From positions 1-47,817 of the IMG/VR virus record IMGVR_UViG_3300045926_000043: DNA of 47,817 nucleotides. The stretch is one strand, 5' to 3'. Source of the DNA: a virus. Below are positions 1 through 47,817 of this stretch, piece after piece. Numbering within the stretch: the first letter of the stretch is position 1; the number at the start of each line of letters is the position of its first letter. The position numbers and the translations under genes are program-made. Below the pieces are notes generated by a model that had not been told where the DNA came from, did not search any database, and was given only the letters and a program-made list of their open reading frames with translations.

Positions 1-127
1 TTGAGCAGTGCCTCAGCTTGTTTCTGTCCCGCCCCGCCGAGCGCCCCGGATTTCGCAGACGCCTGCAAGTTCTTGATGACGCGCTCGACTTCCTCGAGCT
101 CGATCTTCAGATTCTGTAGCGGCGTGC
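1..127. repeat. Terminal direct repeat, left copy (circular overlap)
   Basis: These 127 bases are identical to the last 127 of the window (47691-47817). The exact match, and the tape-measure reading frame passing through it without interruption, show that the two ends are the same stretch of a circular or circularly permuted genome. A length of 127 is a common assembly k-mer size, so this is probably an assembly overlap rather than a true packaged terminal repeat (inference). Confidence 0.95.
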
Positions 128-893
128 GTTCGACCAGGCCAAGCATCGCGGCCAAGTCAACCGTGACGCCGATAATCGCGTTGCGTAAATCGCCGCCGAT
201 CGTTGCCGACAGCCTCTCGAATTCATCGCGAAGCTGCTCGGCCTTCTCGATGTTCTCGTCGGTGATAAATCCTTTGAGCTTGGCTTCCGCCTCATCGAGA
301 GCCGCAATACCGCCCGACAATGCTGCTGCGAGCTGCGGCCCAACCTGCCGACCGAATAGATCCGTCGCACGACTGGCGCGAACGGCGCCGCTTTCGATCT
401 CCGCAAGCTCGCGCAGCACGTTGCGTAGCGCATCCTCGGTGCGCACCGCGCGACCACTGGAATCGACGAACGCAACCCCAAGCGCTTGAAACGTTGCAGC
501 GGCCTGCTTGCTGCCGTTGATGGCGTCGCCGAGGGTTTGATTGAACTTGCGCAGTGCAGTGTCGGTTTGCTGCGCAGTGATTCCGCCAAGATCATCGAAC
601 GCAAAGCGCAATTTCTGCAGCGTCTCGGCGCTGATGTCGGCGGCTTTCGCCACTTTGCCGATGTTGTCGGCCATCTCGAGCGAGGCCGTCGCAAAGCGAG
701 TGATTGCAGTAACGACCAGTGCGCTCGAGATGCCGATCCCAAGCGTACGGAAACCTTTGCTGATCTTGTCAAGTGCCGTCGTCTGCTGACGGTGGAACGC
801 ATCGAGCTTGCGGTTCGCTTTCTCGAGCTCCGCGACGTATTGCCGCGACTGAGCCTCGAGGCTGACGACATATTTGGCGAGATCAACGGCCAT
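1..893 (-). CDS. Tail tape measure protein, N-terminal part (continues at 47690)
   Basis: The start ATG is at 893-891 and overlaps the end of the G-T tail chaperone by 11 nt. The frame runs off the left edge and continues without a break from 47690 to 46745, giving a 612-residue protein. The N-terminus (MAVDLAKYVVSLEAQ, then RQYVAELEKANRKLDAF) is helical and coiled-coil-like. It is followed by a hydrophobic Gly/Ala stretch near residues 48-66 and long charged helices, as in siphovirus tape measures. The protein sets tail length and is threaded through the tail tube. At about 0.15 nm per residue, 612 residues would imply a short tail of roughly 90 nm (inference). Position right after the G/G-T genes supports the call. 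Confidence 0.9.
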   Translation of the reverse strand, partial: MAVDLAKYVVSLEAQSRQYVAELEKANRKLDAFHRQQTTALDKISKGFRTLGIGISSALVVTAITRFATASLEMADNIGKVAKAADISAETLQKLRFAFDDLGGITAQQTDTALRKFNQTLGDAINGSKQAAATFQALGVAFVDSSGRAVRTEDALRNVLRELAEIESGAVRASRATDLFGRQVGPQLAAALSGGIAALDEAEAKLKGFITDENIEKAEQLRDEFERLSATIGGDLRNAIIGVTVDLAAMLGLVERTPLQNLKIELEEVERVIKNLQASAKSGALGGAGQKQAEALL

Positions 894-1460
894 GTTTTGT
901 ACTCAACGCGTCGAGCAACGCCACGGTATGTTTATCCTTCCGCTCTTGCCGCGTGTCGGGATCGACGTAGAAGAATTCTGAAGGCTTGATCGGTTGTCGG
1001 CCGGGCGCGCGGTTTGCGTTCGCGAGAATTGTTGCGATGAGCGAGGTATGCCAATTGTCCCTGCTCGCGCCGAACGGCTCGAGGCGTTCGTATTCTTGCC
1101 ATTCGGCAATGAGATATGCAGGCAAGGACTCGACTTGGCGGACATCCCACCCTAGAGCGAGCGCTAGTCTGAAGATGAACCTTCGCTCGGGGTGGGATCG
1201 GAGTTTTTTGCGGCATCGACTCCTGACAGTTCGTAGATTTTGAGTCCTATCTCCGACAGCATCCGCATCGGCAGCGCAGCGGCTATGCTGTCGGGAGTCT
1301 CGCCATCCCAATCTATAACGCCATATCGGCACACGATAGCCAACGCATCCGTGCTCGTCTTGCCAGACAGCTCGAAGTAGGCTTTCGCGCTGAGCTCACG
1401 AATTTTGAGTTTGCCAATACCGTTGACTTCGATCTCGGCTGTTTTTAGCAGTGATTGCAT
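883..1460 (-). CDS. Tail assembly chaperone G-T, made by -1 ribosomal frameshift
   Basis: This is the fusion form of the tail chaperone. Translation starts at ATG 1460-1458, reads 86 codons of the G frame, slips -1 on A-AAA-AAC (1209-1203) and continues in the T frame from 1203 to the TGA at 885-883. The product is 192 residues. The T part contains the block EWQEYERLEPFGASRDN, which resembles the lambda gpT and minor tail protein T family. T has no credible start of its own at the boundary. As in lambda, G and G-T together are expected to coat the tape measure and recruit tail tube protein during assembly; neither is normally part of the finished virion (family knowledge). The end overlaps the tape measure start. 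Confidence 0.88.
1164..1460 (-). CDS. Tail assembly chaperone G (unshifted product)
   Basis: The 98-residue unshifted product starts MQSLLKTAEIEVNG and ends at TAG 1166-1164. It lies between the tail tube gene and the tape measure, the fixed position of the G protein in long non-contractile tail operons. The internal stretch LKIRELSAKAYFELS resembles G-type chaperones. It would be made in excess over the frameshifted G-T form. The slippery codons are residues 85-86 (Lys-Asn), 12 codons before the end. Confidence 0.85.
   Translation of the reverse strand: MQSLLKTAEIEVNGIGKLKIRELSAKAYFELSGKTSTDALAIVCRYGVIDWDGETPDSIAAALPMRMLSEIGLKIYELSGVDAAKNSDPTPSEGSSSD
1203..1209 (-). promoter_or_regulatory. 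-1 programmed frameshift slippery heptamer A-AAA-AAC
   Basis: On the minus strand the sequence reads GC-AAAAAAC-TC, with A(1209) AAA(1208-1206) AAC(1205-1203) in the zero frame of the G gene. This matches the canonical X-XXY-YYZ rule. A -1 slip joins G to the T frame, which is open to 883. The downstream GC-rich region may form a stimulatory structure; I did not fold it. Confidence 0.85.
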
Positions 1461-1463
1461 GCG

Positions 1464-1889
1464 TTACGCCGCAGTGATGGCGCCGGAAATCTTCGCCGTA
1501 AACGCGATGACGTTCTTATCATCGACGGACGGTTCCAGCACCCACGACAACGGCGCGACTTCGAAAGTCCACGACTTAGCCGGCGAGACACCGACATACC
1601 GCACACGAAACTTCCGATTCACTTTCGCCGCGACCGCTGAAACCATGGCGGCTTGCTGCGTCGCTGCCGGCACGTAATTGGCCCGCACGGTGATTTCCTG
1701 ACCGTCCGCAAGCCCGCCGATGAATTCGCGCGTGCCGGTCGCTGAATCGAAATTCGTGACGTCGACCAAGTCGTTCGTCGCTCCGACTCCTGACACCTCG
1801 AACGTTTCTTCAATAGCGGTATACGTGACCGGTGAACCAGTCGAGCCGAGCTCGGCCTTCCATCGGCCTATGTTGGCTGCCGTAGGCAT
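1464..1889 (-). CDS. Major tail tube protein
   Basis: This 141-residue beta-rich protein begins MPTAANIGRWKAELGS and contains FEVSGVGATNDLVDVTNFDS followed by GLADGQEITVRANYV. This is the layout of lambda gpV/TP901-like tail tube subunits, with a strand, a long loop and a beta-sandwich core. It should polymerise as hexameric rings around the tape measure to form the DNA conduit. A strong Shine-Dalgarno (GAGGAGC) precedes the start, as expected for an abundant structural protein. It sits between the tail terminator and the G chaperone. No C-terminal Ig-like domain is present. Confidence 0.85.
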   Translation of the reverse strand: MPTAANIGRWKAELGSTGSPVTYTAIEETFEVSGVGATNDLVDVTNFDSATGTREFIGGLADGQEITVRANYVPAATQQAAMVSAVAAKVNRKFRVRYVGVSPAKSWTFEVAPLSWVLEPSVDDKNVIAFTAKISGAITAA

Positions 1890-1902
1890 GGATAATTGCT
1901 CC

Positions 1903-2283
1903 TCAGTAGTACGCGATCAGAAATTGCTGCGACACGCGGTACAGCCCGCTATCGCTTTCGAAAAGCTCGAACTTGCGCTCAAGGCGGATGTGCTCTGCCG
2001 TCTTGCTGCCGAACGCGCCGCGGTAGCCCGCAAGTGCGTTTTCAATCGCATCCGTTAGCTGATGCGCGGTGAAGTGATCGGAATGCCATGCATTGATCTC
2101 GATCAGCGCCGTTTTTAGCAGACCGATCTCCGCAAGAAGCTGGTCGCGCGACTCCGCATCAAGCGAGTACGTGATTGCAGGATAGGTTGCGTTCTGCGGC
2201 AGCGTTTGCGGATGAATTGACTGACAAAGGGCCGCTATCCCTGCGTCTGCTGCAAGGAATGTAAAGAGCGAATCGACGATCAC
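1903..2283 (-). CDS. Tail terminator/completion protein (DUF3168-like)
   Basis: This 126-residue protein begins MIVDSLFTFLAADAGIAAL and includes ATYPAITYSLDAESRDQLL and ALIEINAWHSDH. That pattern is typical of DUF3168, the HK97 gp10/lambda gpU-like tail terminator group. Such proteins cap the growing tail tube and dock it on the head connector. The start overlaps the preceding gene by 4 nt (ATGA), indicating translational coupling. Position between the HK97 gp10-like gene and the tube gene fits. Confidence 0.8.
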   Translation of the reverse strand: MIVDSLFTFLAADAGIAALCQSIHPQTLPQNATYPAITYSLDAESRDQLLAEIGLLKTALIEINAWHSDHFTAHQLTDAIENALAGYRGAFGSKTAEHIRLERKFELFESDSGLYRVSQQFLIAYY

Positions 2284-2741
2284 TTCGTGGCGGCTCGATC
2301 GATCAACTGCTTGAGTCGATCCTGTAAGCGCGCATCTACCGCGTTCGTACTGCCACGAAACGCAGGCTCAAGCCATGGGCGCTTGGGTATCTTGGACGTG
2401 CCGAGCTCTATGAACTGCACCGCATAGAAAGCTTCCGCGCGCACACCAAGCGACACCTTCGCAAAAGTCTTGTCGCGGCTGAGCGCTCCGCGACGCACGA
2501 CATTGCGACTCGCAAACCCAGGAGCAACCAAGCGACCTTTGAAGGTCCGTTTCGGATACGGATCAACGGTGCGATTGCCGTAGTTATACGGCGGGTTCCC
2601 TCGTGGCGCTGCGGCTTGCGCAGCTTGCGCAGCCGGAAGCATGGCGGACATCGCAGCAGACCGAAGCGCGGCGCCGGCTGGTGCAGCGCCCATGGCCTGC
2701 AGTTGCGCCGATAGCTCTTTGTAGCCCTTAACCTGGGACAT
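2280..2741 (-). CDS. HK97 gp10-like neck/tail protein
   Basis: This 153-residue protein has an Ala-rich helical N-terminus (GYKELSAQLQAMG), a basic middle, and the signature YAVQFIELGTSKIPKRPWLEPAF. The 'FiElGTskmparPFlrPA' type of block is the hallmark of the HK97 gp10 family, which acts at the head-tail joint and in tail completion. The start overlaps the end of the head closure gene by 14 nt. Confidence 0.85.
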   Translation of the reverse strand: MSQVKGYKELSAQLQAMGAAPAGAALRSAAMSAMLPAAQAAQAAAPRGNPPYNYGNRTVDPYPKRTFKGRLVAPGFASRNVVRRGALSRDKTFAKVSLGVRAEAFYAVQFIELGTSKIPKRPWLEPAFRGSTNAVDARLQDRLKQLIDRAATK

Positions 2742-3042
2742 GCTCCGTCACCATCAAGCGCATGTGCCGCCCGCGCTCCTCGAGATTCATCACGCTTCGC
2801 ACGTTGAAAATGCGCGAGCCGTAGACAATGCGATCTCGCGGCACGTAAGCCACCCCGGCGCGGATCAATACCTGGTGCGTCACTTCTGCACGCTCGCCGC
2901 TCGCGTTGAAATACTCACGTCCGGAAATCGGCTCAATCGAGGCCCACTCCTTGCTCACCTCAACCCACGGGCCGTTAGGCTGTCCGGTCGCACTCTGCCC
3001 GGCCGATTGCCGTTGTACTGACACAAGGTGATTCAGGTTCAT
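2728..3042 (-). CDS. Head closure / head-tail joining protein
   Basis: This 104-residue protein begins MNLNHLVSVQRQS and contains EWASIEPISGREYFNASGERAEVTHQVLIR and a small beta-barrel-like end (IVYGSRIFNVRSV). The order 'W..i.P.sg.E...a.....v.h.v.iR' is typical of the SPP1 gp16-like head-tail joining family. It closes the portal channel after packaging and gives the tail its docking surface. It overlaps the upstream 66-residue gene by 4 nt. Confidence 0.85.
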   Translation of the reverse strand: MNLNHLVSVQRQSAGQSATGQPNGPWVEVSKEWASIEPISGREYFNASGERAEVTHQVLIRAGVAYVPRDRIVYGSRIFNVRSVMNLEERGRHMRLMVTEHVPG

Positions 3043-3239
3043 CGGAATTTGTCGATGTGCTCTTGCACAAACTGAATGCCGGCCTTGATCTGCTCCTCAT
3101 CCGCCGTGCGCTCGACCGTGATCGTCACAATCTCGCCAGCGACGGCCTTGATCACCACGCTGCGCACGCGCTCCGTATTGACGCCAAACGCCTCGCATAG
3201 CTCCTTAGTGAAATCTACCGCCAGGCGTCTATCACCCAT
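3039..3239 (-). CDS. Small acidic protein of unknown function in the head-tail cluster
   Basis: This 66-residue protein begins MGDRRLAVDFTKELCEAFG and includes VVIKAVAGEIVTITVERTADEEQIKAG. I do not recognise the family. A good Shine-Dalgarno (GAGGT, 9 nt upstream) supports the ATG at 3239. The gene overlaps the end of the GT8-like glycosyltransferase by 25 nt and the next gene by 4 nt, so it is co-translated with the structural genes. The alternating strand-helix pattern suggests a folded domain, possibly a connector accessory protein (inference). Confidence 0.65.
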   Translation of the reverse strand: MGDRRLAVDFTKELCEAFGVNTERVRSVVIKAVAGEIVTITVERTADEEQIKAGIQFVQEHIDKFR

Positions 3240-3844
3240 TGATCCGATACCTCGTGAGGATCCGGCTTACCGTGAAACGCGATCACCGATGCGCCGACCG
3301 GCGGGCTGCCTTGAGCGCGGCAGTGCCGCTTGTACGACATACAGACACCGTCAGGAATGATCGTCGCGCGATGCTTGAACATCATCGTGATCCAGTCTTG
3401 ATCGCCGTACGGATGCAGACGATCAATCACGTGCTGCCCGAATTGATGCCAAATCGGCGCCGTCTTTCCGCGCCCGTTTGTGATCATGATGCAACCAGCA
3501 AGTGCACCAGATCCCCAGTCGATGGGCATTGCAAGATCGCACTCAAAATATTCTGCGACCCATTCCAGCGAGCCAACCATGACAACGTCGAGGTCGAAAT
3601 AGACCGTCGGTGTCGTCAACACTCCGGGCTTGAAAAGCCCGATTTTCTGCCACCAGCCCGGCCACTCGCACGTGAGCGGCAAGCAATCCACGCCCTCGAC
3701 AGGCTTTTCAGTGAAGCATTCGAACGTATGAGGCAACGAAAGATGCCGTGCCACCATGGATTTCAGTCTGAGCGGATATTCGTCCGAGTATTTGTCGCCC
3801 CACTTCACGCAGACGACGCGGATCGGGTCCAAAGATGCCCCCAC
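3215..3844 (-). CDS. GT8-like glycosyltransferase
   Basis: This 209-residue protein has an N-terminal nucleotide-binding strand (IRVVCVKWGDKYS) and the metal-binding DxD in VYFDLDVVMVGSL (D84, D86). Further motifs are GDQDWI (147-152) and a late HGKPDPHE motif (191-198). The order resembles retaining GT-A enzymes of the GT8 type, which transfer a sugar from a nucleotide-sugar. The chosen start is GTG 3844, because later starts would remove the first Rossmann strand. It overlaps the upstream GT2 gene by 40 nt. Its place inside the connector operon suggests glycosylation of a virion protein or host surface during assembly (inference). The acceptor is unknown. Confidence 0.75.
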   Translation of the reverse strand: MGASLDPIRVVCVKWGDKYSDEYPLRLKSMVARHLSLPHTFECFTEKPVEGVDCLPLTCEWPGWWQKIGLFKPGVLTTPTVYFDLDVVMVGSLEWVAEYFECDLAMPIDWGSGALAGCIMITNGRGKTAPIWHQFGQHVIDRLHPYGDQDWITMMFKHRATIIPDGVCMSYKRHCRAQGSPPVGASVIAFHGKPDPHEVSDQWVIDAWR

Positions 3845-4479
3845 TTGCGTTGTAACCGATCACGGTTAGATTCGCCGCTCACCTCGTACACATGCGGCGT
3901 CCGATAGTGATAGACCGGCGTTTCGCTCAGTCTGAAACGGGCTCCGGCGGCGTGGAGGGACCAAAGCCAATCGTTGTCCTCGCAGCCGCGTCCCTGACGG
4001 AAGCTCGGATCGAAGCCGCCAACTCTCTCGAAAAGGTCGCGTCGTAGCAGTGCAGCAAAGTGGAAATGTGCACCTTGAGGTACCGGGAGTCGCCCAGCTG
4101 CGGAATAGTCAACCCCGCGACCGGCGAGCACAGTGCCGTCCGCATCAATGCACGGCGCGACAACATAGTCGTTCTCCGTCTCGAGTAGCGCGAGCATCTC
4201 GTCCAGCACCGGCTCGCGATGCTCGACTTCCGGGTTCGTGAGCACGATCACGTCACCGATCGACGCTCGCACCGCAGCGTTCATCGACACGCACGGATTC
4301 AACCCGACGTTTTTGCGTGGCAGCGTCGTTACGATACAGCCCGGAGCCACCACCGGCACAGGCGACCCGTCATCACAGATCGAAATCTCGATGCCGTCCC
4401 CGTAGTGCTTTCGATACGCCGCGAGCGACCTATCGAGCTCCTGCTGCCGCATCCAATACGGCATGCAGATTGAAATCAT
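3805..4479 (-). CDS. GT2-like glycosyltransferase
   Basis: I start this protein at ATG 4479, which overlaps the radical SAM stop (ATGA), giving 224 residues. It shows MISICMPYWMRQQELDRSL, the first strand and helix of a GT-A fold. This is followed by SICDDGSP (the acidic nucleotide-binding pair), NPCVSMNAAVRAS, a late VGGFDPSFRQGRGCEDNDW with the ED catalytic-base region, and a basic C-terminus. This is the family 2 inverting glycosyltransferase pattern. The usual DxD is replaced by NPEVE. It is probably a partner of the GT8-like enzyme directly downstream. Confidence 0.8.
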   Translation of the reverse strand: MISICMPYWMRQQELDRSLAAYRKHYGDGIEISICDDGSPVPVVAPGCIVTTLPRKNVGLNPCVSMNAAVRASIGDVIVLTNPEVEHREPVLDEMLALLETENDYVVAPCIDADGTVLAGRGVDYSAAGRLPVPQGAHFHFAALLRRDLFERVGGFDPSFRQGRGCEDNDWLWSLHAAGARFRLSETPVYHYRTPHVYEVSGESNRDRLQRKWGHLWTRSASSA

Positions 4480-5519
4480 ACGAACGCCGGATGCGTAGGC
4501 TCTTGAACGAGCGCACTGATCGCCCGGTTTTGCCCCAAAAACTGACAGTGCTGGCACTGCCGAGCGTCGAAAGCACCTCGGGCCGCGAGCACCTCGCCGA
4601 GCCGAGAGTGTTTTAAGCTGCCGATGGTGCCGCGGGTGGTGTAAGCGGTGTTGCAGCACCGGTACACGTTCAGATCAGCGCCGATGTACGTCGTGAAATA
4701 CTGATAGCCGCAAAACGGATCTTGCGGCGCACCGTCTTGCAAGTCTCCGACCCGTCGGCCGAATAGGTCGATCACCTCGAAACCGTCGCCGTTGCATTCT
4801 TTGGCTTCGGCGATCGCTTCGTAGATGCTGGAAATCAGCCCGCCGTAGTACCCCGCGCCTTCGCTCGAGAACACTGCTCCGACGCGCATGTTGCTTGCGC
4901 CGGCCGCTTTGGTCATAGCTGCAGCCGCCTTGATGCCGCGCCAGTTCTCTTTCGTCACGACAAACCCAATCCCTAGCGCACCAGTAAATCGCGCCGCGAA
5001 CGCAGCCACGTTGCGCCACACGGCGTCCCAGTGAGTCGTCGACACACCACGAATACTCGCATACGTCTCGGCATCGCCAGCGTCGACACTCACCCGAACC
5101 CATTGCATACCAAGAAACGCGGGCGATGCCTTGAGCTTCACGCCGTTCGTGACGAGCGCCGTCTGCATGCCCAAAGCGCTCGCGAGCGCAAACAGGCGCT
5201 CGTGATCCTTATGAACCGTCGGCTCGCCGCCACCAGTGAACTGAATCGCTTTGACCCCAAGCGCGGCGCAATCGCGGATGATCTCCTCAGCCCTCAGGGT
5301 CTCGATGCGCCGGTTCGGGTTGTGCGTCTCCGGCGTCACGAACAGCTCGCGCGACAACCCCGCCGACATCCGATAGGCACAGAACGAGCAGTCTTGATTG
5401 CAGAGGTCCGACAGAATCAGCTGCACATGCACCGGAGCCGGATTCTTCCCTGCCCGTAGCGCCTCGATGCGGTCGAGATGCCAGGCCGGCTTAAGCTGTG
5501 AGTAGCTTAGGTTCACCAT
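4476..5519 (-). CDS. Radical SAM enzyme with SPASM-like C-terminal cysteines
   Basis: With ATG 5519 as start the protein has 347 residues. C40, C44 and C47 form the CxxxCxxC cluster motif (LCNQDCSFCAY), and FTGGGEPTVH (95-104) is the SAM-binding GGE motif. The C-terminus has further cysteines at 270, 288, 289, 322 and 325 (including CQHC), suggesting an auxiliary cluster domain of the SPASM/twitch type. Such enzymes use a 5'-deoxyadenosyl radical to modify peptides, sugars or small molecules. It overlaps the methyltransferase gene upstream and the GT2 gene downstream, so all are co-expressed. A radical SAM enzyme among connector genes is unusual. The substrate is unknown. Confidence 0.85.
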   Translation of the reverse strand: MVNLSYSQLKPAWHLDRIEALRAGKNPAPVHVQLILSDLCNQDCSFCAYRMSAGLSRELFVTPETHNPNRRIETLRAEEIIRDCAALGVKAIQFTGGGEPTVHKDHERLFALASALGMQTALVTNGVKLKASPAFLGMQWVRVSVDAGDAETYASIRGVSTTHWDAVWRNVAAFAARFTGALGIGFVVTKENWRGIKAAAAMTKAAGASNMRVGAVFSSEGAGYYGGLISSIYEAIAEAKECNGDGFEVIDLFGRRVGDLQDGAPQDPFCGYQYFTTYIGADLNVYRCCNTAYTTRGTIGSLKHSRLGEVLAARGAFDARQCQHCQFLGQNRAISALVQEPTHPAFV

Positions 5520-6024
5520 TGGTCCACACCGCAAAGAACCCGCGCCCGTAGAACGACGTCGCCCAGCTCGTGTCGAAATCTTCCGGCGTCCATCCGGAGC
5601 GGTGCCGCTGCCACTTATCACCGTCCAGACCCCACGGATCCGCGCCGTCCTGTTTCATGTATCCAACCGGCGTAAAAATCACGATCTGTTTCGGCTGCGC
5701 CATCAGCGTGAGCCGTATCACGTTGTGCCCGTCCTCGCGCGTCATGTGCTCGATCACATCAAGCAGGTAGATCGCATCGACTTTGCCTGGCTTGACATGG
5801 CTGAGTGCCTCGCTTGCTGTCGCAAGCACGCACTCATAGCCACCGACTGCGGCGATTCGGTCGAGATACGGCTGATGCGGCTCGACGCAGATATGGTGCC
5901 GCGGTGTATACCAATTCATCGGCCGCAGACCGCAGCCGATATCGAGCACCGTGTCACACTCAATGAGTCCGCGCGGCGGTTCGAGGTTGTGCAGTATCAA
6001 ACCATTAGGCAGCCAGTCGATCAC
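5491..6024 (-). CDS. Class I SAM-dependent methyltransferase
   Basis: This 177-residue protein has motif I VLDIGCG (26-32), an acidic end of strand 2 in CVEPH, and LLDVIEHM (87-94), the motif seen in small-molecule, lipid and sugar methyltransferases of the UbiE/O-antigen type. It then has a strand-4/5 region KQIVIFTPVG. No DNA-recognition domain and no DPPY/NPPY motif is visible, so a DNA substrate is unlikely. It overlaps both neighbours and lies between the gp6-like connector and the radical SAM gene, which points to a shared modification pathway with the glycosyltransferases (inference). Confidence 0.8.
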   Translation of the reverse strand: MIDWLPNGLILHNLEPPRGLIECDTVLDIGCGLRPMNWYTPRHHICVEPHQPYLDRIAAVGGYECVLATASEALSHVKPGKVDAIYLLDVIEHMTREDGHNVIRLTLMAQPKQIVIFTPVGYMKQDGADPWGLDGDKWQRHRSGWTPEDFDTSWATSFYGRGFFAVWTNGEPKLLTA

Positions 6025-6620
6025 AAGATCCGCCAGGCGCTAATGAGCTTTTCGCGGAAATCGGCATCGAATCCGCTTTTCGTGGTCAGTAGCCCGTCGA
6101 GCTCCATCGCACCGAACACGGATGCGGTGAGCGCTCGCTTGATGTCGGCCGGCACATCTTCGACATTCCAGCCAGCAGTGAACGTGATCAGGATCGGCGA
6201 CGGAACGTCGACATCTACGCTCGGCCACGTACCGCCGCGATTCGGCATCACCCGGCCCTGATGCCCGCGCAAGTCTTCTTGGTAGTCTGTACCGATTGGA
6301 CTGCCCGACGACGGGCCACGCAGGGTGATCAACTGCCCCGCAGATGAATACACGATGCTCGTCAACGATTGCACTCTGCCGCGCGGCAAGTAAACCGTCT
6401 GATCAGCCCCGCACGGGAATGAGTCCAGAATCCATCGATGCTCTCGGGCAACGATCGACCGCCGCATCGCACCTTCAGCCCACGACACTGCGTCCGGAAT
6501 GTACTGCTGCATGATGACTTCGTCGAGGTCATCGTGAGCAATCCGCAAGTCCTGCTTAAGCAGCGCAAGATCGAGCGGGATATCCTCCGGCGCGTCAATG
6601 TCGATCGTGATCGATTTCAC
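6021..6620 (-). CDS. gp6-like head-tail connector protein
   Basis: This 199-residue protein has DIPLDLALLKQDLRIAHDDLDEVIMQQYI near the N-terminus and an alpha-helical segment with SWAEGAMRRSIV. The C-terminus is ITFTAGWNVEDVPADIKRAL, the typical 'G....vP..lk.A..l' end of gp6-like connectors. These proteins form the ring below the portal. It overlaps the DUF115-like gene and the methyltransferase gene by 4 nt each, so foreign-looking enzymes flank a core morphogenesis gene on both sides. Confidence 0.85.
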   Translation of the reverse strand: MKSITIDIDAPEDIPLDLALLKQDLRIAHDDLDEVIMQQYIPDAVSWAEGAMRRSIVAREHRWILDSFPCGADQTVYLPRGRVQSLTSIVYSSAGQLITLRGPSSGSPIGTDYQEDLRGHQGRVMPNRGGTWPSVDVDVPSPILITFTAGWNVEDVPADIKRALTASVFGAMELDGLLTTKSGFDADFREKLISAWRIL

Positions 6621-7276
6621 AGCTCACCCATGGGAAAGCAGCGCATAGCACTCTGCGTCGTACAGTTCGTAATCGAAACGCCCGGCGGCAAGTTTTTTGA
6701 CGCGTTCGTGAAAGCACGAATGAATGGTGCAAAGTCCGACCCGTTGTGTAATGCAGAAGGATGATCCCCGAAAAAGTGCTCGAGCCCACCGGTTCTCTGC
6801 ATGTCGAACCCGACGAGCTTCACATCATTCGCGCCGAACTGCAGCGCCAGATTCACGGCGGCAAAGCCTGAATTGTTGCCGTAGTGGATTTCACCCGGCA
6901 GCATGCAGAACGTGTCCCCGTCCCGAGCTATCACGAGCCGGATCCGCAACTGCTCGCACTTTCCCCAGGTTCGTTTGTCGTCATCGGTCGCAAGATTCGC
7001 CGCCTGAGAAGCCCATCGCTCGCCCTGGAACGCGATGTCACCATGCACATCCCACCAGCCACGGTCAGTCGTATACATCGCGTCAGCGAACGGTAGAAGC
7101 CGCCAGGCATCGTTCACGGCCAGGATCCGCCAGCCTTTCGCCTGTCGCGTGCGGCATATCGTTGCGACTTCCTCTGTCAATGACGGGCCGGTTGCCGCAA
7201 CGATGCACGACTCCCAGCCATCACGACGCAGCTTTGTTCTCCGGCGCGCGGCCACGCATCTTCTGCTTCGGTGCAT
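6617..7276 (-). CDS. DUF115/sialyltransferase-like Rossmann protein
   Basis: From ATG 7276 the protein has 219 residues. The key block is CIVAATGPSLTEEV, a glycine-rich strand-loop like the 'aGnGPSL' of DUF115/MptE-like proteins and CST-type sialyltransferases. It is followed by ILAVNDAWRLLPFADAMYTTD and a later LVGFDMQRTGG. The family includes nucleotide-sugar transferases and a pterin pyrophosphokinase, so the substrate is uncertain. The start is unsure: GTG 7255 is an alternative, and the first 20 residues are suspiciously Arg-rich. It lies between the capsid gene and the first connector and probably belongs to the sugar cassette downstream. Confidence 0.7.
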   Translation of the reverse strand: MHRSRRCVAARRRTKLRRDGWESCIVAATGPSLTEEVATICRTRQAKGWRILAVNDAWRLLPFADAMYTTDRGWWDVHGDIAFQGERWASQAANLATDDDKRTWGKCEQLRIRLVIARDGDTFCMLPGEIHYGNNSGFAAVNLALQFGANDVKLVGFDMQRTGGLEHFFGDHPSALHNGSDFAPFIRAFTNASKNLPPGVSITNCTTQSAMRCFPMGEL

Positions 7277-7439
7277 CCTCCTCGATGTGCCCGCGCCCAG
7301 ACCGCACACACCGCTGAGCAAGAAACTCCGACATCTGATCCGGAACCGAATAAACACCAGGCTTGAACGTCACGATCGGCCCGCCGACCGAAGAGCACGA
7401 AGCCCAGTCTCTGCCAGTGATCTTGATCTTGTATTTCAT
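7221..7439 (-). CDS. Small protein of unknown function downstream of the capsid gene
   Basis: This 72-residue protein begins MKYKIKITGRDWASCSS and contains GGPIVTFKPGVYSVPDQMSEFLAQRCV. The segment 'V.F.PG.Y.Vp..ms..LA' recurs in small ORFs next to phage capsid genes, but I cannot name a function. The C-terminus is basic. It follows the strong hairpin behind the capsid gene and overlaps the next gene. Confidence 0.6.
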   Translation of the reverse strand: MKYKIKITGRDWASCSSVGGPIVTFKPGVYSVPDQMSEFLAQRCVRSGRGHIEEDAPKQKMRGRAPENKAAS

Positions 7440-7447
7440 GGTGAAAC

Positions 7448-7471
7448 GGGCGCCCGGTTGCCCGAGCGCCC
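7448..7471 (-). terminator. Strong hairpin downstream of the capsid gene (GNRA-type loop)
   Basis: On the minus strand GGGCGCTCGG and CCGGGCGCCC pair over 10 bp with one G-U pair, closing a GCAA loop. It starts 23 nt after the capsid stop codon and is followed by GTTTCACC, a weak U-tract. It could be a partial terminator or an RNA processing or stability element for the capsid message. Confidence 0.6.
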
Positions 7472-7493
7472 TTCCGTCAACTCCCGACTGGTA

Positions 7494-8771
7494 CTACGTC
7501 GTGCGCAAAAACTTGATCGCGTTATTGTTCAACACGATCCCGCCCTCACGGCGTCGTACGTAGAACTTCACGTAACCCGGCGTCGTCACTTCGTCCCGAG
7601 TGATGCGCAAGCCGACTCGGTCGACAAGCACGTAACCGCGCTTGAGGTTGCCGAACCCGACCGGGAACGCGTTCGACGCAACGCTCGCCATCTGCTCCCA
7701 GATCGACGTCGGATACCCGAGCAACCGATCCGGCTCGCCCATTTGCAAGCCCGGCTGCCATAGATATTGATTCGTCGTGTCTTTGAGCTTGCGAATCGAG
7801 GCTGCGGTCGTCGAGTTGAAAAAGAACTTGGCCCCAGCGCGATAACGAGAATTGAGCTTATAGACCAGATCGATCAGCGCGTCCGGCAGAATCGCATCGG
7901 GAGACGCAGCCGACGCTACGTACTGATAGATCGCGGCAGAACGTAACGGCGAGCCGAAGTCATCCACAGTCGTCGGCGTCGTGTTGAGCATGCCGGTCGG
8001 CTTCGTCGTGCCGTTGCCCGTGAGCACCGCAGTCGCTTCCTCAACGGCAAACGTCTCGGCGATTTCCGCCGAGAGCCAGTTCGCAACATTGAAGAAAATG
8101 TCGTCGAGCGACCACTCAGACGCCTGCGGATAGGCATACAGTTCACCCTGAGTCGGCACGACCTCACGCAACGTGCTCGTCGCGGTCGCCGTACGCGTGC
8201 CAGTCTCACCAACCCATCCGCCGGTCGTTCCGCGCAGGTTCACGAGCTCTTTGTAGTCGCTCGTTCCGATCTGCACGACCTTGACGTCTTCTCTGACCGG
8301 TGAGAACAGTTTCTCCTGAACCTCGACATCGCGAGAAATCTGCTCCGGCACCGCGTAACCACCGCCCGCAGCCGAGCCGATCGTGACGTCCTTCTGCTCG
8401 TGCATCTCGCGCTCAAGCGCCTTCAGTTGCACGCCGAGTTCCATGTCCTGACCACCCGTGCGGATGAACTTCTCGAACTTGTCGGCGTACTCTTCGCGCC
8501 GCTTGACCTCGATCGTCTTGCCAGGAACCTTCGCCCGCGCTTCCAACTCTTCGATGCGCTCGCGATCGACCTTCTGCTCGATTTCGAGCTTGCGCTTGGT
8601 CTCTGTCGCCTCTTTCAGATCCTTCTCGATCTTGACGATCTTCGCCTCGAGTTCCGTGGCCCGAGAGTCATTGCCCGCCTTGATGTCCTCGAGACGCTTG
8701 TCATTGACCACCTTGAACTCTTCGAACGCTTGGCCGCTCTTTTCGATTGCGGCGAGAACTTCCTTACTCAT
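7494..8771 (-). CDS. Major capsid protein, HK97 fold
   Basis: ATG 8771 is chosen because GGAG lies 9 nt upstream; an in-frame TTG lies 15 nt earlier. The 425-residue protein has a highly charged coiled-coil N-terminus (about residues 1-100, e.g. ATELEAKIVKIEKDLKEA), matching the HK97 delta/scaffold domain. Then comes a likely maturation region and the HK97 core: SAAGGGYAVPEQ, GGWVGETGTRT, LTGNGTTKPTGML and a P-domain-like FNSTTAASIRKLKD. The delta domain is expected to be removed by the prohead protease encoded just upstream. Hairpins bracket the gene on both sides. Confidence 0.95.
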   Translation of the reverse strand: MSKEVLAAIEKSGQAFEEFKVVNDKRLEDIKAGNDSRATELEAKIVKIEKDLKEATETKRKLEIEQKVDRERIEELEARAKVPGKTIEVKRREEYADKFEKFIRTGGQDMELGVQLKALEREMHEQKDVTIGSAAGGGYAVPEQISRDVEVQEKLFSPVREDVKVVQIGTSDYKELVNLRGTTGGWVGETGTRTATATSTLREVVPTQGELYAYPQASEWSLDDIFFNVANWLSAEIAETFAVEEATAVLTGNGTTKPTGMLNTTPTTVDDFGSPLRSAAIYQYVASAASPDAILPDALIDLVYKLNSRYRAGAKFFFNSTTAASIRKLKDTTNQYLWQPGLQMGEPDRLLGYPTSIWEQMASVASNAFPVGFGNLKRGYVLVDRVGLRITRDEVTTPGYVKFYVRRREGGIVLNNNAIKFLRTT

Positions 8772-8791
8772 TTGCCATTGCTCCAAAAACG

Positions 8792-8810
8792 AAAAAGGCG
8801 CCGAAGCGCC
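8792..8810 (-). terminator. Intrinsic terminator or leader hairpin upstream of the capsid gene
   Basis: On the minus strand GGCGC-TTCG-GCGCC is followed directly by TTTTT. This is a perfect 5-bp stem with a UUCG tetraloop and a U-tract. It lies between the protease stop (8841) and the capsid start (8771), so full termination here would silence the capsid gene. Either late antitermination overrides it or it marks the 5' end of a processed capsid mRNA (inference). Confidence 0.65.
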
Positions 8811-8840
8811 ATGTCTCGTGAGGTTGATGTAATGCTGCGG

Positions 8841-9533
8841 TCAGGTACTACGCAGCGCATTGTCATTGCGCTCGATCGCCCTCAACACAGCCGCCCAGTG
8901 ATCAGCATCGGGCTCCCCCCGAGACGGAACAGGATCCCCCTGTTCAATCGGATCACCATTAAAAATCCGCGAGACGGCCATCTCCGAGAATTTTCGGCTG
9001 TAGCCGTGATCGCGCAGAAATTGTTCGAACTCTCGCTCTGTCGGCACGAACTCGCCCGTCGCCGACAGCCGTGCCTTGACCGCCTCAATACGAGCGAGCG
9101 GATTCATCGCGGTTGACACTGGCGAGCACTCCCAGATGTCAATTTCTTTCAAAAGACGGTTGCCTTCCTTGTCATAGTCGGCGCCGCCTGGCATGACTCG
9201 ATAGCCGAATGAAAGCCCGCGAACCGCCTTCATTTTCATAAGCGTCCGCGTCTCGTTACCGAGCTGCGTGTCGGCGAGCGTGCCGCGAACCAATAGACCT
9301 TTTTCGTCCTCGCTCACTTCGTCCCATGCGCCCGGCACTTGATCGGGTCGATGCATCCAGAACATCAACGGCATCGTTCCTTCGCGTCGATGTTTTGCAA
9401 GGCTCTTTTTGAATGCGCCCGGCAAAACAATGTCACCACCGAGATCAACATTGCCAAAGATCGATGCATGCCCTTCGATCTGCCGATCGCCGAGAGATTT
9501 GATCTCAAACGGTACGGTCAGCGTCTGGTTCAT
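8841..9533 (-). CDS. Prohead (HK97-family) maturation protease
   Basis: This 230-residue protein begins MNQTLTVPFEIKSLGDRQIEGHASIF. H61 in MFWMHRPDQVPG and S108 in VRGLSFGYRV match the His and Ser of the U35/HK97 prohead protease catalytic site; the third member is likely in a following acidic stretch. It should cleave the capsid N-terminal scaffold domain and itself during head maturation. The start lies 29 nt inside the portal gene, the usual order portal-protease-capsid. The C-terminal 70 residues are charged and less conserved. Confidence 0.92.
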   Translation of the reverse strand: MNQTLTVPFEIKSLGDRQIEGHASIFGNVDLGGDIVLPGAFKKSLAKHRREGTMPLMFWMHRPDQVPGAWDEVSEDEKGLLVRGTLADTQLGNETRTLMKMKAVRGLSFGYRVMPGGADYDKEGNRLLKEIDIWECSPVSTAMNPLARIEAVKARLSATGEFVPTEREFEQFLRDHGYSRKFSEMAVSRIFNGDPIEQGDPVPSRGEPDADHWAAVLRAIERNDNALRST

Positions 9534-10803
9534 CGTCTTGCTCCTGCTGCGGCTGCATCGGTTCCGGTTCCGGCTCTTCGCCGGCCACTACGAAATTCGC
9601 GGGGCGGATGAAATCTTCGCCGCCGTCATCATCTGAAATCGGGTTGCGGCTTTCAGCCTCGCGCCAATCGTTCGCGCTGATCACGCCGTTCTGTCGCTGA
9701 ATCTGCAGCGCCTCTTGCCGCGACTTGAAATCCGCGCGCTGCACGGCGTCCAGGTTGAATCGCACGATCACGCCGTCGCGTCGGTCGTCGTCGGTCAGCA
9801 GATCCCGCTCCATGGCGGACTCAAAGACCTGCGCGACCGGCATCACGACGTTGATCACGAAATCGGTGTCTTGCTGCTCGACGTTGTTGAACGTCGCGCG
9901 CTCGAGATCCCCGACGAAGTGTGGCGGCACGCCAAAGGCCCCAGCAATCACGGTGCGCTGATACTTTCGGGCCTCGATGAATTGCGCTTTCTCGTTCTCG
10001 ATCTTGACGTCTTTGATTTCCATGCCCTTCGGCAGCAGAAACGAGCTGTGTCGCTTGCCGCCGCTCAATGTGTTTTTCACGGACTCTAAGAACGCCGTTT
10101 CTTCTTCCTTTGTCTTGAACGACTGAAAACCCTGCATCAGCTGGAACACAAGCAACGGCATCGCACCGTTACCGAAAAACGTCGCGCCGTATTGCTCCAT
10201 CGCTATCTCTAAAGCGATCGCTTCGCGGACGTCCATCACGGTGGAATCGCCGGTCAGAAAGTCGCGCGCGGCACCCCGAACGTGATGCATTTCGGCCGCC
10301 GGAATGTCGACATGCTTGCCGCCGACCAACGTCGCTCGATACGTCGGTTCGAGCGTCGCTTCATCCTGATCCACCGTCACAGCGCTCGGCATCAGCGGGA
10401 TCAGTCGCCGTATAGGCCCCGTGTTGCCCTGCGCCTTGAACGCAAAAAAGCGCCCGTAGCGCATCAAGCACGAGCCACCGTCAAGCCAGTAGCTCGCCCG
10501 GCTTTGGAACGAGTTCGGCTTGCTCAGGAGTCGTGCTACCGGATGACTCGGCAAAAGCTCCTTACGCTCTCGCCCATTGCTCCCATACGACCGCCGCATG
10601 ATCCGCACGGGCGATACAGCGAGCCGTCGAGAGACTGCCGTTACGATCGCATTCACGGTCGGCGACTGCATGCACGTTTCCGGCGTGACCGCTATGCCGG
10701 ACTTCGTCGCATACATGCCCTCGAGCCGCCGTAGCAGCGTGTCGAGGCTCATGTCCGACTTGGATTCTTTGGCGCTGAACCACGTCAGCGGGTTCAGGTT
10801 CAT
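9505..10803 (-). CDS. Portal protein (HK97 family)
   Basis: This 432-residue protein begins MNLNPLTWFSAKES. It contains TPETCMQSPTVNAIVTAVSRRLA and RSYGSNGRERKELLPSHPVARLL, then a long core with FLLPKGMEIKDV, YQRTVIAGAFGVPPHFVGD and NNVEQQDTDFVINVV, all classic HK97 portal landmarks. The C-terminus is Glu/Pro/Gln-rich. The dodecameric portal is the DNA gate and terminase docking site. Its start overlaps the terminase stop (ATGA). Confidence 0.93.
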   Translation of the reverse strand: MNLNPLTWFSAKESKSDMSLDTLLRRLEGMYATKSGIAVTPETCMQSPTVNAIVTAVSRRLAVSPVRIMRRSYGSNGRERKELLPSHPVARLLSKPNSFQSRASYWLDGGSCLMRYGRFFAFKAQGNTGPIRRLIPLMPSAVTVDQDEATLEPTYRATLVGGKHVDIPAAEMHHVRGAARDFLTGDSTVMDVREAIALEIAMEQYGATFFGNGAMPLLVFQLMQGFQSFKTKEEETAFLESVKNTLSGGKRHSSFLLPKGMEIKDVKIENEKAQFIEARKYQRTVIAGAFGVPPHFVGDLERATFNNVEQQDTDFVINVVMPVAQVFESAMERDLLTDDDRRDGVIVRFNLDAVQRADFKSRQEALQIQRQNGVISANDWREAESRNPISDDDGGEDFIRPANFVVAGEEPEPEPMQPQQEQDDEPDADRTV

Positions 10804-12371
10804 ATCGCGAGGAGCGCCCCGGAGACGTACTCTTCGGCTTCCACTTGCGTGTTCATCGTCATCGCGAGCGCCACCATCCCGTCTATACGTCCAGTGCTCT
10901 TCGCCTTGTTCAGCTTTCGGTTCCCAGCGGCATCAGCGTCGACGACCGAATTCGCCGCACACATCGTCAGCACCGGATTGTTTCCATGCCGCACACGACC
11001 GTTCAAAAGCTCTGCCTCGAGCGTGTCGAGCGCCGGCGACATATCCTTGAAACCCTGACCGAACGGCATGAGTGGCAGATCAACACCCAATCGCTCGAGC
11101 TCAGTTTTCAGCACGTCAATTCGCCAGCGGTCGAACATCACCGCCTCGACGTTGTACTTGTGGCACAGCTCCGACAATCGCAGCGCGACCGCTTCGTAAT
11201 CGACCGAGGCGCCACGCGTTGCCGTGATGTAGCCCTGCTGTGCCCATAGGTCATAGGGCGCTCGGTCACGCTTCGCGCGCTCCTCAATCCCTTCCGACGG
11301 TGCGAAAAAATCGGCGCGCACGTGCAGCTGATGCTTGAACTGCGCCGTGCACACAAGTGCGGTCAAGTCCTGTCTCGCCGACAGATCCAAGCCGATGCGG
11401 ACTCGCCCAGATTCGAAAGCCTGTTCCCACGGATCACGGCTGCAAGACTTCCACACGGTCGGCGAAATAAAGCCGACGTCCGCCGCGATCCGCTGATTCA
11501 GCCGCAGGTTGCGAAACCGCGACTCGAAGCTCGGCATGCGTTTGGCTTGCTCGGACTGTCGCAATAGCTCATCCAGCTGCAGAAAGTGTCCGACCGCCGG
11601 GTTGCACGCCCGGATGACTTCAGGATCAAACGGGTCCGCATCGTCGGGCGCCGCGATCAACCGCACGTAGACGCCAGGATCAGCCCGATTCAGACCGTCG
11701 TCGATGAGTTCGGACAGGGGATGATCGTCCCGTGGCGCCTGCGTCGAGATCACCATCCCAAGTGACCGCTTACGCTTACCCATTGCGGTCGTGAGGTTGT
11801 CCAACAGTTCGCGATTCTTTGCCTGTGCCAGCTCGTCGTAAATCCACAGCGACGGCGCCAACCCATGCGCCCGACGCGCATCCGCGCTCAACGCCTCGTA
11901 GATAGAGCCAGCCCCGTCCCCGGCATCCACCTCGATGCGCTTGTGAAACCGGATGATGTTGCAGCGCGCGTCAAATTCCGGCACCGCGATGATGATCGCT
12001 TCCATCTCGGCAAAGAGCAGCGCCGCCTGTGCCCGGTCGATCGCGCAGCTGTAAACCTCGCCCCGCGGTTCGGCTTCTGGTCCGAGCAGGCTGCACAACG
12101 CCAACCCCGACAGCAGGCCCGTCTTGCCGTTGCCACGCGGCTCCGACAGCACAGCCACGCGAACATCGCCACCGTAAACCGCCTCGATGAATTCGCGCTG
12201 TTCCGGCAGCAGTTTCATTTTCGTGCCGGCAAGCACACCTTTCGTGATCGGCAGCCACTCGAGAAACGCAATCACCTTCGCGACTCGACTGAGTCCGCGT
12301 TTCTTCCACGGCAACCGCCGTGCTGTAACAGGCGCGGCTTTCTTCCTCGCGCCAGGCCCTCGCCGACCCAT
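10800..12371 (-). CDS. Terminase large subunit (ATPase and nuclease)
   Basis: This 523-residue protein has an adenine-binding Q region (LLPEQREFIEAVYG), Walker A SEPRGNGKTG (76-85) and Walker B LWIYDE (175-180). A coupling-type STQAP follows at 210-214, and the C-terminal RNase H-like nuclease begins VRIGLDLSARQDLTAL with D330 as first acidic residue. A late KSTGRIDGMVALAM supplies another. It translocates DNA into the prohead and cuts concatemers. The basic N-terminus (MGRRGPGARKKAAP) is untypical but follows a clear gene boundary. No conventional small terminase gene is recognisable upstream. Confidence 0.95.
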   Translation of the reverse strand: MGRRGPGARKKAAPVTARRLPWKKRGLSRVAKVIAFLEWLPITKGVLAGTKMKLLPEQREFIEAVYGGDVRVAVLSEPRGNGKTGLLSGLALCSLLGPEAEPRGEVYSCAIDRAQAALLFAEMEAIIIAVPEFDARCNIIRFHKRIEVDAGDGAGSIYEALSADARRAHGLAPSLWIYDELAQAKNRELLDNLTTAMGKRKRSLGMVISTQAPRDDHPLSELIDDGLNRADPGVYVRLIAAPDDADPFDPEVIRACNPAVGHFLQLDELLRQSEQAKRMPSFESRFRNLRLNQRIAADVGFISPTVWKSCSRDPWEQAFESGRVRIGLDLSARQDLTALVCTAQFKHQLHVRADFFAPSEGIEERAKRDRAPYDLWAQQGYITATRGASVDYEAVALRLSELCHKYNVEAVMFDRWRIDVLKTELERLGVDLPLMPFGQGFKDMSPALDTLEAELLNGRVRHGNNPVLTMCAANSVVDADAAGNRKLNKAKSTGRIDGMVALAMTMNTQVEAEEYVSGALLAI

Positions 12372-12423
12372 CAGACTGAACTAATTGAGTTTTCGACTGC
12401 TGCGCCGGTTTTCACTGGAAAGG

Positions 12424-12642
12424 TCACAGCGTTCGACCCCGCCCCCTACCTGTTCTACTCGCGCTAGGCATGGCGCCTTTGGCTGGTGCAGGCGTTACTT
12501 CGTCTACTGTCTCTGCTGCTTCGTCCGACTCTTTGGCTGGCATGGACGCGTGCCCTGCCTTCACCACCCCTGCGCACGTAGGGCACAGGGCATCGGCGTC
12601 GAGCTCGTTATAGTTATGCTGACATCTAGCGCACTGCTGCAT
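12424..12642 (-). CDS. Small zinc-ribbon protein between HNH nuclease and terminase
   Basis: This 72-residue protein has CARC (4-7) and CPTC (20-23), a four-cysteine zinc ribbon, followed by a disordered Glu/Ala/Pro-rich tail with a basic end (GRGRGRTL). A very good Shine-Dalgarno (AAGGAG, 7 nt upstream) supports the start. It occupies the slot where the small terminase is usually found, directly upstream of the large subunit. It is much shorter than known small terminases and has no visible helix-turn-helix, so a packaging role is only a possibility. Confidence 0.7.
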   Translation of the reverse strand: MQQCARCQHNYNELDADALCPTCAGVVKAGHASMPAKESDEAAETVDEVTPAPAKGAMPSASRTGRGRGRTL

Positions 12643-12937
12643 GGTTTGTCTCCTTGTTCCAGTGGTGGTCAGGGTCTAGCGGTCTGCCATCTAGCGCTGC
12701 ACCACGTAGCGCACCAGTCTTTTCTTGGGTTTGTTTCACAGCATCATGGCAGGTAGAGCACAGACTCTGAAGATCGCCACCCCAGAACAGTTCTGGATCG
12801 TCTCGATGTGGAATAACGTGGTCAGCTACGGTAGCAATGGTCATGCGCCCTGTAGCCTCGCACAGCCTGCAGAATGGGTACTGCTCAAGCTGTGCCGCAC
12901 GTTTCTTGCCCCACCGCCTACCGTAGAGCCTAGGCAT
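12626..12937 (-). CDS. HNH endonuclease
   Basis: I choose ATG 12937 (AAGG 6 nt upstream); ATG 12964 is an alternative. The 103-residue protein has CRLC (23-26), ADHVIPH with D39-H40, and LCSTCHDAVKQ with C60, C63 and H64. This is the zinc-bound beta-beta-alpha metal HNH domain. HNH nucleases beside the terminase, such as HK97 gp74, stimulate cos cleavage and packaging (family knowledge). The start overlaps the preceding gene. Confidence 0.9.
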   Translation of the reverse strand: MPRLYGRRWGKKRAAQLEQYPFCRLCEATGRMTIATVADHVIPHRDDPELFWGGDLQSLCSTCHDAVKQTQEKTGALRGAALDGRPLDPDHHWNKETNHAAVR

Positions 12938-13256
12938 TGCGCACCTTAGCCACGAGGCGTTCATCCCATAGCGCCCTATACCCTGCTGAGCTCACTGCGC
13001 TGATAGCGGCGGAATACACACGATTAGCGATGAACCCAGCATCATGCGGGATAAGGCCGCGATATAGCCCGCTGCCAATGTGAGCCAGCAGTATCGGAAA
13101 GCTAATGCCAGCGACCTGCACACCCGTTCGCAGATCAGTGATTGTGCTCAACGTCACAGTCGCATCGGTCTGCGTTATGCCAGCCGAATCCTTAAGATTC
13201 TGCACTTCCACGACGTGAGTGTTCGCGCCGACGTAAATGGTCGATTGGAGCGTCAT
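12930..13256 (-). CDS. Beta-rich structural/accessory protein, unknown function
   Basis: This 108-residue protein begins MTLQSTIYVGANTHVVEVQ and includes ATVTLSTITDLRTGVQVAG and SGLYRGLIPHD. It looks like a single Ig-like beta-sandwich. Similar small 'GnTHvV...Yrg.lP' proteins accompany adhesin genes in many environmental siphophages, from general pattern memory rather than a search. It overlaps the repeat protein gene by 4 nt (ATGA). It may be an adaptor or decoration protein. Confidence 0.65.
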   Translation of the reverse strand: MTLQSTIYVGANTHVVEVQNLKDSAGITQTDATVTLSTITDLRTGVQVAGISFPILLAHIGSGLYRGLIPHDAGFIANRVYSAAISAVSSAGYRALWDERLVAKVRNA

Positions 13257-14314
13257 GTCACTGGATAGATAGTCGGTGTGCCTGTAAGTGCCGATTCTAT
13301 TCGCACTGTCGCCTCCAAGGCCGGCCTGAACGCGACCGTTCCCACCAGGTAGCCAGTGTCACCCGCTGCAACGCCGCCCTGCAGCAACACCGATAAAGGC
13401 CCGAGTTCGGCGTTGATCAATCCGACGATCGTACCTGGCTCAAATGCGGCACCGTGCAGACTCGAGGTCAGCGGCCCCAACGTGGCACTGATCCGCCCGT
13501 CGAACAGCGTGAGCGTCGACCCAACGAACGACGCGACCAGCGACCCGAGTGTCGCATTGATACCGCCGACCACGCCTTGCGGCGGTACTGAAGCCCCGCG
13601 GAACGCGACCACGAGCTCGGCAAGGTCCGCATGAATCCGGCCGCTACGCCCAGGCGGTAGGGTATGCGTGCCCCGCAAGCTCGCCGTAAGGGCGCCCAGT
13701 GCTGCCACGATCCGGCCGTCGGTGGAGTCGGGCGGCAAGGCCACGCCACGCAAGCTCGCGGTGAGACTGCCCAGCGTTGCGAGGATCTGCCCCGAACGCT
13801 GCGGCATGACCGAGAATTCGTAGGTCGGTGTTACCGAATACTCGACGTCGAAGAAGTGGTCGACATACGCCGTACCACGGAACGACGCCGTGAGCGCCCC
13901 TAAGTTGGCCGCTATGTTGCCCTGGAACAGCGGCACAAAGAGTGAGCCGCGGAACGAAGCAGTCAGCGCACCAAGGGTGCTCGAGATTCTGCCGTCTCGG
14001 TTATCGCTCGCCGTGCCTTCGCCTTCGAAGTTGAAACTCGTGGCGTAGGCATAGCGATTGAAAATGGTCTGCAGGCCAGGCTTCGGCACGTGCTGCACAC
14101 GTAACCGATCGCCCGCGGTCATCAGCTCCGACGGCGGTGACGTGACCGAGCCAACGAGCGACGCAACCAGCGCGCCGAGCGTTGCGGTAATCGCCCCCGC
14201 ACGCCAAACCGTGGGCTTAAATCCCCCGCCGATAGCCCAACGATCCGATGCGCTTATGTCGCCAGGAGAGGAAACGAACTGTGAGTTTAAGCGCTTGGCA
14301 AAGCTATCAAGCAC
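13253..14314 (-). CDS. Repeat adhesin with nine 'GRIxAxLGALTASLRG' units
   Basis: GTG 14314 is the likely start: it overlaps the upstream stop (GTGCTTGA) and has a purine-rich GAGTGGGG ahead. This gives 353 residues. At least nine copies of an 18-residue unit of the form G-[RQN]-I-x-A-x-L-G-A-L-x-A-S-[LF]-R-G occur, for example DGRISSTLGALTASFRGS, DGRIVAALGALTASLRGT and DGRISATLGPLTSSLHGA. They are spaced by Pro-rich linkers. Two longer inserts contain YSVTP-type beta segments. The same repeat opens the 1120-residue protein at 18343-21705. I do not recognise it as a named family. Its setting suggests a fibrous or surface-exposed virion protein (inference). Confidence 0.75.
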   Translation of the reverse strand: MLDSFAKRLNSQFVSSPGDISASDRWAIGGGFKPTVWRAGAITATLGALVASLVGSVTSPPSELMTAGDRLRVQHVPKPGLQTIFNRYAYATSFNFEGEGTASDNRDGRISSTLGALTASFRGSLFVPLFQGNIAANLGALTASFRGTAYVDHFFDVEYSVTPTYEFSVMPQRSGQILATLGSLTASLRGVALPPDSTDGRIVAALGALTASLRGTHTLPPGRSGRIHADLAELVVAFRGASVPPQGVVGGINATLGSLVASFVGSTLTLFDGRISATLGPLTSSLHGAAFEPGTIVGLINAELGPLSVLLQGGVAAGDTGYLVGTVAFRPALEATVRIESALTGTPTIYPVT

Positions 14315-15170
14315 CCGTGCCCCACTCGTCGAACGTCGTGATATTGCCCGAGTCGCTGATGTTGCGCTTGTAGAGTGCCGTAGATCCGTTATCGGCGAAC
14401 ACGGTCTCGACCGTAGGCGAGCCACTGCCGTCGACAGTGATCTTGCTTCGCGTCAATCGCCGATACATGTAGTTCAGCATTTCGCGGATCGTCGGCGAAG
14501 CAGGCGGCGCCGCTTGGCCCATTTCCGACGTCGTATCCGTGTTCAGCACGTCCTGCACTTCGGTGTTCACGTCCGATTTCGCCGTTGCACCGAGTGAACC
14601 GACCGAGCCGTTGACGTTGCCCGTGACGGTGGTCACGCTCGGAATGACGTTACCCGTGCCAGCATAGCCCGTGCCGTCGAAGAACGACTCCGCATTGTCT
14701 GCAGCGCCACTATCACCGCTGATCTGCGTCGCATTGACCGGCATCGGCGTCGTGCCGTCGGTGTAGGCTTCGAGGTTATCGGCTGCACCCGAATCGCCGG
14801 AAATCTGCGCGACGTTCACAGGCGCATTGGCAACATAACCGATAGCCGATGCACCATACTGCGCGTCGTAGACGGCTTCCTCGACGACGAAGAATTTCGC
14901 CGTGACGATCAGAGCACCCGAAACGGCAATCGATACACTGAGCTCGCCTACCGTGTCCGTGTCCGTGGCATCGAACGTGAGCGAGTAATGTCCGTTGACC
15001 CGATGCGTGCCACCGCCTGAGTTTTTGTTGCCCGACGTGCCGCCGTTCTTACACAGCTTCACGTCGGTATTGTTGATCGTCAGGCCGGTTTCCAACGTCT
15101 TGAAGTCCGTATCGTCGACGAACGGGCCGACGTTGCGCGACTGCGAAGCTGTGCTCTGCTTGAGAAACAT
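14307..15170 (-). CDS. Tail/baseplate accessory protein with BppU-like N-terminal domain
   Basis: This 287-residue protein begins MFLKQSTASQSRNVGPFVDDTD. It continues with KTLETGLTINNTDVKLCKNGG and HYSLTFDATDTDTVGELSV, a frequent beta-sandwich domain in siphophage structural proteins that resembles the N-terminal domain of BppU-type baseplate proteins. A duplicated unit, VNVAQISGDSGAADN then VNATQISGDSGAADN, follows. The C-terminus has a helical MLNYMYRRLTRSKITVDG segment and a beta end. It ends 8 nt inside the repeat protein gene. Confidence 0.7.
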   Translation of the reverse strand: MFLKQSTASQSRNVGPFVDDTDFKTLETGLTINNTDVKLCKNGGTSGNKNSGGGTHRVNGHYSLTFDATDTDTVGELSVSIAVSGALIVTAKFFVVEEAVYDAQYGASAIGYVANAPVNVAQISGDSGAADNLEAYTDGTTPMPVNATQISGDSGAADNAESFFDGTGYAGTGNVIPSVTTVTGNVNGSVGSLGATAKSDVNTEVQDVLNTDTTSEMGQAAPPASPTIREMLNYMYRRLTRSKITVDGSGSPTVETVFADNGSTALYKRNISDSGNITTFDEWGTGA

Positions 15171-17126
15171 TTAGAAATACCCTCCCGACATGCTTCGCAA
15201 GTAGTGCCCAACTGCAGCGCCGCCGGTTACCGCACTAATCGTCCACTGCGGCGTAACCGAGTAAGTCGAAAGCACGGCACCCGCGCGCGTCACGCGGAAG
15301 GTGTAATCACCGTCCAGCGCCGTCGACCTCGCCTGCATGCACCACTCGAGCTCCGTGTAGTCATCCGCAGAAATGTCGACCGCGTCCGCGGGGTTCTCAT
15401 CGTCCTGCATGCGGCCCGCATCAAAATCGCTCGTCGACTTGCCGCCCGGCGGCGTCAATTGCGCGGTCGTGTTCTCGCCCGATGCGGTGATGTTGCTCGA
15501 GGTCGTGAGCAGAAACGCCTGGTCGACTTGGCGCAGCCGAATCATGATGGCCGGACCCGCAGAGCTCGCCGAATTGGTGCCTGAGGCGGTTGCGGTCCAC
15601 GTAGCCACGGCCGAACTCGTGCCCGATGTCACGGCGTGCTCGCAAATCACGACCCGCAAGTCGTTGCCCGTCGAGACCGCCGTATCCGCACGCTCAGTCA
15701 GCGTGCCGTAGGTGATGCCGGTTTGTGTGATCGCTTCCGACGCATGCGCGGCCGTGTCGACAGAGTTGATGAACCCGACGAATACGAGATCGCCCGCAGT
15801 CACACCCGGATCCGTACCGAATGCGACCGAAATAGACGTCCCCGCCGACGCATCCTCGCCCGTCGCATAAGCAATGGCCCAGGTCTTACCGGTCGCCGCT
15901 TTCGTGCAACGGAAGATTGCAGCACCGCAGCTCGCGCCACTCGAAATGGCTAAGGTGACGTTGCCCGTCTCGGTGCCATCCGCGATACGCGTAAACGTCG
16001 TTATGCGGACGTCACCCGTATCGGCACCTTCTGAGCCAGCGCCGCCGACAAACGTCGTGCCGGCTGTCCAGCCGCTCGGCAAATCCACGGTAGAAGCATT
16101 CGGCCGATTGCCGACGACCATCACGAGCAGTTGGCCTGCGGTGATACCCGACGGATAGGCTACCGTCGGCGCCGTCGTGCCCGTCGTGGTCACGGTGCCG
16201 ATCGCGCCAAAAGCAAGCGACTCGCCGCTGTCCTTATCGAGCTTCGTGTAACTTGAATCGGTCGTTTTCTTCCACTCGAGCTGGAATTGCGAGCTCGACA
16301 AGTCGCCCGTCGTGGTATCGACAAGCACGCGCAAGCGTGTGTTGGTGAGCTTCGCTCGGGTTATGTTCGCATCTTCGGATGCGAGCCAGGTGGCACCGTC
16401 CTCGTCGCCATCGTCCGCACGCCAGCGGAAATGCGTCTGAGTGGTCGGCGGCTCGAAGGTCGGATAATCACTGTCGACGCTGAGAACGTTGCCGGTAGCA
16501 CCAGCCTGTGACCAGTTGCGGCTGTTGCCGCTGGAATCCACCAGGCAGTTCGCCACACTGCCCGTGTCGTCCATCGGCCAATAGCCCCACGGGCTCGACT
16601 TGACCGTTGTTTTACTGTTCATCTCCGCGACGACTTCTTCCGCCGTCAGAGACGTAGCCCAGGCCTTGACGTCGGCCATCTTTCCAGCTTGGCCGAACTG
16701 GTTGTAGTTCATCGCCGTCATCAGCGAGGTTGCCGTGCGGCCGCTCACGTCAGCCGTGCAAGCCAACGCTGCGACTGCCGCGCCGTCGACGTAGATTTTC
16801 AGGCTGGTCGTGCTCTCGCGAACCATCGCGACGTGTGTCCACGTGTCAACGGTCCACGAGCCGTTGGTCGGGGTTTGCGTGGCCGACCCACCCGCACAGC
16901 TCACGCGCCGTGTCGTGCCGTCACTGTCGCTGCCGATCGAATCCGTGACGCCGTCGTAGCTGAATGTTCCGCCCAGGTGGAACATATGCGAATAGTTATT
17001 CGGATCCGCGGTGCGCTTGGTCCATCCCATGATGCAGTAAGCTGCATTCGCATTGATCACGGAGGCCGAGCGCTCGAGCCGGAACGTGTCTGCGCCTGAC
17101 CCGGCATTGCTACACGTCAGCGCCAT
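15171..17126 (-). CDS. LamG/concanavalin-like adhesin
   Basis: This 651-residue protein has an N-terminal laminin-G/concanavalin-like jelly roll (about 1-190). Landmarks are AYCIMGWTKRTAD, SWTVDTWTHVAMVRESTTSLKIYVDG and FGQAGKMADVKAWATSLTAEEV. This fold usually binds sugars. After a linker with GYWPMDDTGSVANCLVDSSG come Thr/Ser-rich beta domains and a YSVTPQWTISAVTG end. There is no catalytic motif I can name. The gene abuts both neighbours. It is a likely virion-surface carbohydrate-binding protein. Confidence 0.75.
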   Translation of the reverse strand: MALTCSNAGSGADTFRLERSASVINANAAYCIMGWTKRTADPNNYSHMFHLGGTFSYDGVTDSIGSDSDGTTRRVSCAGGSATQTPTNGSWTVDTWTHVAMVRESTTSLKIYVDGAAVAALACTADVSGRTATSLMTAMNYNQFGQAGKMADVKAWATSLTAEEVVAEMNSKTTVKSSPWGYWPMDDTGSVANCLVDSSGNSRNWSQAGATGNVLSVDSDYPTFEPPTTQTHFRWRADDGDEDGATWLASEDANITRAKLTNTRLRVLVDTTTGDLSSSQFQLEWKKTTDSSYTKLDKDSGESLAFGAIGTVTTTGTTAPTVAYPSGITAGQLLVMVVGNRPNASTVDLPSGWTAGTTFVGGAGSEGADTGDVRITTFTRIADGTETGNVTLAISSGASCGAAIFRCTKAATGKTWAIAYATGEDASAGTSISVAFGTDPGVTAGDLVFVGFINSVDTAAHASEAITQTGITYGTLTERADTAVSTGNDLRVVICEHAVTSGTSSAVATWTATASGTNSASSAGPAIMIRLRQVDQAFLLTTSSNITASGENTTAQLTPPGGKSTSDFDAGRMQDDENPADAVDISADDYTELEWCMQARSTALDGDYTFRVTRAGAVLSTYSVTPQWTISAVTGGAAVGHYLRSMSGGYF

Positions 17127-18341
17127 TTACAGGCCCGCCGCGGGAATCTTGTAGACGAACGTAGACATCGCAATTCCACCAACGAACACGAGTGCGCTGC
17201 GCCCGTTACCCATGTCCTCGACAATGTTCCATCGAGAAAACGCCTTGTCAGTGACGGACGTAATCGTTGAGCCTCCGCCTGCGACTTGACTCCATACCCA
17301 CTGGCCGGAGGGGTTATAGGCGCCCCCGGAGGTCGGAATCTGCAATTTCAGGAACGTGTTACCGACAGTCGGAGGATTGCCCACCGCGATCGTCTTATTG
17401 ATCGGGCAATAGGCGCCGCCTGCATTTTGCTGGTAGTAGCCCGATCCCGTGATGTTGGTTACTTGCGTCCACGTATTCGTCGCACAGTTGAGCACACACA
17501 CGGCGTTTCGCAGATGATCACCCGCGACGACGATGTCTAGATCAGAGGCACAAACCGCCCACGTGCCCCAATGCCCGAACGTCTGGCTCGATGTGAACGC
17601 CTGCCCCGTGCCAATCGAACCACCGGAGGTATTCACAAACCACCAGTTAGTGTTGTTCGCGCCGTTGCCAGCTAATCCGTAGGCACGATTACGGACGTTG
17701 TGATGCACGGCAACGCCGAAGCCCGCGACGTTATTGTTGACGCCGGAGAGCGAGCCATAGTCGTTCCACGGATTGGTGCTGTACGGAGCCGGCGTGAGCG
17801 CCGCACCGAGCAAGTCACGGTTAAACGATATTTGCCGATTGAAGTGCCCGCCGTTGCCGGACGTGACGGAGTTCATGTACGGCATCCAGACACGCCCATT
17901 GCCGAAGCATTGAAACGTGTTGTGCATCGCTCGAGGTCTGCCGTCCAAGTTCAGACCGTCGGGGCCTGAGTTTGGCCAATTCGTCATCGAGCTATTCGGA
18001 GTCGGCGCGCTAATCCGCCGCCAGGCGGGCGTTGCAGCGGTCAGCGTCAGTGCGTAGCACTCGTTACCCGGATAGTCGCCGTGCCCTCCATTAGCACAGA
18101 GGAGATACTCTTTGCGAACCTGATCAACGCTTCCGCCTGTCCAAGCGGTGCAAATTGAATTTGGGCTGTCGCCAAAGGTATCAACGTGCGGCACAGGACT
18201 CGGAATGTGATCCGTGATTCTCTGACCTGTCGAGCTCGCAATCGCAGTCCAGGTGTTATCGGACTGGCTGTTGAACCACGCAGGCGCCGACCCGGCCGCA
18301 ACAATCTCGACGCGATGTGCTGCTGATGCGACTTGCGTCAT
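17127..18341 (-). CDS. Kelch-like beta-propeller surface protein
   Basis: ATG 18341 lies one base after the upstream TGA, giving 404 residues. Repeating Trp- and Gly-rich blades are visible: YLLCANGGHGDYPGNECYAL, then a NGRVWMPYMN segment, AYGLAGNGANNTNWWFVN and the phrase VCVLNCATNTWTQV. The GGHGDY...N..Y.l motif recalls Kelch/galactose-oxidase propellers. No copper-ligand set is evident, so binding is more likely than oxidation. It sits between the large depolymerase-like protein and the LamG adhesin and is probably part of the same surface complex. Confidence 0.65.
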   Translation of the reverse strand: MTQVASAAHRVEIVAAGSAPAWFNSQSDNTWTAIASSTGQRITDHIPSPVPHVDTFGDSPNSICTAWTGGSVDQVRKEYLLCANGGHGDYPGNECYALTLTAATPAWRRISAPTPNSSMTNWPNSGPDGLNLDGRPRAMHNTFQCFGNGRVWMPYMNSVTSGNGGHFNRQISFNRDLLGAALTPAPYSTNPWNDYGSLSGVNNNVAGFGVAVHHNVRNRAYGLAGNGANNTNWWFVNTSGGSIGTGQAFTSSQTFGHWGTWAVCASDLDIVVAGDHLRNAVCVLNCATNTWTQVTNITGSGYYQQNAGGAYCPINKTIAVGNPPTVGNTFLKLQIPTSGGAYNPSGQWVWSQVAGGGSTITSVTDKAFSRWNIVEDMGNGRSALVFVGGIAMSTFVYKIPAAGL

Positions 18342-18342
18342 C

Positions 18343-21300
18343 TCAAGTTCTCGGCACGATCGCCCACTGCGTGGCGTTGACTTGATCAGCGACAAACGCC
18401 GCGTAGTTGGACGCAGCTTGTAGCCGCGCGTACGCCGCCGCAGCTCCAGTTGCGCCGTGCTCTACTGCGTACGCAATCGCTGGATGCAAGTTACCTCCGT
18501 AGCTCGTGGAATCCGGCCAATGGCCCGTGGCGATGCTTCCGCCTGCCGTGCACGGCTTGCTCGCGTCGGGGATGATGTCTGCAGGCCCCGATGTGTCGCT
18601 GCGCGCGTACGCTGCAGCCCACGTCGCGTCCCATGTGATCGTCGAGCCGTTGTAGGTGCCGATGGCAATGACGAATTGCGCCGCAGCTCTAAAGCACCAA
18701 CCGCTCGAGTCGCCGCACATGCCGACTGGGAACTTGTAGAAGTGATCACGACAAGTCGTGTGCGAGGTCTTTGCCGTGCCGCTCAGGACGTCAAGATCCC
18801 ACGTGTATCCCACGCACTGCGCGTGGAAGTAACCCATAAAGCTCGGCACGCCCAGGTTTGGCAACGTGACTTGATCCGGATGATACGAGCCCGGATTGAA
18901 ATGCTGGCTCATGTAACCCAGCGGACAGGCTAGAGCATTGGTCGTGTACCACGTCCATGTCGCGCCCAACGCTGCGAGCCAATCGGAACGAACCAAAGCA
19001 TCCGCTGCCGGCAGTCCCGAGTCTGGATAAATCGACACGACCTGCATGGACGTTCGCAGATGCCACGACTTGCCGCGATCTTCCGCCGTCATGATCGTAG
19101 CCGAGCCGCCGTTACCGGAAGTCAAACCGCGGCTCGTCGGATTGTTTTCCATGTGAGACCGAGCAGCCCAAAAGGCTGCAGTCTCGAGATACGTCCACCG
19201 ACCCGTCAGCAGGTACGCCGTGTAGCCGGCTTCTGGCATATGAGCTTGCGTGCCAGAGCCGAAACTGTTGCCGTTTGATCCCGTACCGGCCACAACCGGG
19301 TCAATGCCCCATCCAGCGGCGTCGAGATTCGGACGCGTCGTGAGCGCGAGCGGCCGCTGCGTGCTTTCGTCTCGATAACAGACCGGCCAGCTATTGGAGC
19401 AATAGGCGTTGACCAACGTGCCCCGATACGCTCGAGCGTCGCCGTTAACGCAATAGCTCGCAGCCCACTGCGGCAAGATGCCGATATGCGGCGCGGAGCC
19501 TCCCGCAGAGAGTGAGCCCGCGGGCATGCTGCCATTACCGAGCGGCGTGATGTTCTGCGGCAGCCCGTTGAGATACGCCGTCGTCGACGCTGCGGTCGTG
19601 GCGTAATTCGGGACGAGCTTAGTCGAGCGCAGATAACTTGCGTTATGAGCGGGGATCACACGAGCGAAGTCCGTAAGCCCGCTCGAGCCGTCGTACCAGT
19701 TGACCGTAAACCACCGAGTTCGCGGCCAGTGCGTCAGTGCTGCGGTGTAGCGCGTCGTGCCGTTGATCGTCAGCGTCGCCGTGTACGCCTTGTTCACCGG
19801 ACTGGCGACTTTCATGTAGCCGTTCTCGACGCAGGTCTCGATCTCGATCGCGTTGCCCTGATACACGCGAACGTAAAACCAGACCGCTAAGTGTGCGTCG
19901 CTCCCGACCGCCGAGCGATAGTGAAACTCCGACATCTGCGTTCCGAGGAACGACCGCACCGGAGAACCAAAGAGCGCCGACAGTGTGACGGTGCCAAACG
20001 AGGACAACGTCATACTCACCGTCGGATTCAGCCCGATGAGGGTGGACTCCGCGATGTTCACGCCGCCCGGATCCGCAGTCTGCCGTCTGACGATGACGGT
20101 CGAAGGCGTGCCGTTGGTGAGCAACTTGCGACCGGAAAGCACCGCATACTTCACTGAGCCGTCAGGCCAGCGGTTGCGAATGCTGCCCTGGAACGTCGAC
20201 AAGTCCGAGACGATGAACTGACCGGAAGGTATGTCGCCTTGCTTGAAGGCATGCCCGATCGTAAACGGCAAAGTGGCCGTCGTGTTCGACGTCAGCGTAA
20301 ACATCGTGACGTCGACGCCCGCAGCACCGGTCTGATCGTCGGCCGTCAGGATATGCCCGTTGGTTCCCGCAACGATTGAACCGGGCGTCGTCGGGTCGTA
20401 CACATAGCGTTTCTGCGGCGCGTCGAACGTAACGCCGATCGGCAGCGCGGTCGCGTTCTTCGTGATCCCGATATTCGCCGCTGGCGTGTCCGGATCGGTC
20501 ACGTGCTGGCTGACGTCGTACGTCGCCGCCACGCCTTGCGTGAACGTGATCGTCGACGGCAACCCAGTCCATACCGGCGGCTGATCGGTCGAGTACAGTG
20601 CGGGCCTATTCGCGTTGACCCAAAGCGGAGTATGACCGGCGCCTGACTTGTCCGAGATGTCGGACGGCGTCGGGTTCATGTTCAAGTACCAAAGCGCCGA
20701 ACTCAACCCGAGCGACGACGCCATCGACAACACGGCGGCGTCTGATTCCAGCGCCGCGAGCTGGACGATCTGACTCGTCGTCAGGTAGGCGTTGTAAATC
20801 TGGATGCCGCGATGCACGCCGGCACCGCGTTCGTGCGACGGTTGCCACGGAGCGTCAGCCCAGGTCAGCGCCGGAGCAGGTGGGTTAACGTTGCCCCAGG
20901 TCGTCGGGCTGGTCCGAAACACCCGATTCGCCGCATCGAGGTTCGGAAGGTTCCAATAAAATTCGTGCTCTTTGACGGCGTTGACCGCGCCGCGCACTCG
21001 AGTTGCCTGGGAATGCCACACGCCTTTTGTGACGAGCGCGCCGATAAAGTCGTTTTGCTCGACGCTGACTTCCCAGTTATGAACCGTCCCGCTTGCCCCT
21101 CCTTGCGGGTAAGGGTGCATGCCGTAGTACGAATTCGCAGCACCGCTTTGCCATAGGAACGTGCTTAGGGCTCCTGCACCGTCGTCGTTGCCCCAAAAGA
21201 ACGTCGAGTAGTAGCCCGTATGTTGAAGTGGGCGATACTTCCAAATGTAAGTGACACCGGCGCCGCCTGTTCCAAAGATCGGAACTAGAGCCGAACCCGT

Positions 21301-21705
21301 CCAGCGGAATCGAATAGAAGCCGACTGGTTGACCGCTGCTAGATTGCCAGGGAAGTCCAGACCAGTTTGCGGCACGGCAGGCGCGGCCGAAGTCCCTCGC
21401 AAACTCGACGTCAATCCACCGAGCGACGAAATGATGCGGCCGTTTCTCGTGCCCGGCGGAGTCGCCGTCCCGCGGAACGATGCCGCCAATGTGCCGAGGT
21501 TTGTGGCAATGCGGCCGTTTCGATTCGCCGGCACCGACGATTGACCGCGCAGCGAGGCCGCCACAGCACCCAGCCCCACAACGATGCGCCCGGAGCGATT
21601 CGGCGGCGCCACGTGCGTGCCGCGCATGGATGCAACCAGTGCACCCAAAGTCGACTGGATCCGCCCGACGCGCGAATCGGTAACACCCTTGATCCGAATC
21701 GGCAT
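18343..21705 (-). CDS. Large adhesin/depolymerase-like protein: repeats, LamG-like, Ig-like, RIFT-barrel and helical domains
   Basis: This 1120-residue multidomain protein opens with four GRIxxxLGxLxASxRG repeats (13-104), followed by a LamG-like sandwich (about 115-345). A cadherin/Ig-like module with LPSTITFTQGVAATYDVS comes next (375-470). A region at 478-540 with FTIGHAFKQGDIPSG and NRWPDGSVKYAVLSG closely resembles the RIFT-barrel domain of PcRGLX/YetA-type (PL26-related) proteins. The C-terminal third has helix-rich segments such as AGYTAYLLTGRWTYLETAAFW, as in alpha/alpha-barrel polysaccharide lyases. It may degrade a pectin-like or other acidic glycan on the host surface (inference). 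The catalytic residues are not identified. Confidence 0.7.
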   Translation of the reverse strand: MPIRIKGVTDSRVGRIQSTLGALVASMRGTHVAPPNRSGRIVVGLGAVAASLRGQSSVPANRNGRIATNLGTLAASFRGTATPPGTRNGRIISSLGGLTSSLRGTSAAPAVPQTGLDFPGNLAAVNQSASIRFRWTGSALVPIFGTGGAGVTYIWKYRPLQHTGYYSTFFWGNDDGAGALSTFLWQSGAANSYYGMHPYPQGGASGTVHNWEVSVEQNDFIGALVTKGVWHSQATRVRGAVNAVKEHEFYWNLPNLDAANRVFRTSPTTWGNVNPPAPALTWADAPWQPSHERGAGVHRGIQIYNAYLTTSQIVQLAALESDAAVLSMASSLGLSSALWYLNMNPTPSDISDKSGAGHTPLWVNANRPALYSTDQPPVWTGLPSTITFTQGVAATYDVSQHVTDPDTPAANIGITKNATALPIGVTFDAPQKRYVYDPTTPGSIVAGTNGHILTADDQTGAAGVDVTMFTLTSNTTATLPFTIGHAFKQGDIPSGQFIVSDLSTFQGSIRNRWPDGSVKYAVLSGRKLLTNGTPSTVIVRRQTADPGGVNIAESTLIGLNPTVSMTLSSFGTVTLSALFGSPVRSFLGTQMSEFHYRSAVGSDAHLAVWFYVRVYQGNAIEIETCVENGYMKVASPVNKAYTATLTINGTTRYTAALTHWPRTRWFTVNWYDGSSGLTDFARVIPAHNASYLRSTKLVPNYATTAASTTAYLNGLPQNITPLGNGSMPAGSLSAGGSAPHIGILPQWAASYCVNGDARAYRGTLVNAYCSNSWPVCYRDESTQRPLALTTRPNLDAAGWGIDPVVAGTGSNGNSFGSGTQAHMPEAGYTAYLLTGRWTYLETAAFWAARSHMENNPTSRGLTSGNGGSATIMTAEDRGKSWHLRTSMQVVSIYPDSGLPAADALVRSDWLAALGATWTWYTTNALACPLGYMSQHFNPGSYHPDQVTLPNLGVPSFMGYFHAQCVGYTWDLDVLSGTAKTSHTTCRDHFYKFPVGMCGDSSGWCFRAAAQFVIAIGTYNGSTITWDATWAAAYARSDTSGPADIIPDASKPCTAGGSIATGHWPDSTSYGGNLHPAIAYAVEHGATGAAAAYARLQAASNYAAFVADQVNATQWAIVPRT

Positions 21706-21708
21706 GGC

Positions 21709-22104
21709 TTAGGGCGCGATCAAGCTCTGAACGTCGACGGCGATCTTCTGCCCGGGCGTCATCGTCACGGGCGTTGCAGCGTCGTGAAAGTGCAGAATCT
21801 TTCCGCCGCTCAATATCGCCGCGCCTGTGATGTCCTGCGACCAGTTGTTCGACGCGTGCGTGTTTTGCCACACGACCTCATCGGGCGTGCCGTGGTCGTA
21901 TTGCACGACGCCGTTCAACGACGCGAACACACCGTTCAGCGAGATCGGCACATAGCCCGTACCGGTGGGCTGTACAAGGTCAGCCGCCACCGACGACTCA
22001 GTCAACGAATCAGCCGCATTCACGTACAGCACCATCGTGCAATTGACGTAAATGCGAGCCGCCATCAGGTCGCGGCCCTCGTTCGGCGTGCCTCGTGTAG
22101 CCAT
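21709..22104 (-). CDS. Beta-rich structural protein, unknown function
   Basis: This 131-residue protein begins MATRGTPNEGRDLMAARIYVNCTMVLYVNAAD. It contains GTGYVPISLNGVFASLNGV and ends with MTPGQKIAVDVQSL. The 'RG...GRdl.aariyvn..l.LYvN' opening is common in small phage decoration or head/tail accessory proteins, but the precise role is unknown. It is followed by the large adhesin after 3 nt. Confidence 0.65.
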   Translation of the reverse strand: MATRGTPNEGRDLMAARIYVNCTMVLYVNAADSLTESSVAADLVQPTGTGYVPISLNGVFASLNGVVQYDHGTPDEVVWQNTHASNNWSQDITGAAILSGGKILHFHDAATPVTMTPGQKIAVDVQSLIAP

Positions 22105-22134
22105 GCTAAGTAATTTTTCCCTTAGAAATCAAGG

Positions 22135-22545
22135 CTATGCGTTCGCTTCCGTAAACGTATTAGGTCCACCAAGCGCAACCGTGCCGCCGAGCACGATGCC
22201 CGTGTTATCGAGCTGCAAGTCGCCCGTCGCAGCCGCCAGTGTTGACACATCACCGTCGAGGCAATGCGTCGTGCCGTTGCTTTGGTAGATACGAAACCAT
22301 GTGGCCGTGCCGGTCGCAGCGGCCGAGCTCGCCGCCGTGATCGAGTTCAACGTCAGCACACCACCTGAAGCGGACGGCGCAAACGTCGCGTTGCCCGTCA
22401 ACTGAGCAAGCAACGTGGTTTCCGAGCCACCGGTCGCCGGCTGCGTGCCCGAAAAAAGCTTGATGATGCAACTGCCGCCGACGAACGTCGTGATCGCGTT
22501 CGCGCGAGCGTTGCGCAGATTGACGGCGAGTCGAAGATTACTCAT
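22135..22545 (-). CDS. Small beta-sandwich virion protein, unknown function
   Basis: This 136-residue protein begins MSNLRLAVNLRNARANAIT. It contains CIIKLFSGTQPATGGSETTLLAQLTGN and GTATWFRIYQSNGTTHCLDGD, a pattern seen in many siphophage proteins of unknown function upstream of adhesins. It is Ala/Thr-rich and predicted soluble. It overlaps the 86-residue gene by 4 nt. Confidence 0.65.
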   Translation of the reverse strand: MSNLRLAVNLRNARANAITTFVGGSCIIKLFSGTQPATGGSETTLLAQLTGNATFAPSASGGVLTLNSITAASSAAATGTATWFRIYQSNGTTHCLDGDVSTLAAATGDLQLDNTGIVLGGTVALGGPNTFTEANA

Positions 22546-22802
22546 TGCACGGCCCTCGATTGCTGCTGTTCATACCAATCTGCGGCCGCGACTAAGTCCG
22601 CAGCCGTTGGATACCGGTCGCCTACGAGCCGCTGTAGATAGGCGAACGCCTCGGGCGACAACCTCATCACGGCCGGCAGCAAGTCCGACGGCGGCGTGAA
22701 GGTGCCGCTCACGTACGGCATACGACGCGATTGCGGCTGCGCAAGCAGCGCAGACAGTTCCTCAAGCCGCGCTTCGAGCGCAGCGATGCGGTCAACAGAC
22801 AT
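22542..22802 (-). CDS. Small coiled-coil protein, unknown function
   Basis: This 86-residue protein begins MSVDRIAALEARLEELSALL, an ideal amphipathic coiled coil. A linker and a helical C-terminus follow, including AFAYLQRLVGDRYPTAADLVAAADWYEQQQ. The start codon directly follows the TAA that closes the +1-frame extension of the upstream gene, and CGGAG nearby serves as ribosome binding site. It is possibly a trimerising or chaperone protein for adjacent adhesins (inference). Confidence 0.65.
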   Translation of the reverse strand: MSVDRIAALEARLEELSALLAQPQSRRMPYVSGTFTPPSDLLPAVMRLSPEAFAYLQRLVGDRYPTAADLVAAADWYEQQQSRAVQ

Positions 22803-23244
22803 TTAGGGTCTCCGTGTGAAAATGGGCGTCACTGAAAACGTGACGTCGAAGTGGTGAATGACTAGCGGCGGTTGCGCAGGAGGTACAGCAGCAACATCAA
22901 AAGGGATCGAAGCCCGTCGCCACCCCCGGGGCGACGAAATCCAACGTCAAGGCGCCCTCTAAAGGGGGCGATTCGTTCCCCGCATCGTCGATCGAGACAT
23001 AGTCGACGTCGTACAGACCGTCGATGCCCAGCCCGAGCCAGTAGCTATCGGCCCCCAGGTCGAACGTGCGCATGGTGGGCTGAGGTGCGGGCGGGTCGTC
23101 GGCTTCCATGGGCTTGTACGTGCACTCGTCGTCGTCGTATTCCTTGCTGCCGACAGACGTGCCGTCTTTGATCAACGTCACACGATGACCGATAACGTCC
23201 GCACTGTTGACGCCGAGCGTGATGTGAAAGCCTCTTTCGGCCAT
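22803..23244 (-). CDS. First late gene: Ig-like protein, probable +1 frameshift extension
   Basis: The zero frame codes for 115 residues (23244-22897), begins MAERGFHITLGVNS, and has the Ig/FnIII-like phrase GLYDVDYVSIDDAGNESPP. GGAG precedes the ATG. It ends GAT-CCC-TTT-TGA. Skipping one T opens 31 more codons (DVAAVPPAQPPLV, IHHFDVTFSVTP) that end in TAA at 22805-22803. That stop touches the start codon of the next gene exactly. The added FDVTFSVTP matches YSVTP segments in neighbouring adhesins. Either TTT-TGA is a +1 recoding site or the T run differs by one base from the true sequence; the full product would be 146 residues. Confidence 0.65.
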
Positions 23245-23255
23245 TGGCTCACTCC

Positions 23256-23288
23256 CAAAAAGAAACGGCCCGATGTTGGTCGGGCCGT
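23256..23288 (-). terminator. Intrinsic terminator 2 in the Q-late gap
   Basis: On the minus strand ACGGCCCGA and TCGGGCCGT form a 9-bp perfect stem with a 6-nt loop, followed by TTCTTTTT. It lies just upstream of the first late gene, so it would stop transcription from the right unless antitermination occurs. Confidence 0.85.
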
Positions 23289-23345
23289 GGCCGCTTCCAT
23301 ATGGGCCGTCAGGGTTTGGCCGTCAGGAAATGCGGATTCGCGGGC

Positions 23346-23372
23346 AATAAAAAACCCGCTCAAGGCGGGTTT
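23346..23372 (-). terminator. Intrinsic terminator 1 after the Q-like gene
   Basis: On the minus strand AAACCCGC-CTTGA-GCGGGTTT is followed by further T residues (TTTATT). It has an 8-bp stem and a 5-nt loop. It lies 59 bp after the stop of the Q-like gene and forms a tandem pair with the terminator at 23256-23288, like lambda tR' between Q and the late genes. Confidence 0.88.
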
Positions 23373-23430
23373 CTTCAGGGAATAGTAGGCCGTACTCTCG
23401 TTACGACCTCGCACGCACGTGCGGCGGCGC
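23373..23430 (-). promoter_or_regulatory. Possible late promoter region between Q-like gene and terminators
   Basis: The 58 bp between the Q-like stop and the first terminator contain TACTAT, a fair -10 element. This would start RNA a few bases before the terminator hairpin, as lambda pR' does. The -35 position (GAGGTC) is poor, so the promoter may depend on an activator. This is placed on logic more than on sequence. Confidence 0.3.
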
Positions 23431-24000
23431 TTACTTTACCTTGGCCTCCGAGCGCTGTGCAAGTTTTGCAGCCACGTATTTGACCGCCGCGCGCCACTGT
23501 GACCGGTAGTGGTCCTCGTCCATGCGCAGCTCCCCGGCCGCGATCCGAAAAGGCTGCTGAGGTGTATAGCGATAGGTGCGGTGAATCGGCTTTTGCATCC
23601 AGCCCGGCATGCCTCGGATGATCTCATCCACCTGAGCCACAGCTGCCGAGAAATGCACTTTGAGCGCGTGCATGGAATAGAGTTGCTTGCCCTTGGCCGT
23701 GAGCTCGCGGTCGATGAACCCACGCTCCTCGGCCGCTTCTTTTGAATCCAACGGCGGCCCGCCTTCTGCTGCTGCCCGTTTCTTCAGTCGCAGCGCCCGA
23801 CGCCTTACCCCTCGGCGCTTGCGCTCCTGCTCCCGCAAATACTCGGCCGAGTCCGCCAAGCTCGTGAACGATCGCCCCCTCGCGTGCGACTCACGCCGAC
23901 AGGCCATCCCCCAATCGTTCAGCCGGCGCTCGGTTTCTCGGAAAACGTCAGACGCGATTCCAAGAGCCTGAACCGAAATATCTAGCGCCACAGTCGCCAT
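23431..24000 (-). CDS. Putative late-gene antiterminator, Q-like
   Basis: ATG 24000 is preceded by GAGGTAACAGGG and gives 189 residues. RLNDWGMACRRES near the N-terminus and HYRSQWRAAVKYVAAKLAQR at the C-terminus resemble the ends of lambdoid Q-type proteins. The middle is very basic (KRRGVRRRALRLKKR) and a central helix reads VAQVDEIIRGMPGW. The gene is the last early gene on the minus strand and is followed by two strong terminators and then the late operon, exactly where an antiterminator is needed. The family assignment is by weak motif plus position; a DUF1133-like regulator is an alternative. Confidence 0.6.
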   Translation of the reverse strand: MATVALDISVQALGIASDVFRETERRLNDWGMACRRESHARGRSFTSLADSAEYLREQERKRRGVRRRALRLKKRAAAEGGPPLDSKEAAEERGFIDRELTAKGKQLYSMHALKVHFSAAVAQVDEIIRGMPGWMQKPIHRTYRYTPQQPFRIAAGELRMDEDHYRSQWRAAVKYVAAKLAQRSEAKVK

Positions 24001-24005
24001 CCCTG

Positions 24006-24134
24006 TTACCTCGAAAGCATCAGCAGCAACGCGGTCCACAAAACCGCAAGCACCGCCAGCCAAAACCATTCCTCGACGTCGAGATACCACCAACGGCGCC
24101 GACGGTTCACTCGTCGTCTCGATACTTCTGCCAT
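24006..24134 (-). CDS. Small single-span membrane protein
   Basis: ATG 24134 gives 42 residues: a very basic N-terminus (RRRVNRRRRWW), then one hydrophobic helix (FWLAVLAVLWTALLLML). The basic side should stay in the cytoplasm. It overlaps the HTH gene upstream by 28 nt and stops 5 nt before the Q-like start. The function is unknown. Confidence 0.55.
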   Translation of the reverse strand: MAEVSRRRVNRRRRWWYLDVEEWFWLAVLAVLWTALLLMLSR

Positions 24135-24289
24135 AACAGCCTCGCCTCGCTCATGTTCACAATGCGGTAAACGACGTGTAACCCGACTCCCCACTTCTCG
24201 GCGATTTCCCGCGCCGGTAATGGCTTGGCTCCGTCGGTCGGTCTGTACAGCTCGCGAATCAAAAGTCGATCCTCGTGCCTGATCCTCAT
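24107..24289 (-). CDS. Small helix-turn-helix protein
   Basis: This 60-residue protein contains LPAREIAEKWGVGLHVVYRIVN (an HTH with the conserved A and G-V turn). It resembles the small DNA-binding proteins found in nin-like regions. ATG 24289 overlaps the NinB stop (ATGA). It could regulate early or late genes; the target is not evident. Confidence 0.65.
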   Translation of the reverse strand: MRIRHEDRLLIRELYRPTDGAKPLPAREIAEKWGVGLHVVYRIVNMSEARLLWQKYRDDE

Positions 24290-24705
24290 GCCGCCTCGGC
24301 GTCTCCTGGCAGCTTCAGCACTACGCCGTGCTCGGCCATGCGTCGCACGATAAAGTCGATGTATTGGCCGAATTCGGTTTTCGTGAGTCGCGAGCTACGA
24401 CGCATCGGCTTTTGCCGCTTCATGCCGAGCGCCTCGTGCACTTCCCACCCGAAATGCTCGCCGAGAAAATACTCGTGCAAGTCGTCCTTCGTCCAGCCGC
24501 CGAGCAACTCGCCACCGCGCTCGAGGATGTCGTCATACAGCGCCCACAGCAACGCGTTTTGCTCGGTCGTGCGTCGTGACTTGCGCAGAATGGAACGCAG
24601 CGCTGCGAGCCCTATATAACGCCCCACGCATTTCTGGCCGTCCTGCGGTAGGTAGACGGCCTCCTTCACGATCGCGAGCCAGACCGAGCGGTGAAGGTCG
24701 GTCAC
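24286..24705 (-). CDS. ninB: NinB-like recombination protein
   Basis: This 139-residue protein contains SRRTTEQNALLWALYDDILERG and GWTKDDLHEYFLGEHFG, the signature of the NinB/Orf family. It ends with SRLTKTEFGQYIDFIVRRMAEHG. NinB (Orf) binds single-stranded DNA and supplies RecFOR-like mediator activity in phage recombination. The start is GTG overlapping the NinG stop (GTGA). It lies next to NinG as in lambda. Confidence 0.88.
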   Translation of the reverse strand: MTDLHRSVWLAIVKEAVYLPQDGQKCVGRYIGLAALRSILRKSRRTTEQNALLWALYDDILERGGELLGGWTKDDLHEYFLGEHFGWEVHEALGMKRQKPMRRSSRLTKTEFGQYIDFIVRRMAEHGVVLKLPGDAEAA

Positions 24706-25235
24706 GCCGCCACCTGTCGCAGCGACTTGAGCTTCAGCCGGTAATACTTGCCAAGGTCGCGGAGCTCGTCGACGGTGTATTTCCTCGGCTCGTGCGGACC
24801 CTCGAGGTAGTCCACTACCTCTTGTCCGACCCGCGCAATCAGACCGACTCTGTAGGCAGCAACATTACCCGACAAAAACGAGTTGCATGCTTCACATTGC
24901 ACATGGATATTGCGCTCGTCGAACCTGAGTTCCGGATGGCTCCCGACCGACAGATAGTGGCCGGCGTTGCGCTTGACGTTGTTGAACCGTCCGCACGAAA
25001 TGCACGCCCGGTACTTGTCCCGCTCGCGGATGTAGGCGTTGCACGCCACCTGCGCGAGCCTCAGCCAGTCCCGCCGCGACCGCAGCCGCTCGCGACCTTC
25101 CCGTTTCTCGCGCCGGCGCCGCTTGGTGTCCTGCTTGCGAAAGTACACGAGCGCACACTTCGCGCCGCACACGATCTGCAGCGAGTTCCACGGGTCAAAC
25201 TTCACACGACAGACTCGGCAGCTCCGTTGCCTCAT
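24702..25235 (-). CDS. ninG: NinG-like protein
   Basis: ATG 25235 overlaps the upstream stop and gives 177 residues. The N-terminus has C6, C9, C23 and C27 in a zinc site (CRVCRVKFDP, CGAKC). The basic helical linker is rich in Arg. The core has YIRERDKYRACISCGR, AGHYLSVGSHPELRFDERN and QCEACNSFLSGN, all typical of lambda NinG (Rap). That protein is a Holliday-junction endonuclease that assists RecBCD-pathway recombination. The HNH-like H and C residues are all present. Confidence 0.9.
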   Translation of the reverse strand: MRQRSCRVCRVKFDPWNSLQIVCGAKCALVYFRKQDTKRRRREKREGRERLRSRRDWLRLAQVACNAYIRERDKYRACISCGRFNNVKRNAGHYLSVGSHPELRFDERNIHVQCEACNSFLSGNVAAYRVGLIARVGQEVVDYLEGPHEPRKYTVDELRDLGKYYRLKLKSLRQVAA

Positions 25236-25480
25236 CGGTGCAAGAGCTCCTTCACGCACTCGGCAAAGCGTGCATGCCAGAAGTCAGCCCGCCGGCTCTG
25301 CTGCTCGACCATCGCTCGCAGGAACAGAATCTCGAGCGATAGAGCTTCCATCGTCTGGCTCTGAAAGTAGCGCCTCGCGCCCTCCTCTCTCCCGAATGTC
25401 CGCCCCGCACGCCACGCGAGCTGTGAGCTCGGCTCGCCAGGCGAAATATTTTGCAAACCAGACTTCAGTGCATCGGCCAT
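25232..25480 (-). CDS. Small early protein, unknown function
   Basis: ATG 25480 has an excellent ribosome site (GAGGT, 6 nt upstream) and gives 82 residues beginning MADALKSGLQNISPGEPSS. The C-terminal half is helical (EALSLEILFLRAMVEQQSRR). The stop overlaps the NinG start. It shares about 197 nt with the zinc-ribbon frame at 25284-25598. I do not recognise a family. Confidence 0.6.
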   Translation of the reverse strand: MADALKSGLQNISPGEPSSQLAWRAGRTFGREEGARRYFQSQTMEALSLEILFLRAMVEQQSRRADFWHARFAECVKELLHR

Positions 25481-25598
25481 GCAGCCACCTCTCAATCGGC
25501 TGATCCTTGCTGTTCAGCACCGAATACGGCACAACCTCGAGCGCGACAACGCCGAACTCCCCACACTCGCCGCATTTCTCAACTTCCCCGCCGCTCAT
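25284..25598 (-). CDS. Zinc-ribbon-like early protein overlapping the next gene
   Basis: This frame of 104 residues starts MSGGEVEKCGECGEFG and has IERWLHGRCTEVW near residues 35-47. The Cys-x2-Cys ... Trp-Leu-His-x2-Cys pattern looks like a genuine small zinc-binding phage protein. The second half (RVACGADIRERGG onwards) is low complexity and overlaps the well-supported 82-residue gene, so only the first 50 or so residues may matter. ATG 25598 overlaps the preceding gene by 20 nt. Confidence 0.45.
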   Translation of the reverse strand: MSGGEVEKCGECGEFGVVALEVVPYSVLNSKDQPIERWLHGRCTEVWFAKYFAWRAELTARVACGADIRERGGREALLSEPDDGSSIARDSVPASDGRAAEPAG

Positions 25599-26127
25599 TC
25601 ATGCGCGCCTGATCCGCGTCAATGACTACTTCCACAGCGCGCTCCCAATTACTACCGAGGGATTGCGCGCCTATCTCGCTCACTAACTGTTCGCCGTTGC
25701 GCATGTCAGCCATCGTTTTTGCGGCACGACGAACCCGAATGGCCTTCAATGCTTCCGGCGATAGCCTGCGCCTCGCGTTGATCCCGAAATGCATCATCAC
25801 GCCCTCGCAGTGCTTCGCTGTGATAACGCCATCCGCATAGTCGATGCACAGTTGCCACACTTCGAGCCACAGCCGATGCGGCAGCGCGAGGATAGGCTTC
25901 ACTTGTTCAGGAGTTTCCGGCAACGTGCCAAACATCTCGCGCAATGCCATCTCTCGAAACTTCGCAAAGTCACACAGCAATTTCGCTCGAGATTTGGTGA
26001 TGCTCCATCGCTTCGCTACGTACTCTTCCCAAGACTCGCACCAATCCTTCCACTCGCCCGACTTGCGAATCGCACGCAACGTATCGCAGACGATGGCGTA
26101 GCTGTCAGCCAGAGCGCGCTCGTTCAT
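25579..26127 (-). CDS. Early protein, possible DNA-binding (ParB-like features)
   Basis: This 182-residue protein includes WCESWEEYVAKRWSITKSRAKLLCDF, an HTH-like helix pair. It also has TLPETPEQVKPILALPHRLWLEVW, which recalls helical domains of phage ParB-like and KorB-like proteins, and it ends in a basic helix. The start overlaps the upstream gene by 4 nt. It could have a replication or partition role, since no standard replication gene is visible nearby, but this is speculation. Confidence 0.6.
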   Translation of the reverse strand: MNERALADSYAIVCDTLRAIRKSGEWKDWCESWEEYVAKRWSITKSRAKLLCDFAKFREMALREMFGTLPETPEQVKPILALPHRLWLEVWQLCIDYADGVITAKHCEGVMMHFGINARRRLSPEALKAIRVRRAAKTMADMRNGEQLVSEIGAQSLGSNWERAVEVVIDADQARMNERRGS

Positions 26128-26606
26128 ACTGCCGGCGAGCCGGCGTGTGTACCTCCTAAATGCGCAAGACGTATATCAGCGCGACGCAGCGTTCTGTACC
26201 GACGGAGCTCGTCTGCGTGCTGCAAGAGCGAGCGCCCCATGTTGTCGTATTCGCTGGCCTTTGCTTCTAATTCGGCATCGGTCAAATTGTCGATGCGAAC
26301 CGCAATCTGTTCTTTCTCGCGCGTCACGACGTAGAAATGCTGTAGGTGCTCGAAGCCTTCGAGCGCGAGCTGCTTGTTTGTCTTGGAATCTGGCGTGTCG
26401 AGCTTGTTGATCTGCTCGCGTACTTCCTTTCGGATCGAAATCCGCGAGCAGCACGTGTAAAAATCGGCATCCTCGCCGTCGATATTCGGATGGTCGCCCA
26501 TCACCGCTTGCGTGATCCAATCCGGATGGAGCGTCGGCCCATTGTTGTCTATGAGCCATTCAATTTTTGCGCCGATTTCGCGTTGCAAGTCCGTGAACGA
26601 ATACAT
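26124..26606 (-). CDS. Early protein, unknown function
   Basis: ATG 26606 with GGAG 8 nt upstream gives 160 residues beginning MYSFTDLQREIGAKIEWLID. The middle has HPDWITQAVMGDHPNIDGEDADFYTCC and a long coiled coil follows (LTDAELEAKASEYDNMGRSLLQHADEL). No family is recognised. It follows the 216-residue gene after 3 nt and overlaps the next gene by 4 nt. Confidence 0.65.
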   Translation of the reverse strand: MYSFTDLQREIGAKIEWLIDNNGPTLHPDWITQAVMGDHPNIDGEDADFYTCCSRISIRKEVREQINKLDTPDSKTNKQLALEGFEHLQHFYVVTREKEQIAVRIDNLTDAELEAKASEYDNMGRSLLQHADELRRYRTLRRADIRLAHLGGTHAGSPAV

Positions 26607-26609
26607 CAA

Positions 26610-27260
26610 TCAATCTCCTATTCTTGTGATGAATTGATCGAGCCATGCATCAATGACTCGGACGTACTTCCTGGCATCGCCGTATTCAGACGGCCGAACA
26701 CCATTGGCTACTTCTGCGGGATCGTGCTCCGAGGCGAACTCAGCAAAGCGCCTCAGTTGTGAAAGCGCTCTAGTCGCGGCGGCAAAGTTGGCAGGCTTGC
26801 TATCGCCGATCTCGACTAACTTCTTGCCTCGATCAGCTAGTTCGGTGACCGTCGGCGGTGATTCGCTTTCAACGGCCTCTTCGAAGTCCGATTGTGGAAC
26901 GTTCGCCACGCGGATAGCCGTCTTTTGCTGCCGCTCTGATAGACCAGCACCGCGAGCTGCCTGCTTCCGATCAAAGGGACGGTGCCGACCGTTTGATTTT
27001 CGGTCCCCGCCTTGCTGGGGTTGAATTTGCTTCAGCAGCTCCCCGCACCGACGGATGGCGCGCGCCTGAATTCGGTCGGCCATCTTGCGCATCTGATCGT
27101 CACGAGCCTGCTTCGCGTAGCTCGCCAGCGCTTCCGCTTTATCCGCCCACTTCTGGCACTCGTCGATGCGCGAGCATTCCGCGAGTGCACTCTTGGCAGC
27201 CTCATAGGTCGCCGGTAGTCGTGCGGTAGAGATGTCTGGAAGATTAGGCAGATTTGCCAT
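26610..27260 (-). CDS. Conserved-looking early phage protein, unknown function
   Basis: This 216-residue protein begins MANLPNLPDISTARLPATYEAAK. It continues with ALAECSRIDECQKWADKAEALASYAKQARDD and IQARAIRRCGELLKQI. This helical block is familiar from many phage and prophage hypothetical proteins. A basic segment (GGDRKSNGRHRPFDRKQAARGAG) and LSERQQKTAIRVANVPQSDF follow, reminiscent of ParB/Spo0J-type DNA-interacting regions. A DNA-related role is plausible but unproven. Its start lies 17 nt inside the upstream 67-residue gene. Confidence 0.7.
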   Translation of the reverse strand: MANLPNLPDISTARLPATYEAAKSALAECSRIDECQKWADKAEALASYAKQARDDQMRKMADRIQARAIRRCGELLKQIQPQQGGDRKSNGRHRPFDRKQAARGAGLSERQQKTAIRVANVPQSDFEEAVESESPPTVTELADRGKKLVEIGDSKPANFAAATRALSQLRRFAEFASEHDPAEVANGVRPSEYGDARKYVRVIDAWLDQFITRIGD

Positions 27261-27447
27261 GCAGCCGCTCCGATTCCAAAATCAGTGGTATTAGCTTTCT
27301 TGCTATCGGCCAACCGTGATCGTGGATTTCGGAAATGAGCATTCGAAGATCGAAGTCGCTCATCGTCCGAACGGCTCGCATTTCTTCTTCCGTAATTCTT
27401 TGGTTTTTGAGTCGGAGGTTTGCGGTAACTTTGCGTTGTGCTTCCAT
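27244..27447 (-). CDS. Small early protein, unknown function
   Basis: ATG 27447 has a purine-rich GAGGAGAGAG just ahead and gives 67 residues (MEAQRKVTANLRLKNQRITEEEM, then SDFDLRMLISEIHDHGWPIA). It is probably all-helical. The 154 bp between its start and the upstream stop (27448-27601) show no gene; they hold only a short palindrome at 27583-27592. Confidence 0.6.
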   Translation of the reverse strand: MEAQRKVTANLRLKNQRITEEEMRAVRTMSDFDLRMLISEIHDHGWPIARKLIPLILESERLHGKSA

Positions 27448-27601
27448 CTCTCTCCTCGTTGGTGAACAGCCGCAAGCTACCGCGCGAGTGCCACGGAGCG
27501 AGCGGCAAGGGACTCTCCCCGTCGGAGCCAACTTAGCCGGCTGGTACCTATGTGCGAGGCGTGCCCTGTACCAACTCCGGGGCACCAAGGTGTCTCAGCC
27601 T

Positions 27602-27817
27602 CTACCCAACGTTCCCCTGCTTCTCGACGACAGGCCCGTCCGGTCGGCCGCATAAGTCCTGTCGCTTCTTTGAGAAATGCAAAACGTTCGACGGCAGCGG
27701 ATCGTTCCGCCGCATCAATTCGAAACATTCCCTCGTGAGCTGCTTCGCCAAGTCCACGCGCCCGGCCTTCACGGCGAGCGCCAACCTATTGCGCAACACC
27801 CGCTCGTAGGCCGTCAT
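27602..27817 (-). CDS. Small early protein, unknown function
   Basis: I take ATG 27817, which overlaps the upstream stop (ATGA); ATG 27826 is an alternative. The 71-residue product begins MTAYERVLRNRLALAVKAGR. It continues VDLAKQLTRECFELMRRNDPLPS and is helical. The family is not recognised. Confidence 0.6.
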   Translation of the reverse strand: MTAYERVLRNRLALAVKAGRVDLAKQLTRECFELMRRNDPLPSNVLHFSKKRQDLCGRPDGPVVEKQGNVG

Positions 27818-28050
27818 CGCCGCCATTTCGCAAGCGCTCCCGCGTCCTCGTGGTTATTCCCGATGATTCCCGCTTTTTGCAAAGCGGACACGGCTAGAGT
27901 GGCGTCAGCAATTCGTCGACGCAGAACAGGAACGATAATGGCCTCGATGAATTCGGCTTCGGTCACGCCGTCGAGGTCGGCGAAGATTTTGAGCGCGGTG
28001 TGCAGCTCGGGATCGAGCTTGCCGCGTATATCTTTACGTTCGAGGCTCAA
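27814..28050 (-). CDS. Small early protein, possibly ribbon-helix-helix
   Basis: This 78-residue frame has no ATG and would start at TTG 28050 (MSLERKDIRGKLDPELHTAL). The segment KLDPELHTALKIFADLDG followed by EAEFIEAIIVPVLRRRI fits a ribbon-helix-helix pattern. In the second position after a Cro-like gene it could take the place of CII. It is acidic overall. The start assignment is weak. Confidence 0.5.
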   Translation of the reverse strand: MSLERKDIRGKLDPELHTALKIFADLDGVTEAEFIEAIIVPVLRRRIADATLAVSALQKAGIIGNNHEDAGALAKWRR

Positions 28051-28099
28051 AGGCCCCGCCGCGCGCGCTGGCGCATATCCGTAAACCCCCAGTCACAAA

Positions 28100-28119
28100 G
28101 CCGGCGCCCACGTGCCGGC
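28100..28119 (-). terminator. Hairpin after the Cro-like gene, possible early terminator
   Basis: GCCGGC arms at 28100-28105 and 28114-28119 enclose an 8-nt loop. On the minus strand they are followed by TTTGTG. It sits 19 nt after the Cro-like stop, where lambda has tR1. The U-tract is weak. Confidence 0.35.
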
Positions 28120-28137
28120 CGCCAACACCAAACAGAA

Positions 28138-28389
28138 CTAGGCCGTGCGTGCTTCTCTTGTCATTCGTTTCGCGCTGCCCCGCAGATACCCCCAATCAAC
28201 GTCAGGGCGGAGTTCTTCGCATGTCACCGCCCGGTCGGATTCGCGCTCGAGCTCGATCGCGAGCCCTTCCCCGCACGGGCGGTATCCATACGAGACGTTT
28301 CGAAGATGTCCTGCGGTGGTCCCGCAACGCTTGGCAAGCGCTGCGCGCTCTTTCAGCGTCAATGTTTCTAGATAGCTTTTGAGGTCCAT
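28138..28389 (-). CDS. Cro/YdaS-like repressor
   Basis: From ATG 28389 the protein has 83 residues. Residues 12-35 (LKERAALAKRCGTTAGHLRNVSYG) form a helix-turn-helix of the YdaS/Cro type with the conserved A-x3-C-G turn. GEGLAIELERESDRAV and a C-terminal 'ELRPDVDWGYLRG' follow; that ending is typical of YdaS-like Cro proteins. It is the first gene of the minus-strand early arm and diverges from the CI-like gene across three operators. The -10 box ends 6 nt before the ATG, so its mRNA may have no leader. Confidence 0.85.
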   Translation of the reverse strand: MDLKSYLETLTLKERAALAKRCGTTAGHLRNVSYGYRPCGEGLAIELERESDRAVTCEELRPDVDWGYLRGSAKRMTREARTA

Positions 28390-28399
28390 GCGCGCATTA

Positions 28400-28413
28400 T
28401 CACCATACGGTGT
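28400..28413. promoter_or_regulatory. Operator O1 (TCACCATACGGTGT)
   Basis: A 14-bp palindrome of the form CACC-N4-GGTG, the first of five in the immunity region. It overlaps the -10 of the Cro-like promoter. Confidence 0.75.
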
Positions 28414-28415
28414 CC

Positions 28416-28421
28416 TAAAAT
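28416..28421 (+). promoter_or_regulatory. Possible weak -10 of the CI-like gene
   Basis: TAAAAT on the plus strand lies 26 nt before the ATG at 28448, between O1 and O2. No good -35 is seen 17 bp upstream (CGCATT), as expected for a weak, activator-dependent maintenance promoter. GGGGA at 28434-28438 could be the ribosome site. Confidence 0.35.
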
Positions 28422-28424
28422 GCA

Positions 28425-28438
28425 ACACCTTTCGGGGA
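28425..28438. promoter_or_regulatory. Operator O2, imperfect (ACACCTTTCGGGGA)
   Basis: One half-site is CACC and the other is GGGG in place of GGTG. It overlaps the -35 of the Cro-like promoter. The mismatch suggests a weaker site. Confidence 0.5.
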
Positions 28439-28440
28439 TT

Positions 28441-28454
28441 TCACCGAATGGTGA
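28441..28454. promoter_or_regulatory. Operator O3 (TCACCGAATGGTGA), contains the CI-like start codon
   Basis: This is a near-perfect palindrome of the same family. The ATG of the CI-like gene (28448-28450) lies inside it, so occupation would block expression of that gene directly. This gives a simple autorepression switch. Confidence 0.75.
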
Positions 28455-28825
28455 GAACGGTGCAGACTGCGCGCGTGGTGAAAGACGTGCAGTCCGCGCG
28501 TCGGCGCGCAGTACAAAAGCTCATTGACGAGCGCTGGGCAGGGAACGCTTCCGCGTTTGCGCGGGCAGCCAAAAAACCACAATCCCAAATTGCCGACATG
28601 CTCCGCGGCGAAAAGTCGTTCGGCGAAAAGGTCGCCCGCAGTATCGAGAAGAACCTCGGGCTCGCCGACGGAGCCCTCGATCTTCCGGCGGCAGGCCGGG
28701 CGCCGCCCGCAGATCCTTCCCCGCTCTCTCCCGGCGCCCTCGTAATCGCGCGGCTTTGGGATCAGCTACCGACCCCCGCTCAGGAATGCGTCGCGCAAAT
28801 AGTCGACCTTTTCGCGAAACACTAG
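28448..28825 (+). CDS. Short CI-like repressor
   Basis: The 125-residue protein begins MVRTVQTARVVKDV at ATG 28448. Residues about 34-70 (ASAFARAAKKPQSQIADMLRG and SFGEKVARSIEKNLGL) form a lambda-repressor-type HTH. The C-terminus (GALVIARLWDQLPTPAQECVAQIVDLF) is a short helical oligomerisation segment. No S24 peptidase domain with its Ser-Lys pair is present, so it cannot autocleave like lambda CI; induction must work differently. It is flanked by operators on both sides (O1-O3 and O4-O5). Confidence 0.8.
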   Translation: MVRTVQTARVVKDVQSARRRAVQKLIDERWAGNASAFARAAKKPQSQIADMLRGEKSFGEKVARSIEKNLGLADGALDLPAAGRAPPADPSPLSPGALVIARLWDQLPTPAQECVAQIVDLFAKH

Positions 28826-28840
28826 CCCGCCCCCGCCCTA

Positions 28841-28854
28841 ACACCGAATGGTGT
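28841..28854. promoter_or_regulatory. Operator O4 (ACACCGAATGGTGT)
   Basis: A perfect CACC-N4-GGTG palindrome with the same GAAT centre as O3. Its last base is the first base of the TTGACA -35 box of the left-arm promoter. Confidence 0.8.
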
Positions 28855-28881
28855 TGACAGCTATCACCGAGAGGTGATAAT
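28854..28881 (+). promoter_or_regulatory. Strong sigma70 promoter for the plus-strand arm (pL-like)
   Basis: A perfect -35 TTGACA (28854-28859) and a -10 GATAAT (28876-28881) are separated by 16 bp. O4 abuts the -35 and O5 covers the spacer and the start of the -10, so this promoter should be fully repressed in the lysogen. It drives the genes from 28918 to 36083. Confidence 0.85.
28864..28877. promoter_or_regulatory. Operator O5 (TCACCGAGAGGTGA)
   Basis: A CACC-N4-GGTG palindrome inside the pL-like promoter, overlapping the first two bases of the -10. It is spaced 23 bp centre-to-centre from O4, which would allow cooperative binding on nearly the same DNA face (inference). Confidence 0.8.
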
Positions 28882-28917
28882 CTCTCTCCCATGCCATCGA
28901 GCACGGGAGCCAAGCCA

Positions 28918-29148
28918 ATGACCGCCACGTCCAGCGCAGGCGCTTTCCGAATTGAGCGAACCGAATCTGACGGCTACGGCAAGACTTGGCTCATCTATCG
29001 CCCAGACGGCTCGATTGACGAAACAGACTCATACAACACGCGCCAGGAGGCCCGAGAGGCGCTGCCGTTCGTCAAGGCGCAATACGAAGCGCAAGCCGCG
29101 CGCAAGGCTGCCCAGCAAGCAGAATTTGCGACCCGAGAACAGAAGTAA
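28918..29148 (+). CDS. First plus-arm early protein, unknown function
   Basis: ATG 28918 has GGGAG 8 nt upstream; ATG 28891 is possible but lies almost at the transcription start. The 76-residue product has TESDGYGKTWLIYRPDGSIDETDSY, a small beta-hairpin-like domain. A charged helical tail (KAQYEAQAARKAAQQAE) follows. As the first gene behind the pL-like promoter it holds the position of lambda N, but it lacks an obvious Arg-rich N-terminus. Confidence 0.6.
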   Translation: MTATSSAGAFRIERTESDGYGKTWLIYRPDGSIDETDSYNTRQEAREALPFVKAQYEAQAARKAAQQAEFATREQK

Positions 29149-29156
29149 GCCGCCCC

Positions 29157-29354
29157 ATGAAAACGTACGCCGAACTTGCCGAGCATATTCTAAGCCTAGC
29201 CTATGAGCTTAGGCGGCAAGCAGACGAAACAAACCCGAGACCACGACAAGACCGGCGCGCACAGCTACGAAGCGAGGCCGCTGGACTTGAGCGAGCCGCG
29301 AGAATCGTCCATGCCGAGAGATTGCCCCCCCGCAACGAAGGAGAAATTCGATGA
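29157..29354 (+). CDS. Small helical protein, unknown function
   Basis: This 65-residue protein begins MKTYAELAEHILSLAYELRRQADE and ends in Arg-rich helix segments. The stop overlaps the next start by 4 nt. No family is recognised. Confidence 0.55.
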   Translation: MKTYAELAEHILSLAYELRRQADETNPRPRQDRRAQLRSEAAGLERAARIVHAERLPPRNEGEIR

Positions 29355-29734
29355 ACCAAAAACAAGCAGTCGCGAAGCTCCGCAAGATCCTCGGCCCGAA
29401 AATGGGATGGTCGATCAACTCGAACGCCTTGACCGCGGAGGAACGCGCCGAGCAAGCGGCCCTCTCGACAGAGCTTCGAGCCAAAGAGCATGCGTTGAAA
29501 GAGCAACTCACCGCGATGCGCGAGAAATTGCTGAGCGATCCGACATACGTCGCGCTCCGCACTCAATGGAACGAGACGAAGGACGCCGCCGACCGAGCAT
29601 GGGGGCGCTCGTACCGCAAGCCCATAGATGTCGGCACGCAAGGCGCGATGTTCTTCACGATCAAGGCGAGCGGCGACAACTGGGAGGACGTACTTGCGCA
29701 ACTGTCCTCCCGCAACAGTGAGGTAGAAGGATGA
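29351..29734 (+). CDS. Small helical early protein, unknown function
   Basis: This 127-residue protein begins MNQKQAVAKLRKILGPKMGWSINSNAL. A long charged coiled coil (ALSTELRAKEHALKEQLTAMREKLL) follows, then a folded C-terminus with MFFTIKASGDNWEDVLAQL. It is coupled to both neighbours by ATGA overlaps. Confidence 0.65.
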   Translation: MNQKQAVAKLRKILGPKMGWSINSNALTAEERAEQAALSTELRAKEHALKEQLTAMREKLLSDPTYVALRTQWNETKDAADRAWGRSYRKPIDVGTQGAMFFTIKASGDNWEDVLAQLSSRNSEVEG

Positions 29735-29874
29735 ACAGAATGCGATGCGCGTGCGGCGGTAGCTCCGTCGAGCTAAGCGCGCTAGGTGTGGACGACCTTA
29801 GTGCATTTGCCGTCATGGCGGGTCTGGCCCGGACCCGGAATCGTCCAAGGGCATTGTCCTCTGCCGACAAGTGA
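29731..29874 (+). CDS. Very small protein (47 aa)
   Basis: ATG 29731 overlaps the previous stop (ATGA) and has AGAAGG 3-8 nt upstream. The product begins MNRMRCACGGSSVELS and ends ADK. It has only one CxC pair. Coupling to both neighbours (the next gene starts at GTGA) is the main evidence that it is translated. Confidence 0.45.
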   Translation: MNRMRCACGGSSVELSALGVDDLSAFAVMAGLARTRNRPRALSSADK

Positions 29875-30083
29875 AACGTATGACCGACGACGACTTCGAC
29901 TCGTGCGATTACTGCGAGACCGCGATGAAGACCGGCGAGACCTGCGGAGTGCAATGGAGCTCGTCGTTCTGCACCCGTGAGCCGGGACATTCCGGCCCGC
30001 ATGTGGCTTGCAGCATTCTGCACGCGGTTTCGATTTGGACGACGCATGAACCCGACCCGAATCAAGGAGTGTTGCCACTGTGA
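29871..30083 (+). CDS. Small cysteine-rich zinc-type protein
   Basis: The start is GTG 29871, overlapping the previous stop; ATG 29880 is an alternative. The product has up to 70 residues. CDYC, ETCG and a late CTREPGHSGPHVAC provide a likely zinc site of Cys and His residues. The family is unknown. It is one of several tiny zinc proteins in this arm. Confidence 0.6.
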   Translation: MKRMTDDDFDSCDYCETAMKTGETCGVQWSSSFCTREPGHSGPHVACSILHAVSIWTTHEPDPNQGVLPL

Positions 30084-30286
30084 TCCGCCGAATTGCGCTT
30101 TTCGTTTTCAAGCGTTTGCCGCCAAACGTGCAGCTAGAGCTCGCGCTATTTGGCATCAGTCAGAACGGACTGACCGTGAGGCATCAGACGCCGGCCGAGG
30201 TTTTGTTTCGCGACGAGGGGTTGCGGGTGATGCGTGAGATCGAGCGCGCGCGCCGCGCCTTCAGTCGATCACCGAGGGTCCACTAA
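30080..30286 (+). CDS. Small protein, unknown function
   Basis: GTG 30080 overlaps the previous stop (GTGA). The 68-residue product begins MIRRIALFVFKRLPPNVQLELALFG and is basic with a short hydrophobic N-terminal part. It might be membrane-associated. The stop overlaps the next start (TAATG). Confidence 0.5.
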   Translation: MIRRIALFVFKRLPPNVQLELALFGISQNGLTVRHQTPAEVLFRDEGLRVMREIERARRAFSRSPRVH

Positions 30287-30522
30287 TGAACTACTTCGAC
30301 GAAGCCGTGCGCACGATGCGCGAGCAGGGAAAGACTTTAACTCGCGAGCAAGTGTTGGAAGCGTACCGGAAGAACTGCGACGACTCGATGCGGTTCATGC
30401 CGCACGACGGTATTTGCTGGTCGTGCAATGGCGACCTGATCGAGCAGTACGGCGCCGAGCACATAGCGGCCGGCTACAACCCGACCGGCTGTCGGCAATG
30501 CCATCGATCGTTCGTGGACTAG
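30286..30522 (+). CDS. Small zinc-ribbon protein
   Basis: This 78-residue protein begins MNYFDEAVRTMREQGKTLTREQVLEAYRKN. Its second half has CWSCNGDLIEQYG and CRQCHRSFVD, a CxxC...CxxC ribbon with a His. It could bind nucleic acid or another protein. It lies directly upstream of the ERF gene. Confidence 0.65.
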   Translation: MNYFDEAVRTMREQGKTLTREQVLEAYRKNCDDSMRFMPHDGICWSCNGDLIEQYGAEHIAAGYNPTGCRQCHRSFVD

Positions 30523-30548
30523 GCCTCGTGGCTAGAAGGAAATCAAAA

Positions 30549-31379
30549 GTGAGCACACCGTCCCCCGGCATGCCGAGCGTCGTGCAGAAGGCTGAGACGC
30601 CGAACGCGCAAATTCTGGAAATCATCAGCCGAGTCGCAATGGACCCGGCCGCGGACATTTCGAAGATGGAACGACTGCTCGCGCTTTACCGCGAGATTGA
30701 GTCGCTCAACGCCGAGCGCGCCTTCAATGAGGCCTTGCAGGCCGTCCAGACTGAAATGCCGCGCATTCTTCGGGACGCCTATAACGAGCAGACGAAGTCC
30801 GCTTACGCACGGCTCGAGACGATCAATGACGCACTCGTGCCGGTCTACACCCGTCACGGCTTCTCGCTGTCGTTCAGCACTGGTCATACCGACATGGCCG
30901 ACCACTTGCTCGTCACGTGCCGCGTGTCTCACAGCGCCGGCCACTCCCGCGATTATGAGTACCCCTCGCCGATCATCACGGCCGGCATCAAGGGCAACAC
31001 CAACATGACGCGCACGCATGCGTCGGGATCCGCGCTGAGTTACGGCCGACGCTACCTCACGCTCTTGATCTTCAATGCGACCCTGACGAACGACAAGCAA
31101 GACGACGACGGCAACGGCGCCAGCGAGAAGATCGAAGTCGTGACCATCGGCGCGGTGCGCATGCGCAAGATCGTCGACGGCATGCTGCAAGCCGTGCAGC
31201 TCGAGGACGGTCCTGGACTGCTGCAAATCGTCGACGAGCTCACCACCGAAGAGCAGTTGATCGTCTGGAATGAGTTCCGCTCGTGGGAGCGCTCCGACAT
31301 CAAAAAGCTGTTGCACGCCGCGCGCTCGGTCGCCGAACCGCATCAAGACACCAACGAGGAAACGAGCAATGACGCCTGA
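30549..31379 (+). CDS. erf: ERF-family single-strand annealing protein
   Basis: GTG 30549 has AAGGA 8 nt upstream and gives 276 residues. RAFNEALQAVQTEMPRILRDA is followed by YARLETINDALVPVYTRHGFSLSFS, then GSALSYGRRYLTLLIFNATLTNDKQDDDGN. This is the hallmark ERF order. ERF proteins form rings that anneal complementary single strands for phage recombination and genome circularisation. No partner exonuclease is seen nearby. The C-terminal region (280-like helical tail) includes ELTTEEQLIVWNEFRSWERSD, a common ERF tail. Confidence 0.92.
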   Translation: MSTPSPGMPSVVQKAETPNAQILEIISRVAMDPAADISKMERLLALYREIESLNAERAFNEALQAVQTEMPRILRDAYNEQTKSAYARLETINDALVPVYTRHGFSLSFSTGHTDMADHLLVTCRVSHSAGHSRDYEYPSPIITAGIKGNTNMTRTHASGSALSYGRRYLTLLIFNATLTNDKQDDDGNGASEKIEVVTIGAVRMRKIVDGMLQAVQLEDGPGLLQIVDELTTEEQLIVWNEFRSWERSDIKKLLHAARSVAEPHQDTNEETSNDA

Positions 31380-31557
31380 GCCGCGCATATGTGACAAACC
31401 CTCTCTCGAGGTCACCGCGACTCGAACGGCTCAGGCGTCACCCGAGTTTGACCTTAGCTATGAGGACCGCGGCCCAATCGAGGGACTCGTGAACGTGCTC
31501 GCTATCGCTGCAGTGTTCTGGCTCGCGGTCGGCACGCTCGTTGCGGTGCTGCTGTGA
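31369..31557 (+). CDS. Small C-terminally anchored membrane protein
   Basis: ATG 31369 overlaps the ERF stop and gives 62 residues. A polar N-terminus is followed by one strong membrane span (VLAIAAVFWLAVGTLVAVLL) that ends the protein. It should be cytoplasmic and tail-anchored. The role is unknown; superinfection-related functions are common for such genes in this arm (inference). Confidence 0.6.
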   Translation: MTPEPRICDKPSLEVTATRTAQASPEFDLSYEDRGPIEGLVNVLAIAAVFWLAVGTLVAVLL

Positions 31558-31724
31558 GAAAGCCGTCTCTGTGGATGCGGCTCAAGTTGTGGCTTCGCTA
31601 CGGTGCCGACACGTACTGCCATCACTGCGGCCGGCGCACTTGGTGGAACGGCAACATCGATCACGAATACGACGAGCTCTGCAATCGGTGCTGGATTTTT
31701 ATCAATCGCGGACGGGCCTGTTGA
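31554..31724 (+). CDS. Very small zinc-ribbon protein (56 aa)
   Basis: GTG 31554 overlaps the previous stop (GTGA). The product begins MRKPSLWMRLKLWLRYGAD and then has CHHCGRRTWWNGN and CNRCWIFINRGRAC. CHHC and CNRC make a convincing zinc ribbon with an aromatic centre. The very basic N-terminus suggests nucleic acid contact. Confidence 0.65.
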   Translation: MRKPSLWMRLKLWLRYGADTYCHHCGRRTWWNGNIDHEYDELCNRCWIFINRGRAC

Positions 31725-31761
31725 GTACGAATTTCTAACTGGCGCAAAGGAGCGCACAAAA

Positions 31762-32064
31762 GTGGCAACGAAACAAAAAGTGAACGGCAAGGAACGCGCG
31801 GTGCTCGTGACCACCGCTCATCGTGGGGTGTTCTTCGGCTACGCCACCAAGACAGATGGCGAGACGATCAAGTTGCGCGCCGCGCGCAACTGTATCTACT
31901 GGCCAACTGGTCAGAAAGGTTTTCTTGGGCTCGCGAGCGATGGACCGCTGAGTGGAGCTCGTATCGGCCCGGCCGCAGACATCGAGCTGCACAGCATCAC
32001 GTGCGTCGCCGAATGCACCGAGAAAGCCGTCGCGGCTTGGGAAAGTGCACCGTGGAGCCGTTGA
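31762..32064 (+). CDS. DUF6948-like phage protein
   Basis: GTG 31762 has AAAGGAG 9 nt upstream and gives 100 residues. The pattern HRGVFFGYATKTDGETIKLRAARNCIYW, then GFLGLASDGPLSGARIGPAAD and CTEKAVAAWESAPW, matches a widespread small phage protein that I know as DUF6948. Function is unknown. It is commonly followed by the glycine/tyrosine-repeat protein, as here; their frames overlap by 13 nt. Confidence 0.7.
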   Translation: MATKQKVNGKERAVLVTTAHRGVFFGYATKTDGETIKLRAARNCIYWPTGQKGFLGLASDGPLSGARIGPAADIELHSITCVAECTEKAVAAWESAPWSR

Positions 32065-32495
32065 TTCTTAGCGGCGAGGTTCCGAAGGAACTGAGCGGCG
32101 ACGGCTCCGGCTACGGCTCCGGCTACGGCTACGGCGACGGCTCCGGCTCCTATTGGTTGCAGACCATGTCTTGGTTCGCGCGCAAGTGGACCGACGCGCA
32201 GCGCGAACGATTGGCTGCATTGGAAAAGGCCGGAGCCAAGATCGCGTTTTGGCGCTCAAGCGAGGACGGTCTGGCAGCGAATGGTGGCGGACGAATTGAG
32301 CCGGGTGCGCCCGGTGTCGTGCATAAGTCAAAAGGGCCGCTGCGGCTTTGTGAGAGCGGCACGCTACACGCCACCCTGATCCCGCCGAAGTGGGAAGGCT
32401 CGCGCTGGTGGGTCGTCGCACTGATCGGCGAAGTCGTAGGCGATGACGAGAAATACGGTGCGCTCGAACGAGAGATTATCGGCGAGTGTTGCTAA
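32052..32495 (+). CDS. Phage protein with GSGYG repeat linker
   Basis: GTG 32052 lies inside the previous gene and gives 147 residues. Residues 16-33 are a tandem Gly/Ser/Tyr/Asp tract (DGSGYGSGYGYGDGSGSY), encoded by nearly pure GGCTCC/GGCTAC hexamers at 32101-32150. A folded domain follows: AFWRSSEDGLAANGG, PLRLCESGTLHATLIPPKWEG and WWVVALIGEVVGDDEKYGALEREI. This arrangement recurs in many phages but has no assigned function. The repeat tract can grow or shrink in 6-nt steps without a frameshift. Confidence 0.7.
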   Translation: MEPLILSGEVPKELSGDGSGYGSGYGYGDGSGSYWLQTMSWFARKWTDAQRERLAALEKAGAKIAFWRSSEDGLAANGGGRIEPGAPGVVHKSKGPLRLCESGTLHATLIPPKWEGSRWWVVALIGEVVGDDEKYGALEREIIGECC

Positions 32496-32499
32496 GACG

Positions 32500-32673
32500 A
32501 TGAAACGGAAGCGGCTAGAACCAATTCAGGCGTGGAGCATCAATCCGTGCTCACCACGAAAGCGCTGGCATGTCGTGATCGGCACGCGGGCCGATGCTGA
32601 GGCGAAGGCGCGCGAGATGGGCGGCCATCTAATCGGCGGCCCTTTCACCTTCACGATAGCGATTAAGCCCTGA
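32500..32673 (+). CDS. Small basic protein, unknown function
   Basis: ATG 32500 follows the previous stop after 4 nt. The 57-residue product begins MKRKRLEPIQAWSINPCSPRKRWH and ends GGPFTFTIAIKP. It may be a small alpha/beta domain with a helix ADAEAKAREMGG. No family is recognised. Confidence 0.5.
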   Translation: MKRKRLEPIQAWSINPCSPRKRWHVVIGTRADAEAKAREMGGHLIGGPFTFTIAIKP

Positions 32674-32687
32674 GTCTCCACACGACG

Positions 32688-33179
32688 ATGGCCCAACTGC
32701 CCCTAGTGCTTGACGTTTGCTGCGGTCCTCGCGGCTTCTGGTTTGACCAGAACGACGCTCGAGCGCTGTTCGTGGACAAGAGACGCGAGACGCACACGGT
32801 AGATATCGGCACGCCTGGCACGATTGGACGCAAGGCGCTGCGCATCGAGCCTGACGTTATAGCCAGCTTCGATCAGCTCCCGTTCGCGGACGGAGCCTTT
32901 GCCCTGGTGGTGTTCGATCCGCCGCACATACAACGGCACGCTGCGCTAGGAACGATGACGAGGCGGTACGGTTTCCTCACTGGCGACTGGCAACAAATGC
33001 TGCGCCACGGCTTTGCAGAGTGTTTCCGCGTGCTTCGCGCGGATGGCGTGCTGGTGTTCAAGTGGGCCGAGAGCGACTGCCCTGTGTCGGAGATCCTAGC
33101 CCTTACCGATCAGAAACCGCTGTTCGGTCAGCAGTCGCTACGGAAACCCGCGACCCATTGGGTCGTATTTATGAAATAG
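32688..33179 (+). CDS. Small SAM-dependent methyltransferase-like protein (DPPH motif)
   Basis: This 163-residue protein has LVLDVCCGPRGFWFD (6-20) as motif I, FVDKRRE as the strand-2 acidic loop, FALVVFDPPHIQ with the catalytic-type DPPH, and a C-terminal VLVFKWAES strand. DPP[YHF] motifs are typical of methyltransferases acting on bases in nucleic acids. The small size and lack of a target-recognition domain are typical of phage versions. It is immediately upstream of the QueD-like/TGT-like pair, possibly part of the same DNA-modification module (inference). Confidence 0.75.
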   Translation: MAQLPLVLDVCCGPRGFWFDQNDARALFVDKRRETHTVDIGTPGTIGRKALRIEPDVIASFDQLPFADGAFALVVFDPPHIQRHAALGTMTRRYGFLTGDWQQMLRHGFAECFRVLRADGVLVFKWAESDCPVSEILALTDQKPLFGQQSLRKPATHWVVFMK

Positions 33180-33192
33180 TCCAACCAACACC

Positions 33193-33630
33193 ATGACGCA
33201 GAAATTCCCCACCATCCGCAAGGAGTGCAGCTTCGCAATTCGCGCGCGGCATGACCTGACCGGCATCACCAATCACCCCGATGCGATGGACGGTCTGCAC
33301 GGCCACCGCTGGACGGTGACGCTGATATGGATCGCGGAATACAACTGCAAACTCGGCTTTCAGCGTGACGAATGGTCAGTCGAGCAGTCGTGGGGTAAGC
33401 GTCTCGAAGAACTGGAAGGCGTCAACCTTTCGGAGCGGATGAAGCTACCGGCGACCGCAGAAAACTTCGCTGCGTGGTTGCTGTTCTTCTGGCTGTGCCG
33501 ACCCTCGGAGCGCGAGGTCAATTTCGAGCTGTCAGGCGTACGCGTGACTAAGGACGGCCACTCAGCAGAAATCATGCACTCAGCGACCAACAAACGCGCG
33601 TGGGAATGGTTCGGAGGCGAGGTCGCGTGA
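33193..33630 (+). CDS. QueD/6-pyruvoyl-tetrahydropterin synthase-like protein lacking the catalytic Cys
   Basis: This 145-residue protein has CSFAIRARHDL with H20 and GLHGHRWTV with H36 and H38, the three zinc-binding histidines of the PTPS/QueD family. It also has PATAENFAAWLL (86-97), equivalent to 'PTsEnla.wi'. Where QueD has its catalytic Cys, four residues before the first His of HGH, this protein has Met32. The LDHxxLN block and the late Glu are not evident either (LEELEGVN, VRVTKDGH). It may be a binding protein or catalyse a different step. QueD normally makes 6-carboxy-tetrahydropterin for queuosine or 7-deazaguanine synthesis. The next gene is TGT-like, which supports that link. Confidence 0.7.
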   Translation: MTQKFPTIRKECSFAIRARHDLTGITNHPDAMDGLHGHRWTVTLIWIAEYNCKLGFQRDEWSVEQSWGKRLEELEGVNLSERMKLPATAENFAAWLLFFWLCRPSEREVNFELSGVRVTKDGHSAEIMHSATNKRAWEWFGGEVA

Positions 33631-34259
33631 TCGTCATGCCGTCGAACAACAGCGCGATGCACCTGGGCTGGCTTGCTGGCAAGTATCCGGGGCGGATCGG
33701 TTGGTTGCTGTCGCCGGACGGATGGAGAACTCCGCACCCCTGGCTTGAGTATGCCCTCGATAACGGCGCGTACCCGGCATTTGTGAATGATCGTTCCTGG
33801 GACGACACAGCCTTCGCCCAAATGCTCGATGCCGCAAACGCGCAACCGCATCCGCCGCGGTGGGTACTCGCGCCCGATGTTGTCGCGGATAAAGACGCTA
33901 CGCTTGCTCTGTGGAAGCGTTGGCTCAATCCGCTGCGCAACTACTATTGGCCGCTCGCCTTCGCTGTCCAAGACGGAATGACCCAGGCAGACGTACCAAA
34001 AGAGGCAGACGTGATTTTCGTCGGTGGCACTACCGAATGGAAATGGTCAACGGTGTGGCAATGGTGCAAGGACTTCCCTCGCGTGCATGTCGGGCGAGTC
34101 AACGGCTACGGGCCGTTATGGGACTGCCACGACGCCGGTGCCGAGAGTTGTGACGGGACAGGATGGTTCCGCGGTGACGCGGAACAGCTCGCGGGGCTTG
34201 AGCGCTACCTCGAAGAATCCACCAACGGCGGCCGCGAGCAACAGCGGCTATTTGCGTAA
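33627..34259 (+). CDS. Compact tRNA-guanine transglycosylase-like protein (DpdA-like)
   Basis: GTG 33627 has GGAGG 9 nt upstream and overlaps the QueD-like stop (GTGA), giving 210 residues. Five motifs follow the TGT order: DNGAY (45-49, like DSGGFQ), LAPDVV with D84, FAVQDG with Q115, IFVGGT with G133-G134, and ESCDGTGW with D176 in the nucleophile position. TGT enzymes exchange guanine for a 7-deazaguanine base; phage and island DpdA relatives do this in DNA. The protein is much smaller than classical TGT (about 380 residues) and has no zinc site. I infer DNA-base exchange, with an unproven substrate. Confidence 0.6.
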   Translation: MIVMPSNNSAMHLGWLAGKYPGRIGWLLSPDGWRTPHPWLEYALDNGAYPAFVNDRSWDDTAFAQMLDAANAQPHPPRWVLAPDVVADKDATLALWKRWLNPLRNYYWPLAFAVQDGMTQADVPKEADVIFVGGTTEWKWSTVWQWCKDFPRVHVGRVNGYGPLWDCHDAGAESCDGTGWFRGDAEQLAGLERYLEESTNGGREQQRLFA

Positions 34260-34270
34260 CTGCCGCGACC

Positions 34271-34423
34271 ATGCGCGGACGAAAACCAGAACCCTACGGC
34301 CCACGGCACTGCCTTTACTGCGCGGCCAAGGCAAGTAAGCGCGGGCATCTGTATTGGTGCCCGAAGTGCCAGGTTTCGTTCTCTCTGCCAGAGGCGGACA
34401 AACGTGATACTCGAGCAAGGTAG
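34271..34423 (+). CDS. Very small zinc-ribbon protein (50 aa)
   Basis: ATG 34271 gives MRGRKPEPYGPRHCLYC, then YWCPKCQVSFSLP. CLYC and CPKC form a rubredoxin-like zinc ribbon. The basic N-terminus suggests nucleic acid binding. The stop overlaps the DUF4224 gene by 20 nt. Confidence 0.6.
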   Translation: MRGRKPEPYGPRHCLYCAAKASKRGHLYWCPKCQVSFSLPEADKRDTRAR

Positions 34424-34619
34424 GCTGATGGCGCTCGTCGGCGTCCGCCAGAAGGCTGCGCTGCGGCGCCACCTTCGGCGAGCTCACATCCCATTCCACG
34501 AGACAAACGGTAGAATCTGGACCACCGAGGAAGCGATCAACGCTCCGTTGGTGGGCCGTGAGAAGAAAGAAAAACGAGGTCCGAATCTTGACGCCATTGC
34601 CGCCAAGAGTTCGCGTTAA
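34404..34619 (+). CDS. DUF4224-like protein (integrase partner)
   Basis: The start is GTG 34404 (GAGGCGGA upstream), giving 71 residues; ATG 34428 is a shorter alternative. ILEQGRLMALVGVRQKAALRRHLRRAHIPF matches the DUF4224 pattern, a short winged-helix-like module commonly found just upstream of tyrosine integrases. It is a candidate excisionase or recombination directionality factor (inference). The end overlaps the integrase start. Confidence 0.65.
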   Translation: MILEQGRLMALVGVRQKAALRRHLRRAHIPFHETNGRIWTTEEAINAPLVGREKKEKRGPNLDAIAAKSSR

Positions 34620-35502
34620 GAATGGCGCGTACCACTACGACTGCGGGCGGGACGCGGAAGGCGTCAGGCGGTGGAAAAAGCTCTCGCGCATCCAAGAAGG
34701 CGAGCACGCGCTCTACAAAGCCCTCGCCAATGCGACATCTATCCGAGTGCGCACACTTGATTCGCTTTTCGACGGGTACCTGGGATCAGAGACATTCCGG
34801 CAGCTTGCAGGATCGACTCAGCGGGATTACCTGGGTTACATACACAGAACGCTGCGCCCTGTGTTCGGAGGTTGTGAGCCTGATGAGGTGGAGGCAGGAC
34901 ACGTTGCGCAGTTTCTACAACGCCGCCTCGAAGCTGGAGCCGCAGTTGTCGCAAATCGAGAAGCCGCCTGCCTCTCGAGCGTCTACAACTTCGGGCAGCG
35001 AGCCGGGCTATGTCGATCAAATCCGTGCCGAGGTGTCCGCAGAAACCCCCAGCCGCCGCGCACGCGCTACATCGAGCACGACGAGTTCAAGCAAGCGCTC
35101 GACGGAGCGCCGGCCGAGTTTCAAGACTTCATGGCCGCGCTCTACCTGACCGGGCTTCGACAGATTGATCTGCGGCGCCTGCGAAAGTCGCAACTCGAGG
35201 CCGGCCGGATCGTGGTCCGTGAGTCCAAACGCGGGAAGCTCGTCGCTATCGAGATTACAGAGGCTCTGCGGTACTTCCTGACGCGGGCATGCTCGAGGTC
35301 ACCCGAGAGCCCATTCGTGTTCACGAACAGCCACGGTGAGCCCTGGACGGTTTGGGCGATACAGAGCCAGTCGCGGCGCCTGAAAGGCAAAACCGACTGG
35401 ACGCTGCACGACGTCCGAGCCAAAGCGGAGACAGACTCCGAGAGCGGATTGGGTCTGCTGCCCTTGTACCGCCGAGCTCGAAGGATCAAGGCGGTTCGAT
35501 GA
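34588..35502 (+). CDS. int: Tyrosine-type integrase
   Basis: TTG 34588 with GAGGT 7 nt upstream gives a typical start, MTPLPPRVRVKNGAYHYD; GTG 34558 is an alternative. The 304-residue protein has an N-terminal arm-binding region, a SAM-like core-binding domain (TQRDYLGYIHRTLRPVFG) and the catalytic domain. That domain carries ALYLTGLRQIDLRRLRKSQL, LHDVRAK with H274 and R277, and PLYRRAR with candidate nucleophile Y294. The H-to-Y spacing is only 20 residues and the usual 'LGH' segment is absent, so the C-terminus is shorter than in lambda Int. attP follows 43 bp downstream. Confidence 0.9.
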   Translation: MTPLPPRVRVKNGAYHYDCGRDAEGVRRWKKLSRIQEGEHALYKALANATSIRVRTLDSLFDGYLGSETFRQLAGSTQRDYLGYIHRTLRPVFGGCEPDEVEAGHVAQFLQRRLEAGAAVVANREAACLSSVYNFGQRAGLCRSNPCRGVRRNPQPPRTRYIEHDEFKQALDGAPAEFQDFMAALYLTGLRQIDLRRLRKSQLEAGRIVVRESKRGKLVAIEITEALRYFLTRACSRSPESPFVFTNSHGEPWTVWAIQSQSRRLKGKTDWTLHDVRAKAETDSESGLGLLPLYRRARRIKAVR

Positions 35503-35521
35503 GGGAGACAAAGCCCGAAAT

Positions 35522-35528
35522 GGTAGAC
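35522..35528 (+). promoter_or_regulatory. Candidate integrase arm site P1 (GGTAGAC)
   Basis: GGTAGAC occurs left of the attP core. Two more copies lie on the other side (35635-35641 inverted, 35689-35695 direct). Such heptamer sets around attP are typical arm-type sites, but the assignment is by pattern only. Confidence 0.4.
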
Positions 35529-35545
35529 ACTTCGGAGCCTGAAAT

Positions 35546-35592
35546 TGGTGGGCCGTGCTGGAGTCGAACCAGCGACCAATGGATTAAAAGTC
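35546..35592 (-). other. attP core: 3' half of a tRNA-Lys(TTT) gene
   Basis: On the minus strand these 47 bases are the 3' part of tRNA-Lys. They run from GACTTTTAATCC (anticodon arm with TTT), through GGTCGCTGGTTCGACTCC (T arm with GTTCGA), to the acceptor and CCA end. The complementary 5' acceptor (GGGCCGT) is absent upstream, so this is not a whole tRNA gene. Integration into the host tRNA-Lys would restore the gene's 3' end. The site lies 43 bp behind the integrase gene. Confidence 0.88.
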
Positions 35593-35634
35593 TTGCGGTA
35601 TCGGTCCGTAGATTCAACGGCTTAAGCGGAAAGC

Positions 35635-35641
35635 GTCTACC
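35635..35641 (-). promoter_or_regulatory. Candidate integrase arm site P'1 (GGTAGAC, inverted)
   Basis: GTCTACC on the plus strand, the inverted copy of the heptamer. It overlaps a short perfect inverted repeat, CCAGT-TGCAT-ACTGG, at 35640-35654. Confidence 0.4.
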
Positions 35642-35688
35642 AGTTGCATACTGGATAGGCCGCATTCCTCGCGGGCCTCAGAAGCAAA

Positions 35689-35695
35689 GGTAGAC
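35689..35695 (+). promoter_or_regulatory. Candidate integrase arm site P'2 (GGTAGAC)
   Basis: The third copy of the heptamer, in direct orientation, 13 bp before the next gene's GTGTATG. The 199 bp between integrase and this gene otherwise hold only the attP core. Confidence 0.4.
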
Positions 35696-35701
35696 GAGTG
35701 T

Positions 35702-35899
35702 ATGGTGGACAGTAACACTGAATGGATTGACGTGACCGTGGTCGCGGCGACCGACAAGGCCGTGCTGCTAACCAACGGGAAGGACGAGGCGTGGATACCG
35801 CGCTCACAGATCGTCGACGAAGAAGAAGATTTGCGGAAGGGCGTCGAGACGCGCGTCGAGATCCCGGTTTGGCTGCTTGAGAAAAGCGGATTGGTGTGA
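35702..35899 (+). CDS. Small acidic protein, unknown function
   Basis: This 65-residue protein begins MVDSNTEWIDVTVVAATDKAVLL and contains NGKDEAWIPRSQIVDEEEDLRKG. It resembles the small beta-barrel proteins often found in phage accessory regions. The start is ATG 35702, just after attP, so in a lysogen this gene would lie at the far prophage end and could be expressed from there. The function is unknown. Confidence 0.6.
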   Translation: MVDSNTEWIDVTVVAATDKAVLLTNGKDEAWIPRSQIVDEEEDLRKGVETRVEIPVWLLEKSGLV

Positions 35900-35900
35900 C

Positions 35901-36083
35901 ATGGACGAGTACGAATCTCTAACGGTGTACCTCGCAGACGGGACGCCGCTCCGCTACGACAACTGCAAGGCTGTGTTCCGCGAGGAAAGCGGCGCGCTGA
36001 TCGTAACCGACGAGACGCACCATCACGTATTTTGCAAGGGGCGCTGGGTCAAGAAACGGCGCAAGTGGCGACACATCGAGTGA
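35901..36083 (+). CDS. Small protein, unknown function
   Basis: ATG 35901 follows the previous stop after one base and gives 60 residues: MDEYESLTVYLADGTPLRYDN, then ALIVTDETHHHVFCKGRWVKKRRKWRHIE. It looks like a small beta domain with a basic tail. It ends 6 bp from the convergent minus-strand gene, with no visible terminator between them. Confidence 0.55.
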   Translation: MDEYESLTVYLADGTPLRYDNCKAVFREESGALIVTDETHHHVFCKGRWVKKRRKWRHIE

Positions 36084-36089
36084 GACCCG

Positions 36090-36488
36090 TCACTGAGTCG
36101 GCCGCGAACATTCGACAGCCGGATACCGAACCCCACCGTTCACGCGCGCGTATTCTTCCTGCCGAGCCTCGAAGGCGTTATTGAACTGCACCCACGCCTC
36201 ACCGGTCGCTGACATTCTCAACCAATAGACGCGGCAGATTTCGCCCGAAAGCGTGATGCGTAACGCGACCTGTTGGTTGCCTTCGATGTTGGCTAGGCGC
36301 TGCTCGACCTTGTTGAGTTCGTCGGCCCTAGCTAATCCTGGTGCGCCTAGCGTAGCGAATCCGCCAACGGCCCAAACGATCCAAAACATGATGCCGACGA
36401 CCGCGCCAAACATGCACCACCTCCACCGGTTGAGCCCCGCATCATCCGATGGCGGGACTAGCGAACCGATGATTTTTGACGGGTCCAT
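36090..36488 (-). CDS. Membrane-anchored coiled-coil protein at the end of the late operon
   Basis: This 132-residue protein has one membrane span (FGAVVGIMFWIVWAVGGFATL, about 27-47). A coiled coil (ADELNKVEQRLANIEGNQQ) and a soluble domain with two Cys (GEICRVYWLR, YPAVECSRPTQ) follow. Placed after the holin-like and peptidase genes it may be a spanin-like component or lysis regulator, but it lacks a clear Rz pattern. It starts 19 nt after the holin-like stop. Confidence 0.55.
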   Translation of the reverse strand: MDPSKIIGSLVPPSDDAGLNRWRWCMFGAVVGIMFWIVWAVGGFATLGAPGLARADELNKVEQRLANIEGNQQVALRITLSGEICRVYWLRMSATGEAWVQFNNAFEARQEEYARVNGGVRYPAVECSRPTQ

Positions 36489-36507
36489 CCGTGCAAGCTC
36501 CGTGCCG

Positions 36508-36969
36508 TTACTGCGGCGTTTTGGCTGCCTCGAGCGCAGCCTCGCGACGCATCGAGCGTGCCTTGCCGAACCCGGTGGCGATCACCCCGCCGATCATCAG
36601 TAGATCGTTGATCGCCCCGATAGCCTTGTCGGCGAGTGCCTGGGAGTTCGCGCACTGCGCTGCAGCCGCTACAGCCTCCTCGGGCGTACACACACCCACG
36701 CCGAGATACGACAGAAGCAACCCGATCGCCATCGCAGCGATACCACCGCCGCTCAAAAGGTGCTTGGGAATCTGCATGGTCGTCACCTCATCGCCTTCAA
36801 GAAACTCGCCCACGTCCGCATCGCCGTTCGTGCCGTTCGGGTCTGCGCGCCGGGCTCGTCGAGCTCGTCGCTTAGCCTTGCGCCGTGCTCGGGACTCTTC
36901 ACTGAACGGCCGTTTGTCCCACCAAGTGAGAACGATACGGGACACGAGCTCGGTCGTTGCGCTTGGCAT
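36508..36969 (-). CDS. Holin-like membrane protein
   Basis: ATG 36969 overlaps the peptidase stop (TAATG) and gives 153 residues. A very basic cytoplasmic segment (SRARRKAKRRARRARRADP) is followed by two hydrophobic spans (GGIAAMAIGLLLSYLGVGV and DLLMIGGVIATGFG). Its place next to the cell-wall peptidase supports a holin or holin-associated role. The long charged N-terminus is unusual for a holin. Confidence 0.55.
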   Translation of the reverse strand: MPSATTELVSRIVLTWWDKRPFSEESRARRKAKRRARRARRADPNGTNGDADVGEFLEGDEVTTMQIPKHLLSGGGIAAMAIGLLLSYLGVGVCTPEEAVAAAAQCANSQALADKAIGAINDLLMIGGVIATGFGKARSMRREAALEAAKTPQ

Positions 36970-37448
36970 TAACTCCACTCCCGATACACGGTGCGCCCAT
37001 GCTCACGGGTTGCCACGAGAAATTCGCGCCGCGGCTCCTCGCCATCGGGCGCGACCGCGACGTGTATCCACTCGCCAAACTCGTAAATCGTCTTACGCAA
37101 CGGCAAATCGAGCGACCGAATCAAGCGGCCGAGCTTATCGATCGACAGGCCATAGGCGACGATGTCGGCCGCTAATCCCCGCATGTGGTCTGAGTTGAGC
37201 GTCCCACCGATCAGTGCGTTCAAGTCACGCGGCCGGTATCCACTGGAAACGATGATCGGGCACTTTGCCGCATCGCGGATCGGGTCGAGCACGAGCACCG
37301 CGAGCCGGATCAAGTTGCGCTGCACGTCGATCGGAGGCGTCATGTCGATGCCGCGGCGCGCAGCCGTCTGCGAGCGCAAAAACTCGCTCAGCCGGAAATG
37401 CCGGCTGATGCTCACCGTCGGGTCTGGCACGAGTCTTGTATCACTCAT
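36969..37448 (-). CDS. Endolysin: M15-type peptidase
   Basis: I choose ATG 37448 (AAGG just upstream), giving 159 residues; ATG 37487 would add 13. SSGYRPRDLNALIGG leads to SDHMRGLAADI with H88 and D95, and EWIHVAV supplies H129. These are the three zinc ligands of M15A/M15C D,D- or L,D-peptidases. Such enzymes cut peptidoglycan cross-bridges to release progeny. No signal peptide or SAR domain is seen, so a holin is needed. Confidence 0.85.
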   Translation of the reverse strand: MSDTRLVPDPTVSISRHFRLSEFLRSQTAARRGIDMTPPIDVQRNLIRLAVLVLDPIRDAAKCPIIVSSGYRPRDLNALIGGTLNSDHMRGLAADIVAYGLSIDKLGRLIRSLDLPLRKTIYEFGEWIHVAVAPDGEEPRREFLVATREHGRTVYREWS

Positions 37449-37473
37449 AGAACCTTGGGCTGAGGGTTTCTCT

Positions 37474-37620
37474 ATGCTCTGGCTCATGATCCTCGCGGGA
37501 ATACTCCTGCCGCACTTCGGGCTACCGCCGAAGGTGGTTCAGGTCGTCGCTATCACGCTGATGGTCGTCGCGCTCGTGCTGTTCGTGGCGTGGCCCGATG
37601 TGCGCGTCGATGTCGATTGA
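37474..37620 (+). CDS. Small two-span membrane protein on the opposite strand of the lysis region
   Basis: ATG 37474 has GAGGG 7 nt upstream and gives 48 residues: MLWLMILAGILLPHFGL and VVQVVAITLMVVALVLFVAW form two hydrophobic helices with an acidic end. It diverges from the peptidase gene (25 bp apart). It is not part of the late operon and may be expressed separately, possibly in the prophage. Confidence 0.55.
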   Translation: MLWLMILAGILLPHFGLPPKVVQVVAITLMVVALVLFVAWPDVRVDVD

Positions 37621-37783
37621 GGCCGTCCGTGACCTGGTCGCGCGCGGGTATAGCGTCCGTGATATCGCAGAGCTGCTCCGAGCGCACCCTGCCGCGGTCA
37701 GGTCACTCCTTGATGTGCCCGGCGTCGAATACGTTGAGGTTCCGTGCCCAGAAGATCGCGAGCCGCTTGCGCCAGCCGACTGA
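37610..37783 (+). CDS. Small HTH-like protein, antisense to a late gene
   Basis: ATG 37610 overlaps the previous stop (ATGTCGATTGA) and gives 57 residues. SIEAVRDLVARGYSVRDIAELLRAHPAAVRSLLD is a convincing HTH of the Hin/resolvase-tail type. It is coupled to the small membrane protein upstream. Its last 81 nt are antisense to the minus-strand gene at 37703-38032. Confidence 0.55.
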   Translation: MSIEAVRDLVARGYSVRDIAELLRAHPAAVRSLLDVPGVEYVEVPCPEDREPLAPAD

Positions 37784-38032
37784 CTGCCGAAAGTGACGCT
37801 GCACGCGGCTGCTGAACATCAGCTCGTGCGGCCGCTCGAGGAACATCCAGCCGAACGTCAGATTGAACACGATGTCCAGCACGAACCCGACCAGCACGAG
37901 CGGGACGAGCATCACGTACCAGTACGGCGTAAGGATCGAGCGAGACGCTTTGGCAGCCATGATCGCCACATAGCTCCAATGGACCCCGAGCCAAACCACG
38001 AGAACCGCTGTCAGCAAATCGAGCAGCGTCAC
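37703..38032 (-). CDS. Integral membrane protein, unknown function
   Basis: GTG 38032 overlaps the upstream stop (GTGA). The 109-residue protein has two spans (LLDLLTAVLVVWLGVHWSYVA and YWYVMLVPLVLVGFVLDIVFN), then FGWMFLERPHELMFSSRVQRH and WRKRLAIFWARNLNVFDAGH. I know this pattern from many phages between tail-fibre and lysis genes, without assigned function. Confidence 0.65.
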   Translation of the reverse strand: MTLLDLLTAVLVVWLGVHWSYVAIMAAKASRSILTPYWYVMLVPLVLVGFVLDIVFNLTFGWMFLERPHELMFSSRVQRHFRQSVGWRKRLAIFWARNLNVFDAGHIKE

Positions 38033-38223
38033 GGAGGGTTCGCCTCCGCGATTGCATCCATAATGGCCGGCATCTCATCGACTTCGATTTGCATCACGTC
38101 CGCATAACCGAGCGACTGCGCCATTGCGTTCATCCATGAACGCGCCTGCAGCCAAGAGAAGCCACGCGCGCGCAATGCAAGTACCATGCTGCTGTATTCC
38201 TGCTGAGTAACCGTGTCTGCCAT
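38029..38223 (-). CDS. Small protein, unknown function
   Basis: This 64-residue protein begins MADTVTQQEYSSMVLALRARGFSW and ends EMPAIMDAIAEANPP. It is helical and acidic. It overlaps both neighbours (TGATG and GTGA), so translation is coupled from the tailspike-type gene. It could be a fibre chaperone by position (inference). Confidence 0.6.
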   Translation of the reverse strand: MADTVTQQEYSSMVLALRARGFSWLQARSWMNAMAQSLGYADVMQIEVDEMPAIMDAIAEANPP

Positions 38224-39665
38224 CAGAAATCCTTATAGCCGCGCTGCCCCCAGCTTCCCGCGGTGCGCGGCCCGGCCGGTGGCGGTGGCTCGCTCGTCTC
38301 GTCTGCCACCGACCAGCTAAATGTCGCATCAACGAAACCACCGGACGCGTCCGTGCAGCGCACGGTCGACGTATACGGCGAATCATCCTCCGCACCCGCA
38401 GACAATGTGCCGCTCACCAGTCCCGTGGAACTGTTGATCGACGGTCCAGGCGGGAAGCTATTGCTCACCTCAGCATACGAGACGACGCCTTGCGCGTAGC
38501 TCGCAAAGAAGTACTTGCCCATGCCGATGGTGACGCCCGCGCCGCTCGGTACGTTCAAGCTCGGCTGCGTGGCCCGTAACCCGACCACGCCGGCCCCAGG
38601 ATCCGCGAGCACCTGAATCTGCAGCGAATCCTTAAGGCCAAAGTCAGCGCCCGGCGTCTGATTGGCGACAAAAAGAAACAGCGCGCCAGGCGTTAAGGCG
38701 CCGCGCTGAATATGGATGCGAAGCTGTCCGGTGCCATCGTTGTAGGAATACACCGGCTGCAGCACTTGATTGAGCACGCCGTTCGGATCGTTCGTCAGAT
38801 ACGCAACCGGAGTGCTCGTGCCTAAGTTAGCGACGAGACAGAGCACGCGCTCCTCGCGGTCGAAAACGATATTGAGCGCGCCGACTTGGGTCAGCGATGG
38901 TGCCGTGCCGCCACCGCCGCCACCCGGCTCGTCGCGCACCGGCACGTCGGGACCGATGCCCGCTGTGCGCACGACTGAACCGTTTAACGTTGGTGCCGCA
39001 AGTCCGTTGTCGCCGACGTCGGCGCCGCTGTCATCCCAAAACCAGCAACTCGTGCCGTACGTCTGGCAGAGAATGTCGCCTTCGTTCAGCGGGTCGGCGG
39101 CAAACGCCTCGCACGCCGCTTGCGATAGCGAGACCCCATCTACGTACAGAAAGAACGCGATCTGGCCGTCTGTCTCCTGCACGTAGTTCGAGCCGTTCCA
39201 GCCCGCGCCGAGGTAGAAGCGCTGCTCCTGCCCGTCATCGAACACCGAGCCGCCGTCGGCGCCAGACACCGAATGCGATTGCGTTGCGGTCGACAGCGGA
39301 ATGCGCCGCAGAGTGATGTTGCCGCCGTTGCCCGGATCGCAGTAGCAATCCGCGACCCAGACATTCGCCGCCGTCTCACAGTTCGCGCTCTGCTCGAACG
39401 TCGGCGAGAGCGAGTACTGATACTCGATATTATTGTTCGATGGCTCGAAGCAGATCGAATGATTGGTCGGGTAGACCGTCGAGGAGTTGCGACGGCAGGA
39501 CCAGAAGCACGCTCGCTGCGACTGGTCGAGGTTATCGAGATTGCGGACGACAATCAGCGTGCGCGCCGGTAAGCCTGAGCCGGTGCGCAGGTTCGGCAAG
39601 CCGAGCGGCATCGTCGCGACATCGGCATCGCCGCCCGGAAAATCCCATGCAGGTACGACAGCCAC
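38223..39665 (-). CDS. Tail fibre/adhesin-like protein with C-terminal Ig-type domain
   Basis: GTG 39665 overlaps the upstream stop (TAGTG) and gives 480 residues. The N-terminal half has LamG-like traits (ARTLIVVRNLDNLDQSQRA, EQRFYLGAGWNGSNYVQETDGQIAFFLYVDG). A Gly/Pro linker (DEPGGGGGGTAPS) leads to a beta domain. The C-terminus is a putative-Ig (He_PIG) module: SINSSTGLVSGTLSAGAED, DDSPYTSTVRCTDASG. It is rich in cysteine for a phage protein (at least eight). Confidence 0.7.
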   Translation of the reverse strand: MAVVPAWDFPGGDADVATMPLGLPNLRTGSGLPARTLIVVRNLDNLDQSQRACFWSCRRNSSTVYPTNHSICFEPSNNNIEYQYSLSPTFEQSANCETAANVWVADCYCDPGNGGNITLRRIPLSTATQSHSVSGADGGSVFDDGQEQRFYLGAGWNGSNYVQETDGQIAFFLYVDGVSLSQAACEAFAADPLNEGDILCQTYGTSCWFWDDSGADVGDNGLAAPTLNGSVVRTAGIGPDVPVRDEPGGGGGGTAPSLTQVGALNIVFDREERVLCLVANLGTSTPVAYLTNDPNGVLNQVLQPVYSYNDGTGQLRIHIQRGALTPGALFLFVANQTPGADFGLKDSLQIQVLADPGAGVVGLRATQPSLNVPSGAGVTIGMGKYFFASYAQGVVSYAEVSNSFPPGPSINSSTGLVSGTLSAGAEDDSPYTSTVRCTDASGGFVDATFSWSVADETSEPPPPAGPRTAGSWGQRGYKDF

Positions 39666-41743
39666 TAAAGCACTCCTCGAATGCCGCGGTTCGGCGCGCT
39701 GCCGCTCGCGATCTTTCTATTCACGGCTTGCCCGTCGCTTCGCGAGAAACCCGCCGACATCGTCAATGTATTGGTCGCGTAGTTGATCGCCGTGTACTGC
39801 CGATTTGCACCATTGCAGTGAACGTAGAACCCGGCCGATTGCTCGCCGAATGAAGGCGCGCCGTCTTGCGGGTCGTCAAACCACGTCGCGTCATCCACGA
39901 TCAGCGACGTGCCACTACCGGTGTCCGCGGTCGCGACGTTCGTCAGCGCGACACCTTGCCCGACCGAGAGCGAGTCGGAGACCGGCACGTACTCACCGAT
40001 GATGTCGGTGATGTCGGCGTCAGCAGTCGACGTCGGAGTATTGTCGAGGTTCGCGTCAGTCGTGATCGTGAAGTTCGAGAACAGGTTCGGGTAGTTCGTC
40101 AGGTAATACTGCACCGTCTGGTTGCCTGGCGCGCCGGCGTTGCTGATCACGATCCGAAAATCATCCCAATCGCGGCCGGAGGAATCCTGCAAGGTGAACC
40201 CGTGCAAGATGCCGTTCGGGAATTGGTCTTCCCAATCGTAGAAGCCGCTCGCGAGCCATATGTTGATGAGGTAATTTCCCCAGCCCGAGCGCGGATTCGT
40301 CGCAAGCTGCCGCGCGACGATGTTCTTCATGCAGAGGTCGTACAACGGTGTGAAGCCCGCGGCACCCGGCACGTCGTACCAATCGATCGCGTATAGGAGC
40401 GGCCCGCGGAAGTGCTCGAACACCGTGTGGCAGATCCGCACCCCTCGGCAATGATGGCTCCAGTCCGCGGCTTCTGAATAGATCGCCTGCATGCGGCCGT
40501 TGCGCAGCACGCTATCGGCGAGCACCGAGCGCGTGCCCTCCATCTTGCAGGTGTCGACGAGGTTTTGGCTGATGCCGTCTTGCGGCATACCGTTGCGCTG
40601 TACGATGCAGTTGTACGCGTGCACGTCGGTGCAGTTCTGCGAGATGAAGAAACAGCGATTGCCGTCGGGCTCAGACGACGAGAACGTACCAACGCCGGCC
40701 CAGGAGTTGTTCATCGACAAATTGCGATAGGCGCCACTGCCGGCACCGATGCCGAACGGACTGTGCCCGATACGGTTCATAAAGCGCCCGCTCGAGCCGC
40801 CGTCGACAAGGTGGCGAACTGCGCTATTATTGCCGCGCCAGATGACGAATCCGTCACCGAAGTCGTTGCCGTCGTCCATGTACGGCGTACCGCACTGATC
40901 AAAGTCGATCCGCGCCGTGCCGCGCTGCGAAGTGTTCGCGCTCGCGTCGATCATGTTCCAACCGGCCAGTCGCGTGCATTTGAACTCAAGCACCCAATCG
41001 CTGCCGGTAACCTTTGCCGCCTTCGTCAGCCGTGCGAACGGCGTCGGGTCTTGCCCTTTTTGGCATTGCCCCGCGCCCGTGCCGAATACGACTTCGCCGT
41101 CGACTAGAAAATACGTCGTCTCGCTCTCGCGCAAGACGCTCAAGAAGTCGCGTTCGATGTAGAGCGCATAGTGAATCTGCCCAGTCGTTGGACCTGCCAG
41201 CGTGACGACGCCGGTGCCATTCACCCGCAAACGAATTCGGTGCGTGTTATTCGTGCCGCCATTCTGCGGCGCCCACGGCTGATTCCGATACGTGCCCGGC
41301 GCGACCATGATGTCGACGTGTCCGGACGCATGCGCGGCGACTTGATTCGCTCGCGTGATCGTTGCCCATGGACCCGTCGTGCCGCTCGTGAACGTCGCTG
41401 ACAATCCAGTCCAGCTATCGTTACCGGTCGTGCCGTTGACGTGGTACTCCTGTGCAGCCGATGGCGCGCCCTGCACGACGATTTGAAACTGCGTCGCCCG
41501 CGTCGCGCCGCCCGGCGCAGTGGCGGTGACGGTGATCGTGTGCGTGCCGACGACCGAGGTCGAGCCGGTAATATCGCCGGTGGATGAGCTGATCGAAAGA
41601 CCGGACGGCAAGTCGCTTGCGCTGAACGATAACACGCCGTTGTCTTCGGCGTCCGCAAAATGCGCCGCCACGGAGAACGAGACGGCCTGCTCTGGTTCGT
41701 GCTCTTGATCGGGAATCGGTGATACGAGCGTCGGTGACGTCAT
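39665..41743 (-). CDS. Tailspike-like protein: Ig domain plus parallel beta-helix
   Basis: This 692-residue protein opens with a putative-Ig domain (QAVSFSVAAHFADAEDNGVLSF, LPSGLSISSSTGDITGSTSV). At about residue 98 YHVNGTTGNDSWTGLSATFTSG begins a pectate-lyase-type right-handed beta-helix. Parallel rungs are visible in WSHHCRGVRICHTVFEHFRGP and NNSWAGVGTFSSSE. Such proteins in tail operons are often capsule or O-antigen depolymerases. The ATG overlaps the hub gene stop (ATGA). The catalytic acid residues cannot be placed by eye. Confidence 0.75.
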   Translation of the reverse strand: MTSPTLVSPIPDQEHEPEQAVSFSVAAHFADAEDNGVLSFSASDLPSGLSISSSTGDITGSTSVVGTHTITVTATAPGGATRATQFQIVVQGAPSAAQEYHVNGTTGNDSWTGLSATFTSGTTGPWATITRANQVAAHASGHVDIMVAPGTYRNQPWAPQNGGTNNTHRIRLRVNGTGVVTLAGPTTGQIHYALYIERDFLSVLRESETTYFLVDGEVVFGTGAGQCQKGQDPTPFARLTKAAKVTGSDWVLEFKCTRLAGWNMIDASANTSQRGTARIDFDQCGTPYMDDGNDFGDGFVIWRGNNSAVRHLVDGGSSGRFMNRIGHSPFGIGAGSGAYRNLSMNNSWAGVGTFSSSEPDGNRCFFISQNCTDVHAYNCIVQRNGMPQDGISQNLVDTCKMEGTRSVLADSVLRNGRMQAIYSEAADWSHHCRGVRICHTVFEHFRGPLLYAIDWYDVPGAAGFTPLYDLCMKNIVARQLATNPRSGWGNYLINIWLASGFYDWEDQFPNGILHGFTLQDSSGRDWDDFRIVISNAGAPGNQTVQYYLTNYPNLFSNFTITTDANLDNTPTSTADADITDIIGEYVPVSDSLSVGQGVALTNVATADTGSGTSLIVDDATWFDDPQDGAPSFGEQSAGFYVHCNGANRQYTAINYATNTLTMSAGFSRSDGQAVNRKIASGSAPNRGIRGVL

Positions 41744-44700
41744 GAGCGTGCGATCCTCGCGCGTACCATGTAGAAATCGAAGTCGTCGCTCGCCTCAGGC
41801 AGCTCGATCATGATCCACAGATGAAAGTAATCGGCCGCCTGCAAGGTCGAATTCGCGAATATGTTGCTGATGCTCAGCGTCGTCTGTGCGACGTTGCCGC
41901 TGTCGTCGAGTGTGTTGATCAGAACGTTCGCCGTCGGTGCCGTGCCGGCGCCCGGCTCGTAGTGCCGCGGCATCTCACCCGACAGCACGAGCGGAACAGC
42001 CGCCAACGTCAAGCGTACCTGCGAGCCGATGCTCACGGCGTTCTCGATAATGTATTGCACGGCGACGGTGATGTTGTTCGTCATCGTCATCGCGTTGCGA
42101 CTGATGATCGCGATCTGATTGTTCGGCACCGTGCCATCGACGTCGAACAGAATCGCGTTGCCGCCGGCTAGTCCCGCGCCGACCGCGAGCTGCGCGTCCC
42201 ACGCAAACCCGACTTGCGCCCAATACTCATGGTCGTCTGCGGCCGCGAAGTTGCCGTCTGCCAGCTCACCGATCCCGATGTCACTGTCGACGCGCCGTAC
42301 CTCGACGTAATCGATCTGGCATGTCGCCGTCGTCCCGGCCGGGAAATTGCACATCAGCGTCGGGCGAATGTAGGAGCACCGCTCAGGCGTCACGCCGTTC
42401 AGTGAATGGATGTGCGACGGGCGCCAAGGCGAAATCAGATAATTCAACGGCAGATGCAATGGCAGTGCCGACAGCAGCACTTGCTCCGAACCGGTGATCC
42501 AGCCAATCGCGCGTTGCCAGTCCGGAAAATTGGCAAGGTCGCAGGCGTTCAGGACCGCATTCGTCGGAGCGAACGTGCCACTGTTGCCCTGACTGTCGAC
42601 AAGGGTAGTCGCGGTTTCGCCTAAGAAGCCGACCGATAACGATTCATTTCCCGCCTCGTGAGTCGCCGCCCGGAATCGCGTAGAGCACTCATAGAGTTTT
42701 GTGTAGTCGTACGGGACCGGTCGCCGATGCATCGCATACATCGCGCCCTGCACGTGCAACACGTTGCTGCCATTGATGCCGACCGGGCTGAAGGAAATCG
42801 TCGGATCACCGCTCAGAATCTCCCACTCGCGCTCAAAGTCCTCGCGACTGCTGTAGGCGTCAAACGTTTCGAGCCAGGTCGTAAACTCCCGATACGGCGC
42901 ACCGCCTGTCGTCTGGAATCCATCGTCTGCATCGGACGACCACTCCGACTCGCGCGCACCTTGGATGGTCCGCGCCCATAACCAGCGCGTGCGGATGTTG
43001 TCGAACGGAATCTGAATCAGCGAGCCGCGCCCGCTGAACATCTGCGTCGCGTTATGGCGATCGTTGTCGATGCTGCCGTATATCTGCACCTTGTCGTACG
43101 CGAGCTCCGGCAGCTCAGCCAACTGCACCTCGATCCCGAAGTCATTCGGCGTATACGACAGAAACGTCGGCCGTGGCGGTAGCTCGTCCGCTCCTTCGCC
43201 GAGTCCAATTTCCGGCTCCAGAAACACGACCGTGCTATGCGATAGCGCATGATCGCCGACGCCGATGCCTGGACCTTGGCCGGTGATTGGGTCGCCCGGA
43301 TCACCCGCACCACCGGAATAGATGACACCGGTTGGATTGCCGGTCTGCTGTGTTGAGCCATGATCGGCAGTGACGTTGTCGGCCAAGTCCGGCAACAGCG
43401 GATCAATATCGTCAATCACGACGAGCACGCCGCCCGGAGCACCGCCACCGCCCGCGCCCGGATACATCGTCCGGCCGGCGAACGAGAGCGTCGTCGGCGC
43501 GGCACCGTTAGCGCCCGAGACATTGATCGCGCCGTTAACGCCGAACTGCAGCGCGCGGCATACGATCATCAAGCCGCCACCCCCGGCTCCGCCTGCGCTG
43601 CCTAGCTTCTTGACGGTGCGTACACCAGCCGCAGCCTCTACGATCGGCTGGCCGTAGATCCCAGGCGCACCGCGCAGATCAGCCGGCACGCCGAGCAATA
43701 CGCCACCCTCTACGATCAGATCGAAGTTGTCCGGAATTGCTGGCAAGCCGGTGCGCATCGGCCCCTCGACTGGTGAGATCACGTCGGGACTTGGCGACGT
43801 GTTGACTTCCAGTCCAGCAGACCCGCGTGTCGAGCCTAGCTTCGGGCTAACGTCCTCGTGCGGCTGAAACACATAAGGCTGGTTGACCGTATGCGGATCC
43901 GTGACCGCAGCGACGCCATTACCGGCCGTTGTGATAGTGCCATTAATCACCAACGTCCCGAGGATGCGCAGCTGTACGTTCTGGCTGAGCGTCAGCGTAC
44001 GTGTGGAATTGATCGTGAAGTTGCCGCCGTAGTACCAGATCGCGGCGTTATCGCGCATGTCGTCGGCGCCGCCGAGCGACAGATCCGCATCCAGCACGCC
44101 ACCTGACACGCCCGCCTGATCGCCGAGGTTCGTGCCCTCACTCACGAACCACGCGTCAGGCAATATCGTGTCAACATTGGCCGGCGCGTCGGGCGGCACG
44201 TAGACCGAAGAGCCGAATAGCTCCAGCGACAGCTCGCCCGTGATCCAGTTCATGGAAATCTGTTGGACTTCCATCGAGCGCTCGAAGGTGCCGGTGCCGG
44301 CGTAGTCCTCAAGATCATCGAGCGTGACCTTCACCACGTCGCCGACTTCCAGAAAGTTCAGATGCGGCAGCACGCGCAGGCTCAGTCGATGCGGCGGCGC
44401 ACCGTAGCGCGACGACAGTCCGCGCCACATATTGCGGATCGCCACTGCGCTGTGCTGCGTGACCGGTAGTCCCTTGAAGCTCACAGTGCGATTCGGCGCT
44501 GGATCGTGCGCGGCAATCGAGCCTTCGTTGAAATACACCTTGCGCCGTGTGTACGTGTCACCGTCCCAGTTGAAGTCGACTGTCAACTCATTGATGACTG
44601 CTTCCTGATCGTGCTGCAGGGGTCCATGCTCCACAACGTCGGCCGCCGTGATGTGATGCACCCACGAGGCATCGCTGAGCACGGTGGTTACACGCTTCAG

Positions 44701-45747
44701 CGTGAGTACGCCCTCAGGCGTGATCGCCAGATAGCAACCCATCGGCAGCAGGATTTCTTCTTCTATGAATCGCTTGGCGTCGGTCTTCGCCAGATGAATG
44801 AACCGCATGATCAGGCCGAAATTGCCGGAGATGTCGACCGCCTCGTGCAGGTCGTCGCCGATATTGGCGAACGAGGCAAAGTCGACTTTGCTCTCTGGAA
44901 TGCCGCAATGCCAATGTTCCGGAAGTGGCGTCGTAACCCCATAGAGCGAGCCGGTCAGCAACGCATAGGCCAGCATCGGCCCGTCTGATTCCAGGTACGG
45001 GAACTCGATCACTTCCGGCCACTGATCCTGATCGGTGCCAGTAACGTCGACCTGTGACGCTACGGAATTGAACGCGCGCTCGCAGCCAGTGAAACTCGTG
45101 TCGGTCTTGGCGCGCCAGCTGATGATCTCGCGCGTCTTTTTGATCAGCACATAGCCGACCGTCTGTAACTTATCGGCCGTGAAATACGAGTTATGCTCGA
45201 TACGCTCGAACCCTTCAGTGCTGATCACGTTGAGCGTCGTGACGCTCTCGTCAATCGATTCTGTCAACCGTGTTGTTTTTGGCTGGAAGATCTCTGTACG
45301 TATTTCGCGCTGTTGATCGGACGCCGTGAATTGATACAGACCGGTGTCGTTGGCGATAACACCATCGAGCACATAAGTCGCCACACGTCGCCAGGTGCCG
45401 TCGGCAAAGTTATCGGTATCCCCAGTAAAGACCCGCACTTCGTTGTGCCGTGGTCCCTCGCCTTCGTTGAAAAGCTGATCGCGCAACTCATCCGTTAGCG
45501 CAGCCTCGAGATCGACTGCAGAAAAATTGAACGAGCCTATCGTGCTGCGTGCTTCGTTGGGGTTGAGTTCATGGCTGATGCTCGCGCATTCTTGCAAGGT
45601 ACCGTGAACGACGTTGCCTGGTACGTTGATCAGCGCTGTTTTGTTGGTGAGATAGATGCTGCCAACCTCGAAGATGATGCCGACAACCACGCGAGGTTCG
45701 CGGAATGGCACGGTGAGACGGGAGCCGGAAGGATCGTCACGTGGCAT
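41740..45747 (-). CDS. Tail hub / host-specificity protein (J-like)
   Basis: This 1335-residue protein is the largest in the genome. The N-terminus has VGIIFEVGSIYLTNKTALINVPG and a hub-like beta region with DGVIANDTGLYQFTASDQQREI. The middle has NELTVDFNWDGDTYTRRKVYF and HRLSLRVLPHLNFLEVGDVVKVTL, the typical 'P..n...lGDvV.v' of phage hub proteins. A glycine-rich GSAGGAGGGGLMI region and FnIII-like domains follow (PRPTFLSYTPNDFGIEVQLAEL). It forms the tail tip that contacts the host. No Shine-Dalgarno is visible before ATG 45747; a GTG start a few codons in is possible. Confidence 0.8.
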   Translation of the reverse strand: MPRDDPSGSRLTVPFREPRVVVGIIFEVGSIYLTNKTALINVPGNVVHGTLQECASISHELNPNEARSTIGSFNFSAVDLEAALTDELRDQLFNEGEGPRHNEVRVFTGDTDNFADGTWRRVATYVLDGVIANDTGLYQFTASDQQREIRTEIFQPKTTRLTESIDESVTTLNVISTEGFERIEHNSYFTADKLQTVGYVLIKKTREIISWRAKTDTSFTGCERAFNSVASQVDVTGTDQDQWPEVIEFPYLESDGPMLAYALLTGSLYGVTTPLPEHWHCGIPESKVDFASFANIGDDLHEAVDISGNFGLIMRFIHLAKTDAKRFIEEEILLPMGCYLAITPEGVLTLKRVTTVLSDASWVHHITAADVVEHGPLQHDQEAVINELTVDFNWDGDTYTRRKVYFNEGSIAAHDPAPNRTVSFKGLPVTQHSAVAIRNMWRGLSSRYGAPPHRLSLRVLPHLNFLEVGDVVKVTLDDLEDYAGTGTFERSMEVQQISMNWITGELSLELFGSSVYVPPDAPANVDTILPDAWFVSEGTNLGDQAGVSGGVLDADLSLGGADDMRDNAAIWYYGGNFTINSTRTLTLSQNVQLRILGTLVINGTITTAGNGVAAVTDPHTVNQPYVFQPHEDVSPKLGSTRGSAGLEVNTSPSPDVISPVEGPMRTGLPAIPDNFDLIVEGGVLLGVPADLRGAPGIYGQPIVEAAAGVRTVKKLGSAGGAGGGGLMIVCRALQFGVNGAINVSGANGAAPTTLSFAGRTMYPGAGGGGAPGGVLVVIDDIDPLLPDLADNVTADHGSTQQTGNPTGVIYSGGAGDPGDPITGQGPGIGVGDHALSHSTVVFLEPEIGLGEGADELPPRPTFLSYTPNDFGIEVQLAELPELAYDKVQIYGSIDNDRHNATQMFSGRGSLIQIPFDNIRTRWLWARTIQGARESEWSSDADDGFQTTGGAPYREFTTWLETFDAYSSREDFEREWEILSGDPTISFSPVGINGSNVLHVQGAMYAMHRRPVPYDYTKLYECSTRFRAATHEAGNESLSVGFLGETATTLVDSQGNSGTFAPTNAVLNACDLANFPDWQRAIGWITGSEQVLLSALPLHLPLNYLISPWRPSHIHSLNGVTPERCSYIRPTLMCNFPAGTTATCQIDYVEVRRVDSDIGIGELADGNFAAADDHEYWAQVGFAWDAQLAVGAGLAGGNAILFDVDGTVPNNQIAIISRNAMTMTNNITVAVQYIIENAVSIGSQVRLTLAAVPLVLSGEMPRHYEPGAGTAPTANVLINTLDDSGNVAQTTLSISNIFANSTLQAADYFHLWIMIELPEASDDFDFYMVRARIARS

Positions 45748-45789
45748 GGTGTGCTACCATTCGGCCGCGTAAATCAATCGGGTAGAACA

Positions 45790-46311
45790 ATGCGAATACA
45801 TACAGCACTCGGGTTGATCCTCTGCTCTACGGCGTTTGCGGATGATCGAGTTGATGAGCTTTTCGGCGATGGCGTGTTCGGCGTCACGTGGCAAATGACA
45901 CTCGACGACATTCGGACTCTTTACCCAGACGGCAAGCTGTCGCCGCACAGCCTCTCAGTGGCGCCGATGTACGAGATACAAGACTCCCGCACGGTGCTCG
46001 AGATCGAGCGCCACAAACGAGCGAAAATTAGCTTTCTGTTTTACGAGAGCGGCACACTGATGGGCATCTCGGTCGACTTTCCGAATTGCCCCGAACTGAC
46101 CGGCAAACTGTTATCGATCCTCGGCCCGCCTCAATCCCTACCACCGAAGAACCTACGCGGCCATTTCCTCGGCGCCATGGGTTTTGGTCAATGGCACAGC
46201 GACAGCGTTTCGGTCAGCACCCAAAGCATGGGTCTTGATTGCTCTTTGATGATCGCGCCGAACACTGTGCCGCTACGTGAGTCAGTGGACAAAAGCGCGC
46301 TCGGACTCTAG
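45790..46311 (+). CDS. Secreted 'moron' protein inside the tail operon, opposite strand
   Basis: ATG 45790 gives 173 residues with a clear signal peptide (MRIHTALGLILCSTAFA, cleavage before DDRVDEL). The mature part has VFGVTWQMTLDDIRTLYPDGK and ISFLFYESGTLMGISVDFPNC, a pattern seen in small periplasmic or lipoprotein-like domains. It lies on the plus strand between the distal tail gene and the hub gene, both minus. TGC-TACCAT at 45754-45762 is a possible extended -10. It is probably expressed in the lysogen and may change host surface properties (inference). Confidence 0.75.
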   Translation: MRIHTALGLILCSTAFADDRVDELFGDGVFGVTWQMTLDDIRTLYPDGKLSPHSLSVAPMYEIQDSRTVLEIERHKRAKISFLFYESGTLMGISVDFPNCPELTGKLLSILGPPQSLPPKNLRGHFLGAMGFGQWHSDSVSVSTQSMGLDCSLMIAPNTVPLRESVDKSALGL

Positions 46312-46742
46312 GGCACCGTGATGATTCGGAAGGTGTAAGAAAACAGCGTCTGATAGTTGGCGACCCGAGGCTCTTGGTATCCCTGCGAGTCAATGACTAC
46401 GTCCCGATAAACGATCGCTCCACCGTCAGAGGCTTTATGATCCGGGTCGAATTCAAAGGATTCTCCCGACTCCACGCTATCGAGGAACATCGCGAGATAT
46501 CTAGCCTGCAGAACGGTCGTGCCAGTAGCCCAGAAAAGAGGCCGAGTTACGCAGTCCCATGATTCCTGAGCTGATTGGTAATACGCCTCTTGTGCTCCGG
46601 TCAACGAGCGATGGCGCACAACATTCGGCACACGAGCTCGCGTCATACCCGCATACACGAGCGGTAGGTCATAGGTCACGGTGTCATTGGCGACGGTCGG
46701 CGAGACCAGCGAGCGCCTGGCTGTGTAGCGGACGACGGGCAT
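46308..46742 (-). CDS. Distal tail protein-like (between tape measure and hub)
   Basis: ATG 46742 follows the tape measure stop after 2 nt and gives 144 residues beginning MPVVRYTARRSLVSPTVANDTVTYDLPLVYAG. The later part LQARYLAMFLDSVESGESFEFDPDHKA and a YRDVVIDSQGYQEPR strand give a beta-rich domain. Position between tape measure and hub is that of lambda gpM/Dit-type proteins. Its TAG stop shares the palindrome CTAG (46308-46311) with the convergent moron gene. Confidence 0.65.
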   Translation of the reverse strand: MPVVRYTARRSLVSPTVANDTVTYDLPLVYAGMTRARVPNVVRHRSLTGAQEAYYQSAQESWDCVTRPLFWATGTTVLQARYLAMFLDSVESGESFEFDPDHKASDGGAIVYRDVVIDSQGYQEPRVANYQTLFSYTFRIITVP

Positions 46743-46744
46743 TT

Positions 46745-47817
46745 TTATGGCGTCCTCAAGATTTCGGCCTGCCGAGAGTTGCGGCCGAACAGAATCAGAT
46801 CCTTTCCTTCGGTCGCCTCGCGAATGGCACCGATCAGCTGCCGTTTCATGTAGTCGTCCCAACCGAACAAGTTGCCGATGTGGACCTCGACGACGCGCTG
46901 ATTGCCACGCTCTGCCACCGTGCCACCCGCCGCAGCCGTGGCGCCTGTTCGCGTGCTGATCGGATTGGTGAACGAGCCGAGCGCGCCGTTCGACTGCATC
47001 ACATTGGCCGCTTCGGTTAATCCAGACAGGACGTTCATCGCGATAGCCTGGCCCACCGCGACGGCGCCTCGAGCCTTCACGGCATAGTAAGCCTTGAACG
47101 CAGTCGCCAATGAGGGAGGATAACCAGGAATGATTTGCGACTGGAATGCCTGAACGGCTGCCAGATCCCACGCGATTTTCGTGCGCCTGACGTTGACGAG
47201 TTTCTCGAACGCGATCGCTGCAAGCTGCACGGCTTTGTGCTCACCGAATACCGCATGCGCAAGCGCTGCGATTTGGTTTGATAAGTCAGCACGAAACTGT
47301 AGCTCTTGCAGCTTCGCCTCATGCACCGCTCCGTATTCTTCCCAGGCTGCGTTTACTGCCTGCTGCGTGCGGATGTTGTGCTGCTCTTGAAGGAACCTTG
47401 TGTATTCCTCCTCACGCTTCCTGCGGGCTTCATCGGCTTTCGCAAATACCGCATTGATATCGGCCATGCCCTCGATGCCACTGGGGCCGCCGGATAGTCG
47501 TTTGGCGTCTACACCGACTTGCAAAGCGTCGATAGATTTCAAATACGCGTCTTGAATCCCCTTCGCCGCCTCTATCTGCTCTTGATTTGCCTTGCGCTGC
47601 GCTTCGGCACGATCATTCGCTGCGGCTTCTGATCCTCGCTCGATCTGCGTGATCTGCATCAGCAAATCGGCACGGTGCGCTAGTTCTTTGTTGAGCAGTG
47701 CCTCAGCTTGTTTCTGTCCCGCCCCGCCGAGCGCCCCGGATTTCGCAGACGCCTGCAAGTTCTTGATGACGCGCTCGACTTCCTCGAGCTCGATCTTCAG
47801 ATTCTGTAGCGGCGTGC
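46745..47817 (-). CDS. Tail tape measure protein, C-terminal part (starts at 893)
   Basis: This is the continuation of the frame that starts at 893 and enters here at the right edge. From 47690 it codes for the last 315 residues and ends at TAA 46747-46745. It contains a long coiled coil (ELAHRADLLMQITQIERGSEA), a hydrophobic region (ALAHAVFGEHKAVQLAAIAFEKLV, YYAVKARGAVAVGQAIAMNVLSGL) and the end NSRQAEILRTP. The Gly/Ala-rich membrane-like stretch may help DNA entry. Confidence 0.9.
   Translation of the reverse strand, partial: TPLQNLKIELEEVERVIKNLQASAKSGALGGAGQKQAEALLNKELAHRADLLMQITQIERGSEAAANDRAEAQRKANQEQIEAAKGIQDAYLKSIDALQVGVDAKRLSGGPSGIEGMADINAVFAKADEARRKREEEYTRFLQEQHNIRTQQAVNAAWEEYGAVHEAKLQELQFRADLSNQIAALAHAVFGEHKAVQLAAIAFEKLVNVRRTKIAWDLAAVQAFQSQIIPGYPPSLATAFKAYYAVKARGAVAVGQAIAMNVLSGLTEAANVMQSNGALGSFTNPISTRTGATAAAGGTVAERGNQRVVEVHIGNLFGWDDYMKRQLIGAIREATEGKDLILFGRNSRQAEILRTP
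47691..47817. repeat. Terminal direct repeat, right copy (circular overlap)
   Basis: Identical to 1-127. It marks the overlap at which the contig closes; the unique genome length is 47,690 bp. Confidence 0.95.

Follow-up and report, generated by a model that had tools for sequence, protein, structure and literature searches.

A compact DpdA/TGT-superfamily transglycosylase-like gene coupled to a QueD-like gene in the genome of an uncultured phage

Genome and locus features

The window analyzed here is the entire viral record IMGVR_UViG_3300045926_000043 of IMG/VR (positions 1-47,817; 47,817 nucleotides). Because its ends are an identical 127-bp direct repeat (window 1-127 and 47691-47817) and a tape-measure open reading frame (ORF) of 612 aa continues across the joined ends, the record very probably represents a complete circular phage genome of approximately 47.7 kb. 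Genes for portal, capsid, protease, terminase, tail, ERF recombination and integrase functions are present. The first 25 kb of the window yielded no megablast match to phages. An unusual cargo cluster is found among the head genes on the minus strand (3215-7357), comprising a pair of glycosyltransferase-like ORFs, a small methyltransferase-like ORF, an ORF of the radical-SAM/SPASM type and a further, unassigned ORF.

The locus of interest lies on the plus strand between the ERF/DUF6948 region and the integrase gene, and its three ORFs were recovered at the coordinates assigned in the first-pass annotation. They encode an orphan DNA methyltransferase with a DPPH motif (32688-33179), a PTPS/QueD-fold protein of 145 aa (33193-33630) and a compact DpdA/TGT-superfamily transglycosylase-like protein of 210 aa (33627-34259). 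The methyltransferase call was borne out by matches to phrog_954 (3.6e-59) and to the PADLOC model MTase_II (4.7e-54), and the PTPS/QueD-fold call by a match to Pfam PTPS that lies above the cut-off (1.5e-6). The methyltransferase was considered as a module member and rejected, since no homologue recurred in the first 83 related loci examined; it is an upstream neighbor and probably lies outside the module.

The GTG start codon of the transglycosylase gene (33627) overlaps the stop codon of the QueD-like gene (GTGA) and is preceded by GGAGG nine bases upstream, so that ribosome-binding site and start (33613-33629, plus strand) both lie within the 3' end of the QueD-like gene. Read directly in the sequence, this arrangement agrees with the translational coupling that had been proposed for the two genes. 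Both frames are intact, and their GC3 resembles that of the neighboring genes.

Fold of the compact transglycosylase

The AlphaFold2 (AF2) model of the 210-aa protein, built from 32 related sequences, reached a pLDDT of 92.5 and a pTM of 0.89 and contains eight barrel strands; as modeled, the protein is a complete minimal TIM barrel, i.e., a bare (beta/alpha)8 fold. Regarding the Foldseek search of this model against the PDB, the matches were mostly tRNA-guanine transglycosylases (TGTs; E from 5.6e-5, TM approximately 0.6), whereas the top single match was an epimerase with a different TIM barrel (1rpx). Among viral models, the matches were phage 'queuine tRNA-ribosyltransferases'. The protein matches phrog_15826 (function not known) at 2.1e-32; none of the Pfam, NCBIfam and PADLOC models matched it, and a direct HMM search of the compact-family profile against the PDB found nothing.

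Active-site conservation and profile comparisons

The five motifs in TGT order reported for the 210-aa protein at first pass are real rather than a product of chance, as their core residues are invariant across 41 members of the family, drawn from phages, plasmids and uncultured viruses. The invariant positions are D45-N46-G47, P83-D84, Q115-D116-G117, F131, G133-G134, K139, H154, N159 and D176-G177. According to the AF2 model, these residues sit where barrel strands 3 to 8 end or just beyond, with the exception of K139, which is located in the helix following strand 6. (Note that the N-terminal MIVMPSNN is invariant in alignment A1 partly because of the search patterns used.)

The profile of the 41 compact members was compared using hhalign with that of 11 phage DpdA proteins, a DpdA1 set in which dPreQ0-modified phage lineages (Seuratvirus, Rosebushvirus) are represented by their DpdA homologues, and matched it over 137 columns with a probability of 95.5% and an E-value of 1.5e-8. 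In this register D45, D84 and D176 pair with the aspartates of DSGAF, DGIGD and SCDSSSW, respectively, and the two glycines with IGG. Model, Foldseek matches and this alignment thus place D45 and D176 where the first-pass annotation had expected the active site, in a barrel of the TGT type. In all members Q115 occupies the column of the conserved active-site His of DpdA1 (position 196 in the literature), and the His is absent. The link emerged only when distant members and DpdA1 were added; an initial hhalign run of A1 alone against a narrow TGT set gave no link.

The match between the compact profile and the canonical TGT profile was not significant (1.3%); despite this weak score, Q115, the Gly pair and D176 align with VQGG, IGG and the nucleophile Asp of TGT. 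Kinship to DpdA2 was rejected, given that hhalign yielded no significant match (0.1%) to a single DpdA2 sequence of 464 aa from Vibrio phage nt-1; the relatives listed for nt-1 DpdA2 belong to other phages. The compact protein nevertheless shares with nt-1 DpdA2 the TGT superfamily, the lack of a conserved His (PMC6884629) and an association with a preQ0 operon. With DpdA1 (Seuratvirus/Nonagvirus/Rosebushvirus) it shares the order of motifs in the barrel (DSGAF / D / His-or-Gln / IGG / SCDSSSW), the occurrence in phages and the nearby preQ0 genes; it differs from DpdA1 in its length of approximately 210 aa, as against 241-386 aa in the compared set, in the replacement of His by Gln, and in its PHROG (15826 versus 887/7068). 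Taken together, the modeled fold, the aligned residues and the profile scores assign the 210-aa protein to the TGT/DpdA superfamily; of the groups compared (DpdA1, nt-1 DpdA2 and TGT), DpdA1 is the closest.

With bacterial TGT the protein has in common the fold, the likely catalytic Asp pair and the pocket formed by Gln and Gly-Gly, with the Gln at the place of Q203 and an Asp at that of D280. These features would also suit a transglycosylase acting on tRNA, by which queuosine or a precursor would be increased in host tRNA during infection. Partnership with preQ0 genes is equally consistent with tRNA queuosine, and a boosting of tRNA modification has been proposed for phages that carry preQ0 genes and no recognized DpdA (PMC6884629). 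We nonetheless consider a tRNA substrate quite unlikely, as the CxCx2C zinc motif was present in none of 149 compact proteins, compared with 17 of 18 TGTs (DpdA1 likewise lacks it), the 210 aa leave no space for a tRNA-binding domain, and the profile is nearer to DpdA1 than to TGT.

The QueD-like partner

The AF2 model of the QueD-like protein has a pLDDT of 81, and its PDB neighbors are QueD/PTPS structures. It resembles QueD/6-carboxytetrahydropterin synthase in its T-fold, the three zinc histidines (H20, H36, H38) and the TAE motif. In contrast to QueD, the catalytic Cys is replaced by Met, the Asp-His pair by Glu-Gly and the pterin-anchoring substrate Glu by Lys; the QueD equivalog model scores the protein at 24 bits against a cut-off of 89. 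Because of these four replacements, the protein is unlikely to make 6-carboxytetrahydropterin (CPH4). Regarding the 66 non-identical QueD-family members examined, about 42 possess the canonical residue set, whereas 23, nearly all from one marine clade, lack the Cys and mostly have Lys in place of Glu. The viral scan revealed no close viral relative of the QueD-like protein in the window.

Neither FolE, QueE, QueC nor the transporter YhhQ was found in the whole record, and for FolE, QueE and QueC the absence noted at first pass was confirmed in all six frames. The only radical-SAM ORF of the window (4476-5621) was evaluated as a candidate QueE and rejected, as its best models were of the SPASM/MoaA type and the QueE model matched nothing in the genome. 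Since these pathway genes are missing from a genome that is very probably complete, the host would have to supply the base, unless the pair serves another purpose. The first-pass annotation had suggested a minimal 7-deazaguanine DNA modification module. The pairing it was built on is found again in many phages, where QueC and QueE join as additional partners (see below), but a working precursor-plus-insertion module cannot be claimed for the phage in the window, owing to the residues lost from its QueD-like protein.

The same losses, and the missing FolE, QueE, QueC and YhhQ, could be taken as signs of decay, with a transglycosylase left without its supply chain and a remnant QueD-like gene, so that the pair is inert in this phage. 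Such decay appears very improbable to us, considering that both frames are intact and tightly coupled with the GC3 of their surroundings and that the transglycosylase retains every conserved residue. Moreover, the QueD-like gene lies upstream in the window, while most of the nearest QueD-bearing relatives have QueD downstream, which argues for separate acquisition and not for decay in place.

preQ0 genes beside the compact family in uncultured phages

Compact relatives were detected on at least 237 IMG/VR contigs in the second of two scans, and 80 contigs were fetched from each scan. A QueD-family gene occurs within approximately 1 kb of the compact gene in two thirds of the fetched copies, either before or after it, commonly with a four-base overlap. 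The QueD is canonical beside, e.g., the close relative from L102. QueC, QueE and a gene resembling nucleoside 2-deoxyribosyltransferase, assigned by Pfam and NCBIfam, also recur as neighbors. When the copies were clustered at 90% identity, 42 of 53 clusters had one or more of the QueD, QueC and QueE genes within 2.6 kb, and clustering at 70% identity gave 20 of 26. Among 39 longer contigs, QueC was found in nine and FolE in one; these counts are lower bounds, as many contigs are fragments. The recurrence of QueD, QueC and QueE in varying order ties the compact family to the preQ0 pathway, and no other evidence speaks as strongly for the compact protein working with preQ0-type bases as this repeated joining in differing gene orders.

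Two arrangements differ from the simple pair. In three loci (L110:8522-9774, L113 and L132) the compact gene is followed by divergent QueC and QueE, and QueD is absent. In the marine contigs L056, L075 and L080 an operon is formed by a QueD variant that lacks the Cys and has Lys for Glu, a PF05014 nucleoside 2-deoxyribosyltransferase-like gene and the compact transglycosylase gene.

Cultured phages and plasmids

Compact relatives were found in 24 records of cultured phages, all of them distant members and none from Campylobacter, Cellulophaga or archaeal viruses. Cultured carriers include Erythrobacter phage R6L. Searches with two other members of the QueD-linked core clade returned only the same 24 distant records; this clade is known here from uncultured viruses only. 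In the phages phiG7 and Sonali the compact gene is present as a separate gene in addition to a full DpdA (DpdA1) and preQ0 operon, and in phiG7 it lies between replication genes. These placements speak further against a tRNA substrate, and the job of the compact protein may be a different one in the two phages. In Escherichia phage phiG7 (L153:11938-12530), and also in SHIN8, the compact gene is divided between a pair of overlapping reading frames, which, as read from the sequence, would reflect a frameshift or programmed slippage; unlike in these two E. coli phages, it is whole in Vibrio phage R29Z.

Distant compact members, with approximately 33-39% identity over the matched part, also include the genes labeled 'DpdA-like tRNA-guanine transglycosylase' in SEA-PHAGES records of mycobacteriophages and arthrobacteriophages. 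In contrast to the QueD-linked members, these have no QueD, QueC or QueE beside them in mycobacteriophage StevieRay or Arthrobacter phage Aoka, and no preQ0 genes were detected in the fetched stretches of these two actinophages (L155 and L181). M. smegmatis has been reported to lack the preQ0 pathway (PMC6884629). Since some distant members lie near a full DpdA operon and others have no preQ0 genes nearby, the role of the compact protein may differ between branches.

Relatives with approximately 37% identity were also present on 184 plasmid records, 146 of them from Pseudomonas. Those opened (e.g., L151:9779-10669 and L152:9782-10660) are annotated as 'hypothetical' proteins, with lengths of 242 to 296 aa. 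On a Burkholderia vietnamiensis plasmid the compact relative is located near two DNA methyltransferase genes and a PAPS-reductase-like gene.

Members on plasmids and in phages that have no preQ0 genes nearby would fit a DpdA-superfamily enzyme that exchanges a base other than the preQ0 type, e.g., in a repair-like or restriction-countering role. The altered QueD variants (Met and Lys in the window protein; loss of the Cys and mostly a Lys in the 23 others), the nucleoside deoxyribosyltransferase-like partner of the marine set and the invariant Lys139 point the same way. Many members, however, adjoin canonical QueD, QueC and QueE genes, which indicates ordinary preQ0 chemistry, and we regard this alternative as unlikely. 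Lys139 lies five residues past the second Gly, at the place of E235 of TGT, the residue by which TGT reads the 7-substituent of the base. Given this substitution, one may hypothesize that the 7-substituent read by the compact protein differs. An unlikely extension of the idea would see a distinct bare-barrel DpdA lineage that installs a non-canonical 7-deazaguanine, with K139 reading another 7-substituent (e.g., the carboxylate of CDG) and the altered QueD folds having taken on a new task, in chemistry or as base carriers, in place of CPH4 synthesis.

Proposed function

The protein encoded at 33627-34259 is probably a DpdA-type guanine transglycosylase reduced to the bare barrel, which would insert a host-supplied 7-deazaguanine into phage DNA, the QueD-like protein being a vestige or having another role. 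The residue roles assumed here are those of the corresponding TGT residues. To remove guanine from the phage DNA, D176 would attack the sugar and form a covalent intermediate, with D45 as general acid/base and the base held by D84, Q115 and G133-G134; guanine would then leave and a 7-deazaguanine from the host pool enter. The modified DNA would resist host restriction, in line with the DpdA-dependent protection of phage DNA described previously (PMC6884629). In most relatives, the phage brings at least one gene of the preQ0 pathway (QueD, QueC, QueE, rarely FolE), which would supplement the host. As the sole preQ0-type gene of the window encodes a QueD-fold protein with a lost active site, its base would be supplied by the queuosine pathway of the host, and the QueD-like protein, if not a vestige, could for instance hold the base or a protein. 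In this scheme we infer DNA as the substrate, the exact base, the host supply and the protection; the fold, the conserved active site, the DpdA1 homology, the operon partners, the residue losses in QueD and the missing pathway genes are observations.

Counting against the DpdA-type reading are the non-significant TGT profile match, the Foldseek TM of approximately 0.6 to TGT, the non-TGT barrel as top PDB match and the mycobacteriophage relatives that have no preQ0 genes; the compact gene beside a full DpdA in phiG7 and Sonali and the probable inactivity of the QueD-like protein in the window also weigh against it.

The insertion of 7-deazaguanines into phage DNA is established, and the 'DpdA-like' name of distant relatives was already in use. 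What is new is the compact core family, the altered QueD partner and the finding that uncultured phages systematically pair this family with partial preQ0 operons. A compact transglycosylase family that carries no annotation is spread over hundreds of uncultured phage contigs and many plasmids. If active, the compact protein would be the smallest base-exchanging DNA enzyme of which we are aware, and many partial preQ0 operons in viral metagenomes could be interpreted as DNA modification. A survey from 2019 listed 48 phages with preQ0 genes and no recognized DpdA (PMC6884629), and in certain phages of this kind a family of the compact type could provide the inserting enzyme that is missing. Fused forms exist as well: the BFVD entry A0A0F7L9Z1, a protein of 499 aa from an uncultured marine virus, includes the compact barrel (TM 0.80, 29% identity).
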